In this document: positions 1 through 64,000 of the stretch, piece by piece | Position numbering within the stretch: the stretch's first letter is position 1 | Layout: each line of letters starts with the position of its first letter | From: Parabacteroides goldsteinii DSM 19448 = WAL 12034 | Lineage (GTDB): Bacteria; Bacteroidota; Bacteroidia; Bacteroidales; Tannerellaceae | Reading direction: 5' to 3' | Assembly (NCBI RefSeq): GCF_000969835.1 | Contig: NZ_KQ033912.1 | Coordinates: forward strand, 496,001-560,000 | DNA: 64,000 nt | The notes under the pieces: model-generated | The model's input: the letters and a program-made list of their open reading frames with translations, nothing else | Databases searched by the model: none | Told to the model about the DNA's origin: nothing | Made by a program: the position numbers and the translations under genes

Positions 1-825
1 TCCACGAACACGCAATGTGGGGTTATCACGCCCTGGTTGTCCTGTATCAGAAGTTACCGACACTCCTGGCAACAAACCTTGAATAGCATTGGATATATTA
101 GTCACAGGTCTGTTTCCGATCGATTCAGAATTAACTGCAGCTACAGCCCCAATTACATTTACCTTTTTCTGTACACCATAACCAACTACAACTACCTCAT
201 CAAGAGTTTGTAAATCTTCCTTCAGATAAATATTGATTGTATTATCTTTAGGAGTTACAGATTGTGCCAAATAACCGATAAAGGTAATTTCCAAAGAACT
301 ATTTTTTCCTATGGTAAGAGAGAATTTACCATCAATATCTGTGACTGTTCCATTGTGAGTACCTTTTTCTATTACATTCGCTCCAATGACAGGTTCTCCA
401 TTCTGGTCATAAACTGTTCCTTGCAATTGTTTTTTATCCTGTTGGGATTTCTTTATTTCCAAACTCGACAAGATTATGTAATTATTCACAAACTCATATT
501 TCAAGTTATGTCCGGCTAAAGCTTCCTCCAAATATTCGGATACTTTTGCTTTCTTTTTCGTTAATGATAATTCAAAGTTTGAACGAAGACCGCTTGTACT
601 ATAGATTACCAGATAATCAGTCTGTTTTTCAATTTCTTTAAAAAGCTCTTCTATCGAAATTTTGTTTGAGTTCAATTCGATAACAGCATTTTGCGCTTCT
701 GTATTCACTGCGAACAATTGACAAGCACAAACAAAAAGAATAAAAAAGGATATTTTCATAATTCTGAATGCCTTTTGGATATTTTTTAGACATAAGAAAT
801 GTATTAACAAAGGATTTATTTTCAT
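1..825 (-). CDS. SusC-like TonB-dependent receptor with STN domain (3' end outside window)
   Basis: This is the N-terminal 275 residues of an outer-membrane glycan importer of the SusC/RagA class; the barrel lies beyond the left edge. After a signal peptide comes an STN (secretin/TonB N-terminal) domain at about residues 50-105, then a carboxypeptidase-regulatory-like beta-sandwich (QGTVYDQNGEPVIGAN at about 135), the TonB-box-like motif DEVVVVGYGVQKK, and the start of the plug. The STN domain is what contacts a FecR anti-sigma factor, which fits the FecR/ECF pair directly upstream on the same strand (970-2583). I start it at the ATG at 825; an in-frame ATG at 759 would give a shorter signal peptide. 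The A of the 825 ATG overlaps an antisense promoter box. Confidence 0.93.
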   Translation of the reverse strand, partial: MKINPLLIHFLCLKNIQKAFRIMKISFFILFVCACQLFAVNTEAQNAVIELNSNKISIEELFKEIEKQTDYLVIYSTSGLRSNFELSLTKKKAKVSEYLEEALAGHNLKYEFVNNYIILSSLEIKKSQQDKKQLQGTVYDQNGEPVIGANVIEKGTHNGTVTDIDGKFSLTIGKNSSLEITFIGYLAQSVTPKDNTINIYLKEDLQTLDEVVVVGYGVQKKVNVIGAVAAVNSESIGNRPVTNISNAIQGLLPGVSVTSDTGQPGRDNPTLRVRG

Positions 826-832
826 ATCTTTG
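825..832 (+). promoter_or_regulatory. Antisense -7 box (TATCTTTG) at the susC start codon
   Basis: TATCTTTG matches the Bacteroidetes -7 consensus TAnnTTTG. It lies on the strand opposite susC and its first base pairs with the A of the susC ATG. The -33 element is weak. The same placement recurs at 16540 and 61821. Confidence 0.6.
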
Positions 833-837
833 TTTTG

Positions 838-923
838 TTAAGTAAATACTATTTTTTTGATCACGAATGGGTTTGCTTTTCGCTAAATCGGTAGATACGC
901 CAATATCTGCCGATTTTTTTAAT
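838..923 (+). ncRNA. Candidate DonS-like cis-antisense RNA, locus 1
   Basis: Predicted RNA of about 85 nt, antisense to the leader of the left-edge susC. Its start is inferred from the TATCTTTG box at 825-832. Its end is set by a 13-bp hairpin at 885-916 (arms AAATCGGTAGATA and TATCTGCCGATTT, loop CGCCAA) followed by seven T. The stem is fully paired on this strand if a U-G wobble is allowed, but has a C-A mismatch on the susC strand, so it suits an antisense transcript better than a susC leader. DonS-type RNAs in Bacteroides fragilis repress PULs under ECF sigma control. Ends are approximate. Confidence 0.55.
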
Positions 924-969
924 TTGTCATGGGCTCATACATATTACATTTAAAGGTTAATACTTCTTT

Positions 970-1953
970 TTACTTACTCAGAACGATCTGATTCAACTCA
1001 TCATCTTTTTTAATATTAAATTTATGTATCCGCTGGATCAACCGGAGTATTTCCAGCACGCCATCCCTTTGACGGAACTTTCCGACATATTCATAATTTA
1101 ATATTTCCGGGTCTTTCACAATTATTTTTACATCATAATGTAACTCGAGTTTCTTTATGATGCTTCCTAACTTTTGCCTTTTAAATGTATAAATACCTTG
1201 GCGCCACAACAATTCATCCGGATCCTTCGTCGACAGTTCCAGCCGTTTCCCTTTCTGAACCAAATACTGTTCCGGAGAAAGTACAACTCCTTCCGACTCT
1301 GAAGAGGGGAAATAAGCCTTCACAGACCCTTGCTGAAGATAAACACCGGTATAGTCACTCCCCGGGTAACAGAACACATTGAACTGAGTACCCAAAGCCT
1401 TTACATCGATCGTTCCGGTAGAAACAATAAAAGGTACTTTTTCGTTTTTAGCCACATCAAAAAATCCTTCCCCCGATAAAAAAACCTTCCGCTCCTTTTC
1501 AAAAAAAGAAGGATAAGATAATTTCGAACCGGCATTCAGCCACACTTTCGTTCCGTCAGGTAACGTCAGTTCCGCACGCTGCCCGGCCGGGACAAGCAGT
1601 TCCTGCTGAAAAGCGATCAATTCTTTCTGTTCTGCCAGATTCCCCGAAAAATAATAAGAGGCCAGCATCCATGCAGAAACAAAAGCAATTACAATGATCG
1701 CAGCATACCGGCTGAAAGATATCAGCATTACTTTCCGCTTTTGAGAATTAACCAGCTTTCTGAAACAAGCATAATTTATCCGGCCCTGCTCCTTGTCCAT
1801 CCGTTCGGGAGTCAATTCGAGCAAGCTATGTAAATGTTGATAATCTATTATCCGGGATTTCAGCACAGGGTCTTTGTAGGCTTCTTTCAGAAGCTGATCC
1901 TGTTCTTCTTTTGATAAATTTCCCTGACAATATTTTATTATTTTTTCATCCAT
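970..1953 (-). CDS. FecR-family anti-sigma factor
   Basis: Inner-membrane anti-sigma factor (327 residues) that holds an ECF sigma factor until its periplasmic part is contacted by the STN domain of a ligand-bound SusC. The cytosolic N-terminus carries a short helical sigma-binding region (MDEKIIKYCQGNLSKEEQ). A single membrane helix follows at about residues 82-103. The FecR domain follows it (VPAGQRAELTLPDGTKVWLN, then FFDVAKNEKVPFIV, then ALGTQFNVFCY), and a C-terminal FecR_C/STN-like region ends near IHKFNIKKDDELNQIVLSK. I chose the ATG at 1953; a TTG 60 bases upstream would add an unlikely extension. It lies between its sigma factor and its cognate SusC on the same strand. Confidence 0.93.
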   Translation of the reverse strand: MDEKIIKYCQGNLSKEEQDQLLKEAYKDPVLKSRIIDYQHLHSLLELTPERMDKEQGRINYACFRKLVNSQKRKVMLISFSRYAAIIVIAFVSAWMLASYYFSGNLAEQKELIAFQQELLVPAGQRAELTLPDGTKVWLNAGSKLSYPSFFEKERKVFLSGEGFFDVAKNEKVPFIVSTGTIDVKALGTQFNVFCYPGSDYTGVYLQQGSVKAYFPSSESEGVVLSPEQYLVQKGKRLELSTKDPDELLWRQGIYTFKRQKLGSIIKKLELHYDVKIIVKDPEILNYEYVGKFRQRDGVLEILRLIQRIHKFNIKKDDELNQIVLSK

Positions 1954-2031
1954 CGTGTACGATTCTTTATATAGTAAACGAACAGGAAAAATAATCCCCC
2001 TAAACAAAATCAAATTTTTTTTCTGTTTATC

Positions 2032-2583
2032 TCAATTTTCCCAGGAAGATAAAAGGAACAGGAGTAGCGGTAAGTGGTTTTTCAATTCTTCTCTCAACTT
2101 TTTGTAGGCTATAGTCATCTGGCTTTCAATGGTTTTCACAGATACATTCAATTCTTCTGCTATTTCTTTCTGTTTTTTCCCTTCTATTTTACTCATTACA
2201 AAAATCTCCCGGCACCGTTCGGGTAACGTATCAAGTGCTTTCTCTATGATGTCTTTTATATTGTCTTCAGAAAGGCCTTCCAGATTGAAAGCCTCCAATG
2301 AATCAAATTTCATACGGAAAGACAGATCGAACTCCTCCTGCATTTTAACAGCAGCTTCCTGTTCCATCAACCTCCGCCGTAAATAATCGATACATTTATT
2401 TTTCACAGAGGTAAATAAATAGGCAACCAGATTTATGTGGAAACCCAGTTCCTCTCTCTTTTGATAGAACTCCAGAAAAACATCCTGTGCGATATTTTCA
2501 GCCTCCTCATCAGAAAGGACATAGTCGCGTGCAAAATATTTGACACGCGAATACCATGTTATGTAAAAATTCTCGAAATCCAT
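2032..2583 (-). CDS. ECF RNA polymerase sigma factor
   Basis: Sigma-70 family ECF factor (183 residues) of the type paired with FecR in Bacteroidetes. Region 2 is at about residues 5-70 (ARDYVLSDEEAENIAQDVFL). Region 4 is at about 120-170, with the helix-turn-helix around GKKQKEIAEELNVSVKTIES. It is expected to drive the SusC operon downstream. The ATG at 2583 is chosen over the in-frame TTG just before it. The stop is 78 bases from the FecR start, so the two genes are probably co-transcribed. A good promoter is visible at 2624-2654. Confidence 0.95.
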   Translation of the reverse strand: MDFENFYITWYSRVKYFARDYVLSDEEAENIAQDVFLEFYQKREELGFHINLVAYLFTSVKNKCIDYLRRRLMEQEAAVKMQEEFDLSFRMKFDSLEAFNLEGLSEDNIKDIIEKALDTLPERCREIFVMSKIEGKKQKEIAEELNVSVKTIESQMTIAYKKLREELKNHLPLLLFLLSSWEN

Positions 2584-2623
2584 CAATATATCCGATATCT
2601 CAAAACAAACTCCTTACTATAAA

Positions 2624-2654
2624 CAAAAGTAAATAAAAACATCGAATATGCAAA
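2624..2654 (-). promoter_or_regulatory. Promoter of the first sigma/FecR pair
   Basis: On the minus strand TTTG (2654-2651), a 19-base spacer, then TACTTTTG (2631-2624). This matches the Bacteroidetes housekeeping promoter and ends about 40 bases before the sigma factor ATG. Confidence 0.6.
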
Positions 2655-2676
2655 AGTCATTATTTATAAACCAAAT

Positions 2677-2710
2677 AAACCTCGAAAGTAAATAAAAACT
2701 TTCGAGGTTT
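2677..2710 (-). terminator. Terminator at the end of the long PUL
   Basis: 13-bp perfect inverted repeat (AAACCTCGAAAGT / ACTTTCGAGGTTT) with an 8-base loop, about 50 bases after the stop of the BNR_4-GH105 gene. Moderately T-rich sequence follows on the minus strand. It separates this operon from the next sigma gene. Confidence 0.7.
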
Positions 2711-2758
2711 ACAATCATACTACTAATTATGTAACAGCTACTTCTAAACAAGTAGCTA

Positions 2759-5149
2759 TCATTCTGTCAATTTATACATTTCACAAGCTGCCATCAGAAA
2801 ACCTCCGGTCCCATACACCTGTGTCATTCTTTTTTCAATTCTCTTCGGAGCCTGCCCTACCGGTTGTACCCAACAGACTTTTCCTTCCGTATCTACTGAA
2901 GCGACAAGCGCTTTCCAACCTTTCGTTACTACCGGTAAAAATTTATCTTTAGGCAGATATCCCTGATTTATACCGTAAGCCAATGCATAAACAAACAACC
3001 CCGTACTACTCGTTTCAGGATCCGGATATGTTTCCATATCCAGCATACTTGTCCGCCAAAAACCATCTTCACACTGCAACTCAGCTACCCGGTCACTCAT
3101 TTCACGGAATAGTTGTAGATAATACGGACGATATTTTTTATCCCCTGCCGGTAAGGTTTTCAATATTTCAGCCAGGCCACCCATAACCCAACCATTACCA
3201 CGCCCCCAGAAAACCTTCTTTCCGTTTGCCTCACGTTTATCCAGATAATTCCCATCACGGAAAAATAACTTCTCTTCTTTATCATATAAATGTTCGTAAG
3301 TCGCTTTGAATTCCTTATCGGCAAATTTCATAAACGCCCTATTGCCGGTAATCGCATACAGACGGGAATAAACTGCCGGAGCCATATATAAAGCGTCACA
3401 CCACCACCAACGGTCACTTTTTCCTTTCGATATATCGATATTTCCTTTTGGTTGGTGTTCGAGTACCCATTCCGCACGTGCCAATGTTGGAATTAACATA
3501 TTGTCCTTCTTGTACTTTACATACATATCCAAATAAGCCTGAGCCACACAAATATCATCCGCATTATACATACGGTTACCTACCTGCCAATATTCTTTAT
3601 TGAAGATATTCTCCAAATACTTAAAATATTTATTATCACCGCTCAATTCTGCCCAGTCGAACATTCCGTTATATAAAACTCCATTCCTCCAGCCACGGGC
3701 GACACCACTACTAAACGGCGCTGTTTTATAATCACGAAGCTGCCAATCCGCAACCTTAGCGGCAACTGTTTTAATCGCTTCTTTATTCAGGCTGCTATCA
3801 AATCCTTTCGCCTTTTGATTCACACGGATAGCACTTTCATAAGACTTAAAGCCAGGATATTTATAATTATAAGCCCATAAGACATTCGGTTGATCACCGG
3901 AATAATTACGAACAACAAAAGGACGAATATTGTCACGTTCCGAATCCCGGGTTACCGCCTCTGTCTTCCATTTATCCTTTCCTCCAACAAATGTCCATTT
4001 CTCTATTTCAAATACATTATTAATAGGCCGCGAGGTATAAACAACCGAAGGATTCTGATGATCCAGATAAACTCCTCCCGAATAATTTTCTTCGGTTTCC
4101 ATATAGTTTTTATTATTATAATCATTACGCATAAAACACTGCGCGGCATCCGTTATTTTATGATTTTCCCATTCATTCCCGTTCCAGCGGGCATACCAAT
4201 AAGAATGAGTACTTCTGGCATGAGAAAAACGGGCATAGACCAGAACAGGTTTTTCTTCCTGATCGAAAGCCACATCCCAAATCCAGGCCTTATCGAATGT
4301 TTTTGTTGCATCGTAGACTTTATCGGTCTGACTTGGCATCACTGGCTTATCAAAGCTATCCGATATAATTTCTCCGTTTGCTTTAGTCAGTTTCCCTTTT
4401 TCATACATCATAAAATAAATCGAATTCGTTGCTCTATCACGAGGATGGGCATCTGTAAAAGCAAAGAAAATTTTATCTTTATGATTAGTCGTAACTTTCA
4501 TATAAGGACGGCCACTCTCTCCAAAAATCGTATCATTGACTACAATCGTTACCGGATCACTCCAGGTTTTAAAATCATCTGTCGCTATAAAAGTCGGTTT
4601 AAAATTACGTCCTCTAAAGAAGAGATACGTCCGGTTATTTTCTGAAGAAAGCATTGCCGGATTGGAATAACAAACACCTAATTTTCCGGGCATATCAGGA
4701 TCGACTTGCTGTAATTCATTCCATGATGATATATCGGCCGGATTTTTCGATATCGCATAATAAATGGGAGAATTCTTGGTTCCGCCATGAGCAGAGAAAA
4801 AAATGGCAATTCGATTGTCAGGAAGTGCCATAACCGATGGATTCGCATGGTCATCGTAATCAAACTTATCTTTCAGTTTATACTGCCGTCTTTCCTGAGT
4901 TGCAGGATCATAACTAAAAGCCCAGATACTTCCCTCTTTATCTACAAATCCGCCAATCATCTTATCATTGACATAAATCGCACGGGGATCAGAAAACCAA
5001 CACCAGGCACCATCATTTGTGATAAAGGCATAATCTTCAGCATAAGGAGGCGTGTCCCATTTATATTGTTGGGCATTCACTCCTCCTGCTAATAAACAAC
5101 ACGCCAGAAAAGCCGTATTACAAACTTTTCGTACATTTCTTGTAATCAT
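2759..5149 (-). CDS. BNR_4 propeller fused to GH105-type unsaturated glucuronyl/rhamnogalacturonyl hydrolase
   Basis: Secreted two-domain enzyme of 796 residues with signal peptide cleavage near VNAQQ. Residues 30-440 resemble the BNR_4 beta-propeller family (AWCWFSDPRAIYV, FFSAHGGTKNSPIYYA, SYWYARWNG). Residues 450-796 form an (alpha/alpha)6 barrel of the GH88/GH105 clan, with WWWCDALYM (Asp near 585, the expected general acid/base by family analogy), WGRGNGWVMGGLAE and YGTGGFLMAACEMY. GH105 enzymes hydrate and cleave the delta-4,5-unsaturated uronic acid that polysaccharide lyases leave on oligosaccharides. It is the last gene of the sigma-controlled PUL and the only enzyme in it, so the lyase that makes its substrate must be encoded elsewhere. 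The propeller may bind substrate or have lyase activity; its role is not settled by sequence. Confidence 0.88.
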   Translation of the reverse strand: MITRNVRKVCNTAFLACCLLAGGVNAQQYKWDTPPYAEDYAFITNDGAWCWFSDPRAIYVNDKMIGGFVDKEGSIWAFSYDPATQERRQYKLKDKFDYDDHANPSVMALPDNRIAIFFSAHGGTKNSPIYYAISKNPADISSWNELQQVDPDMPGKLGVCYSNPAMLSSENNRTYLFFRGRNFKPTFIATDDFKTWSDPVTIVVNDTIFGESGRPYMKVTTNHKDKIFFAFTDAHPRDRATNSIYFMMYEKGKLTKANGEIISDSFDKPVMPSQTDKVYDATKTFDKAWIWDVAFDQEEKPVLVYARFSHARSTHSYWYARWNGNEWENHKITDAAQCFMRNDYNNKNYMETEENYSGGVYLDHQNPSVVYTSRPINNVFEIEKWTFVGGKDKWKTEAVTRDSERDNIRPFVVRNYSGDQPNVLWAYNYKYPGFKSYESAIRVNQKAKGFDSSLNKEAIKTVAAKVADWQLRDYKTAPFSSGVARGWRNGVLYNGMFDWAELSGDNKYFKYLENIFNKEYWQVGNRMYNADDICVAQAYLDMYVKYKKDNMLIPTLARAEWVLEHQPKGNIDISKGKSDRWWWCDALYMAPAVYSRLYAITGNRAFMKFADKEFKATYEHLYDKEEKLFFRDGNYLDKREANGKKVFWGRGNGWVMGGLAEILKTLPAGDKKYRPYYLQLFREMSDRVAELQCEDGFWRTSMLDMETYPDPETSSTGLFVYALAYGINQGYLPKDKFLPVVTKGWKALVASVDTEGKVCWVQPVGQAPKRIEKRMTQVYGTGGFLMAACEMYKLTE

Positions 5150-5176
5150 ATAGTTTTTTGATATTAGATATTATAA

Positions 5177-5204
5177 AACAGTGTCTTTGCTTAAAGACAC
5201 TGTT
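5177..5204 (-). terminator. Intercistronic hairpin before the GH105 gene
   Basis: Perfect 12-bp stem (AACAGTGTCTTT / AAAGACACTGTT) with a 4-base loop, followed on the minus strand by TTTTATAAT. It sits between the lipoprotein gene and the enzyme gene of the same operon, so it may act as a partial terminator or as an mRNA end that sets a lower enzyme level. Confidence 0.6.
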
Positions 5205-5229
5205 CTTTTAAAAAACACAAATAAAAAAC

Positions 5230-6201
5230 TCACTCATAGTTTCCCGGATTTTCATCCTGCCATTCATTCACTCCATCTCTTACACGGTTTCTGAATGTTA
5301 ATGTATCCGTTACATAAGAGATAGTACCATCTCCATTATCGTATTTATACTTAAGGAATATTTTTCTATCCTGAAGTAGTTTGGCCTGATTAAAACGGGA
5401 TTCTCCGTCCGGCAATACATTTATGTCAGAGGAAGAAGATTTTCCCACCGTAATAGTCCCGTCCGAATTTAAAGTCAACTTCATAGAACCTTTATCCGCA
5501 TCATCTGCCAGACCGTTTGTCTCCAGTTCGAAAGGAGCGACTGTAGATAAAGTCCAGACTTTAGATTCCGGCTGTGGTATCTGGGTATAGTAAGCAACCG
5601 TATTCAGCGTATTACCAGCCGCATCCTTTACAACCCGAACTCCTCCATGCCAATAATTACCGAAAAGCATATTTTCATATTTCAATCCGATCACAGCATA
5701 CCGCATGGGCTCTATGATAGAATCCGCATCAGCCGACTCTATATAAAAAGGTAATGCATAAGCTGCTTTCAATGTCTTCGGATCAGAAAGAAATTTAGCA
5801 GAATCCGCATAGACAGTAACTGTTCCGCCATGTGACCCCTTACGAATCACCATCTCTTCCGAATTACTTAATGAATAATAATCTGCTGGCATAGGCAACA
5901 GTTCATTTACACCCGCGACAGAATTCTTTATATAATTCTGTCCGCTTTTCATCCGTGCCAAAGCATCCGGTGTCACCAGATCATTCTTTATCTGATAACG
6001 AACAACACGGTCCTTATTATTTTCCAAAACCCCGGCCAATACAGTCCCTACATCGATCTTCAACCCCTCGCCAACGACAAAAGTCCTGACATTCTCCTGA
6101 TAAGGAAAATAAACCCCATCATAATCATAATCTTTCACATATTCGTCATAGCAAGAAGTCAAAGCCGCAGCCAATAATATAAAAACTCCTATCTTTTTCA
6201 T
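5230..6201 (-). CDS. DUF1735/BT_3987-like surface lipoprotein
   Basis: Lipoprotein of 323 residues with the lipobox LTSC (Cys16). The early DGVYFPYQENVRTF and the pattern of a beta-sandwich N-terminal domain with a following DUF4361/DUF4973-like domain (ENMLFGNYWHGG, then YTQIPQPESKVWTLSTVAP) match small lipoproteins that follow SusD genes. They are usually taken to be surface glycan-binding proteins. The catalytic domains of known glycan enzymes are absent. It lies 26 bases after the second SusD, in the same operon, and would be placed on the outer membrane with that SusCD pair. Confidence 0.8.
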   Translation of the reverse strand: MKKIGVFILLAAALTSCYDEYVKDYDYDGVYFPYQENVRTFVVGEGLKIDVGTVLAGVLENNKDRVVRYQIKNDLVTPDALARMKSGQNYIKNSVAGVNELLPMPADYYSLSNSEEMVIRKGSHGGTVTVYADSAKFLSDPKTLKAAYALPFYIESADADSIIEPMRYAVIGLKYENMLFGNYWHGGVRVVKDAAGNTLNTVAYYTQIPQPESKVWTLSTVAPFELETNGLADDADKGSMKLTLNSDGTITVGKSSSSDINVLPDGESRFNQAKLLQDRKIFLKYKYDNGDGTISYVTDTLTFRNRVRDGVNEWQDENPGNYE

Positions 6202-6227
6202 GCTTCTATGTTTTTATTAAATTCATT

Positions 6228-8048
6228 TTACTGCCAGTTATCCCAGCCTTTATTCTGTTCCAATTTATCCATTCTCAAGATATCATCATAGGGTAACGGA
6301 AGATAAGGTGATGTATAAATTCTATTTTCTACAACATCCTTATCATAATCAAAAGTATTCTCCGCATTCTTCAAAATTTTTGCTTTATAGACAGGTTGAT
6401 TCAACATTTCAATGCTGCCATCTTTCGACCATCTCCTAAGATCATAAAAACGCATACCCTCGAAACAAGTTTCCAGACGCCGTTCATTCTGTATAAACTT
6501 TCTGAACTGATCTTTTCCCATTGTAGCGACCTCGTCCAGATAAGGATCATCGTCCGTATAAAGCTCTTTCCCATCATAAGTTTTTCTGGTACGCAAATAT
6601 TTCATGGCCTCCTTTGCCGACAATCCGTCAATCGGATGATTAGGTCCTCCAATTTCATTAGCTGCTTCTGCGAAGTTCAGAACCATATGGGCCCAACGAA
6701 TATAGAAACGGGAATGCGGCATCTTCTTTACGGTCGCATCACTCCAGTTTAGTCCCATATAAATATATTTCTTTATATGATAGTTCGTACGGCTGGTCGC
6801 TTTATTTCCTGCGGCATCTTTTCCCAATGCATCTTGATTTTCCCAACATTCAAAAGTATACATAGGCTTTGTCTCATTATTATCTCTGTTGGCTTTCGAA
6901 TTATTATAAAAAATCACACTGTAAAAACGAGGGTCGCGATTAGCATACGGATTTTTCGGGTCATATAGTTTTGCTCCTTCCGGATGATCTTTCGGATAAC
7001 CGTTCTTCATTGGAAAAGCATCCACCAGGTCCTGAGTAGCCCCTAGCGCACCATTCCCCTGGAAACCAGCCGGATACAAAACACGTTCCATTGCATCATT
7101 ATTATTATCATAGCGAGAACCATAAACTATACCCGGAAAATTCGGATCAGTCCAATCAACTCTATTTACCGGATTAAATCCGTTTTTTACATTATCCACA
7201 TTTAGTTTAAAGTCGATCACCTGTTTGGCATATATAGCTGCCTTCTCCCAACGTGTCATATCATTCTCCGGATTAAACAGCGGACTGGCATATGTAAGAT
7301 ACATTTGCGATTTGAGGGCAGTCATTGTGATACCGTCTAAACGGCCCCAATAACGAGAACCGGCATAAACCAGATCGCCCGCATTTTCCACTAAAAAATC
7401 GCGATGCGCGATCGGCAAATAAGCGTATGCGGAATCGCAATCACTCTCTATTTGTTTTACGCACGCGGCATACGTATCTCGTGCAAGGTTCATATCGTCC
7501 TCAAAAACATTTACCGGTTCGGTAATAATAGGGAACCCCAGCAACTCGCCACTCTTTATACCGATACCACCATAACGCCGAAGTAAATCCCACTGGAACC
7601 AGGCACGCAACGCAAAAGCTTCTCCCTGTAAACGATAACGTACCAGATCGTTAAAATGGGCATCTACCATAAAACGAGTATTAAACCCATGTTGATCTTT
7701 CAAAAATTTGTTGACTAAAGCGATTCCTTTATAATCCTCTATCCAATAAGCCTCAAAAGGATCCTTTGACGGAGTTAAAGCTCCGGTAGCCAACTTTGCC
7801 ATCGCATGTGTAGAGCTCGTTACTACCGCATCATCGGTCGCCCCATCCAGAAAAAAGCCATTATTATGGTTATAATTACGCTGCATATAGTCATAGCACT
7901 GTCCGACTAATCCTTGTACAGCATCCTGGCGCTCCCAAAAATCCTCTTCCGATAATCTGCCGTAAGGATAAGGATCCAGAAAATCCGCACAGGATGTGCT
8001 CATCATAACTACTACTGCAAAAAGACTTGTTTTTACTATATTTTTCAT
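6228..8048 (-). CDS. SusD/RagB family lipoprotein (second pair)
   Basis: Surface lipoprotein of 606 residues that forms the lid over its SusC partner and binds the glycan. Lipobox MSTSC (Cys at about 20), then the SusD N-terminal signature DFLDPYPYGRLSEEDFW. The C-terminal SusD domain shows FAEAANEIGG and QNERRLETCFEGMRFYDLRRW, the two best family markers. It starts 13 bases after the SusC gene 8062-11211, its obvious partner. Confidence 0.95.
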   Translation of the reverse strand: MKNIVKTSLFAVVVMMSTSCADFLDPYPYGRLSEEDFWERQDAVQGLVGQCYDYMQRNYNHNNGFFLDGATDDAVVTSSTHAMAKLATGALTPSKDPFEAYWIEDYKGIALVNKFLKDQHGFNTRFMVDAHFNDLVRYRLQGEAFALRAWFQWDLLRRYGGIGIKSGELLGFPIITEPVNVFEDDMNLARDTYAACVKQIESDCDSAYAYLPIAHRDFLVENAGDLVYAGSRYWGRLDGITMTALKSQMYLTYASPLFNPENDMTRWEKAAIYAKQVIDFKLNVDNVKNGFNPVNRVDWTDPNFPGIVYGSRYDNNNDAMERVLYPAGFQGNGALGATQDLVDAFPMKNGYPKDHPEGAKLYDPKNPYANRDPRFYSVIFYNNSKANRDNNETKPMYTFECWENQDALGKDAAGNKATSRTNYHIKKYIYMGLNWSDATVKKMPHSRFYIRWAHMVLNFAEAANEIGGPNHPIDGLSAKEAMKYLRTRKTYDGKELYTDDDPYLDEVATMGKDQFRKFIQNERRLETCFEGMRFYDLRRWSKDGSIEMLNQPVYKAKILKNAENTFDYDKDVVENRIYTSPYLPLPYDDILRMDKLEQNKGWDNWQ

Positions 8049-8061
8049 CTTACTCTTAATT

Positions 8062-11000
8062 TTAGAAGGTTAATTTGACTCCGCCCGTAAACGTTCTATT
8101 CAGCGGATAACGATCTATCCCCGAGGTTGCAGATTCAGGATCAATATCTTTTATTCCGGAAATTGTTGCCAGATTAGCACCGCGAACAAAGAAACGAGCC
8201 TTACGGATACCCATGAAAGCGGAGGCTGCCAAAGGTAGATTATAAGCAATTTCAATATTCTGGATTTTAAAATAATCACCTTTTTTCAACCAAAATGTAG
8301 ATGCCTGATAATTGTTTTCCACTTTATAATATGTCTGCCGAGGTAACTTATCAGTACCCACATTCTCCACTAAATATTTTGAATAATTATTATCACCCCA
8401 ACCGTTATGGAAATATTTGCTGGTCAAGGGAATATCAAAACCAGAACGGCCGTCTCCGATAATCGTTAACTCGATATTTTTATAAGCCAGATTAATATTC
8501 AATGCATAAAACAAACGAGGAGATGTATTCCCTATCTGTTTCATATCATTACCATCCACAACTCCGTCATTATTCAAATCTGCATATTTAAAATCTCCAG
8601 CTTTCAATTTTTCATCGAACAGTTGAGGTATTTTATTTGCTTCTTCATCCGAACTAAACCGTCCCTGATGAACCAATCCAAAATAAGCATCTGTCGGTTT
8701 TCCGATACGACTTTGGTATTCATTACGATAATCAGGTTGATCGAATTGGATGCGCTCAGTTCTCGGTAAAGTAGCCATCGCACCGATTGAATACCGGAAA
8801 TCACCTATTTTATCTGTATATTTTGCAGAGAGTTCCACTCCGTAATAACGCGTTTTATTAAAATTCACATAAGGTGTTGCCAGCAAACCGATAGCCAACG
8901 GATACCGGTTAGTCGGTTTCACCCATTCATTAGTACGAAGAGTATTATAATAACTAACACTGACAGACAATTTACGATCCAACATAAGAGCATCCAAACC
9001 GACACTAAACTCTTTACGTGTTTCCCAATTCAAATCAGGATTACCCAGTTTGTTATAGGTCGAACGGTAAATATTGTTATCCGTATTACTTCCAAACCAC
9101 TGATTATTCGTATGAGGTCCAAATGCAGTACCTTTATTGTCTACCCCCCATTTATCTTCATACATGAAAAGCGTCGGAGTCAACGCCTGATAGCCGAGTT
9201 CTCCATATTCTGCCCTCAATTTAAGAAAATCAATAAATTTCAAGTTTTTCATAAACTGTTCATCCGAGATGATCCAGCTGGCACCGACAGAAGGGAAGAA
9301 CTGATATTGATATGAACTAATCAGGCTCTGTGTTCCGGCAAAAGTCACAGCCGCTTGCAACGTATACTTATTATCATAGGTATAACTACCCGTCCAATTC
9401 ACATTTTGTTGGCATAAAGGATTCTCTACCTGGTTACGCGTCAATTTGGAAATATGATAAGTCAATGCAGTGTTGATTCCATGTACATCATTAAATAGTC
9501 GATCATAAGAAAATGTCTGATAGCCGGAAAACTGTTGGAAATAATAATCATGCAATTTTGCCTGTCCGGACATTTCCGTCAAATCCCACACTTTTTCCAA
9601 AGTTACATCTGTTTTATCAGCATTCGGGGTGGCAATATAAGCTGCAAATTGTTCCGCCTTTCCGATACGGGTCAGGTTATAAGCATTAAATCCGACATAC
9701 GTTCTGGATTTCAGTCCCTTAACCAAATGATTCATATCATAGTTCAAAGCTACATTGGCAGCGCCCAAACGCCCCGTTTCGTTATAGTAACCATTATCTA
9801 CCAAATGACCAATCGGATTTCTTTTAAAAGTGGAACTTACTCCATACCAAGGCAAACCCGATTCTTCATCAAAAGCCGCATATACAGGAAATGCATTGGG
9901 AGCAATTGTCGTCGCATCTTCTATAGCCGAATTAAATTCAAAAATATCCAGTTCCGCATCATCACTATTATCCTTCCCATAATCTTTATCATATCCATAG
10001 TTGGGAGAGCGGCGAATTGTCAGTCCTCCGAAAAATCCGAATTCCACATTAATAAAATCATTCACATTCATATCCAGATTAGCCCGGGCATTCAACCGGT
10101 TATAATCCGCATTATTTCCAATCTTGAAATTATCACCTTCACCCGAATATCCCAGATAAGCATAATACTTAATAAAGTTATTGCCACCCGAAGAAGACAC
10201 ATTAGCCCGTTGATAAGATTTCAGATCATTAAACATCATATCCTGATAGTTAACAGCCGGATATATTTTATCATACGGATCATTTCTATCATAACCGGCA
10301 AGTGCCGCGTCATCATATAAAGGAGACAAACCATCGTTGATACGTGCCTGATTATTCAAGCGGGCATATTCTCCGGCTGTCGCCCATTTCGGGAAACGAT
10401 CTACCATGCTAACCCCGCCTTCTACATTCACATTCAATATCCGGTCATTAGCCTGTCCTTTTTTAGTCTTGATAAAAATAATTCCATTTGCCGCCCGCGG
10501 TCCGTACATTGCTTTACCAACCACATCTTTAACAAATGTAACCGTTTCTATTTCTGAAGGATCCAACTGCATTTCCGTAATATCGATCTGCATATCGTCT
10601 ATGACATAAATCGGACTGAAACCACGCATATTAGCAGAAACTTTCGTCTTTACCCCGAACTGGCCGCGTGTTTCTTCCGCACTCGTACCGGTCGATCCTT
10701 CCCCTTCCGTTATCATTAAGCCGGGAATCAGCCCAACCAACGCATTACGGAGATCATTGGAAGGATATTTTTCCAATTCCTTGCCTGTAATAACAATATA
10801 ATCGCCCGTCGTATTCCTTTTAAAGTTATAGGTGTACGGCAACTGAATACGATCATCTTCCGAACGATAGAGTAAGGAGTGTTTCAATACAACCGAAGGG
10901 TCGTTATTCAACAGAGGCATTGAAGTAACTACTTTTTCAAATCCCGGTTTAGAAACAGTGATAAAATCGGTTGGTTTCGCTTTCAGTTTATATTCACCGT

Positions 11001-11211
11001 TTTGGTCTGTTACCCCATGGGTAAAACCTTCACCAACCACTATTTCTGCATCAGAAACAGTCTCATCAGCCTCATCCACAACTCGTATGGTGAGTTCTAA
11101 CACTTTCGATTTTTCTTTTTCCTGTGCAGACAGATTACCATAGCCGGTCAGAAAAAGTAAAATCAAACCTACGCATTTTGTTATGACATATAGTCGTTTA
11201 TATAGATTCAT
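8062..11211 (-). CDS. SusC-like TonB-dependent receptor without STN domain (second pair)
   Basis: Outer-membrane transporter of 1049 residues. A signal peptide ends near NLSAQ. A carboxypeptidase-regulatory-like domain at about 40-110 is followed directly by the plug (IPGLMITEGE, ANMRGFSPIYVIDDMQID, MYGPRAANGIIFIKTKKG) and a 22-strand-type barrel ending in KLTF. No STN domain precedes the sandwich, so unlike the first SusC of this operon it should not signal to FecR. The plug opening is divergent: the usual DEVVVVGYG motif is not seen and it reads TGDYIVITGKELEKYP instead. No antisense box overlaps its start codon. Confidence 0.93.
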   Translation of the reverse strand: MNLYKRLYVITKCVGLILLFLTGYGNLSAQEKEKSKVLELTIRVVDEADETVSDAEIVVGEGFTHGVTDQNGEYKLKAKPTDFITVSKPGFEKVVTSMPLLNNDPSVVLKHSLLYRSEDDRIQLPYTYNFKRNTTGDYIVITGKELEKYPSNDLRNALVGLIPGLMITEGEGSTGTSAEETRGQFGVKTKVSANMRGFSPIYVIDDMQIDITEMQLDPSEIETVTFVKDVVGKAMYGPRAANGIIFIKTKKGQANDRILNVNVEGGVSMVDRFPKWATAGEYARLNNQARINDGLSPLYDDAALAGYDRNDPYDKIYPAVNYQDMMFNDLKSYQRANVSSSGGNNFIKYYAYLGYSGEGDNFKIGNNADYNRLNARANLDMNVNDFINVEFGFFGGLTIRRSPNYGYDKDYGKDNSDDAELDIFEFNSAIEDATTIAPNAFPVYAAFDEESGLPWYGVSSTFKRNPIGHLVDNGYYNETGRLGAANVALNYDMNHLVKGLKSRTYVGFNAYNLTRIGKAEQFAAYIATPNADKTDVTLEKVWDLTEMSGQAKLHDYYFQQFSGYQTFSYDRLFNDVHGINTALTYHISKLTRNQVENPLCQQNVNWTGSYTYDNKYTLQAAVTFAGTQSLISSYQYQFFPSVGASWIISDEQFMKNLKFIDFLKLRAEYGELGYQALTPTLFMYEDKWGVDNKGTAFGPHTNNQWFGSNTDNNIYRSTYNKLGNPDLNWETRKEFSVGLDALMLDRKLSVSVSYYNTLRTNEWVKPTNRYPLAIGLLATPYVNFNKTRYYGVELSAKYTDKIGDFRYSIGAMATLPRTERIQFDQPDYRNEYQSRIGKPTDAYFGLVHQGRFSSDEEANKIPQLFDEKLKAGDFKYADLNNDGVVDGNDMKQIGNTSPRLFYALNINLAYKNIELTIIGDGRSGFDIPLTSKYFHNGWGDNNYSKYLVENVGTDKLPRQTYYKVENNYQASTFWLKKGDYFKIQNIEIAYNLPLAASAFMGIRKARFFVRGANLATISGIKDIDPESATSGIDRYPLNRTFTGGVKLTF

Positions 11212-11238
11212 ATAATTCTTCTTTTTTTATGGTTCTTA

Positions 11239-13089
11239 TCACCAAATTGGATTCAAACTGGTATCAAAGTTTTTCAATTTATAATAATCATCCGAATGGA
11301 ACGGAAAATAATACATAGCATCGTGCCATCTGACCTGACGTCCTTCTTCCAACGGCTGCCGTGTATATTTAAATCCGGTAGGATATTCAGCGCTTTTCTC
11401 CACTTTCTCAATATCCATTCCATATAATTTTGTCGACATGATTACCGGAGCATCCTTCCAGCGTCGGATATCAAAGTAATGATGACCCTCGCCATATAAT
11501 TCGATTGTACGTTCATTTTTAATATGCTTTCTGAACGTTTCCGTATCCTTCGTATAAATTGATTTAACCGGAACCATATCAACACGTTCTCTAATCAGGT
11601 TGATAGCATCTATAGCAGACATAGAAGCCCCTGGGGCTTTTCCGGACGGACCATAGGCTTCATTTGCTGCCTCGGCATAATTAAGATATAATTCAGTCAA
11701 ACGAATCAACGGATCTGTCGTCAAAGTATTTACCTGATTCTGGACACTCATATCGCCAAAATATTTCCGGGTATAATACCCTGTATGACTAACACCAACA
11801 TAACTCTGATCTAAAAGTGTAGAATATTTAAATTTTCCATTATCATTCTCATAATAGATATTTGCCTTATTTTTAACTTCTCCATCTGCCACTTTCGCCC
11901 ATATTATATTTGCCTGATTGTAAATAACACAATGGTAAAAACGAGGATCACGACTTACATAAGGATCTTGTTCATTATAATGTCCTAATTTGATAGCCTC
12001 TTTTCTATCCTCTTCCGTATTCAAAGGATCTCCCCACTGTGTTTCGAACATGTCCACAAAATTCTGTGTTGGATTTTCACCGGACACGATTGTTTTCTTA
12101 TTAGAAAATATTCCATTTTGCAATGCAGTCGGAGCATTTCCATAATTTTTATTTCCCGCATGCCAGGCCCATATCTGCTCATTTGTATATTTTACACCGT
12201 ACATATTATCCGTATACCTGTCTCCGTCAATCAAAGCATACTGATATTTTTGTGCCAATTGGATCGCCTCCCAACTGGCAACAGCTGCATCTTCCCAATC
12301 TTTCGAACCATTCGCATTATTCAACGGACTTGCCGCATACAATAGCGCTCTGGCTTTCATTGCCTTAGCAGCTACGCCATTGGGTTTCTCCAAATCCGGG
12401 TCATTCAAATGTCCTGGTTCTCCTGGTCCCGGATCACGGCGTATTTTTCCCGCTTTCTCGAAAGCGACAAAAGCTGAATCCATATCCAATGCAACGCACC
12501 TCAAACTTTCATTTTTGGAAAGACGCGGAATATCCCATTCATCATAAGCACCGATCGACTGATTCAGATACGGCATCGGACCCCAATAACGATTTAATAC
12601 AAAATGTGCATATCCCCGTATGAAATAAGCTTGTCCTCTCAAATCTTCAATATCTTCCTGAGTAGCATCTTTGATCTGATCAACTTTTTCCAATGCGATA
12701 TTCGAGACCCGTATTACTTTAAACATAGCATCAAGGATAGGTCTTCTGGTTGCCGAAGTTTGATAGGTAAAAAAATTGATATCTGTTCCCATCACTCCGC
12801 CTTTTATCCTTTGACCACCAAGTAAACGTCCATTATCAGCCAGTTCTGTTAATGCCTCCAGCCCATAACGTTGATCCCAATTCGCGATACTCAATGCATG
12901 AGCACATGTAATATTCTTGTTCTCTTTACCCCCATAAACGGTATAAAAGAATTTCTTAAAATTCACATGTTTAGTAAACACATCTTCTTCTGATAAACCA
13001 GACTCCGGGGCTTTATCCAAATAATCCGTACAAGAAAATTGTGTTGACAAACCAATTACTGCAATAAATAATAATATATATTTCTTCAT
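11239..13089 (-). CDS. SusD/RagB family lipoprotein (first pair)
   Basis: Lipoprotein of 616 residues (lipobox FSC at Cys20, then TDYLDKAPESGLSEEDVF). The tetratricopeptide-like SusD fold is indicated by LRGQAYFIRGYAHFVLNRYWG and the C-terminal NYAEAANEAYG and KNERTIELYGEGHHYFDIRRW. It pairs with the SusC 13103-16540, whose stop is 14 bases upstream, and the second SusC starts 28 bases after it. Confidence 0.95.
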   Translation of the reverse strand: MKKYILLFIAVIGLSTQFSCTDYLDKAPESGLSEEDVFTKHVNFKKFFYTVYGGKENKNITCAHALSIANWDQRYGLEALTELADNGRLLGGQRIKGGVMGTDINFFTYQTSATRRPILDAMFKVIRVSNIALEKVDQIKDATQEDIEDLRGQAYFIRGYAHFVLNRYWGPMPYLNQSIGAYDEWDIPRLSKNESLRCVALDMDSAFVAFEKAGKIRRDPGPGEPGHLNDPDLEKPNGVAAKAMKARALLYAASPLNNANGSKDWEDAAVASWEAIQLAQKYQYALIDGDRYTDNMYGVKYTNEQIWAWHAGNKNYGNAPTALQNGIFSNKKTIVSGENPTQNFVDMFETQWGDPLNTEEDRKEAIKLGHYNEQDPYVSRDPRFYHCVIYNQANIIWAKVADGEVKNKANIYYENDNGKFKYSTLLDQSYVGVSHTGYYTRKYFGDMSVQNQVNTLTTDPLIRLTELYLNYAEAANEAYGPSGKAPGASMSAIDAINLIRERVDMVPVKSIYTKDTETFRKHIKNERTIELYGEGHHYFDIRRWKDAPVIMSTKLYGMDIEKVEKSAEYPTGFKYTRQPLEEGRQVRWHDAMYYFPFHSDDYYKLKNFDTSLNPIW

Positions 13090-13102
13090 ATTGATTTAAG
13101 TT

Positions 13103-16100
13103 TTAAAAAGCGACTTTCAAACCAACTTTATAAGTACTCATCTGAGGATAGAATCCGCGAGCAAAATCTTTTCTTTCCGGATCACCTTCTAACAAACTCG
13201 TAATCGTAAAAAGGTTATTTCCCGAAGCATATACTGTAACGGCAGAAATACCGACCCACTTCTTCAAGTATTTCGGTTTTATGTTATAACCCAGATAAAT
13301 CTCTTTCAACCGAATATAGTCCGCTTTTCTCCAAAAACGATCTTTAATCATTATACCATATCCGGCATAAGCATCTCCTCCCCCCCAAGATAACATAGGA
13401 GGATTTCCCTGTCCCACATAATGCAAAGTCGAATGATTTGCATTAGGATTAATCGGCGTCCAATAATCCAATTGAGACTCATGAACCCGAAGAGAACCAC
13501 TGGTAAACTCTGCCTCAAATGCTTCATTATACTCAACATATTTACCGGAATTTCCCTGAAACAAAATACTAAAATCAAAATTTTTATAGGAAAATCCTCC
13601 GGATAAAGAAAAAGTTATCGGCGGATAAAGAGTTCCGTCAATTGCATACTTATCATAAGTATCTATTTTTCCGTCAGCCGTATAATCCAAAAATTTATAA
13701 TCACCTACATTTATATTGCCTATAGTTGTTGGAGCCGGATTATTATGAATATCATCCACAGACGTATAATATCCGGAACCCGTTAATAAAGCCCCATCAA
13801 GCTGAGCTCCATAAGGTTTTCCAGCCGCTTTTTTATATTCCGGGGCATAGGGTAAATCATCTTTATCTACAATCCGGTTTTCATTGAAACCAAAAATTCC
13901 CTTCAAATTATAACTTAATCCATACGAAGTTGTTTTGTTAAATCCCAGTTCAACTTCCAGACCATGCTTTTTCATTGAACCTTTGTTTAATTGTTTAAAC
14001 CCGTTATTACCAATCAACATGGTATTACTTTGAGGATTTAACAACATATGTGTTCTTTTTTCATCAAAAAAATCAACTCCTACAGTTATCATATTATCTA
14101 AAAAAGCCATTTCAATACCCAAGTCTCTTTTTCGAGCTTCCTCCCACTGAGCGTATATATTAGGTACTTTATCTTCATAAATATAATTTCCGTTAGCACT
14201 ATATTCGCCAATATAAAGCCATCGTTCACTAGCGGAATCACTACCTACTTTCCCATCAGAATAACGGAATTTCAATTTGTTCATCCAGGAGATATTATCT
14301 TTAAAGAACTTTTCTTCCGAAACAACCCAACCGACAGCACCGGAAGGGAAAAAACCAAAACGATTAGAAGGGGCAAACCGTTCGGAACCAGTGTACCCAA
14401 TATTGACCTCCAATAAATATCTTTTATCAAAATTATAAGTAGCACGACCTACCCAACTCTCGTTATAGTAGGCAAAATCTGTTCCTGAATTTTTCTGATG
14501 ACGGCTCATTAATGCCAGTGCCGTTACATTATGTTTTCCAAATGAACGTTTATAATCCAATGAAAACTCATAATACAAATTACTGTAATAACCATTTTCC
14601 AATCCGCCCACATTAATATCCAACGGAGGCTGCGTCCAACTTTCGTTTCCTTCACCTTCCCTGAACCAAGGATTCATTCCTGTCCCTATTTTATCAAAAT
14701 TAAGCGTATATTGAGGAACCGACCAATCAGCTGTCAGAGATTTATTTTTATAATACGTACTTAATGACACTTTTGCCTGGACGGACAGTCCTTTCGTTAC
14801 CATATCCAAATTCTGTTTAAGAATAAGATCCGTAAATAATTTAGAAGATGTATATTCATTAAATTTCCCCTGGTGAAGAGCGGAATAAGGATTTCCTCTT
14901 GCATCATTCTGTGCTGCCGCCAGACGATCTCCGGACGCATCCGGATAATCCAGATCCGGAACCTGCTCCAAAACCCATGCCGGATAATAGGCTGGATACA
15001 ATGTTGTACTAGCCTGATAAACCGGCCTCCAAGGATCTTCACCTGGAGTATTCTGTATACTAATATCTCCTCCGATATTAAAGGATAGAACAGTAGACTT
15101 AGTCAAATCAAAATCCAGATTTCCACGAAAATTAAAACGATCATACTTATATCTCGTATCGCAATAACCTTCATTCAAAGAATTAAAGAATGAACCCTGA
15201 TGATAATATCCTAAAGAAGCAAAGTATTTCACAAAATTTGTACCGCCGCGTATATTAAAATTAGCATTCGTTACCGGCGCAAAATCACGAGCCAGTACAT
15301 CAAACCAATCAACATCCGGATAACGGATTGAATTCAACGGAGTAGAAGGGTTCCGGTACTCATCAAGTACATTCTGAGGGGTTAGGCTCTGAAAAGTCCC
15401 GGCATTCATCAATCCGACATTATACATACTCATTGTCGTATAAGAATTAACATGCCTAGGCATTCGGGTCGGCAGTTCAATACCGTAAGAAGCTGAAAAA
15501 TCTAATTTCGGTTTAGATTCCACACCGCGCTTAGTCGTCACCAAGATAACCCCATTAGCCCCTTTTGCACCGAAAACAGCTGTTGCCGACGCATCTTTCA
15601 AAACAGAAATCGTATTGATTTCATTCGGGTCGAGATCTGCAAAATCACGTTCCACTCCGTCCACCATAACCAAAGGTTTAGAGCTGTTCCAACTGGAAAC
15701 ACCACGAATAATAATATCATTCGTTGTCTGTCCCGGTTGACCAGATTGCTGCATAGTTAATACACCGGATAGTTTACCGGCAATTGCAGCAGTCACATCA
15801 GACACTCCAGATTGCACCAAACTCTTATTTCCAACCTGTGTGATCGCACCCACAACACTTTCTTTTTCTTGGACTCCGTATCCAACGATCACTACTTCTT
15901 CCAGATGTTCCGTATCCTCTACCAGTTCTACAGAGACATGATTCCTTTTACCCGGTTTTATCTCTACCGTTTTATATCCGATAAAAGAAACAACCAACGT
16001 ACTGTTAGCAGGCACTTTCAATATAAATTTACCATCGACATCCGTTATTATACCCATTGTCGTTCCTTTAACCAACACATTGGCTCCGATAACAGGTACT

Positions 16101-16540
16101 CCTGTCTCATCCACCACAACACCCGTCAATTCAATCGGTTGTTGTTGTATGGAAGGAGTTACGGATCTATCCATTTTCTGTTTAATAATAACCTGCTTTT
16201 CGTTAATTTCAAAAGTCAGATTAGAATTTACAAAAAGAGGCTTTAAAATATCCTCTATAGAACCGGAGGTAGTCTTTAGAGTAACTTCTTTCTCTAACTC
16301 AGCTTTTATGTCTTCCGAATAAAAGAATATATACCCGGTCTTTTCTTTTATCGTTTTAAAGACATCCAACATGGTTGTTTTTCTAGCTTTAACTAGTTGT
16401 TCTATCGATACGAAAACATGATCCGTGTGAGCATGAATATTAGTAGCTCCTAATAATAGAACTACAATAAATCCCACACTTTCAAACATTTTAAGAAGAG
16501 AACGTAACCGATTTGTATTGTTACGACTTACTTTTTTCAT
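13103..16540 (-). CDS. SusC-like TonB-dependent receptor with STN domain (first pair)
   Basis: Signal-transducing glycan importer of 1145 residues. It has an N-terminal membrane/signal segment at about 20-40. An STN domain at about 55-115 (KTTMLDVFKTIKEKTGYIF, GSIEDILKPLFVN) is followed by a carboxypeptidase-regulatory domain (VTGVV-type, GVPVIGANVLVKGT), the VVIVGYGVQEK motif, the plug (ARNGVILV-type, here AKGANGVILVTTKRG) and the barrel to KVAF. By family analogy the STN domain engages the FecR 16688-17857. The start codon overlaps an antisense promoter box at 16540. Confidence 0.95.
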   Translation of the reverse strand: MKKVSRNNTNRLRSLLKMFESVGFIVVLLLGATNIHAHTDHVFVSIEQLVKARKTTMLDVFKTIKEKTGYIFFYSEDIKAELEKEVTLKTTSGSIEDILKPLFVNSNLTFEINEKQVIIKQKMDRSVTPSIQQQPIELTGVVVDETGVPVIGANVLVKGTTMGIITDVDGKFILKVPANSTLVVSFIGYKTVEIKPGKRNHVSVELVEDTEHLEEVVIVGYGVQEKESVVGAITQVGNKSLVQSGVSDVTAAIAGKLSGVLTMQQSGQPGQTTNDIIIRGVSSWNSSKPLVMVDGVERDFADLDPNEINTISVLKDASATAVFGAKGANGVILVTTKRGVESKPKLDFSASYGIELPTRMPRHVNSYTTMSMYNVGLMNAGTFQSLTPQNVLDEYRNPSTPLNSIRYPDVDWFDVLARDFAPVTNANFNIRGGTNFVKYFASLGYYHQGSFFNSLNEGYCDTRYKYDRFNFRGNLDFDLTKSTVLSFNIGGDISIQNTPGEDPWRPVYQASTTLYPAYYPAWVLEQVPDLDYPDASGDRLAAAQNDARGNPYSALHQGKFNEYTSSKLFTDLILKQNLDMVTKGLSVQAKVSLSTYYKNKSLTADWSVPQYTLNFDKIGTGMNPWFREGEGNESWTQPPLDINVGGLENGYYSNLYYEFSLDYKRSFGKHNVTALALMSRHQKNSGTDFAYYNESWVGRATYNFDKRYLLEVNIGYTGSERFAPSNRFGFFPSGAVGWVVSEEKFFKDNISWMNKLKFRYSDGKVGSDSASERWLYIGEYSANGNYIYEDKVPNIYAQWEEARKRDLGIEMAFLDNMITVGVDFFDEKRTHMLLNPQSNTMLIGNNGFKQLNKGSMKKHGLEVELGFNKTTSYGLSYNLKGIFGFNENRIVDKDDLPYAPEYKKAAGKPYGAQLDGALLTGSGYYTSVDDIHNNPAPTTIGNINVGDYKFLDYTADGKIDTYDKYAIDGTLYPPITFSLSGGFSYKNFDFSILFQGNSGKYVEYNEAFEAEFTSGSLRVHESQLDYWTPINPNANHSTLHYVGQGNPPMLSWGGGDAYAGYGIMIKDRFWRKADYIRLKEIYLGYNIKPKYLKKWVGISAVTVYASGNNLFTITSLLEGDPERKDFARGFYPQMSTYKVGLKVAF

Positions 16541-16547
16541 ACATTTG
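16540..16547 (+). promoter_or_regulatory. Antisense -7 box (TACATTTG) at the susC start codon
   Basis: TACATTTG fits TAnnTTTG. Its first base pairs with the A of the susC ATG at 16540, the same placement as at 825 and 61821. Confidence 0.6.
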
Positions 16548-16552
16548 TATAC

Positions 16553-16638
16553 ATTTTAGGTTTTTCAATTTACTACTGGAAAATTTAAATTCAATCAAGC
16601 CTGGATAATTGCCGTTATCCGGGCTTATTCTTTACTGA
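16553..16638 (+). ncRNA. Candidate DonS-like cis-antisense RNA, locus 2
   Basis: Predicted RNA of about 85 nt antisense to the leader of susC 13103-16540. Start inferred from the box at 16540-16547. A 12-bp hairpin at 16597-16626 (AAGCCTGGATAA, loop TTGCCG, TTATCCGGGCTT) is fully paired on this strand with one U-G wobble but has a C-A mismatch on the susC strand. The T-tract after it (TTATTCTTT) is weaker than at the other two loci. Ends are approximate. Confidence 0.5.
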
Positions 16639-16687
16639 TTAACAATGACTCTCTTTACATTTTACATAGGCTTTTCATTTTTAGTTA

Positions 16688-17857
16688 TTATTCAATTATA
16701 ATAGTCTCCGATTCAAACCGATAAGTAAATTCATATAACAAAGAAAGAGACTTCATCACCTGATTTACATCATCAAAAAGAATCAACTCACCACCACATC
16801 GCCTACCGGCCACTGATGGATCACACTTTATCTCTACATTATAATAACGGCTCAACCGTTTCAATACTTCGGCTACAGTTTCTCCCTTAAACTGAAGAAT
16901 TCCATCTTTCCATGAAGTGTAGTCGTACACATCGACTGGTACGACTTTATTCTTGTGATCGTTCATCTCTAGTTTCTGATTAGGAATTAATTTTATTTCT
17001 TCATTCATCTCTGTTTTTACAGCGACCTGCCCTTTAACCAAAACGACAGACTGAAGTTCTTCATCAGAATAAGCAGAGACATTAAAACTCGTCCCTAGCA
17101 CATTGACTGTAAATTTAGGAGTTTGCACATAAAAAGGTTTCGACTCGTCTCTGACCACCTCTATATAAATTTCACCCTGCACTTGAATCATTCGCTTTTC
17201 AGAAGAAAATGTCGAGGGGAAACGTAAAACAGATCCGGCATTAACCCATACTTTCGATCCGTCCGGCAATTGCAATGAGGAACGTTTTCCACGGGGAACG
17301 ACTAAGGTATTATAAACCATTTTTTCCTTCGGGTCCACTTTCGATTCTGATAAATAATTTTTCTGCCCTTTGGCATTCTGTACATAAACAGTAGAATCGT
17401 AGGCAATAATAGCATTATCTTCAATCTCAATTGTTTCCGCTCGATCTGTGATTAAAGTAACTTCCGTATGAACAGTATCGCTTACCGGGAGAACAGCCAA
17501 ACTATCTTGACCGACAGATGAATCATGACTCATATAAACCGGAATCAAAAACAAAACTCCGATCAGGCAGGCTGCAACCAGTGCCCCATATAAATAAAGG
17601 TTATGTTGTTTTTTCTTTTGTGCATTATGGCTTCTATAAACCTTGTCCAATAATTCCTTTTGCTTTTCCTCCGATAAAGAATAATTGTTCAATTGTATTT
17701 TTTCAAAATCATGGCACGCTTCTTCATAAAGTTCCTGTTTATCAGGATGTTCCTTCAAATAGGCTTCCCAATATGCAGTAGATTCTTCATCCGACAACAG
17801 TCTGTTACGGACAAAGCGCTCATCTTGCCAAAAATCATTTTTTACTTTCTTTTTCAT
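16688..17857 (-). CDS. FecR-family anti-sigma factor
   Basis: Anti-sigma factor of 389 residues. A cytosolic N-terminal region of about 95 residues (DERFVRNRLLSDEESTAYWE) is followed by one membrane helix (LYGALVAACLIGVLFLIPVY). The FecR domain shows VVPRGKRSSLQLPDGSKVW, IYIEVVRDESKPFYVQT and VLGTSFNVSAY. A C-terminal segment ends in YRFESETIIIE. It is longer than the FecR at 970-1953 because of an extra charged linker of about 60 residues after the membrane helix. The ATG at 17857 is preferred to a TTG at 17869. It lies between its sigma factor and the STN-type SusC. Confidence 0.93.
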   Translation of the reverse strand: MKKKVKNDFWQDERFVRNRLLSDEESTAYWEAYLKEHPDKQELYEEACHDFEKIQLNNYSLSEEKQKELLDKVYRSHNAQKKKQHNLYLYGALVAACLIGVLFLIPVYMSHDSSVGQDSLAVLPVSDTVHTEVTLITDRAETIEIEDNAIIAYDSTVYVQNAKGQKNYLSESKVDPKEKMVYNTLVVPRGKRSSLQLPDGSKVWVNAGSVLRFPSTFSSEKRMIQVQGEIYIEVVRDESKPFYVQTPKFTVNVLGTSFNVSAYSDEELQSVVLVKGQVAVKTEMNEEIKLIPNQKLEMNDHKNKVVPVDVYDYTSWKDGILQFKGETVAEVLKRLSRYYNVEIKCDPSVAGRRCGGELILFDDVNQVMKSLSLLYEFTYRFESETIIIE

Positions 17858-17944
17858 ATAAGAAAACAAGTGTTGTTACTATTAAGACAACCTCACTCAT
17901 TTTTTGCCCCCACAAAAATTCAAATAATTAAAAAAAATGATTTT

Positions 17945-18532
17945 TTATATCCAATCAGAAGGAAAGATTATCAAAAATAGCGGAATAACAGATGAGGTTG
18001 CCTCCTCACGCATATGTTCAATTCCCCTCGCCACCAACTTTCGTGCACCTTTCTGGGTCAGGTCTAACATATCTGCAATCTCATCATAGGAAAGTTTTTG
18101 CATATACCTTAAATAGATGGCTTCCCGTTGCCGATCCGTTAAAGTATCCAGCAGAGATTTTACTTTCTGTACTCTCATAGCAGCTTGTTCACGGTCTATC
18201 AGTTCATCCAGTAAATCGACCTCAACAACAAATAAATGTTCACACTGTTCTACGTCACTATATTCATAGGGGATTTTTAAGACATTCAAAAGTCTGTTCT
18301 TAAAACAAGTAAACAAAAAAGATTTTATATTTCTAACGCCTTCAAAAATTTTCGTATTAGATAACAATGACAGGAAAAGATCATGAAGAACATCATACAA
18401 TTCATCGTCCGAAAGACCGAACCCTTTCCCATAAGCATACAAATTATTCACATAACAAGTATAAATATAGTCAAAACTCTCTCGATCTCCCTGAACTAAT
18501 TTTTTTATAATATCTTCTTCAGCTACATTCAT
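17945..18532 (-). CDS. ECF RNA polymerase sigma factor
   Basis: ECF sigma factor of 195 residues. Region 2 at about 10-75 (FDYIYTCYVNNLYAYGKGFG, ELYDVLHDLFLS). Region 4 at about 125-180 with the helix-turn-helix MQKLSYDEIADMLDLTQKGA. First gene of the PUL that runs down to 2759, which it should activate. Its upstream region holds a TATATTTG box (18594-18587) and a 15-bp perfect palindrome (18605-18642). Confidence 0.94.
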   Translation of the reverse strand: MNVAEEDIIKKLVQGDRESFDYIYTCYVNNLYAYGKGFGLSDDELYDVLHDLFLSLLSNTKIFEGVRNIKSFLFTCFKNRLLNVLKIPYEYSDVEQCEHLFVVEVDLLDELIDREQAAMRVQKVKSLLDTLTDRQREAIYLRYMQKLSYDEIADMLDLTQKGARKLVARGIEHMREEATSSVIPLFLIIFPSDWI

Positions 18533-18586
18533 AAAAGCATTAATAGACTAACCTGTGTCTACCTGCACCTGGTTAACTTCAGCTTC

Positions 18587-18594
18587 CAAATATA
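18587..18594 (-). promoter_or_regulatory. -7 box of the second sigma gene
   Basis: Minus-strand TATATTTG fits TAnnTTTG, about 55 bases before the sigma ATG. No clear TTTG at the -33 position; that region is occupied by the palindrome 18605-18642. Confidence 0.4.
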
Positions 18595-18604
18595 GCCATT
18601 TTTT

Positions 18605-18642
18605 TATTATATGCTTTTTTATTGAGCAAAAAGCATATAATA
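18605..18642. repeat. 15-bp perfect palindrome upstream of the sigma gene
   Basis: TATTATATGCTTTTT and AAAAAGCATATAATA separated by 8 bases. It covers the -33 region of the sigma promoter, so it could be an operator. It could also be a terminator between the macrodomain-like gene and the PUL, although a T-tract is missing on both sides. Confidence 0.55.
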
Positions 18643-18763
18643 CTTACCTCATAACAAACAAATACTCCATATGCAGTTAATACTTCCAATCCGGATAGCC
18701 ACAATTCGGAAAACGAGCACAACCAATGGTATATTATTTGTTTTTACTATGTTAATCAATCTA

Positions 18764-19156
18764 CTAACTCATCAAAACCTTCCAAAACCTTTCCGGAAGA
18801 TAAATGTTCCCGACCCAAATAGCCTCATTAAACAAAGGAGCAATTTCTTCCGGAAGAAAGCCAGCAATTCCACAACCGATTTCTGTTACCAGAAAAGTCA
18901 TTTCCGGATGTTGCTTTGCAAAACAGATAAAATCCTTTACATAAGGATCGATTTTATCCACACCGCCATGCATCGTTGGTATAGCATACGTTTGTCCCTG
19001 TAAACCGACACCTTGTCCCCATACGGCTCCCCATTTACGATAAGCCAGGAGAGCGGCACCTCCACCATGAGCTCCTGCCAAATTACTACCAAATACAAAA
19101 ATCTCATCCGGCTTCAAGTCCTGTATCCGATTGTTTGTTATGCGCTGTTTATACAT
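18764..19156 (-). CDS. Small macrodomain-like protein
   Basis: Cytosolic protein of 130 residues. The N-terminal FVFGSNLAGAHGGGAA (about 20-36) and later EIGCGIAGFLPEEIAPLF (about 93-110) resemble the glycine-rich nucleotide-binding loops of macrodomain-like proteins found in phages and in many Bacteroidetes. Such proteins bind or process ADP-ribose-type ligands, but I cannot assign a reaction. There is no signal peptide. Its ATG is one base from the stop of the upstream HU-like gene, so the two are probably co-transcribed. About 120 bases of its downstream region contain a short Cys-rich reading frame (GCARFPNCGYPDW) that ends at a stop and may be a gene remnant. Confidence 0.6.
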   Translation of the reverse strand: MYKQRITNNRIQDLKPDEIFVFGSNLAGAHGGGAALLAYRKWGAVWGQGVGLQGQTYAIPTMHGGVDKIDPYVKDFICFAKQHPEMTFLVTEIGCGIAGFLPEEIAPLFNEAIWVGNIYLPERFWKVLMS

Positions 19157-19157
19157 A

Positions 19158-19757
19158 CTATTCTTCCTGCTTATCCGCCGCCAGCAAATACATCACCTTA
19201 TTCCGATAGCCCACCTTGACGAGTACGCCTTCCTCCACGAACTTCTTCAGATCTATTTCCGCCCGGTAACGGCTACAACCAAATTCTTTAGCATAAGCAC
19301 GCGGAGTCACACTTTCCCAATGTTTCATGTATTTCAACAATTTATCTTTTAGTGTCTCCCTGTTATCAAGTATCTTTTTATCTTTTTCAAACTCCAGATC
19401 GATTTTCCTTAACTTTTTTCGTAGAGAAGTGGAACAACGGTAATTAATTCCATCTACGTAAACCGTTCCCTTGTTTCCGTTTTCTTTATTCGGAGTAGTT
19501 TTCAATGATGGCGAGAAATACCCCAGATCATCCAACTCGATATGGCAGCCGTCCTCCAGGGCCAGTTCGACCACCCAGGCAAATGAATCCAAGACACTTT
19601 TGACTTCTGCCGACGATACAGCAGAACGTTCGCTTATCAACCTGCAAACTTTTTCCAGATTATAAGTTCCCCTGCTGATCGCACGGGCATGTGTCAACCG
19701 CATGCCTTTACGTCCATTCGGCTTCGGCGTGTAGTAAGCTTTAAATTTTATTGACAT
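19158..19757 (-). CDS. HU-like DNA-binding protein (HU-related/HIG type)
   Basis: Protein of 199 residues. Residues 1-125 match the Bacteroidetes HU-related domain (MSIKFKAYYTPKPNGR, LISERSAVSSAEVKSVLDS, HIELDDLGYFSPSL), which has a longer N-terminus than classical HU. The C-terminal 70 residues are charged and contain a possible winged-helix segment (PRAYAKEFGCSRYRAEIDLKKF, then VLVKVGYRNKVMYLL), which most members of the family lack as far as I recall. The start MSIKFK at 19757 is the family start; an in-frame ATG at 19790 would add 11 residues. A cluster of palindromes and 22-bp phased repeats lies directly upstream (19801-19917) and is a natural place for self-regulation. Confidence 0.8.
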   Translation of the reverse strand: MSIKFKAYYTPKPNGRKGMRLTHARAISRGTYNLEKVCRLISERSAVSSAEVKSVLDSFAWVVELALEDGCHIELDDLGYFSPSLKTTPNKENGNKGTVYVDGINYRCSTSLRKKLRKIDLEFEKDKKILDNRETLKDKLLKYMKHWESVTPRAYAKEFGCSRYRAEIDLKKFVEEGVLVKVGYRNKVMYLLAADKQEE

Positions 19758-19800
19758 GGTATTATTTATTTGGTTACATACTCTTTTCATCTATATGCCT

Positions 19801-19818
19801 TACTAATTTGAATTAGTA
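19801..19818. promoter_or_regulatory. 18-bp perfect palindrome upstream of the HU-like gene
   Basis: TACTAATTTGAATTAGTA: two 8-base arms with a 2-base centre, 43 bases upstream of the chosen HU-like start. It has the size and symmetry of a dimer operator. Confidence 0.5.
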
Positions 19819-19833
19819 CGGCAGGTAATCAAT

Positions 19834-19917
19834 GGTTGATAATCCTCGGCCGTTTGGCTCACAATTATCGACCGATTGGCACATAATTATCAACCAAACG
19901 GCCGACAATTATCAGCC
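19834..19917. repeat. 22-bp phased direct repeats nested in a 24-bp inverted repeat
   Basis: Three copies of ATTATCrrCC begin at 19864, 19886 and 19908, exactly 22 bases (two helical turns) apart, with one inverted copy GGTTGATAAT at 19834-19843. The outer copies belong to a 24-bp inverted repeat (19834-19857 against 19894-19917, 21 of 24 bases matching) that includes CGGCCGTTTGG / CCAAACGGCCG. The 345-base gap 19791-20135 between the divergent HU-like and DUF5063 genes holds this cluster, the palindrome 19801-19818 and the promoter at 20092. I see nothing coding in it. Confidence 0.7.
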
Positions 19918-20056
19918 GCTAAATCCATTAGCATCAAAGATACAACAGAAAGGGAGAAATTATCCTCCTGAACGCTTATATTTTATTGTTTCCCACGTAT
20001 TCTCTTTAACACACACGAAAATTTTCTCATCGACATCCTCTTATTAGACCTTAATA

Positions 20057-20071
20057 AGAATTAATAATTCT
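20057..20071. repeat. Short palindrome near the DUF5063 promoter
   Basis: AGAATTAATAATTCT, 7-base arms around one central base, about 20 bases before the TACTTTTG box. Possible operator; AT-rich, so chance is not excluded. Confidence 0.3.
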
Positions 20072-20091
20072 GATTATCGCAATATATTTCT

Positions 20092-20099
20092 TACTTTTG
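20092..20099 (+). promoter_or_regulatory. -7 box of the DUF5063 operon
   Basis: TACTTTTG fits TAnnTTTG and lies 37 bases before the ATG at 20136. The -33 element is poor. Confidence 0.45.
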
Positions 20100-20135
20100 C
20101 AAGTTAGAAATCATAGGTATACTATAAGAAGTAGC

Positions 20136-20681
20136 ATGGAAAAGGAGAATAATCCCATATATGAACGCAATACGCTGGAGTTTGTAACTGTAGCGCTGGA
20201 ATTTTGTACATTTGTTGAAACAGCCGGACAAAACGGCCTTTTTGATTTTATAGATAAAGGAATCAAGCTGTTACCTCTGCTCTATCTGAAGGCGACACTA
20301 TTACCGGAAGCGGAAGTGGACGACGAAGATGACGAACCGGAACTGACTGTTACGGAAGATATGTACGAAGCCGTGCGGACCCGTATTGCCGCCCTGCTGG
20401 GAGAAAAAGACTCTTACCTGGAGACATTTCATCCGGATATGCAATATAGCGACACGCCAATCGCTGCATTTGTTTCGGAAAACCTAGCGGATGTTTACCA
20501 AGACACAGGAAATTTTGTTTCACTTTTTCGACAGGGAAATGAGGAAGTCATGCTTCAGGCTATTGCTTTATGCCGCGCCAATTTCCAGGAGTTCTGGGGA
20601 CAGCAACTCTTAAATGCACTGAAAGCGCTTCACGCTATCCGTTACAGCGATGAAGAAATTATTGAAACGAACGAGGAATGA
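20136..20681 (+). CDS. DUF5063 family protein
   Basis: Acidic, mostly helical cytosolic protein of 181 residues (MEKENNPIYERNTLEFVTVALEF, with an acidic stretch EVDDEDDEPELT at about 75). It matches my recollection of the DUF5063 family, whose function is unknown. The ATG at 20136 is used; a TTG 39 bases upstream overlaps the promoter box. Its stop overlaps the start of the exonuclease gene by four bases, so the two are translationally coupled and probably act in the same RNA or translation-related process. Confidence 0.75.
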   Translation: MEKENNPIYERNTLEFVTVALEFCTFVETAGQNGLFDFIDKGIKLLPLLYLKATLLPEAEVDDEDDEPELTVTEDMYEAVRTRIAALLGEKDSYLETFHPDMQYSDTPIAAFVSENLADVYQDTGNFVSLFRQGNEEVMLQAIALCRANFQEFWGQQLLNALKALHAIRYSDEEIIETNEE

Positions 20682-21262
20682 TGACACAATACACACACAC
20701 AATAACAAAAGAAGAGATATCACTTCTTGAAATAGAAGAATTTCCGGGACGGATCCTTGTTATCGACACCGAAAAGGATGCCGATAAAGCCGTCAGCTAT
20801 TTAACCCAGTTCGAAGCGGTTGGCTTCGATACGGAAACACGTCCCAGTTTTAAAAAGGGGACACGCTATAAGATTTCGTTGATGCAGATTTCGACAGATG
20901 AGGCTTGCTTCCTGTTCCGGTTGAACAGAATCGGTATTCCGCAATCGCTTGAAGATTTTCTGGTTAACGATAAAATATTAAAAATCGGGTTATCCCTGCG
21001 CGATGATTTCGGTGCCATGCGGAAGCGGACGGATATCAAACCGGCCAACTTTCTGGATTTGCAGAATTATGTGGGACAATTCGGTATCGAGGATGCCAGC
21101 CTGCAAAAGATCTACGCGATCCTTTTCGATAAGAAAATATCGAAAGGCCAGCGCCTGAGCAACTGGGAAGCCGATGTGCTGACCGAACAACAAAAGAAAT
21201 ATGCAGCCCTGGACGCCTGGGCTTGTCTGAAAATTTACAACCAATTGAATCAAGATAAATAA
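20678..21262 (+). CDS. RNase D-like 3'-5' exonuclease domain protein
   Basis: Protein of 194 residues with the DnaQ/DEDDy exonuclease core alone. Motif I is GFDTETRP (Asp and Glu metal ligands, about residue 50). Motif II is around GLSLRDDFG. Motif III is YAALDAWACLKIYNQL near the C-terminus, with the Tyr of the DEDDy subtype. No HRDC domain follows, so it is shorter than RNase D and resembles single-domain bacterial homologues. Likely substrate is RNA or DNA 3' ends; the rRNA methyltransferase gene two bases downstream favours RNA. Confidence 0.85.
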   Translation: MMTQYTHTITKEEISLLEIEEFPGRILVIDTEKDADKAVSYLTQFEAVGFDTETRPSFKKGTRYKISLMQISTDEACFLFRLNRIGIPQSLEDFLVNDKILKIGLSLRDDFGAMRKRTDIKPANFLDLQNYVGQFGIEDASLQKIYAILFDKKISKGQRLSNWEADVLTEQQKKYAALDAWACLKIYNQLNQDK

Positions 21263-21264
21263 GA

Positions 21265-22449
21265 ATGAACTATTGTAAAATCTTTCTCAAACCGAAAAAG
21301 GAAGAATCGTTGTTGCGCTTCCATCCGTGGGTGTTCTCCGGAGCTATCCAAAGCATTGAAGGGAATCCTGAAGAGGGCGACCTGGTAAAGGTGTACGGAA
21401 CGAACCAGCGTTTTCTGGCTATCGGCCATTATCAGATAGGCAGCATTGCCGTACGTATCTTATCGTTCAAACCGATTACGATCGATGCGGATTTTTGGGT
21501 AGAACGTATCCGCGTGGCTTATGCTATTCGCCGCGAACTGGGACTGGCAGGTGTGGAAAACAATAATACTTTTCGCCTGATTCATGGGGAAGGAGATAAT
21601 CTTCCGGGACTCGTTATCGACATGTATGCCCATACGGCTGTTATGCAGGCGCATTCGGTCGGTATGCATTATGCCCGCCACGAAATTGCCGAAGCGTTAA
21701 AAACGGTACTGGGAGATACTTTACAGAACATTTATTATAAATCGGAAGCGACTCTTCCTTATAAAGCCAATCTCGGCAGTGAGGACGGTTACCTATATGG
21801 CGGAGAAGTAGAGGATATTGCAACAGAAAACGGACTGAAGTTCTGTGTGGACTGGCAGAAAGGCCAAAAGACCGGTTTCTTTGTGGACCAGCGCGAAAAC
21901 CGTTCTTTGCTGGAGCGGTATGCCAAAGGTCATTCGGTGCTGAACATGTTTTGCTACACCGGAGGATTTTCGTTCTATGCGATGCGTGGCGGTGCCGAAG
22001 TGGTTCATTCGGTAGACAGTTCGGCCAAAGCGATTTCACTGACAAATAAAAATGTAGAATTGAACTTCCCTGGCGACCTGCGACATAAGGCTTTTGCGGA
22101 AGATGCCTTCAAATATCTGGAAAAGATGGGTAGCAATTACGACCTGATCATTCTGGACCCGCCAGCCTTTGCCAAGCATAAGAACGTGCTCCGCAATGCT
22201 TTGCAAGGATACCGTAAACTAAACGCGATCGCTTTTGAAAAGATTAAACCGGGAGGTATTTTATTTACTTTCTCCTGTTCGCAGGTTGTCAGTAAAGAGA
22301 ATTTCCGCCTGGCCGTATTCAGTGCCGCTGCACAATCCGGACGTAGCGTCCGTATCCTGCATCAGCTGACGCAACCGGCCGATCATCCGGTAAACATCTA
22401 TCATCCGGAAGGGGAATATCTGAAAGGACTGGTTTTATACGTGGAATAA
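21265..22449 (+). CDS. Class I SAM-dependent rRNA (cytosine-C5) methyltransferase, RlmI/COG1092 type
   Basis: Protein of 394 residues. An N-terminal PUA domain at about 1-75 (LRFHPWVFSGAIQSIEG) is followed by a Rossmann methyltransferase domain: NMFCYTGGFSFYAMRGGA (SAM-binding loop), VHSVDSSAKAI (acidic ribose contact), LIILDPPAFAKHK (motif IV) and FTFSCSQVV (motif VI with Cys). RlmI of E. coli methylates C1962 of 23S rRNA at C5; the same target is plausible but not shown here. It is the third gene of a compact operon and ends at a bidirectional terminator facing gdhA. Confidence 0.9.
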   Translation: MNYCKIFLKPKKEESLLRFHPWVFSGAIQSIEGNPEEGDLVKVYGTNQRFLAIGHYQIGSIAVRILSFKPITIDADFWVERIRVAYAIRRELGLAGVENNNTFRLIHGEGDNLPGLVIDMYAHTAVMQAHSVGMHYARHEIAEALKTVLGDTLQNIYYKSEATLPYKANLGSEDGYLYGGEVEDIATENGLKFCVDWQKGQKTGFFVDQRENRSLLERYAKGHSVLNMFCYTGGFSFYAMRGGAEVVHSVDSSAKAISLTNKNVELNFPGDLRHKAFAEDAFKYLEKMGSNYDLIILDPPAFAKHKNVLRNALQGYRKLNAIAFEKIKPGGILFTFSCSQVVSKENFRLAVFSAAAQSGRSVRILHQLTQPADHPVNIYHPEGEYLKGLVLYVE

Positions 22450-22465
22450 AAAAATTGTATTTAAT

Positions 22466-22496
22466 AAAAAAGGGAGCCATTTTTGACTCCCTTTTT
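22466..22496. terminator. Bidirectional terminator between the methyltransferase gene and gdhA
   Basis: GGGAG / CTCCC stem flanked by six A on the left and five T on the right, so it works for both convergent genes. Confidence 0.8.
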
Positions 22497-22536
22497 CCAT
22501 GACCAAAATCTATATGGTAACCGACATTTCTGTCAA

Positions 22537-23871
22537 TTATAAGATACCTTGCGCCATCATAGCTTTTGCAACCTTCATGAAGCCGGCCACATTTGCACCC
22601 TTCACGTAGTTTACAGTTCCGTCAGCCTGTGTTCCGTATTTTACACACTGTTCGTGGATAGACTTCATGATACCTTTCAGCTTTTCGTCTACTTCTTCTC
22701 TTGTCCAGCTCAGCTTCATTGCATTCTGAGTCATTTCCAGACCTGATACGGAAACACCACCGGCGTTAGCAGCCTTACCCGGAGCATACAGGATCTTAGC
22801 TTCCAGGAATGCATCGATAGCTTCCGGAGTAGAAGGCATGTTTGCACCTTCCGATACAGCGAAACAACCGTTAGCCAACAATGTCTTGGCATCGTCACCG
22901 TTCAATTCGTTCTGAGTTGCACTCGGCATGGCGATGTCACATTTTTCACCCCAGGGACGGCCACCCTGAACATATTTGCAGCCATATTTTTCTGCATATT
23001 CGCGGATACGTCCACGATAGAGGTTCTTCAATTCCATGATATAATCCAGTTTCTCACGGTCGATACCGTCCGGATCATAGATATAACCGTCAGAGTCAGA
23101 CATAGTAACCGGCTTAGCACCCAGTTCGATCAGTTTTTCAACCGTATACTGAGCTACGTTACCTGAACCTGAAACAGCAACCACTTTACCTTTAATGTCG
23201 ATGTTACGAGTCTTCAGCATTTCCAGCAGGAAGTAAACGTTACCGTAACCTGTTGCTTCCGGACGAATCAGTGAACCACCGAATTCGATACCTTTACCTG
23301 TGAATGTACCTGTGTTTTCGCGGGCCAGCTTTTTGTACATACCATACATATAAGCAACTTCACGTCCGCCAACACCTATATCACCGGCAGGAACGTCTGT
23401 ATCCGGACCAATGTGACGCCACAATTCCATAACGAAAGCCTGGCAGAAACGCATGATTTCAGCATTTGATTTGCCACGCGGGCTGAAGTCGGCACCACCT
23501 TTACCACCACCCATCGGCAGTGTAGTCAATGAGTTCTTGAAAGTCTGTTCGAAAGCCAGGAACTTAAGGATCGATTGATTTACAGAAGCATGGAAACGGA
23601 TACCGCCTTTGTACGGGCCGATCACGTTGTTATGCTGGATACGGTAACCCATGTTTGTCTGTACCTGTCCTTTATCGTCTACCCATGTTACGCGGAATGA
23701 GAAAATGCGATCAGGAATACAAAGACGTTCGATCAAGTTGCTCTTTTCAAATTCAGGATGTTCGTTATAGGCTTCTTCAATTGTGCCTAAAACTTCAGCA
23801 ACTGCCTGATGATACTCGGGTTCGTTAGGAAATCTTCTCTTTAAGTTGTCTAAAACTTCATTTGCCTTCAT
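22537..23871 (-). CDS. gdhA: NAD(P)-dependent glutamate dehydrogenase, hexameric type
   Basis: Cytosolic enzyme of 444 residues interconverting 2-oxoglutarate plus ammonium and glutamate. The length is normal for the bacterial hexameric S_50-II subfamily. Visible motifs: GPYKGGIRFH and LTTLPMGGGKGGADFSP (substrate site with the catalytic Lys), DVPAGDIGVGGREVAYMYG (with the catalytic Asp), and the dinucleotide fold starting VVAVSGSGNVAQY (GxGxxA form). In Bacteroidales it is a main ammonia-assimilating enzyme. It is monocistronic, with a consensus promoter and a hairpin at the predicted 5' end (23914-23932). Confidence 0.98.
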   Translation of the reverse strand: MKANEVLDNLKRRFPNEPEYHQAVAEVLGTIEEAYNEHPEFEKSNLIERLCIPDRIFSFRVTWVDDKGQVQTNMGYRIQHNNVIGPYKGGIRFHASVNQSILKFLAFEQTFKNSLTTLPMGGGKGGADFSPRGKSNAEIMRFCQAFVMELWRHIGPDTDVPAGDIGVGGREVAYMYGMYKKLARENTGTFTGKGIEFGGSLIRPEATGYGNVYFLLEMLKTRNIDIKGKVVAVSGSGNVAQYTVEKLIELGAKPVTMSDSDGYIYDPDGIDREKLDYIMELKNLYRGRIREYAEKYGCKYVQGGRPWGEKCDIAMPSATQNELNGDDAKTLLANGCFAVSEGANMPSTPEAIDAFLEAKILYAPGKAANAGGVSVSGLEMTQNAMKLSWTREEVDEKLKGIMKSIHEQCVKYGTQADGTVNYVKGANVAGFMKVAKAMMAQGIL

Positions 23872-23913
23872 AAGAACTGTTTATTTAGAATGTTATACCA
23901 ATTTGCTAGTTAG

Positions 23914-23932
23914 CGTTCTTCTTTTAAGAACG
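23914..23932. promoter_or_regulatory. Hairpin at the predicted 5' end of the gdhA mRNA
   Basis: Perfect 7-bp arms CGTTCTT / AAGAACG with a 5-base loop, just after the -7 box. It may stabilise the 5' end of the transcript or serve as an operator. Confidence 0.5.
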
Positions 23933-23935
23933 TCG

Positions 23936-23966
23936 CAAAGGTAAGCCATTTTTTCAAACCGGCAAA
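23936..23966 (-). promoter_or_regulatory. gdhA: gdhA promoter
   Basis: Minus strand TTTG (23966-23963), exactly 19 bases, TACCTTTG (23943-23936): a full match to the Bacteroidetes promoter consensus, about 65 bases upstream of the ATG. Confidence 0.75.
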
Positions 23967-24033
23967 TATTTGAAAGAAAAAATGATAAAAAAATATCGAA
24001 ATGATATTTTAAAGAGGCAAACGTGACTAAATG

Positions 24034-24216
24034 TCACTCATTTCTACGTTTTATGTTTTTATAGACAGGAACGAACACAATGATAGCGGACGCTACCAAG
24101 GCAAAAACCACATCAAAGGTTATCTTTTCACTGTAAACAAGCAGCATGTAGGCCAAAACACCCCATAAAAGAGTGAGACACACCGCCTGACTATTTGTTA
24201 TCTTTCTACGGGCCAT
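24034..24216 (-). CDS. Small two-helix membrane protein
   Basis: 60 residues with two hydrophobic segments (AVCLTLLWGVLAYMLLVY and VVFALVASAIIVFVPVY) and basic ends. Not recognised as a named family. It starts 13 bases after the DUF2007 gene and lies at the end of the hem cluster. Its gene-like spacing and clean membrane topology support it as real. Confidence 0.65.
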   Translation of the reverse strand: MARRKITNSQAVCLTLLWGVLAYMLLVYSEKITFDVVFALVASAIIVFVPVYKNIKRRNE

Positions 24217-24229
24217 CGGTTACATTTTT

Positions 24230-24628
24230 TTAGTTAGACGAGATTTGTGATCCAAAAAAGATCAATAATACCAAAAACACAGCAATAATCACAAATAAGA
24301 TGACAATTTGCTTCTCTAACGTGTAATTACGAAGAAAAGGGATATGACGGGCCCATCCGGCTACGACCTGTATCTGCTCTGGTTCTTCATCCTCCGCAGG
24401 AATGTCGTACCCACCGGCTTCCATCACCTCCAACGCCCGGGGCACATCGCTTTCAAGCACCTCTACACGGGCACCGCCAACATCTATATAACCCGCCATC
24501 AGTTGACTGCTATATTCGTTCCTCAAATAACATTCGATATCTTCCGACCTGAGCAAAGCGATCAGTGTCTGGGCCTCTGCCGGATATTGAAACCGGGCTA
24601 TTTCGACCATTTTATCCGTATCATCCAT
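24230..24628 (-). CDS. DUF2007-type protein with C-terminal membrane anchor
   Basis: 132 residues. The N-terminal 65 residues follow the DUF2007 pattern (RFQYPAEAQTLIALLRSEDIECYLRN, then VEVLESDVPRALEVME), an ACT-like alpha/beta fold sometimes called putative signal-transducing. A single hydrophobic helix near the C-terminus (QIVILFVIIAVFLVLLIFF) anchors it, leaving the folded part in the cytosol. Ligand unknown. Positioned between hemG and a small membrane protein, all on one strand. Confidence 0.75.
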   Translation of the reverse strand: MDDTDKMVEIARFQYPAEAQTLIALLRSEDIECYLRNEYSSQLMAGYIDVGGARVEVLESDVPRALEVMEAGGYDIPAEDEEPEQIQVVAGWARHIPFLRNYTLEKQIVILFVIIAVFLVLLIFFGSQISSN

Positions 24629-24663
24629 GAATAGATCTTTTCTGCAAAGAAAAGGATTTTGAC

Positions 24664-26037
24664 TTACATGAGCAAGTTTTCAGCAATACCAGTCGCCTGC
24701 CGGATACGGTCGGCCATGCCGATACCACCTTTCATATTACCGGCCAGTATCAGTCCGGGATAACGTGCCTCCAACTGATCGATCGTAGCGAAACGTTCGC
24801 CGCTGCTCAGGCCATACTGCGGTATTGCATGCGGGTGGCGAAAAATACGGATCATATCCGGTTGCACCTGAATAGGAAATTTCAGCATTGCATGAAATTC
24901 ATGTGTGATCAGCCCCTTTAGTTCATCATCGGTTAAACGGGTCAGTTCCGCCCGCTTGACGCCACCGATAAAGAAAGAAAAGAGCGCTCCTTCTTTCGGT
25001 GCGCGATTATCGAAACAGGCAGCCGGGAAAAGAATCCCCAGCACATCTTTCTTTTCGCAGGAAGGGACCAGTCCGCCAAAAGCGTTAAAACGCAAACTCC
25101 CGGTATTACGAATGCCGACACTCGCCTGTATTACCGGAGCATATTGCAGGTTACTGATCTTATCCATATCTTCCCGGGGAATGAACGGCAGCAGGTCAGG
25201 CAAGGTATAGGCACCGCTCGTCGTTACGACCTTATTGGCATGCATAAGTTGTTCGCCTTCGGAAGTCGTATAAGTAGCCAGCCAGCCTTTTTCGGACGGA
25301 CGGACCGTCACGCCGGAAGCCGACAAGGTGATATTCCGGGAACCGATAGCCTCTGCCATCGCTTTCGCCAGATTCTCCAAACCACCGGCAGCGGAGAAAA
25401 CCTTTTTGGTTGCCAATCGGTCACGGTCTGTTTTAGGCAGCCGGGCTTTGGCAATCGTGCCTTTGATAAATCCTCCGTATTGCTGTTCCAGGTTATACAA
25501 TTTAGGTAAAGCATAACGGGTAATAAGTTTCAGCGGATCGCCGGCATAAACACCGGAGAGGAACGGGTCTACGGCATAATTCAGGAATGACTTTCCCAAA
25601 CGGCGGGCAGCCAGTTCACCGACCGATTCATCGGGATTCGTACCTTTTGCCCGGAAAGGTTCGCCCAGGATACGGAATTTATCGCCGAGAGTAAACAACG
25701 GGGTTGTTATTGCACTCAACAAGCCGGAAGGTAATGCACGGAAAGAGTTTCCTTTCCAGATCAGGCGGCGTTTGGCCTCTTCATGGGCCGTTTCCAATTG
25801 ACAGGCAGGCGACAAGGCTTCAAACAGTTCGGCGACCTCGGGATAGGATATCACTCCGGTATTCGGTCCGCTTTCAAAAACGAACCCGTCTTCACGGAAG
25901 GTATGTATTTGCCCGCCTACCCGGTTACTACATTCCAGGATATGTACCTGTTTTCCTCCGCGGGTCAGCCGGAAGGCGGTAGTCAGACCGGTCAGTCCGG
26001 CTCCGATAACCAGAATATCCGTATTATGTTGTTCCAT
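24664..26037 (-). CDS. hemG: Protoporphyrinogen/coproporphyrinogen oxidase (HemY/CgoX type)
   Basis: FAD-dependent oxidase of 457 residues that removes six electrons from a porphyrinogen. The dinucleotide-binding GAGLTG is at residues 12-17 and is followed by LECSNRVGGQIHTF. C-terminal FAD contacts are seen in LILAGNMKGGIGMADRIRQ. It is preceded by hemN with a one-base gap, which makes protoporphyrinogen IX the likely substrate. The length and motifs belong to the oxygen-dependent HemY family; in an anaerobe another electron acceptor must be used. The alternative, a coproporphyrinogen oxidase, cannot be excluded from sequence alone. I use the symbol hemG as commonly applied in this phylum. 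Confidence 0.92.
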   Translation of the reverse strand: MEQHNTDILVIGAGLTGLTTAFRLTRGGKQVHILECSNRVGGQIHTFREDGFVFESGPNTGVISYPEVAELFEALSPACQLETAHEEAKRRLIWKGNSFRALPSGLLSAITTPLFTLGDKFRILGEPFRAKGTNPDESVGELAARRLGKSFLNYAVDPFLSGVYAGDPLKLITRYALPKLYNLEQQYGGFIKGTIAKARLPKTDRDRLATKKVFSAAGGLENLAKAMAEAIGSRNITLSASGVTVRPSEKGWLATYTTSEGEQLMHANKVVTTSGAYTLPDLLPFIPREDMDKISNLQYAPVIQASVGIRNTGSLRFNAFGGLVPSCEKKDVLGILFPAACFDNRAPKEGALFSFFIGGVKRAELTRLTDDELKGLITHEFHAMLKFPIQVQPDMIRIFRHPHAIPQYGLSSGERFATIDQLEARYPGLILAGNMKGGIGMADRIRQATGIAENLLM

Positions 26038-26038
26038 A

Positions 26039-27406
26039 TCAGACTGGTTTTGAAAATGATTTATTGGAATGAAGCATCAGTTTATCCAGCGAAGCGGCAA
26101 CGTTACGGACAAAGAGAGCTCCGCCGGAAGTCATACGGATATGATTGTCGTCATACTCGATCAGGCCGTCGGCGGCAAATTCATTCAGACGATTGTCATT
26201 ATAGGCAGTTGCCGATTTTACCTCTTCCGCAGACAGGGAGAAACGAGCGGCCATCTCCTGCCAGTCCAGAGAATAGTTACACATCAGCGTTTCGATCACC
26301 TCACGGGTAATCTGTTCGTCCCGGCTCAACTCATATCCTTTCGATACGGCAAACGTATCGTTTTCGATCCGTTCCATATATTGATTAATGTCCTTGCTGT
26401 TCTGGGTATAGGCGGTATTCAGCTGGCTGATTCCGGTCACACCGAAAGCATACACCTGTCCGGTTGTACGGCGGGTACAATATCCCTGGAAGTTACGATG
26501 CAAACGGCCGTTCTTCAACGCCGTATACAATTCATCGTCCTGCCGGACAAAATGGTCCAGGCCGATCGTCTTGTAACCGGCTGTTGACAAAAGTTTCTTT
26601 GCCGATTCATACATGCGGCTTTTCTCCTCACTGGGCGGCAAACCGGCTTTTTCCAGGATAAGTTGCTGTTTGTTCACCCAAGGGACATGGGCATACGAGA
26701 AAGTAACCAGGCGGTCAGGACACAGAACTGCCGCCCGCGTAATGGTTTCCGCAAAACTTTCGGCCGTCTGGAACGGCAAGCCGTAGATAAAGTCCATATT
26801 GATGCGCGCCCCTTTGCTACGGAGAATCTGAAAGATCATCTCCGCCGGCAACAACGACGGGCGGCGGTTGACCGTCTTCAACACCTTTTCATTGAAATCC
26901 TGCACACCGAGGCTGAAGCGATTGAAACCCGCCTCCGTCAACGACTGCCAAGACTCTTCATCCAGATACCCGGGATGGCACTCAACGGCTATTTCGGGCT
27001 GGTCGATCGTTTCGAAGCCTGCCAACAAATGCTCGTTCAGTTCTCTCAGATAATACACAGGCATGGATGTCGGACTTCCCCCGCCATAATGTATCTGGGA
27101 AATCTTCCGTCCGGGAGCCAGCCGCGTCTTTACCAGTTCTATTTCCCTGTGCAACGCTGAGAAATAACGTTCTATCACGCCCCGCTTCATCATCGGGAAT
27201 GAATTACACCCGCAATAATGGCAAAGATGGCGGCAGAACGGGATATGCACATAAAAAGAGATGTGTTCGGGCCGTGCCGTATTGGATGCCTCTATGGCCG
27301 ATTCGTATTCCTTATTGGCAAACGCTTCCGTAAAATAGTTGGCCGGCGGATAACTGGTGTATCTCGGCACCGGCACATTATATTTCTGTAATAAATCCTG
27401 TATCAT
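26039..27406 (-). CDS. hemN: Oxygen-independent coproporphyrinogen III oxidase
   Basis: Radical SAM enzyme of 455 residues converting coproporphyrinogen III to protoporphyrinogen IX. The iron-sulfur cluster motif CxxxCxxC is at Cys58, Cys62, Cys65, followed by a further Cys67 as in true HemN (FCRHLCHYCGCNSF). Other family marks are YGGGSPT and FSLGVQDFNEKVLKTVNR, with a C-terminal HemN domain (LIEYDDNHIRMTSGG). The length is close to E. coli HemN (457), which separates it from the shorter HemW. One-base gap to hemG and two-base gap to the MFS gene indicate one operon. Confidence 0.96.
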   Translation of the reverse strand: MIQDLLQKYNVPVPRYTSYPPANYFTEAFANKEYESAIEASNTARPEHISFYVHIPFCRHLCHYCGCNSFPMMKRGVIERYFSALHREIELVKTRLAPGRKISQIHYGGGSPTSMPVYYLRELNEHLLAGFETIDQPEIAVECHPGYLDEESWQSLTEAGFNRFSLGVQDFNEKVLKTVNRRPSLLPAEMIFQILRSKGARINMDFIYGLPFQTAESFAETITRAAVLCPDRLVTFSYAHVPWVNKQQLILEKAGLPPSEEKSRMYESAKKLLSTAGYKTIGLDHFVRQDDELYTALKNGRLHRNFQGYCTRRTTGQVYAFGVTGISQLNTAYTQNSKDINQYMERIENDTFAVSKGYELSRDEQITREVIETLMCNYSLDWQEMAARFSLSAEEVKSATAYNDNRLNEFAADGLIEYDDNHIRMTSGGALFVRNVAASLDKLMLHSNKSFSKPV

Positions 27407-27408
27407 AA

Positions 27409-28614
27409 TTATACTGTTTCTTTCTCTTTCCTGAATACGATCAATATATAAACCAACGACAAGGCCGCCAGGCTGACTTCAAAGAAAAACAAGCCGTGGT
27501 AGCCGGTATGATCGGCAATCTTTCCGCTCAATATCGCCATCACCATCCCGCTCAGATGGGTTATAACCGTCTGTATCGTAAAGTCCGTGCCTTCCCGTCC
27601 GAGACGAACACAATCCATCGCCGTTGTATAGACCACGATCGTCGCCATCCCATAGCTGCCCCAGAGCAGGGCAATGCCGGCATGCAAGAGTCCGAGTGTC
27701 GGAGTGACATAAGACAATCCGAGGAAATAAAGCGTGGCAAGCAGCACAAACACGGCAAACAGGATGCGTGCCCAATGCCGTCCGATGCGGCGCACGATAA
27801 AGCCCCCGACAAAAGAAAAGATGAACCCGAAAGAGGTCCCTATCACGCCACTCATCACCCCGATCTCTTTCATCGAGTATCCCAGGTCGACCAGGTAAGG
27901 CTTCAACATCGCCAGCGTACCGATCAGGCCGGAATAGTAAAGGAAAAGGAAACCGATCTGTTTCCATATATTCTTTTGGGTAAAGAAGTAAAAGACATCT
28001 GCTTTCTTCGCCCGTTCATGCGTATCTTTCGGTGCAATCTCCAGTCCGCGGTTGAACAGTAACGGCAATAAAGCAACGATCACGAACAAGGCAACGCAAG
28101 GCAACAGGCTGTTCCATCCCAGCTGTTTGAACAACAGCAGCAACACGCCTCCCCCGATCATCGAGCCGCCGAAACTGCCCATCGACTGCATGCTGTTCAC
28201 CAGGCTCTTGTCTTTCCGGCTAAAGGAAAGGACAGCCAGCGCATCGGTCGCAATATCCTGGGTGGCAGAGGCTACGAACGATACGATGATCAGGGCGATA
28301 ATGGTATAGAAATCCGTTTTAAAATCAAGGAAAGCGACGGCAAAGATCAGGACGGCATAGATCAGTTCGGACGAGAAGATCCACCGTTTATAATCGCCCG
28401 TTGTCCGGGCATGGCGATCCACCATCGGCGACCAGAGGAATTTCAGTATCCAGGGCAGCTTGATCAGTTGCAGCAAACCGATGGCTGATAAAGAAAAATT
28501 CTCCTGCCGCATCATTACCGGGATGACGGTAGAGAAAAAACTCATCGGGATAGTCTGCGCAATGTAGAGGCAGAAAAAGGTCCCGAGATTGAATATTTTA
28601 TTTTTTTGTTCCAT
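27409..28614 (-). CDS. MFS permease, AmpG/RhtX-like
   Basis: Twelve-helix inner-membrane transporter of 401 residues. The segments LKFLWSPMVDRHART, SFVASATQDIATDALAV and GREGTDFTIQTV are typical of the AmpG-related group that includes RhtX/FptX siderophore permeases. The start MEQKNKIFNLG at 28614 is preferred: an in-frame upstream TTG at 28737 only adds 41 residues read out of a 41-bp tandem repeat. It lies between two TonB receptor genes and hemN. That context suggests import of a siderophore, haem or porphyrin delivered to the periplasm by those receptors, rather than the muropeptides carried by AmpG proper. Confidence 0.8.
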   Translation of the reverse strand: MEQKNKIFNLGTFFCLYIAQTIPMSFFSTVIPVMMRQENFSLSAIGLLQLIKLPWILKFLWSPMVDRHARTTGDYKRWIFSSELIYAVLIFAVAFLDFKTDFYTIIALIIVSFVASATQDIATDALAVLSFSRKDKSLVNSMQSMGSFGGSMIGGGVLLLLFKQLGWNSLLPCVALFVIVALLPLLFNRGLEIAPKDTHERAKKADVFYFFTQKNIWKQIGFLFLYYSGLIGTLAMLKPYLVDLGYSMKEIGVMSGVIGTSFGFIFSFVGGFIVRRIGRHWARILFAVFVLLATLYFLGLSYVTPTLGLLHAGIALLWGSYGMATIVVYTTAMDCVRLGREGTDFTIQTVITHLSGMVMAILSGKIADHTGYHGLFFFEVSLAALSLVYILIVFRKEKETV

Positions 28615-28633
28615 TCGTTTTCTTTGTAATATG

Positions 28634-28828
28634 GTTTCCCATGTTGGGAAAGCACTTTTCATCCTTGTAAAGTCGTTTCCCACGTTGGGAAAGCATTTTA
28701 CACCCTTGTAAAGTCGTTTCCCAAATCGGGAAAGCATTTTACACCCTTGTAAAGTCGTTTCCCAACCTGGGAAAGCATTTTACACCCTTGCAAAGTCGTT
28801 TCCCAGATTGGGAAAGCATTTTACACCC
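28634..28828. repeat. 41-bp tandem repeat, five copies
   Basis: Units start at 28634, 28675, 28716, 28757 and 28798, exactly 41 bases apart; the last is cut short at 28828, two bases before the stop codon of the TonB receptor gene. Each unit has a perfect palindrome TTTCCCA-N3-TGGGAAA (one copy has C for T) and a second small dyad TTTAC-N6-GTAAA. The only strongly variable bases are the three in the palindrome centre (TGT, CGT, AAT, ACC, GAT). The array fills the gap between the receptor stop and the MFS gene. Confidence 0.9.
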
Positions 28829-28830
28829 GA

Positions 28831-30903
28831 TTAAAATGCCACCGCTACACTTCCTCCGATCGTGAAAGGGCGGCCCGCTTGTGCCAGACCTTTTCCCATC
28901 TCAAAATAAAAAGCGGTATATTGTGTGTTGGTGATATTCTTAGCCCAGATTGCAAAGGTAGCAAATCCTTTCGTTGCAGAAACCTTTCCGTTCAATTGTC
29001 CGTAAAAAGGTTGGGAAACAACGTTATCTTCTTTCCAATATATCCGGCCCGCACCGGTAAAGTTCGCACTGATCAGGATGCGGTCGATATGGGAACAAGG
29101 ATTTGAAATGGTATAATCAGCCCCGGCAGAGAAAGTATGCGAGGGGACCAGCGGCAGATAATTGCCCGAATAGTCATACACTTTGTCTTTCTTCTTGTCT
29201 GTATAATCCTTGAATGTGGCATGGGTAAACCCGTAATTCAACTGTACCATCAGGCCGTTTACCGGATTTCCCTGCAAGCTGACTTCTACCCCTTTGCTTT
29301 CGCTCCGCCCCGCATTGTTGAGCATGGAACCTACCGTAAGCGACTGGCTGATCTGCTGGTTTTTCCAGTCGATCCAGAAAAGAGCGATCTCGGCGCGCAG
29401 GCGGTTATCGAGGAAAGGATGCTTGCCTCCCACTTCATAATTCCAACTGCTCTCCGGCCGGAAAGAGCGGTCCTCTTCCCGTTCGAAGGAGGTGTTGAAG
29501 CCACCGGTCTTATATCCTTTCGTTACAGTGGCGTAGATAATCCCGGAAGAGGGAAACATATATTGCAAGGCAAATTTAGGTGTAACCTGGCTGAATTTAA
29601 GTTTGCTGTAAAAGGCATCCAACTCCTTACTCTCCTCCTCCGTATCTTTGAAGCTAAGATAATCGGTAGAAGCGCGTTCGTAATCATAGCGTATGCCGAT
29701 CGTTGCGGAAAGGCCGTCGACCAGCAGGTCATCGAAGGTAGACTGATGATAAAAGGCTATTCCGTAGGTGGGCGTGTCGTACAACTTACGCGAACTGTAG
29801 GCAGCCGACAGATAATCCATTATCACCGTATTATCTATTCCCTGCCAGAAACCGAAGGCGCCGAACAGCCATTTATACCGCCCGTCTGTCGTCGATTTTA
29901 TATTAAACTCTTCCGAAAACATCTTCTGTTTCTGATCCTGCCGGGCAAAATAAATACTTGCCGGAGAAAAGTCCTGGTCGATCCCCTGATGATCCGACAG
30001 GTACTGGAAAGCCGTTTTGCTGCTGAGACTGTACCCCGTACCTTTATATTCCACCGTCAGGCCGGTGGTAGACATGGCCCGTTTATAAAAACTGTAATCG
30101 TTGTAGTTGACATCGCCCGGCCGGTATGTCACCGAATCGCAGACGGCATATGGATAACCTCCCTGTCTGGAATTGTCATACGAACTCATCAGGCCGAGCG
30201 ACAACCGCTGCGTCGGCTGCCATTCCAACCGGATACGGCCGGAGCCGCTTTTCAGGTCATCCGCTTTCTTGTCGGTAAACAGATTGGTAAAATATCCGTC
30301 ATTCCTGTTATAATTGGCGGAAAGGGAGTAGCCGAACTTCTCCCCTATTTTCGCATAGCGGGAAAGGGCATACTCGCGGGCACCGTAGGTACCGTTAGAG
30401 ATCGAAGCATTCGTTCCCTGAAATTTCAAGGGGGATTTGGTATAGACATTGATGATTCCCCCCATCGTATTGCGTCCGTATAGAGTTCCCTGCGGACCGC
30501 GCAACACTTCGACACGGTCGATCTCCGCAAAATCGAAATCGAACGCCGACTTTTCAAAATAAGGGATACCGTCCACATAAAGTCCGACGGAAGGTGCATT
30601 GATCTTCGAACCGATCCCACGGATATACACAGGCGAAGTCAGCTTCGACCCATAATCTGGCATAAACAGGTTCGGGATAAAGGAACTGAACTCCTTAATT
30701 CCTGTAATATTCTTATTTTGTATGGCTGTGCCGGTAACGGAGGAAGCCGATAGCGGTTCCAGGCGCAAATCCCTGTTTTGCTTAAACGACCGGACCACCA
30801 CCTCGTTCAACTCAACCTGACGAACTTTCGTTGTATCCGGATCGTCCGCTTTAACCGCTGATGCGGACAAGCACAAACAAACAAATAAGAATAATACTTT
30901 CAT
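28831..30903 (-). CDS. TonB-dependent receptor (siderophore/haem type), paralogue A
   Basis: Outer-membrane receptor of 690 residues with a signal peptide (cleavage near VKAD). It has a TonB box-like ELNEVVVRSF, a plug with VYIRGIGS, DRVEVLRGPQGTLYGRNTMGG and a barrel ending in VAVAF. It has neither a carboxypeptidase-regulatory domain nor an associated SusD, so it is not a SusC. Overall pattern is like FyuA/pesticin-type receptors. It shares long stretches with the adjacent receptor 31030-33351 (FIPNLFMPDYGSKLTSPVYI against FVPNLYMPDYGSKMTSAIYI), so the two arose by duplication. Substrate unknown; the neighbouring permease and hemN/hemG favour a porphyrin or iron complex. Confidence 0.92.
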   Translation of the reverse strand: MKVLFLFVCLCLSASAVKADDPDTTKVRQVELNEVVVRSFKQNRDLRLEPLSASSVTGTAIQNKNITGIKEFSSFIPNLFMPDYGSKLTSPVYIRGIGSKINAPSVGLYVDGIPYFEKSAFDFDFAEIDRVEVLRGPQGTLYGRNTMGGIINVYTKSPLKFQGTNASISNGTYGAREYALSRYAKIGEKFGYSLSANYNRNDGYFTNLFTDKKADDLKSGSGRIRLEWQPTQRLSLGLMSSYDNSRQGGYPYAVCDSVTYRPGDVNYNDYSFYKRAMSTTGLTVEYKGTGYSLSSKTAFQYLSDHQGIDQDFSPASIYFARQDQKQKMFSEEFNIKSTTDGRYKWLFGAFGFWQGIDNTVIMDYLSAAYSSRKLYDTPTYGIAFYHQSTFDDLLVDGLSATIGIRYDYERASTDYLSFKDTEEESKELDAFYSKLKFSQVTPKFALQYMFPSSGIIYATVTKGYKTGGFNTSFEREEDRSFRPESSWNYEVGGKHPFLDNRLRAEIALFWIDWKNQQISQSLTVGSMLNNAGRSESKGVEVSLQGNPVNGLMVQLNYGFTHATFKDYTDKKKDKVYDYSGNYLPLVPSHTFSAGADYTISNPCSHIDRILISANFTGAGRIYWKEDNVVSQPFYGQLNGKVSATKGFATFAIWAKNITNTQYTAFYFEMGKGLAQAGRPFTIGGSVAVAF

Positions 30904-30919
30904 ATAAGTTATTTTAGAA

Positions 30920-31016
30920 AAATATGAACTATCTGCTTATAGTGACGGGAGTAACCAATTCCCCTCTCAAGAGGGGAGCCAGGTACAACCGGTCAATAAT
31001 CGGATAGTTCATATTT
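30920..31016. promoter_or_regulatory. 97-base nested inverted repeat between the TonB paralogues
   Basis: Outer arms AAATATGAACTATC (30920-30933) and GATAGTTCATATTT (31003-31016) match perfectly. Near the middle lies a second perfect hairpin, CCCCTCT / AGAGGGG with a 2-base loop (30961-30976). It fills the gap between the two receptor genes and would form in the mRNA leader of paralogue A. It could be a structured leader, an attenuator, or a small non-autonomous element. Confidence 0.6.
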
Positions 31017-31029
31017 GATAAATACTGAA

Positions 31030-33351
31030 TTAAAACGTCACAGCCACTTCCGCCCCGATCTGGAAGGGTTTGCCTTTTTGTATAAATGAATTATCGAATG
31101 ATTCGAAATAAAATGCCTGGTAGTCAGTGTCAGTCATATTGCGGCTCCATACATTCAGGTTAACAATGCCCTTACGCACTCCCACTTTGCCATTCAACAC
31201 ACCGTAAAAGTCCTGACTGATATCATTCTTTTCGGTCCAGAAAATCTTCCCGGCTCCGGCATACTGGACGGAAGCAGTAAACTGGTCGAGCCAACTGTTC
31301 CGCAACAGTTTGGTATAGTTCAATCCCAGACTGACAGTGTGGCGCGGAGTGTACGGGATGAAGTTATCCTTATAATTTATCTCCGTTTCGTTTTTATCCA
31401 ACGTCTTATAATCGCGGAAGGTAGCACGGGTGAAACCATAATTCAAATCAGCCGTCAGGCCCTCGGCAATACGGCTGCGAAGGCTTACCTCCACCCCATA
31501 ACTGTCGGCCTTGCCTCCATTGGTGATCATGCGCCCGCTTCCCCCTTTGGCAAATGTCGTCAACTGGATATCCTGAATATCCATATAAAAGAGTGTCAGT
31601 TCGGCATGCAGACGGTCCTTGATCAATTCACTGCGGATACCCATTTCATAATTCCAGCTGTGCTCCGGTTTATAGGCAGCCACCTCTTCCACCTCTGCCG
31701 GCTTCTTTGCCTGGTTGGGCATGAACTTCGACATCAGATCGTACCGGGCATATTCCTGTACCAGGTCACCAAACATCTGCACATTGTAGCCTCCCGTCTT
31801 ATACCCTTTGGCAACCGACACATACGTAAACGTACCCGGCGAACACTGATACCTCACAGACACCTTTGGCAGCACCTGCAAAAAGTCCTGCGATGTTTTA
31901 CCTTCCAATCTTGTCTCGACAGGCAGAACACCCATAGGACGTCCTCCCATCGACACACCTATCTTCATACTATCTACCGAAGAGTCGTAATTCAGCTTTG
32001 CCTTTTCATAATCCAGCCGGATACCTGCCGTTACAGACAGTCCGTCCGTAAATAAGTTGTTATAAGTGGACTGGTGGAAGACAGCAAAACCGAATGTCGG
32101 CGTTTCAAAATATCCGGGGAAATAAATCTGATTCTTATCATCACCATATACAGTCAATTGCGGAGCCTTGGGATAAGTAACCAACATCTCATCAAAGGCT
32201 TTCTGCAGAACATCTTTCAGACCATCCTCCTTAAACATCACCGGACCATCCGTTTTCAGACTATTATAAAAGCCGTATGCACCGAAGCTCCATTGATAAT
32301 TCTTCTGGTGATTCGACCGGATCGCCACCTCTTCACTCCAGGCATATTGCTTTTGCTTCTGGTTCAGTGTGAAAATAGACTTCTCCGTATAATCCTGGTC
32401 CATCTTCATATCGTCTTTCAGATACTGGTAGGCGGTGGTGGAGGACAGCAGGAATTTATCCGTTTTCCACTCATAATAAATGCTGTTATTCAGCATCCGC
32501 CGCCAATAGGTGCTGGGATCATTTATACGTACAGGCTCCACCTTTCCTGTCTCCGTGTTATATTGTCCGTAAGGGAAGGCGCCCTGGTCGACATAATCAT
32601 AATTGAATGCATATTGCAGTTTCATTGCCGGATTGATCAGCCAATCCAGTTTAAAACGTCCGCCGGCAGACTTCTCCTTATCTGCCTTCGTATCGGAATA
32701 TTCGTTCATGAAAAAACCGTCATTCCTGTCGTAGTAACCGCTAAGGGAAATACCGACATGCTCGCTCAGTTTTCGATAATGGGACGCTTTGATCTTGGAA
32801 GCACCATAGTTACCTGTCGACATCGAAAACTTTGTTCCCTGATAATTGAAGGGTGACAATGTATAAATATTCACGATTCCTCCCATCGCATTACGGCCAT
32901 ACAAAGTACCCTGCGGACCACGCAACACCTCCATGCGCTGTATATCGTTCAATTCAAAATCAAAGGTACTCTTATCCAGATACGGCACATTATCGACATA
33001 AAGTCCGATCGACTGTCCGCTGCTTCGTGCACCGATACCGCGGATATAGATAGCCGAAGTCATTTTGGAGCCGTAATCCGGCATATACAGGTTAGGAACA
33101 AACGAACTGATATCTTTCAACGCATCGATCTGGCGTCCTGATATCGCTTGGGGGGAAAGGATGGAAACAGAACCGGGCAATAACCGTAAGTCATTCGTCT
33201 CTTTTGTAGAAGATGTTATAATGACCTCATCGATATTATACGTCTTGATGGTGTCATTTTCATTTACATTCACATTTACTTCATCAGCCATCAACGGTTG
33301 TAATCCAGAGACAGCCCCTGCAATCAGAACAAACAAGTAGCGTTGTTTCAT
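31030..33351 (-). CDS. TonB-dependent receptor (siderophore/haem type), paralogue B
   Basis: Outer-membrane receptor of 773 residues with a signal peptide ending near LMADE, a TonB box region NIDEVIITSS, plug motifs IYIRGIGARSSG and MEVLRGPQGTLYGRNAMGG, and a barrel ending in VAVTF. It is longer than paralogue A mainly through insertions in barrel loops (for example around residues 355-410 and 530-565), where ligand contacts are expected. First gene of the minus-strand cluster that runs through the MFS permease, hemN and hemG. A 20-bp palindrome lies 60 bases upstream of its start. Confidence 0.93.
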   Translation of the reverse strand: MKQRYLFVLIAGAVSGLQPLMADEVNVNVNENDTIKTYNIDEVIITSSTKETNDLRLLPGSVSILSPQAISGRQIDALKDISSFVPNLYMPDYGSKMTSAIYIRGIGARSSGQSIGLYVDNVPYLDKSTFDFELNDIQRMEVLRGPQGTLYGRNAMGGIVNIYTLSPFNYQGTKFSMSTGNYGASKIKASHYRKLSEHVGISLSGYYDRNDGFFMNEYSDTKADKEKSAGGRFKLDWLINPAMKLQYAFNYDYVDQGAFPYGQYNTETGKVEPVRINDPSTYWRRMLNNSIYYEWKTDKFLLSSTTAYQYLKDDMKMDQDYTEKSIFTLNQKQKQYAWSEEVAIRSNHQKNYQWSFGAYGFYNSLKTDGPVMFKEDGLKDVLQKAFDEMLVTYPKAPQLTVYGDDKNQIYFPGYFETPTFGFAVFHQSTYNNLFTDGLSVTAGIRLDYEKAKLNYDSSVDSMKIGVSMGGRPMGVLPVETRLEGKTSQDFLQVLPKVSVRYQCSPGTFTYVSVAKGYKTGGYNVQMFGDLVQEYARYDLMSKFMPNQAKKPAEVEEVAAYKPEHSWNYEMGIRSELIKDRLHAELTLFYMDIQDIQLTTFAKGGSGRMITNGGKADSYGVEVSLRSRIAEGLTADLNYGFTRATFRDYKTLDKNETEINYKDNFIPYTPRHTVSLGLNYTKLLRNSWLDQFTASVQYAGAGKIFWTEKNDISQDFYGVLNGKVGVRKGIVNLNVWSRNMTDTDYQAFYFESFDNSFIQKGKPFQIGAEVAVTF

Positions 33352-33410
33352 CGTATTTTCACTATTAGTATATTACGATTGCAAAGGAACAGGAAAGAAA
33401 CAAGGCGATC

Positions 33411-33430
33411 AATCACTAGATGTAGTGATT
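33411..33430. promoter_or_regulatory. 20-bp palindrome upstream of the TonB/hem cluster
   Basis: AATCACTAGATGTAGTGATT: perfect 8-base arms, 4-base centre. It lies about 60 bases before the receptor ATG and just upstream of a weak minus-strand -7 candidate TTCCTTTG (33389-33382), where an activator or repressor site would be expected. Confidence 0.5.
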
Positions 33431-33569
33431 TTAACAAAGAGCCTTTGCGATCTTTTCGCGAATTCCTTTATCCTGGATAAAAGAGATGTATCACAAACTT
33501 TGTCTATTATTAAGTTTATCTAAACCATTTTGAAATCCGCCTTCTTCAGTATATAATTGAATAGGTCTG
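33431..33569 (-). pseudogene. Degraded coding remnant downstream of the OTU gene
   Basis: On the minus strand one frame reads RPIQLYTEEGGFQNGLDKLN up to a TGA near 33491 and then, in the same frame, YISFIQDKGIREKIAKALC up to a TAA at 33431-33433. The residue mix looks like protein rather than noise. It may be the original C-terminal tail of the OTU protein lost by a frameshift near 33580, or the end of another lost gene. Confidence 0.35.
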
Positions 33570-35441
33570 CTATTGTGTATGGTATCGACCGGTAACTCTA
33601 CGCCAATGATCACGAGTTTTGTAAAGAACAATAGATTCATTCTCCCATACCCCATCCGGTATTTCATCAATTCTCTGGCTCTCACCTTCCTCATAACAAA
33701 ACATAGTCCCATTTTCGTCTATCACATACACGATTTGATGACCCAATCGAGTAAATGCCAAAATTTCCATATCCCCACCCCATGTACCTTGGAGTGCCAT
33801 AAGTTTATGATAGGCTTCAATAGGAATATTCTGTTTATGAATTGCTTCAACCGACAGATCTCTAAGTTCGGGATAGAGGCTGTTTTCTAACATACCCATA
33901 AGGTTGGCATCTACAAATCCTTTCTGTACCAAACCCGCCTCTTGTTCTTCTATTACTATCTCCTGACGCAATTTTAAGAATACCTCAGGATCTAAAGAAG
34001 CCGAAAGGGCACGAAACAAACAATCACCACCTCCTCCGTAATCTTCTATAATCCAATTCTTTTCTGCTACATATTGGGCTTCGGGTATCATTTTTCTTTC
34101 GGGATCTGACGCTGCCGGCATATCGAGCCTCCGGAGTTCTTCAGGAGTAAGGTCCGGCACATCCGGATATACTTGTTCGTCTTCATCAGCGGATTGAAGC
34201 ATTGATCGTATCTCAGAGGCAATGACTGAGACAACGGAAGTTTCATCTTCGGATTGGGGCATTTCTGGCGGAACCTGCGTTACAGGTTGGGATTCTTTTG
34301 ACGGAGTGGCATCAGGTGTTTGTTTCTCTGGTTGCGGAATGTCAGATTCAGCAGATATCGTTTTGTCGGTAGCTTTTTCCGAGTCATTCACATCAGCCTT
34401 CACAAAATCTATTTTTTTCTCTTCCAGAAATGTTATCTTTCCATTGATATTATAAGCTAAAACACCTATTTGCGGTATATCAATCAGACTCATTAAATTT
34501 TCAACGCATTTTTTGTTTTTCGTCGGATTGTTGCTGGAAGGCAATGAAAAGCTGAATTTTGCATCGCCATGGTCTTCCGATTTTATTCCAACCTTTTCTC
34601 CCGTCTTGTCCTTTGCTTCGTTTTCTGAAAAATTACTTGAATGCTCTACATCCAAAAGAACTTTAGACATTGATTTTATATTATAAGCGATCTTAGAAGG
34701 GAAGCCTATGAGATTCGGGGAGAACAAATTTGCTTCCCGACCTCTCTTTATAGGGAATTCAACCAACACTTTGATCGGAACATCAGAACTTTTTAAATAT
34801 AAATATTCTACTGCCTCTTTAAAATCGCCCAAATGATTTTTCAACGATGATGGCTTCCCTTTCAACCCTTCCCATTCAGCCAAAGACATCGTTCTGTAAA
34901 TGCATAGCTGATCTTCTGCCAGTTCTTCTTTCGTTGCCTGTCTTCTTGGTACAACTGATTTTCCTTCTTTCTCTAACAATTTCCTATCCCATCCGCTTTT
35001 AGTTAGATATTGTTGATGCAAGGTTTGGGGTTCAGGAGCAAATCTAATATGCCGTATATCAAAAGCTAACGTTTGTTCAAACCGGGTCCTATCATATTCT
35101 CCCGGCTTAAGATCCTGAAGACTTTGGCTAATATAACCAATACAATCGTCTTCAGAACATTCATACTTTTTCATGATTTGTGCAATAAAAGCCATTCTCT
35201 CTTTGGCTGGTAGATCCTTCACTTTCTTTAGGTTTTCCTGTGCTCTTTTTTTCTTCTCCCCTTTTTCTATCTTCTCTTTCAGTATTCGGTCATGCTCAGA
35301 TTTAGGACTATTATCCACATGAGTTGGTTCTTCCTTTTGTGTTTGACCTTTGGCCTTATCTTTGGGTTTCCCTTTTTGGGACGAGACACTGCTAACTTGT
35401 GTTCCACCCGGCTTTCTTTCTTTCGCTTTTTTTTTGCCCAT
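33570..35441 (-). CDS. Large protein with C-terminal OTU-type cysteine protease (deubiquitinase-like) domain
   Basis: 623 residues, no signal peptide or membrane segment. The first 80 residues are Lys-rich and low-complexity (MGKKKAKERKPGG). Residues about 165-330 contain CIYRTMSLAEWEGLKGKP and DFKEAVEYLY-KVLVEFPI, vaguely like ADP-ribosyltransferase-type toxin domains. A Pro/Ser/Glu-rich linker follows. Residues 455-623 carry the OTU signature: GGGGDCLFRAL with Cys474, TWGGDMEILAFTRLGHQIVYV, and DHW with His612. In place of the usual Asp three residues before the Cys there is Gly. OTU proteases cut ubiquitin-type isopeptide bonds, so a host-directed or phage/competitor-directed effector is possible. 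The ATG at 35441 fits a promoter at 35469-35499; a GTG at 35510 lies upstream of that promoter. Confidence 0.75.
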   Translation of the reverse strand: MGKKKAKERKPGGTQVSSVSSQKGKPKDKAKGQTQKEEPTHVDNSPKSEHDRILKEKIEKGEKKKRAQENLKKVKDLPAKERMAFIAQIMKKYECSEDDCIGYISQSLQDLKPGEYDRTRFEQTLAFDIRHIRFAPEPQTLHQQYLTKSGWDRKLLEKEGKSVVPRRQATKEELAEDQLCIYRTMSLAEWEGLKGKPSSLKNHLGDFKEAVEYLYLKSSDVPIKVLVEFPIKRGREANLFSPNLIGFPSKIAYNIKSMSKVLLDVEHSSNFSENEAKDKTGEKVGIKSEDHGDAKFSFSLPSSNNPTKNKKCVENLMSLIDIPQIGVLAYNINGKITFLEEKKIDFVKADVNDSEKATDKTISAESDIPQPEKQTPDATPSKESQPVTQVPPEMPQSEDETSVVSVIASEIRSMLQSADEDEQVYPDVPDLTPEELRRLDMPAASDPERKMIPEAQYVAEKNWIIEDYGGGGDCLFRALSASLDPEVFLKLRQEIVIEEQEAGLVQKGFVDANLMGMLENSLYPELRDLSVEAIHKQNIPIEAYHKLMALQGTWGGDMEILAFTRLGHQIVYVIDENGTMFCYEEGESQRIDEIPDGVWENESIVLYKTRDHWRRVTGRYHTQ

Positions 35442-35745
35442 AGCAGTAAATACTATTTTACAATTACCCAAAGCTAAAGATTGTAGAATGATTATGCAAT
35501 TTATTTCCACAAACGACAGGCATTGTTTGCAAACGACATTACTTTGCCAATAACCGGCATAATCTTATACCGCAGAGGAAGTAGGTATTGGTAGAAAAAA
35601 TATGGCTGGCGACTTGGCACGGAGAACTTGCTACATATATAATGCATAAGGATGACAGTGCTTGTATCCCGGATTCGGTGAAAAGGCATATTATTAGGAA
35701 TAATTCTCAACCTTTGTGAAAGTATCATTTTCAATCAGGTTAATT
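35442..35745. other. Gap between the OTU gene and the AAA-ATPase remnant
   Basis: This 304-base stretch holds the OTU promoter near its left end. Elsewhere I see only AT-rich sequence with a short direct repeat (AAACGACA near 35511 and 35529). Open frames on both strands have no recognisable similarity. Confidence 0.5.
35469..35499 (-). promoter_or_regulatory. Promoter of the OTU gene
   Basis: Minus strand TAGCTTTG (35476-35469) fits TAnnTTTG; a TTGC at 35499-35496 sits 19 bases upstream. The implied mRNA starts about 20 bases before the ATG at 35441, which supports that start. Confidence 0.5.
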
Positions 35746-36354
35746 ATGACACAGCTTTATCCCATCGGCATACAGAACTTCGAGAAAATCAGAAAGGATG
35801 GTTTTCTTTATATTGATAAAACGGAATTGATCTACCAATTGGTCAAGACAGGCAGTTATATTTCGTGCCCGACAGTCCAGGAATATATAATCCGTTCAGT
35901 CTGTTAAATACATTCAAGTACATGCAATTTGGAAGTTACTGATTTGAAACAGGTACGCCAACTTATTTGGTTATGTTGCTTAAACGTTCCAACTACAATC
36001 TCAACATGGCTCATACGGAAACCGACGCAGACGTGTTAAACAGTATTGACTCGACTTCTACGAACCCAATACCAGTTATCTATCAGAGCGGATACCAGAC
36101 TATCAAAGATTATGATCGTCTCTTTGGTATTTTTACCGGCTGGGATTTCCCAACCGCGAAGAGGAAGATGGATTTATGAAATTCCTGTTACCTTTTTATG
36201 CCAATACGGACAAGGTGGATTCACCTTTCCAGAAGAGAAAGGTTATGCACACCCCTTCGCCAGCGATACCCGCAAACTATTCAAAATAGGCGTAAACTTC
36301 AGTAACAAAACACGGAATATAGAGACGTGGAAGGTGGTGGAAAGAAACTTATAA
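35746..36354 (+). pseudogene. Remnant of an AAA-ATPase-like / PD-(D/E)XK nuclease (DUF1703) family gene
   Basis: The start MTQLYPIGIQNFEKIRKDGF followed by LYIDKTELIYQLVKTGSY is the conserved N-terminus of this family. The reading then jumps, across a deletion of the Walker A region, to a frame reading NPFSLLNTFKYMQFGSYWFETGTPTYL, continues as VMLLKRSNYNLN, shifts frame again, and ends with the family's C-terminal DTRKLFKIGVNFSNKTRNIE. At least two internal deletions and several frameshifts or stops are present, and most of the ATPase and nuclease domains are gone. Intact members are about 520 residues and common in many copies in Bacteroidales. The 3' end overlaps the LuxR gene by six bases. 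Confidence 0.85.
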
Positions 36355-36933
36355 CTCAATATCATCCCCCGAAATAATCCCGTTCATGATGGCATAGAAT
36401 GTTAAACCGGAGACGGTCTTGATGCCTAGCTTGGCTGTGATATTCTTGCGGTGGGTCAGGACGGTGTTCAGGCTGATATTCAGTTTGTCGGCAATCTCCT
36501 TATTCGTGATGCCTTTGACGATCAGTTGGAGGACGTCAGTCTCGCGGGAAGAAAGGTCTTTGCTGTTTTCACCGACTGTGTAAGCGGAACTGTCGCTGGT
36601 AAACAATTGCTGCAATTGCTCGATGATAATCTCCTGCGATGCCTTGATGGTTATATGGTTGGTGGTAGAAATACCGCCAGTACCCTCTCCCCCATCGATC
36701 AGTACCGTGGTTTTGCTACGGCGGGGAAGGAAAAAGTCGGCGTTCAGCACCATGATGTCCGGAGAGGTAAAATAATAATCGAACGCATCGTTGCCACCTG
36801 CCGCATTAAAAATCTCGAACGCAGGGAAATAGCAGACCTCGACCGGAGGAAAGTAGTCGGTCAGCAGACTCTGAAGACCTATACTTTGTAGAGTGTCGGG
36901 TAAGATAATCGCTATTTGTTTGTTCCGGTGCAT
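36349..36933 (-). CDS. LuxR/NarL-type transcriptional regulator
   Basis: 194 residues. The C-terminal 65 residues are a LuxR-type helix-turn-helix (LSSRETDVLQLIVKGITNKE, then IADKLNISLNTVLTHRKNI). The N-terminal half has the length of a receiver domain, but the conserved acidic pocket and phosphorylated Asp are not evident (IAIILPDTLQSIGLQSLLTDYF), so it is probably not phosphorylated in the standard way. It is the last gene of an operon whose previous gene, nine bases upstream, encodes a RIC-type di-iron protein, so it may respond to nitrosative or redox stress, or control this operon. Confidence 0.85.
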   Translation of the reverse strand: MHRNKQIAIILPDTLQSIGLQSLLTDYFPPVEVCYFPAFEIFNAAGGNDAFDYYFTSPDIMVLNADFFLPRRSKTTVLIDGGEGTGGISTTNHITIKASQEIIIEQLQQLFTSDSSAYTVGENSKDLSSRETDVLQLIVKGITNKEIADKLNISLNTVLTHRKNITAKLGIKTVSGLTFYAIMNGIISGDDIEL

Positions 36934-36942
36934 CGACAGGGG

Positions 36943-37653
36943 TTATTTACATAATTTCTCCATGGCAGAGACCATCGGAGTCAGGATACGGTAACGGATA
37001 CGGTTATGCTGCTTGATGTCTTTTTCAAGGCTGCTGATCCCAAAGATCACGGCATAACACAGATTCTCGTTGTAATCGCCGGAAAGATGCTTGATCATGA
37101 TGCCTTTCAGGTCGGATAACAACGCTTCTATAGCATCTTCCGAACGCTGCTCGTCACCCAGATGGAGTGCCTCCTTTTCATCGGAATTACAACACCCTTT
37201 TATTTTTTCACTCAACTCCAGGCAGTAAGGGAACCATTCCTTATCATCATGTTCGATGCGTGCCGTAAGCTCTTCCTTGAAAGAGGAGAAGAATTTGCCG
37301 ATCAGGTTCAACGTATTGTTTCCCGGTGTGCTCATAGAGATGAAAGAAGTTAGGTGCCGCTCTATGTTCGGCAACTGATAACGCAGATAGTAAAGATTGG
37401 TCTTGGTCAGGTAATCGATAATCTGTGTCGTATGGAATGTCTGTAACTTCCTTTCCGGGAAGTATTCCTCGTTCAGGAACGTGTTAATTACAGTCAGCAG
37501 GAAATCAGTATCCAGCTGATATTCGTCACAGATCGTCTTCACCGATTTATCGCCCAACCCGAGGCGGATACCGAACCGGTTGATTACAGGAATGAGTGAG
37601 GGATGTTCTTCCACCACCTCACTCATTTGCATATTTGGATATACTAAAGGCAT
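36943..37653 (-). CDS. RIC/ScdA-YtfE-like di-iron (hemerythrin-type) protein
   Basis: Cytosolic protein of 236 residues. The N-terminus MSEVVEEHPSLIPVINRFGI and the following LGDKSVKTICDEY resemble the ScdA N-terminal (DUF542/DUF1858-like) domain, in which a Cys is usually seen but is not here. The rest is a four-helix hemerythrin-like bundle with His/Glu candidates in FHTTQIIDYL, LPNIERHLTSF, RIEHDDKEWFPYCLEL and IMIKHLSGDYNENL. RIC proteins repair iron-sulfur clusters damaged by nitric oxide or oxidants. Three-base gap to the TIM-barrel gene and nine-base gap to the LuxR gene. Confidence 0.78.
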   Translation of the reverse strand: MPLVYPNMQMSEVVEEHPSLIPVINRFGIRLGLGDKSVKTICDEYQLDTDFLLTVINTFLNEEYFPERKLQTFHTTQIIDYLTKTNLYYLRYQLPNIERHLTSFISMSTPGNNTLNLIGKFFSSFKEELTARIEHDDKEWFPYCLELSEKIKGCCNSDEKEALHLGDEQRSEDAIEALLSDLKGIMIKHLSGDYNENLCYAVIFGISSLEKDIKQHNRIRYRILTPMVSAMEKLCK

Positions 37654-37656
37654 AAT

Positions 37657-38598
37657 TTATGCTTCTTCCCATTGTTTGCGCAAGAGTTCTACCGCGGCAG
37701 GGACAACGATGTTACGATCGCCCTGGCATCCGCACTCGAAACTTACGTATTTGTCATAACCCAGCATCTTCAGGCCTTTAAAGCCGTCTACGTAGTTATC
37801 TGCTTCCCCGTCTTCACCCGGCATGCTGCGACGTTTGCGGCTTGCCACGTGTACGTGTTGCAAATAGTCTCCACCCGAGATAAAGGCTCCCATATCGGAC
37901 GTTTCTTCCCAGGTCATATGCCAGAAGTCACCCATACAACGTACTCCCGGATTGTTGATATCCCGGCATACGGAAGCGGCGTCGGCCACCTGACGCATAT
38001 AGAAACATTCTTTACGATTCAAAGGTTCAAAGATCACGGTCGTTCCGTTCTGAGCGGCATGGTTTCCCATTTCGGTGAATTGCTCGCACAGGAAGTCGCG
38101 GGTTTCCTGATTATGAGGAAGCGCCGGTACCTGCCCGTTGAAAGCCGGAACGATGATAACACCAGTCGACCCCAGTTCGCCGGCAGCCGTGATGATTTCC
38201 TTCATCGTATCCATACATTGCTTGCGGATAGCCGGATCGGTAGAAAGAATAAAACCGTCAAAACCGGCACAAATGGCACTGACTTTGATATCACGACCAT
38301 TCAGAGCTTGCTTGATCTCGCTTACACGGTCTTTCAAACCACGTCCGCCCGGTTCAAAACCGACAACTCCCAGCTTTTCCATATAGTCCAGCTTCTGGTT
38401 CAGGTTTTCACCCGGAGCGATGCCTTCCTGGAAAGAGAGGTTCAGTTTCGCCTTGGTGTTGCAGCAAGACTTCGTTTCCGGACATTTCTCATCCGAAGAA
38501 GCCTTCGATGCACAGGATGCCAACGTGCCGGTACTAACGGCTGCTACCGCAGCACCGGACAAAGTTGTTCTTAAAAAGTTTCTTCTGTTTAATGTCAT
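37657..38598 (-). CDS. Tat-exported TIM-barrel sugar isomerase/epimerase-like protein
   Basis: 313 residues from the ATG at 38598; a GTG seven codons upstream is less likely. The twin-arginine signal RRNFLRTTLSG is followed by a hydrophobic stretch and an LASC lipobox-like end, so the protein is exported folded and may be lipid-anchored. The xylose-isomerase-like TIM barrel shows FEPLNRKECFYMRQ, MGDFWHM and YVSFECGCQG with likely metal-binding Glu/His/Asp. Partners of this type act with Gfo/Idh/MocA enzymes on 3-keto-sugars or inositols. Its start is four bases from the stop of the oxidoreductase gene. Confidence 0.85.
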   Translation of the reverse strand: MTLNRRNFLRTTLSGAAVAAVSTGTLASCASKASSDEKCPETKSCCNTKAKLNLSFQEGIAPGENLNQKLDYMEKLGVVGFEPGGRGLKDRVSEIKQALNGRDIKVSAICAGFDGFILSTDPAIRKQCMDTMKEIITAAGELGSTGVIIVPAFNGQVPALPHNQETRDFLCEQFTEMGNHAAQNGTTVIFEPLNRKECFYMRQVADAASVCRDINNPGVRCMGDFWHMTWEETSDMGAFISGGDYLQHVHVASRKRRSMPGEDGEADNYVDGFKGLKMLGYDKYVSFECGCQGDRNIVVPAAVELLRKQWEEA

Positions 38599-38602
38599 AT
38601 CT

Positions 38603-39991
38603 TTATTTATTTTGATCACGAGGTTTTCCCGGAACCGGTACAGTAAATGTACTCATATCCATCTTACCCAGATTCAGGTCTTTCGGAGTATAATCCAGCG
38701 GAGAAGCGGTCATAGCATCCCAGGTTGTCTCAGCACCGGAATAAGCCGATTCACGTCCCATAATAGCTGCCATATTCGAAATAGCTGTTTCGGAAGCCTG
38801 CTGAAGCGGTTTGTTACCACGGATACTGTTGATCCAGTTAACATGTTCCAATGTATACGGGTCGGTCTGTTTGAAGTTTGCTTTTTCTGCTTCATAATCG
38901 TATTTCCATACCACATTACCGGCAAGGTCTTTGATCTCCATCGTAGAGCTGTCCCATGAGCCTTTCGTACCCTGGACAAATTCGCTTACATTGCTCACGC
39001 AACCGTCAATCTGACGACACATACTATGCATATGGATACCGTTCTCCATAGTGAAGTCGATACTGAAATTATCATACTGGTCACCGGTAATACGGCGCTG
39101 GCGAGAACCGAAACCGACAGCCTTAACAGGTTTCAGCCCGCTGAACCAAGTAAATACGTCGATATTATGTACATGCTGCTCAACAATATGGTCGCCGGAT
39201 AACCATTTCCAGTTCACCCAGTCTTTGATCATATATTCGCAATCGTTCCATTCTTTCTGACGTTCGCGGAACCATAACATACTCTGGTTCCAGTAAACCG
39301 TACCGCCAGTGATCTCACCGATCATACCTTCCATGATCTTTTTGTAAGATTCTACATAAGAACGCTGATGATGACGTTGTGTACCTGTGATTACGCGAAG
39401 ATTCTTCGCTTCCGCCTGTTTGGCTGTAGCCATGATCGTACGATAACCTACCGGATCCACACAGATCGGTTTTTCAAGGAATGAATGTTTCCCTTTTTCT
39501 GTCGCATACTGGAAATGTACCGGACGGAACACGGGAGGTGTTGCAATGATCACAACATCCACGCCACTGTCTATTACTTGTTTATATGCATCCAGACCTA
39601 CAAAACGTTTGTCGGCAGGAATATCTATATTCTTATCTTTTTTCAGCTTACCGGCCAGTTCGTCAACTCTTTCCTGGAAAGTATCACCCAACGCAACAAT
39701 AGTCACGCCATTTGCTGCATTCAGAAAGTTGAAAGCGGCACCGGAACCACGTCCGCCACAACCGATAACACCGGCTTTCAGTTCCTGGCCGTCGGTTGCC
39801 AGATCCGGCAATTCCGGAATATAATAAGTACCCGGTTCTTTCAGCGGTTTCAAAGCTGCGGCTTTTTCTCCCCCGCCGCATGAAGTCAGAACCACACTTG
39901 CTGCACTACCTGTACCGATTGCACCCAGTGCACCGGCCATCGCTGAACTTTTTAAAAATGATCTTCTACTGATACTGTTTTCCTTTTTCAT
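38603..39991 (-). CDS. Tat-exported Gfo/Idh/MocA family oxidoreductase
   Basis: 462 residues. Twin-arginine motif RRSFLK at 9-14 and a following Ala-rich stretch ending LTSCGGG. The Rossmann domain begins GVIGCGGRGSGA; the EKP motif (KHSFLEKPICVDP) and the segment HIVEQHVHNIDVFTWF belong to this family. These enzymes carry tightly bound or recycled NAD(P) and oxidise or reduce sugars; exported members have been linked to glycoside 3-oxidation and to GH109-like chemistry. The 47-base gap to the cytochrome-FGE gene and the four-base gap to the TIM-barrel gene suggest a periplasmic redox unit. Confidence 0.9.
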   Translation of the reverse strand: MKKENSISRRSFLKSSAMAGALGAIGTGSAASVVLTSCGGGEKAAALKPLKEPGTYYIPELPDLATDGQELKAGVIGCGGRGSGAAFNFLNAANGVTIVALGDTFQERVDELAGKLKKDKNIDIPADKRFVGLDAYKQVIDSGVDVVIIATPPVFRPVHFQYATEKGKHSFLEKPICVDPVGYRTIMATAKQAEAKNLRVITGTQRHHQRSYVESYKKIMEGMIGEITGGTVYWNQSMLWFRERQKEWNDCEYMIKDWVNWKWLSGDHIVEQHVHNIDVFTWFSGLKPVKAVGFGSRQRRITGDQYDNFSIDFTMENGIHMHSMCRQIDGCVSNVSEFVQGTKGSWDSSTMEIKDLAGNVVWKYDYEAEKANFKQTDPYTLEHVNWINSIRGNKPLQQASETAISNMAAIMGRESAYSGAETTWDAMTASPLDYTPKDLNLGKMDMSTFTVPVPGKPRDQNK

Positions 39992-40038
39992 GATATAGCA
40001 AATTTAAAGAATTGATATAATTTTTACACTAGTCTACT

Positions 40039-41622
40039 TTATTGAATGGATGAATCCGGCTCGCATACCACACGGAAGCCAATGCCACGTATGTCAGAAT
40101 ACCACCAGATACTTTTAGGTTGCTGCGGGTCGGTCTTTAACCACGCTTCATGTTTGGTATAGTCGCGGGCTGCCGAACGAAGGTCTGCCGCGTCAGAAGT
40201 ATAATTACCTCCGCGCACTACCCATTCCGTTCCTTCGGTTACCAACGGATTCGTAACAGACTCGCCACCCTTGCTATAGGCTTCGGGATCATACTTGTCT
40301 GCACAATATTCCATGACATTACCCAACATATTCTTTAATCCGAACGGATTGGCTTTCACCAGTTCCGGTTCTTGTGTCTTATTCTTACTGTTCTTGCTGT
40401 AAATGACGAACGAACTGATACTGTCGGTTTTTGCATCGAAGAACTTACGCCAGAATCCCTGGTCGGAGAAGTCTTTCGGGCTGCCGCTGAAGAAGTAAGG
40501 AGTTTCCGTACCTCCGCGGGCTGCATATTCCCATTCGGCTTCGGTCGGCAGACGGTATTTCTTGCCGGTCTTCTTCGATAACCACTGGCAGAATGTTTCA
40601 GCTGCATAATGTGTCATTGTGATAGCCGGACGATCGCCGCCACCCCATCCCTGGTCGGGGAATCCGAATGGAGGTGTCGGACCGGAAATAGCATCCACAT
40701 CCGGATTGCTGTTATTCGCATAAACTGTTTCAGGAGGAGTACGTCCCTCGCTCATCGTATTTCCATAGAACGACCAGTACTGGTCCCAGGTAACTTCCAC
40801 CTCAGCCATAAAGAACGGGCTGACCGTTACGTTGCGTACAGGTGCTTCATCCGGTTTATGGAACGGTTCCTTGCTGGTGCTACCCATTTTGAACGTACCG
40901 CCCGGCACGGCAACCATTTTGAAAGACACCGGTGTTCCGGGTATCTGTTCTACATAATCGGCAAAACTTGTTACCTGTGCAGGTTCCTTGAAATAAAGGC
41001 TTGTATCGACCGCCGAAGATCCGGAAGCCATGCCAGGAATACCAGTCAACTTGGAATGGTTGTAGTTGGGATTATAATGCCCGGCATCCAGGTGACAACT
41101 GATACACTGCAAGTCCAGTTTCTTTTCATTTTCATCATAATAAAGGTGTGCTGTAATACCGTCGTTCGTAATTCCTTCCGGAAACAAATTCTGGTGGCAT
41201 TCTTTACATGATTCGTTCGGGATATATTTAACGGCATGATCCAGTTCTGACTTTACATCCCAGTCAAAGTCGGCACTGTCTTTGGTCATAAAAGACCAGA
41301 CATCTTTTAAGCCCAGTTTTGCTTTTGCCGTATAATGGTTCCAGGTATCGTTTTTAGGCGGAAGGTGGCAGTCCACGCAATGCACTTTCACCCCGCTCCC
41401 GTTATTTACGTGCTTGGATAGTTTCCAGCTGCCTTCCACATGCGGATGCACATGACACATCATACAGGATTCGTCACTGGAAAAATAAACGGAAGTATTA
41501 TAAGCCAGAATCATTACCCCGGCACCAAAAATTACGCCCAAAAGAAGCATAAAGGTCTTTCCTTTAAAAAAATTCTTCTTCAGGCCTGATGAGTATCGAT
41601 TAGAATTCTTGTTAGTAGCCAT
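40039..41622 (-). CDS. Tetrahaem NapC/NirT-like cytochrome fused to a formylglycine-enzyme-like (SUMF1) domain
   Basis: 527 residues. One membrane helix at about 22-44 is followed by four CxxCH haem motifs at Cys53-His57, Cys82-His86, Cys139-His143 and Cys173-His177, the spacing of a NapC/NrfH-type quinol dehydrogenase head. From about 235 a complete FGE-sulfatase/SUMF1-like domain begins (VPGGTFKMGS, EVTWDQYWSF, YRLPTEAEWEYAARGG, NMLGNVMEYCAD, VVRGGNYTSDAADLRSAARD, GIGFRVV). Paired active-site cysteines of true sulfatase-activating enzymes are not obvious, so it may be a binding or structural version. First gene of the operon with the Tat-exported oxidoreductase. Confidence 0.88.
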   Translation of the reverse strand: MATNKNSNRYSSGLKKNFFKGKTFMLLLGVIFGAGVMILAYNTSVYFSSDESCMMCHVHPHVEGSWKLSKHVNNGSGVKVHCVDCHLPPKNDTWNHYTAKAKLGLKDVWSFMTKDSADFDWDVKSELDHAVKYIPNESCKECHQNLFPEGITNDGITAHLYYDENEKKLDLQCISCHLDAGHYNPNYNHSKLTGIPGMASGSSAVDTSLYFKEPAQVTSFADYVEQIPGTPVSFKMVAVPGGTFKMGSTSKEPFHKPDEAPVRNVTVSPFFMAEVEVTWDQYWSFYGNTMSEGRTPPETVYANNSNPDVDAISGPTPPFGFPDQGWGGGDRPAITMTHYAAETFCQWLSKKTGKKYRLPTEAEWEYAARGGTETPYFFSGSPKDFSDQGFWRKFFDAKTDSISSFVIYSKNSKNKTQEPELVKANPFGLKNMLGNVMEYCADKYDPEAYSKGGESVTNPLVTEGTEWVVRGGNYTSDAADLRSAARDYTKHEAWLKTDPQQPKSIWWYSDIRGIGFRVVCEPDSSIQ

Positions 41623-41710
41623 CTGTTTTTATGGTATTCAATATTTACACTTAGTCTGAGAATTAGATTTAAAAATCGGCAATAAAAGTAACATTTTCCT
41701 TAATATAAAG

Positions 41711-41758
41711 AAAGCATAACCCACCTATTTAACGTAATAAGTAAGCAGATTATGCTTT
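41711..41758. terminator. Terminator between lacZ and the cytochrome operon
   Basis: AAAGCATAA / TTATGCTTT arms with a 30-base loop; T- and A-runs outside both arms make it usable in both directions. It lies about 20 bases after the lacZ stop. Confidence 0.5.
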
Positions 41759-41780
41759 TTTTAATTATTTTCAGTATCCC

Positions 41781-44700
41781 TTAAAGATTTGACTGTATCG
41801 GTGTCATAATGAAAGTAAATTCATAATCACCGTAAGGCAAACGATATTGCTCCAAAGGCAATGCGCCCCAGCTGTTCACACAGCCCAGTCCCATCTGTAC
41901 CTTGTCGATACAAAGGTTGGCATAGTCCACTTTCGGGACTAATTCTGAATGTCTCTGGTCTTTCTGCACACCGTCGTCCAGTGATTCGATCGAGTAGTTC
42001 AATGCAGAAGCAGAGAAAGGAGCCTCGGCAACAAACATCAGACCGTTGCCACCTTTGTTTGTCTGTTTCCACCAGCGGATATCCGTTTTTGTACCGGTTT
42101 CCTGCGGACGGATATAAGAGTAGAATTGTTCATCCACTGTCTGGCAGAATTTACCCAGATCGGTCACATTGTTACGGTCTGAATAGTTTTCCCACGGACC
42201 ACGACCATAATATTTGATCAATGCCATTTCTTTCGGCATCTGCATCTGCATACCGAAACGGAACATATCCGATACTTTAGCCGACTTATCGGCAATCATC
42301 TTCTGTGTTACTTTTACGGCACCTTCATTATTAATGGTATAAGAAACGGACAACTTAGCCGATACGGCTTCCATTGTATATTCTGCATTTACTACCGCCT
42401 GACCGTTTTCCATCTTATTTCTCAAAGAGGTCAGTTTCAGTCCCGGCTTTTTCCATGCTGCATATCTGTTCTGCAAACCGGCTCCCATATCGTTATCGGT
42501 CGGAGCACGCCAGAAGTTTGGAGTCAGCTTGCCGCCTTCATCGATCAAAGCCTGGCCCTTTACATCATATTTGCAAAGGAAACCGTCATGTTTATTGAAC
42601 TCGATACGGAAGTTTTCACCTGTAACGATCAGATAGTTGTAATCATTTTCTGTAATTACCGGGGTTACCGTGGCAACATTTACCTTTTCAACATTTGCCA
42701 GTTTCAATTCCGGAGCCTTATACGGGCGGACAACCAACTGGTTTTTAGCAACCGTATATCCCGCCGGAAGCATTGTTTCCGCTTTTTTCAGTTTGAAAGC
42801 GACATTCAACAGCAATTCCTTGCATTTGCAGATTCCGTCCGTAGTATAGTTCAACTTTACAGATTTGGTCTGTTGCGGAGCCACTTCCAGATCTTTGACC
42901 ATGCCTGTCTGAACTACTTCGCCATCAGCCAGCAATTCCCATTCTGCATAATAACCGCTCAAATCACGGAAGAAGTTTTCGTTATAAACATTCACGACAC
43001 CGCTTGCCAGGTCCGAAGGAGTTACCCAGATCGACTGGTAAATATGTCCGACCTCATGCATATGAGGATTAGGCTTACGGTCCGGACTGATCAAACCATT
43101 GTCCAGGAAGTTATTATCAGATGCATCGTAGCGATTAAAATCGCCACCGTATCCATAATATTCCACACCTTCCTTATTTTTCATACGCAATGACTGATCC
43201 ACAAAGTCCCAGATGAAACCACCCTGATATTTCGGATATTTACGGACAAGATCCCAGTATTCTTTGAATCCACCCTGTGAATTACCCATTGCATGCGCAT
43301 ACTCGCACTGGATAAGCGGTTTGTCGACATTACTATTGCAATAGTCTTCGCATCCTTTATACCCCAGATACATCGGGCAATAGATATCGGTAAATTCATT
43401 CTTTCCTGCCTGCTCATACTGAACGGCACGGCTCTTATCTTCATTCTTGATCCAGGTGTAACATGCTTCAAAGTTCGGTCCGAAACCGGCTTCATTACCC
43501 AATGACCAGAAAATAATAGACGGATGGTTGAAACCACGTTGTACATTACGCTGGTTACGTTCCATATGTGCTTTTGCATACGCCGGATTCTTAGCCAAGG
43601 TTTGTTCGCCATACCCCATACCGTGGGATTCCACATTTGCCTCGGCTACGACATAAATACCGTATTCGTCACACAAATCATACCACAGGTTTGCATCCGG
43701 ATAGTGACAGGTACGAACCGCATTAAGGTTGTATTCCTTCATCACCTTGATGTCCTGCAACATACGTTCGCGGGAAACCACATATCCGCCGTCCGGATCC
43801 ATTTCATGACGGTCTGCTCCCTTAAACAGTACCGGCTGCCCGTTTACCAGGATCTGGCTGTTTTTCAGTTCTATCTTACGGAAACCGACTTTCACCGGGA
43901 TAACTTCCAGTTCTTTATTGCCTTCTTTCAGCGTAGCGACCAGGGTATACAGGTTAGGCGTTTCAGCCGTCCACTTCAACGGATTGGAAACAGCGATATC
44001 CGCAGACACTTTGCCTGAGCCTTTCAGCGTAGTTGTTGCAACGGAATTGCCTTGTTTATCCAACAATTTTACATCCACAACGCCACTACCTTTCAGGTTA
44101 ACGCTTACATTTAATGTGGCATCCTTATACTGTGCATCCAGATCTGGAGTTACGCGGATATCCTGGATATATTTAGGGTTACGGGTGTACAGATAACAAT
44201 CACGTCCGACACCGCACAGACGCAGAAAATCCTGGTCTTCCAGATACGTACCGTCGCACCAGCGGAATGTCTGGAATGCGATCAGGTTCTTGCCTGGTTT
44301 CAGGTATTTGGTCAGATTGAATTCCGCTTCGAGTTTGCTGTCTTCGCTATACCCTACATACTGTCCGTTTACCCAAAGATACATATTGGATGTTACCGAA
44401 CCGAAATGAGCAAATATTTCTTTTCCTTTCCAGTCTGCCGGAATAACGATTTCTCTACGGTATGAACCGACATGGTTATTTTCGACCGGCACTTCCGGCG
44501 GATTATTCTTGAACTGGTTTCTCCAGGCATATCCCACATTCACATAAATAGGATCACCGAAACCATTCAATTCCCAGATGCCGGGAACGGGCATATTCGC
44601 CCAACCTTTATCATTAAATCCTACCTGATAAAAATCTGTCGGACGGGCATCGGCATCCTTCACCCAGTTAAATTTCCAGGTTCCGTTCAAAGTCATAAAA

Positions 44701-44879
44701 TTGACTGACGATTCTTTGCATCCCTTCAACGCCGCATCCTCTGTTTCAAACGCAAAATAGTTGGTATGCATCGGGGCACGGTTAACTTCATTTACGTTCG
44801 GATCTTTCCACTCATTTTTTTGAGCAAATGCTGTCACTCCCAGCAAGGAACAACAGCAAGCTAACATTTTTAATTTCAT
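41781..44879 (-). CDS. lacZ: GH2 beta-galactosidase
   Basis: 1032 residues with a signal peptide (ending near VTAFAQK), so periplasmic or surface-exposed. All five LacZ-type domains seem present: jelly-roll sugar-binding domain (AHFGSVTSNMYLWVNGQYVG), immunoglobulin-like domains, and the TIM barrel with FWSLGNEAGFG (acid/base Glu) and IQCEYAHAMGNS (nucleophile Glu). C-terminal Bgal_small_N (FWRAPTDNDMGAG, YYGRGPWENY) matches full-length LacZ. It hydrolyses terminal beta-galactosides; the neighbouring SusCD pair suggests galactose-bearing oligosaccharides rather than plain lactose. 29-base gap from the oxidoreductase gene indicates co-transcription. Confidence 0.95.
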   Translation of the reverse strand: MKLKMLACCCSLLGVTAFAQKNEWKDPNVNEVNRAPMHTNYFAFETEDAALKGCKESSVNFMTLNGTWKFNWVKDADARPTDFYQVGFNDKGWANMPVPGIWELNGFGDPIYVNVGYAWRNQFKNNPPEVPVENNHVGSYRREIVIPADWKGKEIFAHFGSVTSNMYLWVNGQYVGYSEDSKLEAEFNLTKYLKPGKNLIAFQTFRWCDGTYLEDQDFLRLCGVGRDCYLYTRNPKYIQDIRVTPDLDAQYKDATLNVSVNLKGSGVVDVKLLDKQGNSVATTTLKGSGKVSADIAVSNPLKWTAETPNLYTLVATLKEGNKELEVIPVKVGFRKIELKNSQILVNGQPVLFKGADRHEMDPDGGYVVSRERMLQDIKVMKEYNLNAVRTCHYPDANLWYDLCDEYGIYVVAEANVESHGMGYGEQTLAKNPAYAKAHMERNQRNVQRGFNHPSIIFWSLGNEAGFGPNFEACYTWIKNEDKSRAVQYEQAGKNEFTDIYCPMYLGYKGCEDYCNSNVDKPLIQCEYAHAMGNSQGGFKEYWDLVRKYPKYQGGFIWDFVDQSLRMKNKEGVEYYGYGGDFNRYDASDNNFLDNGLISPDRKPNPHMHEVGHIYQSIWVTPSDLASGVVNVYNENFFRDLSGYYAEWELLADGEVVQTGMVKDLEVAPQQTKSVKLNYTTDGICKCKELLLNVAFKLKKAETMLPAGYTVAKNQLVVRPYKAPELKLANVEKVNVATVTPVITENDYNYLIVTGENFRIEFNKHDGFLCKYDVKGQALIDEGGKLTPNFWRAPTDNDMGAGLQNRYAAWKKPGLKLTSLRNKMENGQAVVNAEYTMEAVSAKLSVSYTINNEGAVKVTQKMIADKSAKVSDMFRFGMQMQMPKEMALIKYYGRGPWENYSDRNNVTDLGKFCQTVDEQFYSYIRPQETGTKTDIRWWKQTNKGGNGLMFVAEAPFSASALNYSIESLDDGVQKDQRHSELVPKVDYANLCIDKVQMGLGCVNSWGALPLEQYRLPYGDYEFTFIMTPIQSNL

Positions 44880-44908
44880 TCCTATATTGATTTACTAATG
44901 TGCGATCA

Positions 44909-46075
44909 TCAATCTACCCACTTCTGCCACTTTACATTTTCATTGTATCCGGCTTCCACCATCGTTTCAATGAACTGCATGCCTCTTACGCCGTCATAAA
45001 CAGTCGGGAAGTCCAGACATTCCTCACATGGCTTTTCTCCTTTCTTGATACTCATAACAGTATGGGCAAAGTTTCTGTAAATATTGGCAAAAGCTTCGAT
45101 GAAACCTTCCGGATGACCACCCGGAGTGCGGGTATTCATTTTGGCCATATCACCGATAAAACCGTTATTTCCCATACGGATCACTTCTGTCGGTTTATTC
45201 GACCATTTAGCATATAAAGTATTCGGTTCCTGCTGCTGCCATTCCAGACCGCCCTTATCTCCGTAAATACGGATCCGGATATTGTTTTCTTCTCCGACAG
45301 CGACCTGCGATGCGGTTAAAGTTCCGACCACACCGTTCTCATAACGAAGGAATGCTGCGCCATCATCATCGATCGGACGTCCGGGCACAAAAGCATTCAG
45401 GTCGGCACAAACTTCCAGCACCTTCAAACCGGTTATATATTCACTCAGATGCCAGGCATGCGTACCGATATCTCCGATACAACCGGCTTTTCCGGAGCGT
45501 TTCGGGTCTGTACGCCATCCGGCGTTATTTCCACCCTGTAGTTCGATCCGATCGGAAAGCCATCCCTGGAGATATTCCACATAAACACGGCGGAGCGTTC
45601 CCAGTTCACCTCTGGCGATACGTTCTTTGGCTTCTTTTACTGCCGGATAGGCAGAATATACATGGGTCAGAGCCAGGATCAGTCCTGTTTCTTCCACTTT
45701 CTTCTGAAGTTGTTTAGCTTCTTCCAGCGAGAAGGTCATCGGTTTATCCACTACAACATGGAATCCTCTTTCCAAAGCCATCATAGCCGGTTCAAAATGC
45801 CAGCGGTTAGGTGTCACGATAGTCACAAAATCCATCCGTTCACCTTCCGGCAACGTCATTTCATGCTCGAACATTTCCTGATAAGTACTGTAAATGCGAT
45901 CTTCCGGCAAGTAATAAGACAGACCGGAACTCTTAGAAATTTCAGGGTCTACGCTGAAACATCCGCATACCAGTTCGATCTGATTGTCCATAAAAGCCGC
46001 ACGACGATGGATTGCACCGATAAAGGCGTCACTTCCACCGCCTACCATGCCCATTCTTAATTTTCTGTTTTTCAT
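44909..46075 (-). CDS. Gfo/Idh/MocA family oxidoreductase (cytosolic)
   Basis: 388 residues, no export signal. N-terminal Rossmann motif MGMVGGGSDAFIGA, then VVDKPMTFSLEEAKQL (the EKP-equivalent Lys), GDIGTHAWHLSEYITGL (catalytic Asp/His region) and a C-terminal GFOR domain (HPEGFIEAFANIYRNF). Sugar dehydrogenase or epimerase acting with NAD(P). First gene of a transcript with lacZ, from a promoter at 46111-46143, and downstream of the SusCD genes, so it probably processes a released sugar or sugar acid. Confidence 0.88.
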   Translation of the reverse strand: MKNRKLRMGMVGGGSDAFIGAIHRRAAFMDNQIELVCGCFSVDPEISKSSGLSYYLPEDRIYSTYQEMFEHEMTLPEGERMDFVTIVTPNRWHFEPAMMALERGFHVVVDKPMTFSLEEAKQLQKKVEETGLILALTHVYSAYPAVKEAKERIARGELGTLRRVYVEYLQGWLSDRIELQGGNNAGWRTDPKRSGKAGCIGDIGTHAWHLSEYITGLKVLEVCADLNAFVPGRPIDDDGAAFLRYENGVVGTLTASQVAVGEENNIRIRIYGDKGGLEWQQQEPNTLYAKWSNKPTEVIRMGNNGFIGDMAKMNTRTPGGHPEGFIEAFANIYRNFAHTVMSIKKGEKPCEECLDFPTVYDGVRGMQFIETMVEAGYNENVKWQKWVD

Positions 46076-46110
46076 GATAATACTATTTTTACAATTACGA
46101 ATTGAGACCC

Positions 46111-46143
46111 TAAAGATAGGATTTATTTCGTTATATAGACAAA
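46111..46143 (-). promoter_or_regulatory. Promoter of the oxidoreductase-lacZ operon
   Basis: Minus strand TTTG (46143-46140), 21 bases, TATCTTTA (46118-46111): one base off TAnnTTTG. Confidence 0.5.
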
Positions 46144-46185
46144 TGATAAATCCGATTTAATGCAAATCGCTCAACAAAAGGCTGA

Positions 46186-46227
46186 ATAAAGTACCGTCTA
46201 TACTCTAATACAAAGACGGTACTTTAT
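46186..46227 (-). terminator. Terminator after the SusC-SusD pair
   Basis: Perfect 14-bp arms (ATAAAGTACCGTCT / AGACGGTACTTTAT), 14-base loop, about 20 bases after the SusD stop. The T-tract is short, so it may allow some read-through to the oxidoreductase and lacZ genes. Confidence 0.65.
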
Positions 46228-46249
46228 AAAAAAAGAACTAGTAACTTAT

Positions 46250-48124
46250 TTAATTTTCATAACCTGGATTTTGAATTAAATTTGGATTACTGTTTTTCTC
46301 ATCACGCATTATAGGTAAAAAATAGCATTTGTCAACAAACTGACGCCCTTCATTATTCAGGTCTATAACTTTATAATGCATATTCCAGATATCCGGATCC
46401 GCAGTATACTTGTATTGAACACCAGCTCCTGACTTCAATGTAGCAGTAACACGAATACCTTTCAAACTATTTAAACCCGGAAGATCAGGGGCAGTCATCC
46501 AACGGCGGACATCCCAATAGCGAATTTCTTCAAAAGAAAATTCCAGACGACGCTCATTCTGATAAATTTTCCGCAATTCATCTTTATTATTGGTTGTAAC
46601 AGCCGGTAAATTCACATGTTCACGATATTCATTCAGATACTTTTTCGCCTCGTCCAATTCACCCAACTCAATGCAAGCTTCAATATAGCAGAAATAAACC
46701 TCTGACAAACGAATGAACGGAAAAACCGCATTGATCTTGTTACGGTGATCCCCATCGGCAGGATTGATATATTTCTTTAAATAATAACCAGTGTATGTAG
46801 CATTCCAATTTTCCCCACCGCCACTACGGCTATCCATTCCTGCATAAAATTTAGAATCATCAGTTACAGACGGATCCAACTGATAATAACCAGTCTGTAT
46901 TTTTCCGGTCGGTTCAATAGAAGCATAATCATCGGGTCTCTGTATCCATTGCATGCCATCATACATGATGGTTGCATAAAAGCGGGGTTCGCGATTACCA
47001 TATGGATTGTTTGCATGTTGAGAATTATTCCAATCAAATTTGCTCCCGTCCTCCATTGCAAATGCATCTACCAAATCTTGAACAGGAGTATTTCCTCCCC
47101 ATCCATGATAACCGGAAGGGCCATTAAATATCGGCATCTTAGTACCACTTTCGTCTTTTGTATCGATAAAATAGCGAGAAAAAATATGATCTGCACTTTC
47201 TGCCAAAAAGAAACGCCAGATAGCCTGAGCTTTTTCTTCCGTAGAAAGTCCTGTACCTCCATAGGTCGGAATAGCATGTCCCATCGGATTATCCAACAAA
47301 TCTTTTGCTGCGACTTTAACGGCTTGCCAACGCTCCGTTCGTGACCCTTGCGTGTAAAACAACAATTCCGAATTTTTATAAGAAGCAAGCAGAGACGATT
47401 TTGCCGAAGCTGTAGCCTGGTCATGCAAATCACTGGCAGCATCCGTCAACACACGAACTTTCAAAGCCTTAACAGCAGCCAATGTAGCCCTGCCCTTCTG
47501 CGTATTATCAAACGTATGATCCTTTAAACACTCCGCAGCTTTGTCAATATCATCCAGAACCTGCCCGATACAATCCGTATAAGAAGAACGGGATAATAAA
47601 AACGACTCCGGATCGTCAGTCAGCTGGGTTACCTTTAACTGAATAGGAACACCGCCAAATCCACGTGTTAAACGATGCAGGAAATAGGCTCTCAAAAAAT
47701 AAGCCTCCCCCTTCAACTGCTTTTTTGCATCGTCAGCAAATGTTGCGTCATCCACATGTTCGATAAAATCATTGCAGGAACGGATATTCAGGTATAAACG
47801 TTGCCATTGATGCCCACTCTGAGTCTTTGAAAACCAGCCTAAATTCACATCAGTCACAGCACCAGCGTTTGTCTCAACAAATTCCCTCCCATGTGTAAAC
47901 ATCGCCTCGTCGCAAGCCGAAGCCTGTAGTTCTTCCGTAAAACCGGCATCCTGAAATGCAAAATAAATATCATACATATAAGCTTCTGCCAGACTCTTTT
48001 CTTTCCATATATCATCTGCCATGATTTCTGTCTGTGATTTTGTATCCAGAAAATCCGTACTGCAAGACACAGTAAGCAAAGCTACAGATAAAAGACATAA
48101 TATATTCGCTTTTTTCATGTTCAT
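46250..48124 (-). CDS. SusD/RagB family lipoprotein (beta-galactosidase PUL)
   Basis: 624 residues, lipobox TVSC (Cys21), followed by STDFLDTKSQTEI. Helical SusD domain with AYFLRAYFLHRLTRGFGGVP, and C-terminal markers YIEACIELGELDEAKKYLNE and YQNERRLEFSFEEIRYWDVRRW. Surface glycan-binding partner of the SusC that ends eight bases upstream. Start at 48124 or two codons later (MKKANIL); both give a good signal. Confidence 0.95.
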   Translation of the reverse strand: MNMKKANILCLLSVALLTVSCSTDFLDTKSQTEIMADDIWKEKSLAEAYMYDIYFAFQDAGFTEELQASACDEAMFTHGREFVETNAGAVTDVNLGWFSKTQSGHQWQRLYLNIRSCNDFIEHVDDATFADDAKKQLKGEAYFLRAYFLHRLTRGFGGVPIQLKVTQLTDDPESFLLSRSSYTDCIGQVLDDIDKAAECLKDHTFDNTQKGRATLAAVKALKVRVLTDAASDLHDQATASAKSSLLASYKNSELLFYTQGSRTERWQAVKVAAKDLLDNPMGHAIPTYGGTGLSTEEKAQAIWRFFLAESADHIFSRYFIDTKDESGTKMPIFNGPSGYHGWGGNTPVQDLVDAFAMEDGSKFDWNNSQHANNPYGNREPRFYATIMYDGMQWIQRPDDYASIEPTGKIQTGYYQLDPSVTDDSKFYAGMDSRSGGGENWNATYTGYYLKKYINPADGDHRNKINAVFPFIRLSEVYFCYIEACIELGELDEAKKYLNEYREHVNLPAVTTNNKDELRKIYQNERRLEFSFEEIRYWDVRRWMTAPDLPGLNSLKGIRVTATLKSGAGVQYKYTADPDIWNMHYKVIDLNNEGRQFVDKCYFLPIMRDEKNSNPNLIQNPGYEN

Positions 48125-48131
48125 ATCAAGT

Positions 48132-51100
48132 TTAGAATGTTACAGTAAAACCTACATTAATAATTTTTGACTGAGGATAGTTTGTCGCATTGGAACTTGT
48201 ACTTTCCGGGTCAATATCTTTACTTGGCGAGAAAGTCAGCAAGTTTACCCCACTCACATACAAACGGGCATACGAGATAAACTTTGTTTGCAGCAACCAT
48301 GCTTTGGGGATACTCCATCCTACTTCAAGATTTTTCAAACGGATATAATTCGTATTGACCATCCAGTAAGTGTTGTTACCGGCCGCCGTTCCATCCCAAT
48401 AATACTGACTGCGTTCGTTTACACGCGGATATTTGTCAGATGGATTATCAATAGACCAATGCTTGTCATAAACTGTTTTCGGATAATTACCAATATCACC
48501 GGCTTCCCAGTAAACTTTAGTCCATGAATCAGCCGCACCTTGAAATAAGATATTCATGTCAAAGTTTTTCCATTGCAAATATCCTGTAATGCCATATGTC
48601 CATTTCGGTTCATTGGTACGGTCCGAACGATAACGGTCATCCGGGGTTATTTTACCATCCCCATCGAGATCCTTAAATTTCATATCACCCGGTTTTAAGT
48701 CCGCATCCTTTGTTATACCGTCATAATTTGGACGATTAGCTATATCGTTGATTTCATCCCAATCCTTAAATACACCGTCATACTCGTAATACAAAGAAGT
48801 ATTCATCGGATGACCTGTCGACTTTTGCCACTCAGGAGCACCCGGAGCTTCATCCCAGAACTTAATGGTATTTTTTGCATAGCCTCCGGTTGCAGATATA
48901 CTATAGCGCCAATCTTTACCGATATTGTCATTCCATTCAATCTTAAAATCAAAACCGGTATTATTAACCTTACCTATATTTTCAGCAGGCAATGTTAAGC
49001 CGGAAGTTGTAGGAATAGATGCATTTCTACGCCATAAAATATTTGAACGTTTATTATAAAAATAATCTGCCTCTAAATATAAGCGATTATCGAATGTCCG
49101 GGCTTCAATACCAACATTGAAGTTATTAGCACGTTCCCACGAAATAGCAGGATTCGGAAAACGACTGATGCGCAATCCCTTTTCATCCGCATTATCAATA
49201 ATATATCCCCATTCATAATAATAGGTAGGTGCAAATTGGTATTCCCTTAATTTATCATCATAATAAACCTGGTCGTTCCCCATCTGCCCCCAGGATGCAC
49301 GTAACTTAAAGTAATTAATAAAAGAGAGATTTTCTTTCCAAAAGTCCTCTTCCGAAATACGGTATCCAAGCAAAACACCGGGGAAAAAGCCAAAACGCTC
49401 GCCTGCTGCGAACATATAAGAACCATCATAACGCCATACAAATTCAGCCAGATATTTCTCTTTATAGTTATAAGCAAAACGTCCGAAATAATTCATACGG
49501 GCACGTTCCCAGTTATCTCCGTCACTCTTGGCATTTTTCTCTTTATCACCACCTGCATTAAAATGATGAAGAGCCGTAGAAAGGAAATACCTCCGGTATC
49601 CGTTAAACGATTCAGCATCAGACCAGTCGCGTTCCATACCAATCAAAAAATCGACTCCATGATCTCCGAAAACCCGATTATATGTCATAATACCGCTTAA
49701 GACTGTATTTGTCTGGTCTGTAGACTCCATAGACAAGTCCGGATCCTCATGGTTCGGGTAACTCAACATCGGCGTTAATTTAGGTGTTGTGCCATCTGAT
49801 TCATAACTCACTTTATCCCAATCATATAAAGTCCATGGCTGAAACCATGTTTTACTTTGCTTTAAGTATTTATCATAAGAGACGGAAGCTACAAGTTTCA
49901 AGCCTTCAATCCAGGGCTGGGTAATTTCTACATTAGCATTAGTTTGTATATAGTAACGCTTATCATGCGTATAACCGGTTTCATCTGTACAGGCAACAAC
50001 CGGATTACGCCCATATTCCTGTGCCGGTCCGGGAAGTCCGTTAGGCCAGTAAGCCTGGTCAGTTGGACGGCCTCTGGATGTGAACCATAACAAATCACCT
50101 GCTCCCTGACTTGGGAAATTACGGTTTTCCTGACGTCCCATTAATTGAGTTCCCACTTTAATAAACTCATTGAGTTGTGCATCAACATTCATACGCAGGT
50201 TGAACTGTTTGTAGTTGTTCGCTGATTTATGATAAAGCCCGTCTGTATATTTATGTCCGAAGTTTACAAAGTATTGATATTTATCAGAACCACCTTCCAG
50301 CGATGCATTGTGAATTCGCTGTGGAGACCAATCTTTAAAGGTTGCCGCATACCAATCCGTATTCGGATATCTCCAAGGATCAGAACCATCACGATATTTC
50401 TGAATTTCTTCCTGAGTTGCAAACAAAGTATAATCTCCCATACCGACACCATTATTCTTAGCCGGATTTTTCATGGCTTTATTCATATACAATTCATTCA
50501 TCAACTCTGCATATTGAGGAGCTTCACACATTTCCGGTAGATTGGTAGGCTTAGACCATCCTTGGTTAAAAGAATAAGAAAACACCGGTTTCTTACCCGC
50601 ACGTCCTTTTTTAGTAGTTATCAAGATTACACCATTGGCTGCACGTGCCCCATAGATAGCCGCAGACGCATCTTTCAGTACAGACATCGTTTCAATCTCG
50701 TTTGGGTCAAGACGCTCCAAACCACCAGTTCTCGCCGCTACTCCGTCAATGACAATCAACGGATCATTATTTCCTAATGTATTTGAACCGCGAATACGAA
50801 TTGTTGCTCCATCGTAACCCGGTTCACCGGAACGCTGAAATGTTACCACTCCCGACATTTTACCAGCTATGGCATTTGATAGATTCGCTACTGGTGTTTT
50901 TATTAAATCATCCCCCTTCAATGTGGAGACAGCACCTGTAACAGTTTCTTTTTTCTGAACTCCATATCCGACAACCACAACCTCATCTATATTTTGAGTA
51001 TCTTCCTGCATCGTAATATTGATCGATAACTGATTACCTACCGCAATCTCCTGCGAACGATATCCAATATAAGAAAAGAGAAGCGTAGCATTGGCCGGTA

Positions 51101-51338
51101 CTTCCAGTTGATATCTACCCTCCATATCGGTAATTATACCGATTGTCATTCCTTTTACTGAAACATTTACACCAATAAGAGGATCCCCCGAAGCATCAAC
51201 AACCGTTCCTCTGACATTTTTCTGCTGTGCAAATACATTTGTCGTACAAAAAATTAAAAGCAATAAGGTTAACATTCTGAATAAATTGCTTTTAACACGA
51301 CATCCTTTTAAATGTATGTCTAAAAAAGATTCTTTCAT
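48132..51338 (-). CDS. SusC-like TonB-dependent receptor without STN domain (beta-galactosidase PUL)
   Basis: 1068 residues. Signal segment LLLLIFCTTNVFAQQ, then carboxypeptidase-regulatory-like domain (VRGTVVDASGDPLIGVNVSV), NIDEVVVVGYGVQKKE, plug (IRGSNTLGNNDPLIVIDGV, YGARAANGVILITTKKG) and barrel to GFTVTF. It lacks STN and no FecR/sigma pair is nearby, so regulation must be of another kind; the divergent XRE gene at 51834 is the nearest candidate. The ATG at 51338 gives an unusually long N-terminus before the signal; a Met 21 residues later may be the true start. Confidence 0.94.
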   Translation of the reverse strand: MKESFLDIHLKGCRVKSNLFRMLTLLLLIFCTTNVFAQQKNVRGTVVDASGDPLIGVNVSVKGMTIGIITDMEGRYQLEVPANATLLFSYIGYRSQEIAVGNQLSINITMQEDTQNIDEVVVVGYGVQKKETVTGAVSTLKGDDLIKTPVANLSNAIAGKMSGVVTFQRSGEPGYDGATIRIRGSNTLGNNDPLIVIDGVAARTGGLERLDPNEIETMSVLKDASAAIYGARAANGVILITTKKGRAGKKPVFSYSFNQGWSKPTNLPEMCEAPQYAELMNELYMNKAMKNPAKNNGVGMGDYTLFATQEEIQKYRDGSDPWRYPNTDWYAATFKDWSPQRIHNASLEGGSDKYQYFVNFGHKYTDGLYHKSANNYKQFNLRMNVDAQLNEFIKVGTQLMGRQENRNFPSQGAGDLLWFTSRGRPTDQAYWPNGLPGPAQEYGRNPVVACTDETGYTHDKRYYIQTNANVEITQPWIEGLKLVASVSYDKYLKQSKTWFQPWTLYDWDKVSYESDGTTPKLTPMLSYPNHEDPDLSMESTDQTNTVLSGIMTYNRVFGDHGVDFLIGMERDWSDAESFNGYRRYFLSTALHHFNAGGDKEKNAKSDGDNWERARMNYFGRFAYNYKEKYLAEFVWRYDGSYMFAAGERFGFFPGVLLGYRISEEDFWKENLSFINYFKLRASWGQMGNDQVYYDDKLREYQFAPTYYYEWGYIIDNADEKGLRISRFPNPAISWERANNFNVGIEARTFDNRLYLEADYFYNKRSNILWRRNASIPTTSGLTLPAENIGKVNNTGFDFKIEWNDNIGKDWRYSISATGGYAKNTIKFWDEAPGAPEWQKSTGHPMNTSLYYEYDGVFKDWDEINDIANRPNYDGITKDADLKPGDMKFKDLDGDGKITPDDRYRSDRTNEPKWTYGITGYLQWKNFDMNILFQGAADSWTKVYWEAGDIGNYPKTVYDKHWSIDNPSDKYPRVNERSQYYWDGTAAGNNTYWMVNTNYIRLKNLEVGWSIPKAWLLQTKFISYARLYVSGVNLLTFSPSKDIDPESTSSNATNYPQSKIINVGFTVTF

Positions 51339-51833
51339 TTCCTTCTGTTATTAAATGAATATAAGGTTAAAAAACACAATGGATATGACTACATATCCGA
51401 ATAGAAAACATTGGAATTAAAAATTCATAATCATAGGCAAGCAATATTAAAATGAATACTAGTGAATTATATAAACTTAAATTTTATCTTCTCCATTACT
51501 TAACAAAGTGCAATCTTTATTACAGAGAAACAACTGGCATATATCTTGAGAACCGTATTACTAAGGAAAACAGTCCCCTTCATACACATACCGGACACCT
51601 CATTTACCAAACAAGCATAACCTTCTATACATCAACACAATCTTCAGACAAATTAGGTTAACTATTAGACTTAATAGCAAAATGTTTCAAAATGGGAACA
51701 CAAGATCTATTAAGAGAATTAAGAAAATCACAGCAGCAAAGATATTACATTTTGTTATATTAGCAAACATAAGTGCAATTTTTTATTACAAATATCATTT
51801 ATTTATTCAAACCACAAACACTAAATTGCTTAC
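51339..51833. other. 495-base gap between the SusC and XRE genes
   Basis: AT-rich. A minus-strand TATCTTTG box (51744-51737) could start a transcript toward SusC, which would give a leader of nearly 400 bases. A 69-codon open frame at 51452-51661 shows no protein-like pattern. No strong hairpin was found. Confidence 0.5.
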
Positions 51834-52169
51834 ATGAACGATATACTAAGGAATATAGATGCAATTCGCAGAAACAAAGGATATTCGCAAGAATACTTAG
51901 CTAGTCAGATCGGCTTAAAACAAGCCGGGTTAAGTCTTATTATGTCAGGAGAGCGGGAACTTAAATACAACACATTATTACAAATTGCAAATGCCCTGCA
52001 AGAATCAGTAATAAACATTATTGCATATCCGGATAAATATGTTCTGAGCAAGGAAAGTAATATATCAACAGAAACAGTATTACAAATCAAGCTGGACAAC
52101 GATAAAAAAGAGCAGGTGCTAAAAATCGTTTTCGGAGATGAAGCAGCAGAATTGCTAAAAGGAAAGTGA
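51834..52169 (+). CDS. XRE-family helix-turn-helix regulator
   Basis: 111 residues. Residues 5-60 form an HTH_3/Cro-type domain (IRRNKGYSQEYLASQIGLKQ, then ELKYNTLLQIANALQ). A C-terminal 45-residue extension is of unknown role. Divergent from the SusC operon at 51338 and followed by a bidirectional terminator, so it is transcribed alone. It may regulate the neighbouring PUL, although SusCD systems without ECF or hybrid sensor usually use other regulators; this link is inference. Confidence 0.85.
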   Translation: MNDILRNIDAIRRNKGYSQEYLASQIGLKQAGLSLIMSGERELKYNTLLQIANALQESVINIIAYPDKYVLSKESNISTETVLQIKLDNDKKEQVLKIVFGDEAAELLKGK

Positions 52170-52192
52170 TATTTTTATCTATTGAAAAGATC

Positions 52193-52225
52193 AGATCCGG
52201 TTTATTGAATATAAAAACCGGATCT
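52193..52225. terminator. Bidirectional terminator between the XRE gene and cca
   Basis: Perfect 11-bp arms (AGATCCGGTTT / AAACCGGATCT), 11-base loop, between convergent genes. Confidence 0.7.
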
Positions 52226-52267
52226 AATTAATTATATTTACTCTGTAACTATTTATACTTAAAGGAA

Positions 52268-53701
52268 TTATCCCCTAACTGGCTTCAACCCCATCTTTGC
52301 AGCCCGTTCCAGCATAAACTGTTTAGCTGCCTCATATTCATTAGGAATTATGCCGTCCAGAATAGCATTCTTGATGGCTTCTTTTATGACGCCTACCGGC
52401 TGTGAAGGAGGCAGGGAGAATGTTTCCATAATTTCCTCACCCGAGACCGGCGGCTGGAAATTCCGTACCCGGTCTTTTTCCTCTATTTCTGCCAGCTTCT
52501 CACGAACCAACCGGAAGTTATTCAGAAAACGGCGGACTTTTTCCGGATTCTTACTGGTGATATCCGCCTCACAAAGCTTCATCAAGTCATCGATATCGTC
52601 ACCGGCATCGAACAACAAACGACGGATGGCAGAATCTGTCACTTCATCGTCTGCCAAAGCTATGGGACGCATATGAAGGGTTACCATTTTCTGTACATAC
52701 TTCATTTTCTCATTCATCGGCAACTTCATCCGACGGAAAATACCCGGCAGCATACGCTCGCCGATAAAATTATGATTGTGGAACGTCCATCCCAGACGAG
52801 GATCAAAGCGTTTGGTTGCCGGTTTTCCTATATCATGGAAAATCGCACTCCAACGAAGCCACAGATTATCCGTTGTTTTACTCAAACGGTCCAACACCAT
52901 TAAGGTATGGGCAAAATTATCCTTATGGCCGATGCCTTCTTTTGTTTCCACTCCTTTCAGAGCACACAGTTCCGGAAAAATCAGCTGCAACAATCCGCTC
53001 TTATCAAGCAAATCAAAACCGATGGAGGGTTTTGGCGAAAGTACGATCTTGTTCAATTCATCCACAATCCGTTCTTTGGATATAATGGAGATGCGTTCCT
53101 TATTGCGCTCAATCGCATCAAATGTATCGGGATGAATAAAAAATCCCAGCTGTGAAGCAAAGCGGACCGCACGCATCATACGCAACGGGTCATCACTGAA
53201 CGTTATATCAGGATCGAGTGGCGTACGGATAATCAGATTATCCATATCATCCAATCCTCCAAAAGGATCGACCAACTCCCCGTAACGTTCTTTATTCAGA
53301 CATAAAGCCAGTGCATTGATCGTAAAATCGCGCCGGTTTTGATCATCCTCCAGAGTCCCGTCTTCCACAATCGGCTTCCGGCTATCGCGATTATACGACT
53401 CTTTCCGTGCTCCGACAAACTCGATCTCAAGGTCGCCTGATTTCACCTGCGCCGTTCCGAAATTCTTAAATACGGACAAATGTGTCTTTTTCCCCAACTT
53501 GCCGGCAACAGTTTTTGCCAACTCTATCCCGCTACCTACTGCAACAACATCAATATCTTTTGATGGACGGTATAAAAAAATATCTCTGACGTAACCGCCA
53601 ATCACATAAGCCTCAACACCTAATTCGTCTGCGGCCTCTGAAATTATGTGGAACGGTTTTGCCGATATATGATTTAAAATATCTTCCTGTTCTATATACA
53701 T
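52268..53701 (-). CDS. cca: CCA tRNA nucleotidyltransferase with HD domain
   Basis: 477 residues. It adds or repairs the 3' CCA of tRNAs. N-terminal polymerase-beta-like head: GGYVRD at 35-40 and DIDVV with Asp49 and Asp51 as metal ligands, then the [11 protein letters not shown] and [17 protein letters not shown] motifs of class II CCA enzymes. The middle holds an HD-type phosphohydrolase domain ([35 protein letters not shown]). Housekeeping gene with its own promoter at 53732-53739, divergent from the lipoprotein gene. Confidence 0.96.
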
Positions 53702-53731
53702 TCGCTTTATTTATCTCACTCATTGAGACTG

Positions 53732-53754
53732 CAAAGATAAAAAATATATCTTTG
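53732..53754. promoter_or_regulatory. Back-to-back promoters for cca and the lipoprotein gene
   Basis: Minus-strand TATCTTTG (53739-53732) and plus-strand TATCTTTG (53747-53754) are 7 bases apart, forming a 9-base-arm palindrome GCAAAGATA / TATCTTTGC. Implied leaders are about 20-25 bases for both genes. Confidence 0.65.
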
Positions 53755-53780
53755 CAGACAGAACGAATAAGATAAACAAC

Positions 53781-54617
53781 ATGAAGAAGTCTGTAATATG
53801 CATCGCATTGGCAGCCGTAACCCTGGCAGCATGCAATAACACGGAGAAAGAAGCCCGAACCCGGTTGAACAATGCAAAAAGTATGTATGAACGAAACGAG
53901 CTCTTCGCCGCAAAAAGCGAAATAGACTCTATCCGTGCCCTCTATCCGAAAGAATTCAAAGTATTGAAAGAAGGACTTTCCCTGATGCGTATGGTCGAGA
54001 TGAAAGAGGCGGAACGGAATATCGCTTTTTGCGATAGCCTTATTCCCATCAAGACAGAAGAAGCGGAAGGACTGAAAAAAGGATTCGTTTTTGAAAAAGA
54101 CAGCGTCTACGAAGAGATCGGTAATTATATATGGAAACAGCAGACAGTGGAGCGGAATGTGCAACGCTGTTATATCCGCAGCGGGGTCAACGAAAAGGGC
54201 GAGATTTATCTTGCCAGTGTTTTCTACGGCGGCGCACCGATCAACCATACAGGCATCAAGGTCAGTACGAAAGACGGCCAGTTTGCCGAAACAGCCGCAA
54301 TCCCGTACGACGGCGGAGTAAACTACCGTTTTAAAGATCTGGGAAAAACAACTGAAGTCGTCACCTACAAAGGCGAAAAAGGACTCGATGCTGCCAAGTT
54401 CATTTCTACAAACGTAAAAGAACGTGTCAAAGCCGAGTACACAGGTGGCAAACCCTATACATTATATATAGCTGACGGGGATAAAAAAGCGATTGCCGCG
54501 ACTTTTGAACTGGCTACTGTATTAAGCGATCTGGAAAATCTTCAGAAAGAGAAAGAAAAAGCAACCAAGCGAATTGCTTATTTGAAAAGCAAATTGGAAA
54601 GTAATACAGAAGAATAA
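53781..54617 (+). CDS. Lipoprotein with C-terminal coiled coil, unknown function
   Basis: 278 residues with lipobox LAAC (Cys18), so membrane-anchored. An early helical part (RTRLNNAKSMYERNELFAAKSEIDSIRALYP) resembles one tetratricopeptide-like hairpin. A middle beta-rich part has Gly/Tyr-rich stretches (ASVFYGGAPINHTGIKV). The last 45 residues (LSDLENLQKEKEKATKRIAYL) form a coiled coil. I do not recognise the family by name. It is monocistronic and ends at a strong terminator. Confidence 0.85.
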   Translation: MKKSVICIALAAVTLAACNNTEKEARTRLNNAKSMYERNELFAAKSEIDSIRALYPKEFKVLKEGLSLMRMVEMKEAERNIAFCDSLIPIKTEEAEGLKKGFVFEKDSVYEEIGNYIWKQQTVERNVQRCYIRSGVNEKGEIYLASVFYGGAPINHTGIKVSTKDGQFAETAAIPYDGGVNYRFKDLGKTTEVVTYKGEKGLDAAKFISTNVKERVKAEYTGGKPYTLYIADGDKKAIAATFELATVLSDLENLQKEKEKATKRIAYLKSKLESNTEE

Positions 54618-54637
54618 ACGGTCTGATTTTCTCCATA

Positions 54638-54677
54638 AAAAATCCGGTTCCCAATTGAATATGAGAACCGGATTTTT
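54638..54677. terminator. Bidirectional terminator
   Basis: Perfect 13-bp arms AAAAATCCGGTTC / GAACCGGATTTTT between the convergent lipoprotein and DUF6383-type genes. Confidence 0.85.
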
Positions 54678-54695
54678 ATTTGAGAGTATCTTTTT

Positions 54696-57197
54696 TTACT
54701 TCACGATCACCTTATAAGCCTTGTCACCTTCAACGGACACAATCACAACGCCTCTTGCTGTTTGAATTGATTCATTATCAGAAGATACAAAGCGGGAACC
54801 GATTGTCTGCCCCAGAATATTCGATAAAGTAATTTTCTTACCTCCTGCATTACGGATTTGGAATTCACCTGTACTTCCGATTACCTGAATAGTCGTAGGT
54901 GCTTCGATTTCTTCGTTGGCAACAGGAGCCGGAGCATTCTCAATAGTAAACTCTGCCATCGGAACAGGCTGCATTACAGCAAATCCATTCACCATACCGA
55001 CATAAGGTTTAGCATCATCCTTTTTGAACTCACTCTGGTTTTCCAGATAATAAGTACCACCCTCTACCATCTTGAATGCAAAGAGAGCCGGACTGTTTTC
55101 CATCGTTTTAACAGATTCATCGGAAATGAATACGGCACGTCCGCCTAAAGTATCACTAGCTGCCAAATAATAACGAGTTTCGTCACCCTCTTTCGCGCCT
55201 ATGGCCTTGCAAGAGATATAATACAACTGTTTACCCAACGGACTCTTTTCAGCTTTCTCAACCCAAAGACTAAAATTATCTTCCGTATAACCAGACTTCG
55301 TAATCGGATTGCCTTCGATTTTCAGTTCAGCCAGGAATGTATTCGGGTTCATCACCAACGAATTATTAGCAGTAGAAAAACGCTTATGACCAACTTCCTG
55401 AGGAGCATATTCAGGAGCATCAGCAGACAGGATCATAACATTAGCCGGATTTTTTGTCAACTGAAGACAACCAGTCTGTATATCCATTCCAACGTAACGG
55501 TCTTCAGCATCACCCACAACTTTCATTGTAGACCATTGTCTTGTCTCATTGAAAACAAAGTGGAATGAAAGAGGCTCACTTGTCTCGGACAATTTCAAAC
55601 TATCACTTTGCGCTGCGATTCTATCAGTTCCGAACAACGTACGTAGCTGATAAGAAATAATAGAGATTTCATCGCCTAACTGTTTAGCACCAGCTACTAC
55701 TTGCGTATCCTTTGGTATCAGTTTAAACATAATCTGGTTAGAAATATCACCTGTTCCTTTCAAGATAGAATCGTTCGTAAATGTAGACAGATAAGCAGGA
55801 CCTATCGGAATTCCGGGTATCAGATGAAGCGTAAATCCTTTCTCGGCCAATTCTTTCTCTGTATAAGCCCGCGAACCTAGATATTTATCTTTCAAATCAA
55901 CAGACACCGGAGTAACTTTTACAGAGTCTCCATCGAGTAAATAGGTATCCTCCATTTCTGCCACTTCAAATATTTCCTGATTCAAGATAAAAGCATCATC
56001 AGATTCACGGTCGACAACGGAATATTTGCCATTTTCAGTTTTAATATACCATTGCCCTCTCGGCAAGTTCACAGAAGGAACACTGTCTCCCCCCATAAAG
56101 GAGTTTTTCTTAACATAATATTTACCTTTGGTACCTTTGCTTGCACTTTGGAGAAAATAAACGCCTGAACCTGTCGGTATATTTGCATGAGTTCCGGCAG
56201 ACAAATTGATCAAAGGTGCTTTTCCTTGTTTCACAGCACCATTATCATCCACCTTTGAAACAGTCAACACTTTTTTCGGTCCAACACTGGCAAATACAAC
56301 TTGCACAGTATCTTCTCCACTCTCAGGAGCTCTTTTTAAAAATACAGATACTGAATCATTCTTTAAGTCGACTGTAAATTTAAACTTTTGCCAATCAGCA
56401 TTCGGATCTTGCGTCTGACGGGTAGAATCCAAAGAAAAATTATATCCAAATACATCCTTTGCACCAGAAATATCTGTTTTAAGCATGTCGACACCAAAAT
56501 ATTTAGCCTTATTATCCGGGAATGCCTCGTTTCCTTTTTCCTGTAAAGTAACGTATCCGTCTTCATCATCGACATCTTTTGCTATCAGGTCTTTCCCTGA
56601 AAAAATATCCCCTTCATACGTATCACCAAACTTTAACTGGAAAGTCTTAAAACCAGCCCCGAGCTCGTCTGCCTTCAAAAGAAATTTGGAAGAAGGCTCT
56701 ACTACCGTAAATTTAGCATTGGAATCAGCCGCAGGAGTATCAACCAAAGATAAATCTTTATCATTCGTAATCACAAAAGACAAATATTTATCTCCGCTAT
56801 AAAAACTTTTTAATTCTTGCGGATTATCTGTTCCATCCAAAATCCATTTATAAGCAACTCCATCTTTCACTGCAACCAGATTAGGTACCGGTTTTTTAGC
56901 CGGAGCAAAAGCCAAATAACTCAAAGTTGCTTTGTTTATGATCGAATAAGTTGTAACTCCTACGACCGCTTTTTTTTCCACTATCTGCCACAAAGCAGAA
57001 TCAACTGCAGCCTTCGTCATATTTTCTTTAAAAGATTTTACTATAACAGAATCCGATTTATTACCATCCAGTGATAAGTAGAGATCTCCTGATTTCAAAT
57101 AAAAGAAATCATTCGTAGATCCAAATTCTGTCGCATTCATCGTGAAAGAACTTACCGCCATTAAAACCACAGCCAATAATGTAGATTTTCTATTCAT
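54696..57197 (-). CDS. Large secreted repeat protein with DUF6383-like C-terminus, surface-layer candidate
   Basis: 833 residues, signal peptide cleaved near TMNATEF. The mature protein is beta-rich and built of similar blocks in which FFYLKSGDLYLSLD, KYLSFVIT, GQWYIKTENGKYSVVD and RYYLAASD-type segments recur. The last 70 residues (STGEFQIRNAGGKKITLSNI, LGQTIGSRF, ARGVVIVSVEGDKAYKVIVK) look like the beta-sandwich C-terminal domains that type IX secretion uses for export, and like the DUF6383 domain. A cell-surface or S-layer role is inference. No enzyme motif is seen. Minus-strand TATCTTTG at 57248-57241 is a good promoter box. Confidence 0.75.
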   Translation of the reverse strand: MNRKSTLLAVVLMAVSSFTMNATEFGSTNDFFYLKSGDLYLSLDGNKSDSVIVKSFKENMTKAAVDSALWQIVEKKAVVGVTTYSIINKATLSYLAFAPAKKPVPNLVAVKDGVAYKWILDGTDNPQELKSFYSGDKYLSFVITNDKDLSLVDTPAADSNAKFTVVEPSSKFLLKADELGAGFKTFQLKFGDTYEGDIFSGKDLIAKDVDDEDGYVTLQEKGNEAFPDNKAKYFGVDMLKTDISGAKDVFGYNFSLDSTRQTQDPNADWQKFKFTVDLKNDSVSVFLKRAPESGEDTVQVVFASVGPKKVLTVSKVDDNGAVKQGKAPLINLSAGTHANIPTGSGVYFLQSASKGTKGKYYVKKNSFMGGDSVPSVNLPRGQWYIKTENGKYSVVDRESDDAFILNQEIFEVAEMEDTYLLDGDSVKVTPVSVDLKDKYLGSRAYTEKELAEKGFTLHLIPGIPIGPAYLSTFTNDSILKGTGDISNQIMFKLIPKDTQVVAGAKQLGDEISIISYQLRTLFGTDRIAAQSDSLKLSETSEPLSFHFVFNETRQWSTMKVVGDAEDRYVGMDIQTGCLQLTKNPANVMILSADAPEYAPQEVGHKRFSTANNSLVMNPNTFLAELKIEGNPITKSGYTEDNFSLWVEKAEKSPLGKQLYYISCKAIGAKEGDETRYYLAASDTLGGRAVFISDESVKTMENSPALFAFKMVEGGTYYLENQSEFKKDDAKPYVGMVNGFAVMQPVPMAEFTIENAPAPVANEEIEAPTTIQVIGSTGEFQIRNAGGKKITLSNILGQTIGSRFVSSDNESIQTARGVVIVSVEGDKAYKVIVK

Positions 57198-57240
57198 ATA
57201 TTATTTCACTTTTGATTTACATATTAACCCATACTAAGTA

Positions 57241-57248
57241 CAAAGATA
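57241..57248 (-). promoter_or_regulatory. -7 box of the DUF6383-type gene
   Basis: Minus-strand TATCTTTG about 45 bases before the ATG; no good TTTG at the -33 distance. Confidence 0.5.
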
Positions 57249-57398
57249 GAATATTTTAAATCCGAAATTACTATAACAAACGCTAATAATCAAGTATATT
57301 GTACAAAAGAGACGACTTTTCATGCAAAATCATACTGGAACAATGCATCTTATCACCTTTACTCTTTTCACATTCCCAATACCTCCTTAAGAGAATCT

Positions 57399-57460
57399 GT
57401 TTCATAGTAATGGAACAGTTGTTTCATTATGTAGAAACACTTGTTTCTTTAGGATGAAAC
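57399..57460. repeat. Three 22-bp spaced GTTTC-N8-GAAAC dyads
   Basis: 18-bp dyads at 57399-57416 (with GGAAC as right arm), 57421-57438 and 57443-57460, each separated by exactly 4 bases. The 457-base gap 57198-57654 that contains them also holds the promoter of the DUF6383-type gene and a poor promoter candidate for the AmgK-like gene; the rest is AT-rich with nothing I can name. Confidence 0.75.
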
Positions 57461-57654
57461 AATATCGATGATACTGCTTTCGTTAAACATTTATAGATTG
57501 TTTATATGTACTACACCGAAAGCTTGCTATATAATTTAGTACGTATAGTAATTCCACAGACATCAGTACAAAAAGCAAATACAATTGCGAATGTTTTTGA
57601 GAAGTTTCCTTCCCTAACAAAAAAGGCTTACCTTAGTGCCGTAATTCAAAAAAT

Positions 57655-59085
57655 ATGGTAACAGAAGAATTAAAAAGACTCTACTACGAATATACCGGTT
57701 CGCAGGCCGAAGATATTATAGAACTACCTTCATCCGGTTCTAACCGCCGGTATTTCAGAATATCCGGCCCGAAAACATTGATAGGGGTCAGCGGCTCTTC
57801 CCAGGAGGAGAACAAAGCGTTTATTTATATGTCCGGATTTTTCAGGGGAAAAGGTATTTCCGTCCCGGAAGTGCATTTCTATTCGGACGATTATTCTTTT
57901 TATTTACAGGAAGACCTGGGCGACACCATGCTTTTCAATGCCATAGAAAAAGGACGCAAAAGCTGTGTTTTCGATGAAGAGGAACGCAGGTTGTTACACA
58001 AAACAATCACGCAACTTCCTTCTATTCAGTATGCCGGTGCCGAAGGATTCGAGTATGAGAACTGTTATCCTCAACCGGAATTCAACCAACGTTCTATTCT
58101 TTGGGACCTGAATTACTTCAAATATTGCTTTCTGAAAGCGACGGGGATGGAGTTTCAGGAAGACCGCCTGGAAGATGATTTCCAGAAAATGAGCGATGTA
58201 TTGCTTCAGGACACCTCTCCCACTTTCCTTTATCGGGATTTCCAGTCACGCAACGTCATGATCAAAGATGGCGAACCCTGGTTTATTGATTTCCAGGGAG
58301 GACGAAAAGGTCCGGTCTATTATGACGTAGCCTCTTTCCTTTGGCAGGCTAAAGCCAATTACCCGGAAGATTTGAGAAACGAATTGCTTGCCGATTATTT
58401 GCAAGCATTACGAAAATATACTGATGTAGACGAAGAACATTTCTTCTGCCAGCTACGCCATTTCGTGTTGTTCCGCACACTACAGGTGCTGGGAGCCTAC
58501 GGTTTCAGGGGATACTTTGAAAAGAAACCGCATTTTATCCAAAGCGTACCTTTCGCCATCAACAATCTGCGGCAGTTATTAAAGAATGATTATCCGGAAT
58601 ATCCGTACTTGTGCGCCGTTCTGAGAGAACTGACCGGCCTGACGCAGTTCAGGGACGACATACAAAAACGGATGCTGGAAGTTAAGATCGTCAGCTTTGC
58701 CTACAAAAAAGGAATACCGAACGATCCGAGCGGAAACGGCGGTGGTTTCGTATTCGATTGCCGGGCCATCAACAACCCGGGAAAATATGAACGATACAAC
58801 CATTTTACAGGACTGGACGAGCCAGTGATCCACTTCCTGGAAGAAGACGGGGAAATCACGCAATTCCTGGAACATGTATATACGATCGTGGATGCTTCGG
58901 TGAAACGTTATCTGGACCGTGGTTTCACGAATCTGATGATCTCTTTCGGTTGTACCGGCGGACAACATCGTTCCGTCTATTCGGCACAACATCTGGCAGA
59001 GCATCTGCATGCCAAATTCGGAATAAAAATAGACCTTACCCACAGGGAACAAAATATAGAACAAATCTTTGACGCAATATTATGA
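57655..59085 (+). CDS. AmgK-like sugar kinase fused to a RapZ C-terminal domain
   Basis: 476 residues. Residues 1-330 are an aminoglycoside-phosphotransferase-fold kinase: YLQEDLGD at 83-90, YRDFQSRN with Asp195 and Asn200, and WFIDFQGG with Asp212 for magnesium. Residues 340-476 match the C-terminal domain of RapZ (NGGGFVFDCRAINNPGKYE, then FGCTGGQHRSV at 431-441), but the RapZ nucleotide-binding domain is missing and the kinase takes its place. In E. coli that C-terminal domain binds glucosamine-6-phosphate. The gene overlaps a MurU-like gene by four bases, which matches the AmgK/MurU pair that recycles N-acetylmuramic acid: anomeric phosphorylation, then UDP transfer. The exact substrate is inferred. 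Confidence 0.85.
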   Translation: MVTEELKRLYYEYTGSQAEDIIELPSSGSNRRYFRISGPKTLIGVSGSSQEENKAFIYMSGFFRGKGISVPEVHFYSDDYSFYLQEDLGDTMLFNAIEKGRKSCVFDEEERRLLHKTITQLPSIQYAGAEGFEYENCYPQPEFNQRSILWDLNYFKYCFLKATGMEFQEDRLEDDFQKMSDVLLQDTSPTFLYRDFQSRNVMIKDGEPWFIDFQGGRKGPVYYDVASFLWQAKANYPEDLRNELLADYLQALRKYTDVDEEHFFCQLRHFVLFRTLQVLGAYGFRGYFEKKPHFIQSVPFAINNLRQLLKNDYPEYPYLCAVLRELTGLTQFRDDIQKRMLEVKIVSFAYKKGIPNDPSGNGGGFVFDCRAINNPGKYERYNHFTGLDEPVIHFLEEDGEITQFLEHVYTIVDASVKRYLDRGFTNLMISFGCTGGQHRSVYSAQHLAEHLHAKFGIKIDLTHREQNIEQIFDAIL

Positions 59086-59816
59086 AAGCTATGATTTTTG
59101 CAGCCGGTATGGGGACCCGCCTCAAACCGATGACTGACAATACACCAAAAGCATTGATACCAATAAATGGAAGACCAATGTTGGAACATGTAATTCTGAA
59201 GCTGAAGGATGCAGGGTTTCATCAGATCGTTATCAACGTTCACCACCTGGGAGACCAGATCATCGATTTCCTGGCAGCCAACAACAACTTCGGAGTTCAG
59301 ATCCATATCTCCGACGAACGGGATTACCTGCTCGACACGGGAGGAGGCATCAAAAAAGCGGCCAAATTCCTTCAGGGAAACGAACCGTTTCTGGTACACA
59401 ATGTCGACATCATGTCGAATGTGGATCTGAAAAAGTTATACGATTGCCATCTGGAAACCAATCCGGTCGCTACTTTGCTGGTCAGTAAACGTAACACATC
59501 GCGTTATCTCCTGTTCAACAAAGAGAGCCGGTTGTGCGGATGGAGAAATCATGAAACCGGAGAAGTAAAATCTTATTATCCGGATTTCGACCCCAAACAA
59601 TATAATGAATACGCTTTTAGCGGTATCCATGTAATATCACCGAAAATATTCGACTGGATGGAAGAATGGACGGGTAAATTCTCGATCATCAATTTCTATC
59701 TGGCTATCTGTGCTAAAACAAATATCCATGCCTATGCAGCCGAAAACTTACAGTTGCTGGATATAGGCAAGCCGGAGGCTTTAGCCAAAGCGGAAAAATG
59801 GATGAAAGGTTTATAA
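59082..59816 (+). CDS. MurU-like sugar-1-phosphate nucleotidyltransferase
   Basis: 244 residues, single nucleotidyltransferase domain. The signature MIFAAGMGTRLKPMT with NTPKALIPING at the N-terminus binds the nucleotide; DTGGGIKKAA and VHNVDI (metal-binding Asp) follow, and YAFSGIHVISP lies in the sugar-binding half. No left-handed beta-helix acyltransferase domain follows, as in MurU and unlike GlmU. Together with the kinase it would turn MurNAc (or GlcNAc) into UDP-MurNAc without going through glucosamine-6-phosphate. A general glucose- or mannose-1-phosphate transferase is the alternative. Confidence 0.85.
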   Translation: MKAMIFAAGMGTRLKPMTDNTPKALIPINGRPMLEHVILKLKDAGFHQIVINVHHLGDQIIDFLAANNNFGVQIHISDERDYLLDTGGGIKKAAKFLQGNEPFLVHNVDIMSNVDLKKLYDCHLETNPVATLLVSKRNTSRYLLFNKESRLCGWRNHETGEVKSYYPDFDPKQYNEYAFSGIHVISPKIFDWMEEWTGKFSIINFYLAICAKTNIHAYAAENLQLLDIGKPEALAKAEKWMKGL

Positions 59817-59868
59817 TACAAGGATAAAGACAATAATACATCAGGATGGCTTTAGCCGGAAATGTCTT

Positions 59869-60453
59869 TCAGACAATTCTGACTAAGGCCATTAATAATG
59901 GCAGATAGTCTTTCAACTCGACACGCAAAAGTTTCAATGCCTGTTGAATACGGTAATCGACCGTTTTAGATGAGACATTCAGTTTCTGTGCTATCTCATT
60001 ATAAGTCATATTCTGGAAGCGATTCATTTCAAAAGCCTCCCGATAACTTTCCGGCAAACGTGACAAAGCAGCTTCAATATTCCTCGTCAACTCTTCAACC
60101 ACATAAAAGTCCGGATCTTCATACTGTGACTGCCAATCTGCATACAGCGTATTTACAATCTGTTGTTTCAGTTCATTCCGATTGATCAGGGTCAGGCATC
60201 TGTTCTTTACGGCTTTAAATAGATAATTCTTCGGAGAGGATTCGATAACCTGCATGCTACTGTTTTCCCAAAACCAAACCATCACATCTTGTACGATCTC
60301 CTGACCGTCATCTACATTTACAAATTGTTTGGCATAAGCACACAAAAGAGGATAATAACGCATAAACAATACATCGAATGCTTTCACATCGCCTGCTTGA
60401 ATCCTTTGAAAAAGAATCTCATCGTTTGTGTTGTCTGTAGTAGTTGAAAGCAT
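59869..60453 (-). CDS. ECF RNA polymerase sigma factor
   Basis: 194 residues. Region 2 at about 15-85 (FDVLFMRYYPLLCAYAKQFV, EIVQDVMVWFWEN). Region 4 at about 130-180 (MTYNEIAQKLNVSSKTVDYR). Of the same class as the two sigma factors on the left, but here the FecR gene (60635) is divergent instead of downstream. It should still activate the SusC operon starting at 61821. A minus-strand TATTTTTG at 60511-60504 could be its -7 box. Confidence 0.94.
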   Translation of the reverse strand: MLSTTTDNTNDEILFQRIQAGDVKAFDVLFMRYYPLLCAYAKQFVNVDDGQEIVQDVMVWFWENSSMQVIESSPKNYLFKAVKNRCLTLINRNELKQQIVNTLYADWQSQYEDPDFYVVEELTRNIEAALSRLPESYREAFEMNRFQNMTYNEIAQKLNVSSKTVDYRIQQALKLLRVELKDYLPLLMALVRIV

Positions 60454-60634
60454 ATTAAGACCTATAATGTATTAAATTCCAGTGATACTAATGTGAGTCT
60501 GTGCAAAAATAACATTTTTCAACATATCAACCTATTACAACACGATTAACTTTTTCAAAAAAATATCACAAAAAAAATGCTTTTTCGTTTAGGAGGTTTT
60601 CCCGCTCATTAGTCTTAATTATAAAAGAGACAAA

Positions 60635-61651
60635 ATGGATACACAAAAAAACATAGACGAACATATGCTTCTGGACTACTTTTCAGGTTCACTATCCGCT
60701 ACTCAAAAACAAGAAGTAGAAGAATGGCTGAACCAATCTGAGGAAAACAGAAAAATAGCTCGTGACATTCAATATATTTATTTAGCAACCGACACACTTC
60801 AGACAATAAAAGGAATAAACTCCGACCAGGCTCTTGTCCAGGTAAAGAAAAGGATCATTAAGCCCGAAAAAAAACATTACTTTGTCTGGCTTCAAAGAAT
60901 CGCTGCTATATTGGTTTTACCTTTACTAATCAGCACACTTTATTTTGCTCTCAAAGAAGATCCGGTTGAATACATTGAAATCAGGACAAATCCGGGTATG
61001 GTGGCTAAAGTCGATCTGCCAGACAAAAGTAAAGTATGGCTAAACTCCCAATCTTACTTGAAATATCCACAAAAATTTACAGGAGATACGCGTTATGTAG
61101 AAATTAACGGGGAAGCCTACTTCTCCATCCAAAAGGATAAAACCAAAAAATTTATAGTAAATACACCTTTTGATATAAAAGCAGAAGTATTAGGCACAGA
61201 ATTTAATATTGAAGCCTATAAGAAGAAAAATCAAGTAACTACAACTTTGGTCTCTGGTTCAGTTAGACTTTCATTCCTAAATAAGGACAACAAAGAAGAA
61301 TCTGTAATAATGAAACCTGATGAGGAAATTTCATATAACATTAAAAATAAAAAGATTAAACTTCATACATCCTATATTCCAACACAAATAGCCTGGAAAG
61401 ATGGACTGGTTATTTTAAGAAACACACCATTTGAAGAAGTTCTAAAAATATTGAGTAAACGATTCAATACAAACTTCATCGTAAAGAACGACCTATTGTA
61501 TAACAATTCGTTTACTGGTACATTTAGTGGACAACATCTCCATCTGATACTTGAACATTTTCGCTTATCAACTGATATTCAATACAAATTCATTGATCCG
61601 GATATCAGTCAAAATAAAATATCCGAAAAGACAATTGTCGAATTATATTAA
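60635..61651 (+). CDS. FecR-family anti-sigma factor
   Basis: 338 residues. N-terminal sigma-binding part (HMLLDYFSGSLSATQKQEVEEW), one membrane helix (IAAILVLPLLISTLYFAL), FecR domain (TNPGMVAKVDLPDKSKVWLN, AYFSIQKDKTKKFIVNTPFD, VLGTEFNIEAY) and a C-terminal FecR_C part (ILRNTPFEEVLKILSKRFN). It controls the divergent sigma factor and is switched by the STN domain of the SusC 170 bases downstream on the same strand. Confidence 0.93.
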   Translation: MDTQKNIDEHMLLDYFSGSLSATQKQEVEEWLNQSEENRKIARDIQYIYLATDTLQTIKGINSDQALVQVKKRIIKPEKKHYFVWLQRIAAILVLPLLISTLYFALKEDPVEYIEIRTNPGMVAKVDLPDKSKVWLNSQSYLKYPQKFTGDTRYVEINGEAYFSIQKDKTKKFIVNTPFDIKAEVLGTEFNIEAYKKKNQVTTTLVSGSVRLSFLNKDNKEESVIMKPDEEISYNIKNKKIKLHTSYIPTQIAWKDGLVILRNTPFEEVLKILSKRFNTNFIVKNDLLYNNSFTGTFSGQHLHLILEHFRLSTDIQYKFIDPDISQNKISEKTIVELY

Positions 61652-61702
61652 TCTTTTGTGTAACCTAAATTAAGTACAGCATGAAAAGAAAGAAGCCTCC
61701 TT

Positions 61703-61807
61703 AAAAAAAACATACGGAAAAATATTGGCGTATTTCTCCGTATGAAAAACAACTGTAAGCTTGTTTGGCGACAAGCTCCAGCAAATGAATTTTTTTAACT
61801 CTAAAAT
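61703..61807 (-). ncRNA. Candidate DonS-like cis-antisense RNA, locus 3
   Basis: Predicted RNA of about 105 nt antisense to the leader of the right-edge susC. Start inferred from the TAGATTTG box at 61821-61814; end from a 14-bp hairpin at 61711-61744 (loop CGCCAA on this strand) followed by eight T. The stem pairs fully on this strand with one G-U wobble but has an A-C mismatch on the susC strand. A second perfect hairpin at 61758-61777 (AGCTTGT / ACAAGCT) has the same loop sequence. Ends are approximate. Confidence 0.55.
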
Positions 61808-61813
61808 CACTTA

Positions 61814-61821
61814 CAAATCTA
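61814..61821 (-). promoter_or_regulatory. Antisense -7 box (TAGATTTG) at the susC start codon
   Basis: Minus-strand TAGATTTG fits TAnnTTTG; its first base pairs with the A of the susC ATG at 61821. Confidence 0.6.
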
Positions 61822-64000
61822 TGACAAATTATTTTAGCATCCAACATTTCAGGATGGTGAATTTATCGTTTATTGTCCTGAAAAAAATACCATTATGTAT
61901 GAGACTCACCGCAATAATGTTATTTGTATGTATCGGACTGGCATATGCCTCCGAAAGTTACAGTCAATCTACAACACTAACTCTGAACGTTAACAACAAA
62001 ACGGTACAAGAGGTCCTGGATGAAATTGAGAAACAATCTGAGTTTCACTTCTTCTATAACAACAAGCAGGTAAATACGAATCGTGTTGTTTCTATTAAAA
62101 GTAAAAAAAAGGATGTATTCAACGTTCTTGAACAATTATTCAATGGAACGGATATCAGTTATAAGGTTTTGGATAAAAGCATTATCCTCTCTCCCAAAGA
62201 GATGCTGATGAGTGCTGTTGTACAGCAATCCATAAAAAATATATCCGGCACTATTACCGATAGCAATGGCGAACCAATCATCGGAGCAAATGTATTGGAG
62301 AAAGGATCTACAAACGGTACCGTAACCGATATCAACGGCAAATTTAGTTTATCCGTACCCAATAAATCGACATTGGTAATCTCCTATATCGGATATGTAT
62401 CCAAAGCTATTGTCGTAGGAAACCAGACAGTCTTCAACATACAATTGACAGAAGACACTCAAAACTTAAATGAAGTAGTTGTAACAGCGTTAGGTATCAA
62501 ACGTGAAGAAAAAGCTTTGGGATATGCGGTTCAAAAAGTAGATGCGAAAGCATTAACCTCAGCAAAAAGTATCGATGTCGGAACTTCATTAACCGGAAAA
62601 GTGGCAGGTTTAAATGTTAAAAACAGTACCGAATTCAATGAAGCTCCCTCTTTGAAATTAAGAGGAGAAACTCCCATATTGATCATCGACGGTATCCCAT
62701 ATGGAAATATGACATTGAACGAAATTGCACCTGACGATATCGAATCCATCGATGTCTTAAAAGGTGCCACCGCTTCTGCTTTATACGGAGCACGCGGTAC
62801 TACCGGTGCGATCATGATCACTACCAAGAGAGGTTCACAAAATGAAGGTATTAATGTAGAGATCAACAGTAACACAATGTTTTTCGCAGGATATCTGGCA
62901 TTCCCAGAAGTACAATCATCTTATAGTAGAGGCTACGGCGGAAAATACAACAGCGATTATGTATGGGGAGACAAATTGGATATCGGAAGAACGGCTATTC
63001 AATACGACCCGGAAACATTCGAGTGGAGAGAAATGGAGTTAACATCCAAAGGAAAAAATAACTTTAAAAACTTCCTCCAATTCAGTGCGATTACAAACAA
63101 CAATGTCAGTGTCTCGCAAAAAGGAAAGTACGGCTCGTTCAGAACATCATTGACCCACGTGTTCAACAAGGGACAATATCCTAACCAAAAACTGAACAAA
63201 ATAACTTATACTGCCGGAGGTGAAATGAGTTACAAAAATTTCAAACTGGAAGGATCAGCGTCATACAACAAACGTGTGTCATCAAACGACAACGGTTCAG
63301 GTTATAGCGGCAGCTATATTTATGACATGGTAATTTGGGGTGGTACGGAATATGATGTACGCGATTATAAAAATTATTGGGTTGAAGGTAAAGAAAATGA
63401 ACAGCAAAACTGGTACGATAATAGCTGGTATGACAATCCGTGGTTTAAAGCCAACGAAGTTGTCGATGCTTATGATACTGATATATTGAATGTGTATATG
63501 AATTCGTCCTATGAAATTACTCCTTGGCTGAAAGCCATGTTAAGAGGCGGATTGGACTTTTATTCCAAGAAAAATGAATGGAGAAATGCGAAAAGTGCCA
63601 ATTATGCATGGGATAAAAACGGATTCTTCGGTATCAGTCGCACTTCCGGTTACAGTATCAATACAGACGCCATGTTAATGGCAGACAAGACATGGGGAAA
63701 ACTAAATATGAATGTATTAGCCGGTGGTAATATTTATTTCTATTCGGATGACAAAATGAGAAGCACCACCTCCGGCGGTCTGACTATTCCCGGATTTTAT
63801 TCTCTAAAAGCCAGCGTCGATCCTATCGATGCCAGCAGTGAATTGAAAAGGAAAAGAGTAAACAGCTTATATGGTAAATTGTCATTATCATGGGCCAGTA
63901 CCTATTTCCTTGATGTAACCGGACGTAACGACTGGTCATCCACATTATCCAAAGAGACACGTTCTTACTTCTATCCTTCCGTCGCCGGAAGTGTGGTATT
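61821..64000 (+). CDS. SusC-like TonB-dependent receptor with STN domain (3' end outside window)
   Basis: The first 726 residues of a SusC/RagA receptor. Signal segment around MRLTAIMLFVCIGLAYASES. STN domain at about 55-115 (LNVNNKTVQEVLDEIEKQSE), carboxypeptidase-regulatory domain at about 150-215 (ISGTITDSNGEPIIGANVLE), NLNEVVVTALGIKREEKALG, plug (LYGARGTTGAIMITTKRG) and part of the barrel. The ALGIKREEKALGYAVQ form of the TonB-box region defines a common SusC subgroup that differs from the VVGYG type of the other SusCs here. I start it at the ATG at 61821; in-frame ATGs at 61854 and 61899 are alternatives. Its STN domain pairs with the FecR upstream. Confidence 0.93.
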   Translation, partial: MTNYFSIQHFRMVNLSFIVLKKIPLCMRLTAIMLFVCIGLAYASESYSQSTTLTLNVNNKTVQEVLDEIEKQSEFHFFYNNKQVNTNRVVSIKSKKKDVFNVLEQLFNGTDISYKVLDKSIILSPKEMLMSAVVQQSIKNISGTITDSNGEPIIGANVLEKGSTNGTVTDINGKFSLSVPNKSTLVISYIGYVSKAIVVGNQTVFNIQLTEDTQNLNEVVVTALGIKREEKALGYAVQKVDAKALTSAKSIDVGTSLTGKVAGLNVKNSTEFNEAPSLKLRGETPILIIDGIPYGNMTLNEIAPDDIESIDVLKGATASALYGARGTTGAIMITTKRGSQNEGINVEINSNTMFFAGYLAFPEVQSSYSRGYGGKYNSDYVWGDKLDIGRTAIQYDPETFEWREMELTSKGKNNFKNFLQFSAITNNNVSVSQKGKYGSFRTSLTHVFNKGQYPNQKLNKITYTAGGEMSYKNFKLEGSASYNKRVSSNDNGSGYSGSYIYDMVIWGGTEYDVRDYKNYWVEGKENEQQNWYDNSWYDNPWFKANEVVDAYDTDILNVYMNSSYEITPWLKAMLRGGLDFYSKKNEWRNAKSANYAWDKNGFFGISRTSGYSINTDAMLMADKTWGKLNMNVLAGGNIYFYSDDKMRSTTSGGLTIPGFYSLKASVDPIDASSELKRKRVNSLYGKLSLSWASTYFLDVTGRNDWSSTLSKETRSYFYPSVAGSVV

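Follow-up and report, generated by a model that had tools for sequence, protein, structure and literature searches.

Predicted DonS-type antisense RNA genes with a promoter box on the susC start codon at FecR–susC junctions of Parabacteroides and other Bacteroidota

Introduction

PULs with antisense RNAs of the DonS family are typically under the control of an ECF sigma factor and its anti-sigma factor (FecR). In the antisense systems CopA/CopT and Sok, pairing is thought to begin at a YUNR hairpin loop, and YUNR U-turn loops are a feature of plasmid antisense RNAs. The founding DonS paper, on Bacteroides fragilis, is that of Cao et al. from 2016 (doi 10.1128/JB.00381-16). The available part of one survey gives DonS-type antisense RNAs as 78–128 nt long, divergent to susC homologues and negative in their effect on them (PMC7366714), an effect described, in the excerpts at hand, as validated for one B. 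fragilis member. From similarly partial sources, PUL antisense RNAs are reported for 15 PULs of B. fragilis (PMC9723704), and 32 are annotated in B. thetaiotaomicron, where pairs of antisense RNA and PUL are both anticorrelated and positively correlated and where the function of these RNAs is said to need characterisation (PMC10994844). The positive correlations, as given in that partial source, imply that repression is not universal. A related case is FopS (PMC11697453). The accessible part of its description gives it a sigma-ABfr promoter as well as a terminator hairpin, and states that it acts close to the susC start codon to repress translation.

The window analysed here, a stretch of 64,000 nucleotides from Parabacteroides goldsteinii, contains three FecR–susC junctions that resemble the DonS type in several respects. 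At all three loci the predicted RNA is antisense to a PUL susC homologue with ECF sigma and FecR genes beside it, and each predicted RNA has its own -7 box and an antisense-oriented terminator hairpin; such elements are many per genome. Predicted lengths are about 85, 82 and 106 nt in the window, with a median of 88 nt and a range of 67–137 over 60 hairpins (ends predicted), as against the 78–128 nt printed in the available part of the DonS-type survey. The same layout occurs in Bacteroides finegoldii and Phocaeicola massiliensis. What differs is the host range: the elements are found in Parabacteroides and predicted in Flagellimonas, Chitinophaga, Sphingobacterium, Roseivirga and others. As far as sequence tells, the window loci are best filed as DonS-type members, and a preliminary description that had classed them as DonS-type cis-antisense RNAs holds as a sequence prediction, since box, terminator, orientation, setting and length all fit.

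Other described systems are more distant. FopS and GibS, according to the partial sources, are trans-acting, carry a conserved 5' seed and bind RbpB, whereas the window RNAs would be cis-encoded on the complementary strand. Nor do the window elements match an Rfam family: no match reached the gathering score anywhere in the window, which is the level at which loci 2 and 3 were searched, and none appeared at 780-1000 (locus 1) up to E = 1. The enrichment of YUNR loops in these Bacteroidota antisense hairpins recalls CopA/CopT and Sok; unlike those systems, the elements lie in chromosomal transporter leaders, without a copy-number or toxin partner. In the PUL antisense RNA literature surveyed, which was available in part and did not include the founding DonS paper, we did not find the lock of the promoter to the start codon, its other registers, the placement of G-U pairs or the loop rule. 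The RNA type is known from Bacteroides; what appears new is a base-exact rule that works phylum-wide on DNA sequence alone.

Materials and Methods

Parabacteroides gordonii, a close relative, served as proxy for the genome of the window. Of its 78 FecR_C matches, 58 were taken as FecR and define the P. gordonii junctions; the other 20, whose open frames run to about 900-1260 residues and resemble the STN part of SusC, were left out. At a few of the 58 junctions the downstream ORF is not a typical SusC (e.g. L061, L063, L073), and these were kept. Two sets of control starts come from P. gordonii: 20 hand-picked from 56 scored TIGR04056 hits, with no FecR_C match just upstream (L074-L093), and 282 generic ORF starts from 400 kb. 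The exact box was sought at the first five in-frame ATGs in three registers, and for generic ORFs at the first ATG in register 0 only.

Beyond P. gordonii, the sample comprised order-level Bacteroidales loci and six genomes (Flagellimonas, Chitinophaga, Roseivirga, Sphingobacterium, Tangfeifania and a Marinilabiliaceae MAG), which together we take to represent five classes, Bacteroidia counted in. The six genomes were sampled only; Chitinophaga, for instance, contributed 20 junctions from a genome with 104 matches. With the gap between FecR stop and ATG limited to 20-400, 136 of 151 junctions were used. Loci L094, L105, L109, L120 and L122 are cut by contig ends, and Marinilabiliaceae L125 yielded no junction. 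Loci L001-L015 stand outside the 136, and some of them are the same loci as rows inside it. Thirteen regions were taken from a plasmid collection, of which L244/L252 (overlapping), L245, L246, L250 and L251 were without a junction. Twenty-six FecR loci of further Parabacteroides were added, 3 of which gave no junction and 2 of which lay beyond the gap limit.

A strict terminator is a hairpin with no mismatch and a T-rich tail. The loop set excludes the window loci, and loops of 3-4 bases were widened by two pairs; the generic loops were collected with looser thresholds.

Results

The three loci of the window

Table 1. Features at the three FecR–susC junctions of the window; RNA ends and ECF promoter elements are predictions.
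Locus	Feature	Position	Strand	Remarks
1	susC	1..825	-	start codon 823-825; leaves window; STN match under Pfam's cut-off
1	antisense -7 box TATCTTTG	825..832	+	first T pairs with A of susC ATG; CAT 823-825
1	predicted antisense RNA, ~85 nt	838..922	+	ends predicted
1	terminator hairpin, 13 bp, loop CGCCAA	885..916	+	one G-U, pair 6 from loop
1	putative ECF-sigma promoter of susC, AACC-N-GTATGA	935..958	-	putative
1	FecR anti-sigma gene	970..2013	-	ORF from TTG; likely Met start near 1953
1	ECF sigma factor gene	2032..2586	-	
2	susC	13103..16540	-	STN match under Pfam's cut-off
2	antisense -7 box TACATTTG	16540..16547	+	on susC start codon
2	predicted antisense RNA, ~82 nt	16553..16634	+	ends predicted
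2	hairpin, 12 bp, loop TTGCCG	16597..16626	+	G-U at pair 7
2	GCCTATG, putative ECF promoter element of susC	16665..16671	-	putative
2	FecR gene	16688..17869	-	
2	ECF sigma factor gene	17945..18532	-	
3	ECF sigma factor gene	59869..60453	-	divergent from FecR
3	FecR gene	60635..61651	+	
3	predicted antisense RNA, ~106 nt	61703..61808	-	ends predicted
3	terminator hairpin, 14 bp, loop CGCCAA, T8 tail	61711..61744	-	G-U at pair 6
3	upstream hairpin, loop CGCCAA	61758..61777	-	
3	antisense -7 box TAGATTTG	61814..61821	-	on susC start codon
3	susC	61821..64000	+	STN above Pfam's cut-off; leaves window; listed ORF from TTG 61761, ATG 61821

At each of the three FecR–susC junctions of the window, the strand opposite susC carries an exact TAnnTTTG whose first base lies opposite the A of the susC ATG (Table 1). 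A hairpin with a stem of 12-14 bp and a loop of six bases follows after 49-69 bases, 52 at locus 1, where a run of seven T includes three inside the stem; the T tail of locus 2 is broken (ATTCTTTAC). The preliminary description had reported a box on the start codon followed by a hairpin at these junctions, and the arrangement recurs at three of three, far from chance; its observation that the susC starts at 11211 and 51338 are without the box was likewise confirmed. Taken alone, the word CAAAnnTATG shows no enrichment in the window (6 matches against 3.6 expected, with 6 or more in 16 of 100 shuffles). Its bare count is thus uninformative, and the improbable thing is the position of the word, not its number.

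TAnnTTTG is, in the available part of PMC7366714, the published -7 consensus of sigma-ABfr, the housekeeping sigma factor of Bacteroidota. The box on the start codon can therefore be read as a promoter element, and CAAAnnTATG as its reverse complement fused to the start codon. Around the 80 exact boxes of the wider sample the -33 element (TTTG) is weak, with a mild excess of TTG: it starts at -23, -22 or -21 from the box start in 7, 4 and 3 of 80, with 0-5 at other positions. An antisense promoter and a terminator are almost certainly real at these junctions.

The stems of all three loci pair fully on the antisense strand, each with one G-U, and the same pair is an A-C on the sense strand. Completeness on the antisense strand only, with a sense-strand mismatch six or seven pairs from the loop, had been noted in the preliminary description, and the affected pairs are indeed the sixth, seventh and sixth. 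Antisense folds reach -23.5, -26.0 and -31.2 kcal/mol at loci 1, 2 and 3, against -15.0, -15.1 and -25.0 for the sense strand, with folding z of -4.9, -5.9 and -5.7 (antisense) and -2.1, -2.1 and -3.8 (sense).

FecR and sigma-70 domains adjoin all three antisense elements, and each susC encodes a CarbopepD_reg_2 domain as well as an STN match, at least a weak one, which passes Pfam's cut-off at locus 3 only. At that locus the sigma gene is divergent from FecR (59869-61651), unlike at loci 1 and 2, and the antisense element is nonetheless the same. Two hairpins sharing the loop CGCCAA, a possible double contact site, occur at locus 3 (61711-61777, minus strand), in P. gordonii L060 and L066 and in P. 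distasonis L254.

Position and specificity of the box

Among P. gordonii ORF starts after FecR, CAAAnnTATG lies exactly at an in-frame ATG in 34 of 58, as against none of the 20 susC starts without FecR beside them (p 9e-7) and none of the 282 generic ORF starts. The word is thus more frequent at FecR-linked starts than elsewhere, the comparison that the preliminary description had set out, and its proposal of CAAAnnTATG as a search rule is borne out. Across the 136 junctions, antisense TAnnTTTG begins at offset 0 from the first in-frame ATG in 60, at +4 in 8 and at -1 in 3, and any other offset between -150 and 150 accounts for at most 3; TAnnTTTG on the sense strand of the same junctions has no positional peak. 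Exact boxes number 80 of 136 (69, 8 and 3 in registers 0, +4 and -1), 27 more junctions have a one-mismatch box, most commonly TAAAnnTATG (11 of 27), and 29 have neither; among the controls, one of 20 has a one-mismatch box (L079). After filtering, exact boxes are found at 34/57 junctions in P. gordonii, 6/15 in other Bacteroidales, 5/13 in Flagellimonas, 12/20 in Chitinophaga, 1/3 in Roseivirga, 16/18 in Sphingobacterium, 3/5 in Tangfeifania and 3/5 in Marinilabiliaceae. Relative to the downstream ORF, CAAAnnTATG is in frame 69 times and out of frame 4 times, 2 of these 4 at offset +4.

In the separate set L001-L015, an exact box stands at an in-frame ATG or homologous start in nine of 15 (L001, L002, L004, L006, L007, L009-L012), and six (L003, L005, L008, L013-L015) are without one. 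The plasmid-collection records hold seven named junctions of FecR with susC or a TonB receptor, and the box is exact at five of these (B. finegoldii L242, L243 and, in register +4, L247; P. distasonis L254; and Phocaeicola massiliensis L248, where it precedes the ORF after FecR); at the other two (P. distasonis L253, Spirosoma L249) it has one mismatch. In B. finegoldii L243 and P. distasonis L254, a boxed in-frame ATG precedes the annotated susC start by 23 and 27 codons, respectively, and the box may locate the true start there. The 'plasmid' records of B. finegoldii TSDC17.2 (L242-L247, L252) carry argH and PULs and may be pieces of chromosome.

So precise a placement could be thought to serve the sense strand, with CAAAnnTATG acting in translation initiation or as a leader element and no antisense promoter involved. 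Most boxes do share a single register, and an A-rich start region correlates with translation efficiency in the phylum, according to the accessible part of PMC7366714. A translation signal is nevertheless a poor fit to registers +4 and -1, in which the box stays while the ATG shifts. The eight +4 cases in the 136 are all from Sphingobacterium (L126, L135, L148, L176, L180, L181, L186, L187); in them, as in B. finegoldii L247, the box encloses the ATG, and the transporter has Tyr as residue 2 ('MY...'). Since, in addition, generic ORF starts do without the word and the box predicts an antisense terminator (57/80 junctions with the exact box against 4/29 with none), we regard a sense-strand signal as very unlikely. 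Functionless antisense promoters arising by accident in AT-rich DNA are a second possibility; random promoters may account for some antisense RNAs in a low-GC genome, as stated in the portion of PMC7366714 at hand. Accident is, however, hard to square with a position that holds to the base in dissimilar paralogs and in different classes, with the matching terminator, and with absence from all 302 control starts, and this reading seems to us extremely improbable.

Terminators, loops and the sense-side promoter

Strict antisense terminators accompany 57 of the 80 exact boxes, leaving 23 without, and occur at 17/27 one-mismatch junctions, 4/29 junctions with no box and 0/20 controls; strict sense-strand terminators were found at 3/80, 0/27, 0/29 and 2/20, respectively. 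In 83 hairpins, T makes up 5.9 of the 9 nt past the best hairpin on the antisense side and 2.3 of them on the sense side. Read on the antisense strand, the 60 strict stems (the 57 plus the three window loci) contain 69 G-U and 4 A-C among their imperfect pairs, which, with the T tails on the antisense side, upholds the earlier suggestion that selection acts on the antisense transcript. Generic P. gordonii terminators (n=22) contain 24 G-U and 7 A-C, with G-U in 15 and A-C in 6 of the 22, so that only ratio and placement set the antisense stems apart: 42/60 antisense stems have a G-U at a distance of four to seven pairs from the loop, compared with 6/22 generic ones (p 8e-4). Such terminators would work one way only, letting sense transcription enter susC.

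Upstream of the hairpin, GCCTATG lies between the FecR stop and susC at 30 of 57 P. gordonii junctions (L016-L073), 18 of them boxed; at these 18 it ends 12-39 nt upstream of the hairpin. AAC begins 14-19 nt ahead of it in 17 of the 30. The background is 38 occurrences in 400 kb, both strands counted. A k-mer search of four genomes returned a clear sense promoter word, GCCTATG, in P. gordonii alone; by eye, GCCTATG is also seen in other Parabacteroides and at one B. finegoldii junction. We infer that GCCTATG is the ECF promoter of susC, in which case the antisense RNA would span the greater part of the susC 5' UTR without reaching that promoter.

The location of the hairpin between FecR and susC would also suit a terminator of the sigma–FecR operon on the sense strand, the box being incidental. 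Yet it is the antisense side that has the T tails and G-U pairs, strict sense terminators are as rare as the 3/80 given above, and the hairpin of the 18 boxed P. gordonii junctions stands beyond the putative sense promoter; an operon terminator is therefore highly improbable.

A universal loop sequence was considered and rejected, and an enrichment of YUNR was found in its place. Counting either strand, 37 of 57 loops contain YUNR, against 18 after shuffling (reached in 0 of 2000), and among unique loops 25 of 43 do, against 13.9 (1 of 2000). TTGG or CCAA occurs in 14 of the 57, shuffled 2.5 (0 of 2000). The loops of generic terminators (n=42) have YUNR in 22 against 19.1 shuffled (426 of 2000) and TTGG/CCAA in 4 against 2.2. 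The enrichment suggests pairing through loop contact and lowers the odds that the RNA is purely a by-product.

Conservation and joint decay

Between locus 1 and P. faecis, identity is 57% at FecR third codon positions, 94% in the 5' part of the antisense element and 90% in the hairpin, with 8/8 in the box; against P. gordonii, where the same parts give 81%, 94%, 95% and 8/8, the contrast is smaller. The FecR of locus 1 shares 90% identity with its P. gordonii counterpart and 83% with the one in P. faecis. Locus 1 (1-2013, compared with L001 and L002) looks mosaic: FecR DNA is nearer P. gordonii (90% vs 79%), susC codons 31-100 are nearer P. faecis (96% vs 66%), and the antisense element lies between the FecR and susC parts. 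Paralogous leaders within P. gordonii have a median ungapped identity of 33% and a maximum of 67%, so the fixed box does not stem from recent duplication. In the further Parabacteroides, the box is present at 17 of 21 usable junctions, 12 of these 17 with a strict terminator.

These data bear on the most serious rival, in which promoter and terminator are real and regulation lies in transcription itself, through convergent promoters and polymerase collision or occlusion, the RNA being a by-product. A promoter on the start codon and a transcript ended before the putative ECF promoter would suit such interference; promoter position alone is strictly conserved, leader sequences not; and positive correlations between antisense RNAs and PULs are reported for B. 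thetaiotaomicron in the partial source cited above. Against it, antisense loops exceed shuffles in YUNR while generic terminator loops do not, and P. faecis resembles locus 1 more closely in the antisense 5' part than at FecR third codon positions. Together, the YUNR excess and the conserved 5' part suggest that the product matters; we judge the by-product reading unlikely, and RNA pairing, not mere transcriptional interference, is the probable mode of action.

One case of joint decay was found. Junctions L229 and L230, from two Parabacteroides genomes, have a 57-base deletion in common, probably a single event. In L229 the box lacks its TA, in L230 it has one mismatch, and neither junction has a strict hairpin. 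The susC N-terminal extension is shorter by about 19 codons, and the sense GCCTATG is intact. Box and extension are kept in eight aligned homologous junctions (L226, L228, L235, L219, L221, L223, L218 and P. gordonii L028). Because five of these eight (L235, L219, L221, L223, L218) also fail the strict terminator test, with complementary arms visible by eye, the loss of the hairpin in L229 and L230 was judged by eye.

In boxed SusC, the region before the hydrophobic core has a median of 21 residues and at least 12 in 71/80. At least 12 residues precede the core in 22/26 with a one-mismatch box, 16/29 with no box and 9/20 not linked to FecR.

Discussion

We consider it very probable that each FecR–susC junction of the window holds a DonS-type cis-antisense RNA gene with its promoter fused to the start codon, and, going by sequence, likely or rather better than likely that its DonS-like RNA mainly represses susC. 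The proposed mechanism is as follows. A housekeeping (sigma-ABfr) antisense promoter would be fused to the susC start codon, and since the first base of the -7 box lies opposite the A of the ATG, the upstream half of the promoter falls within the first susC codons. Transcription would start about 13 nt upstream of the ATG and proceed for about 70-135 nt backwards along the susC 5' UTR, until the antisense-oriented terminator ends the RNA before the putative ECF promoter; an RNA running through the leader in this way would be complementary to most of it. By analogy with DonS, a constitutive antisense RNA would, without glycan, pair with leaky susC mRNA. Pairing may begin at the exposed hairpin loops, often of the YUNR type, and would block susC translation or destabilise the mRNA. 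Release of the ECF sigma factor by FecR would set off strong sense transcription, which would cross the start codon and override the antisense promoter, presumably by occlusion, and the outcome would be a sharp off/on threshold.

A wider reading is more tentative. The N-terminal extension of SusC may house the upstream half of the antisense promoter, although the -33 element is itself weak; we hold this suggestion to be slightly less likely than not. Much the same reserve applies to the view that FecR-controlled TonB-dependent transporters of Bacteroidota share an ancestral composite element, with antisense promoter and start codon united in a single stretch of DNA. On this view an extension of about 20 residues ahead of the signal peptide exists mainly for the upstream half of the promoter, so that a regulatory RNA would have shaped the protein, 'MY' starts at register +4 included; the terminator loops would be kissing loops, and extension, box and terminator would be gained or lost as a whole. 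Our confidence in this reading of extension and composite element moved from evenly balanced to a little below because of the caveats on L229 and L230 and the weak -33 element.

To the preliminary description, the present analysis adds the identity of the box with a published -7 element, its reach into other classes and its other registers. GCCTATG with AAC is a candidate promoter of PUL ECF sigma factors, for which, in the accessible part of PMC7366714, no motif was known in B. thetaiotaomicron as of 2020. PUL antisense RNAs have so far, in the sources available in part, been reported from RNA-seq in B. fragilis and B. thetaiotaomicron; the rule predicts them from DNA, flags doubtful susC start annotations and extends the antisense layer to other Bacteroidota. 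If true, this would also stand as a clear example of a transporter family whose N-terminus is constrained by an antisense promoter.
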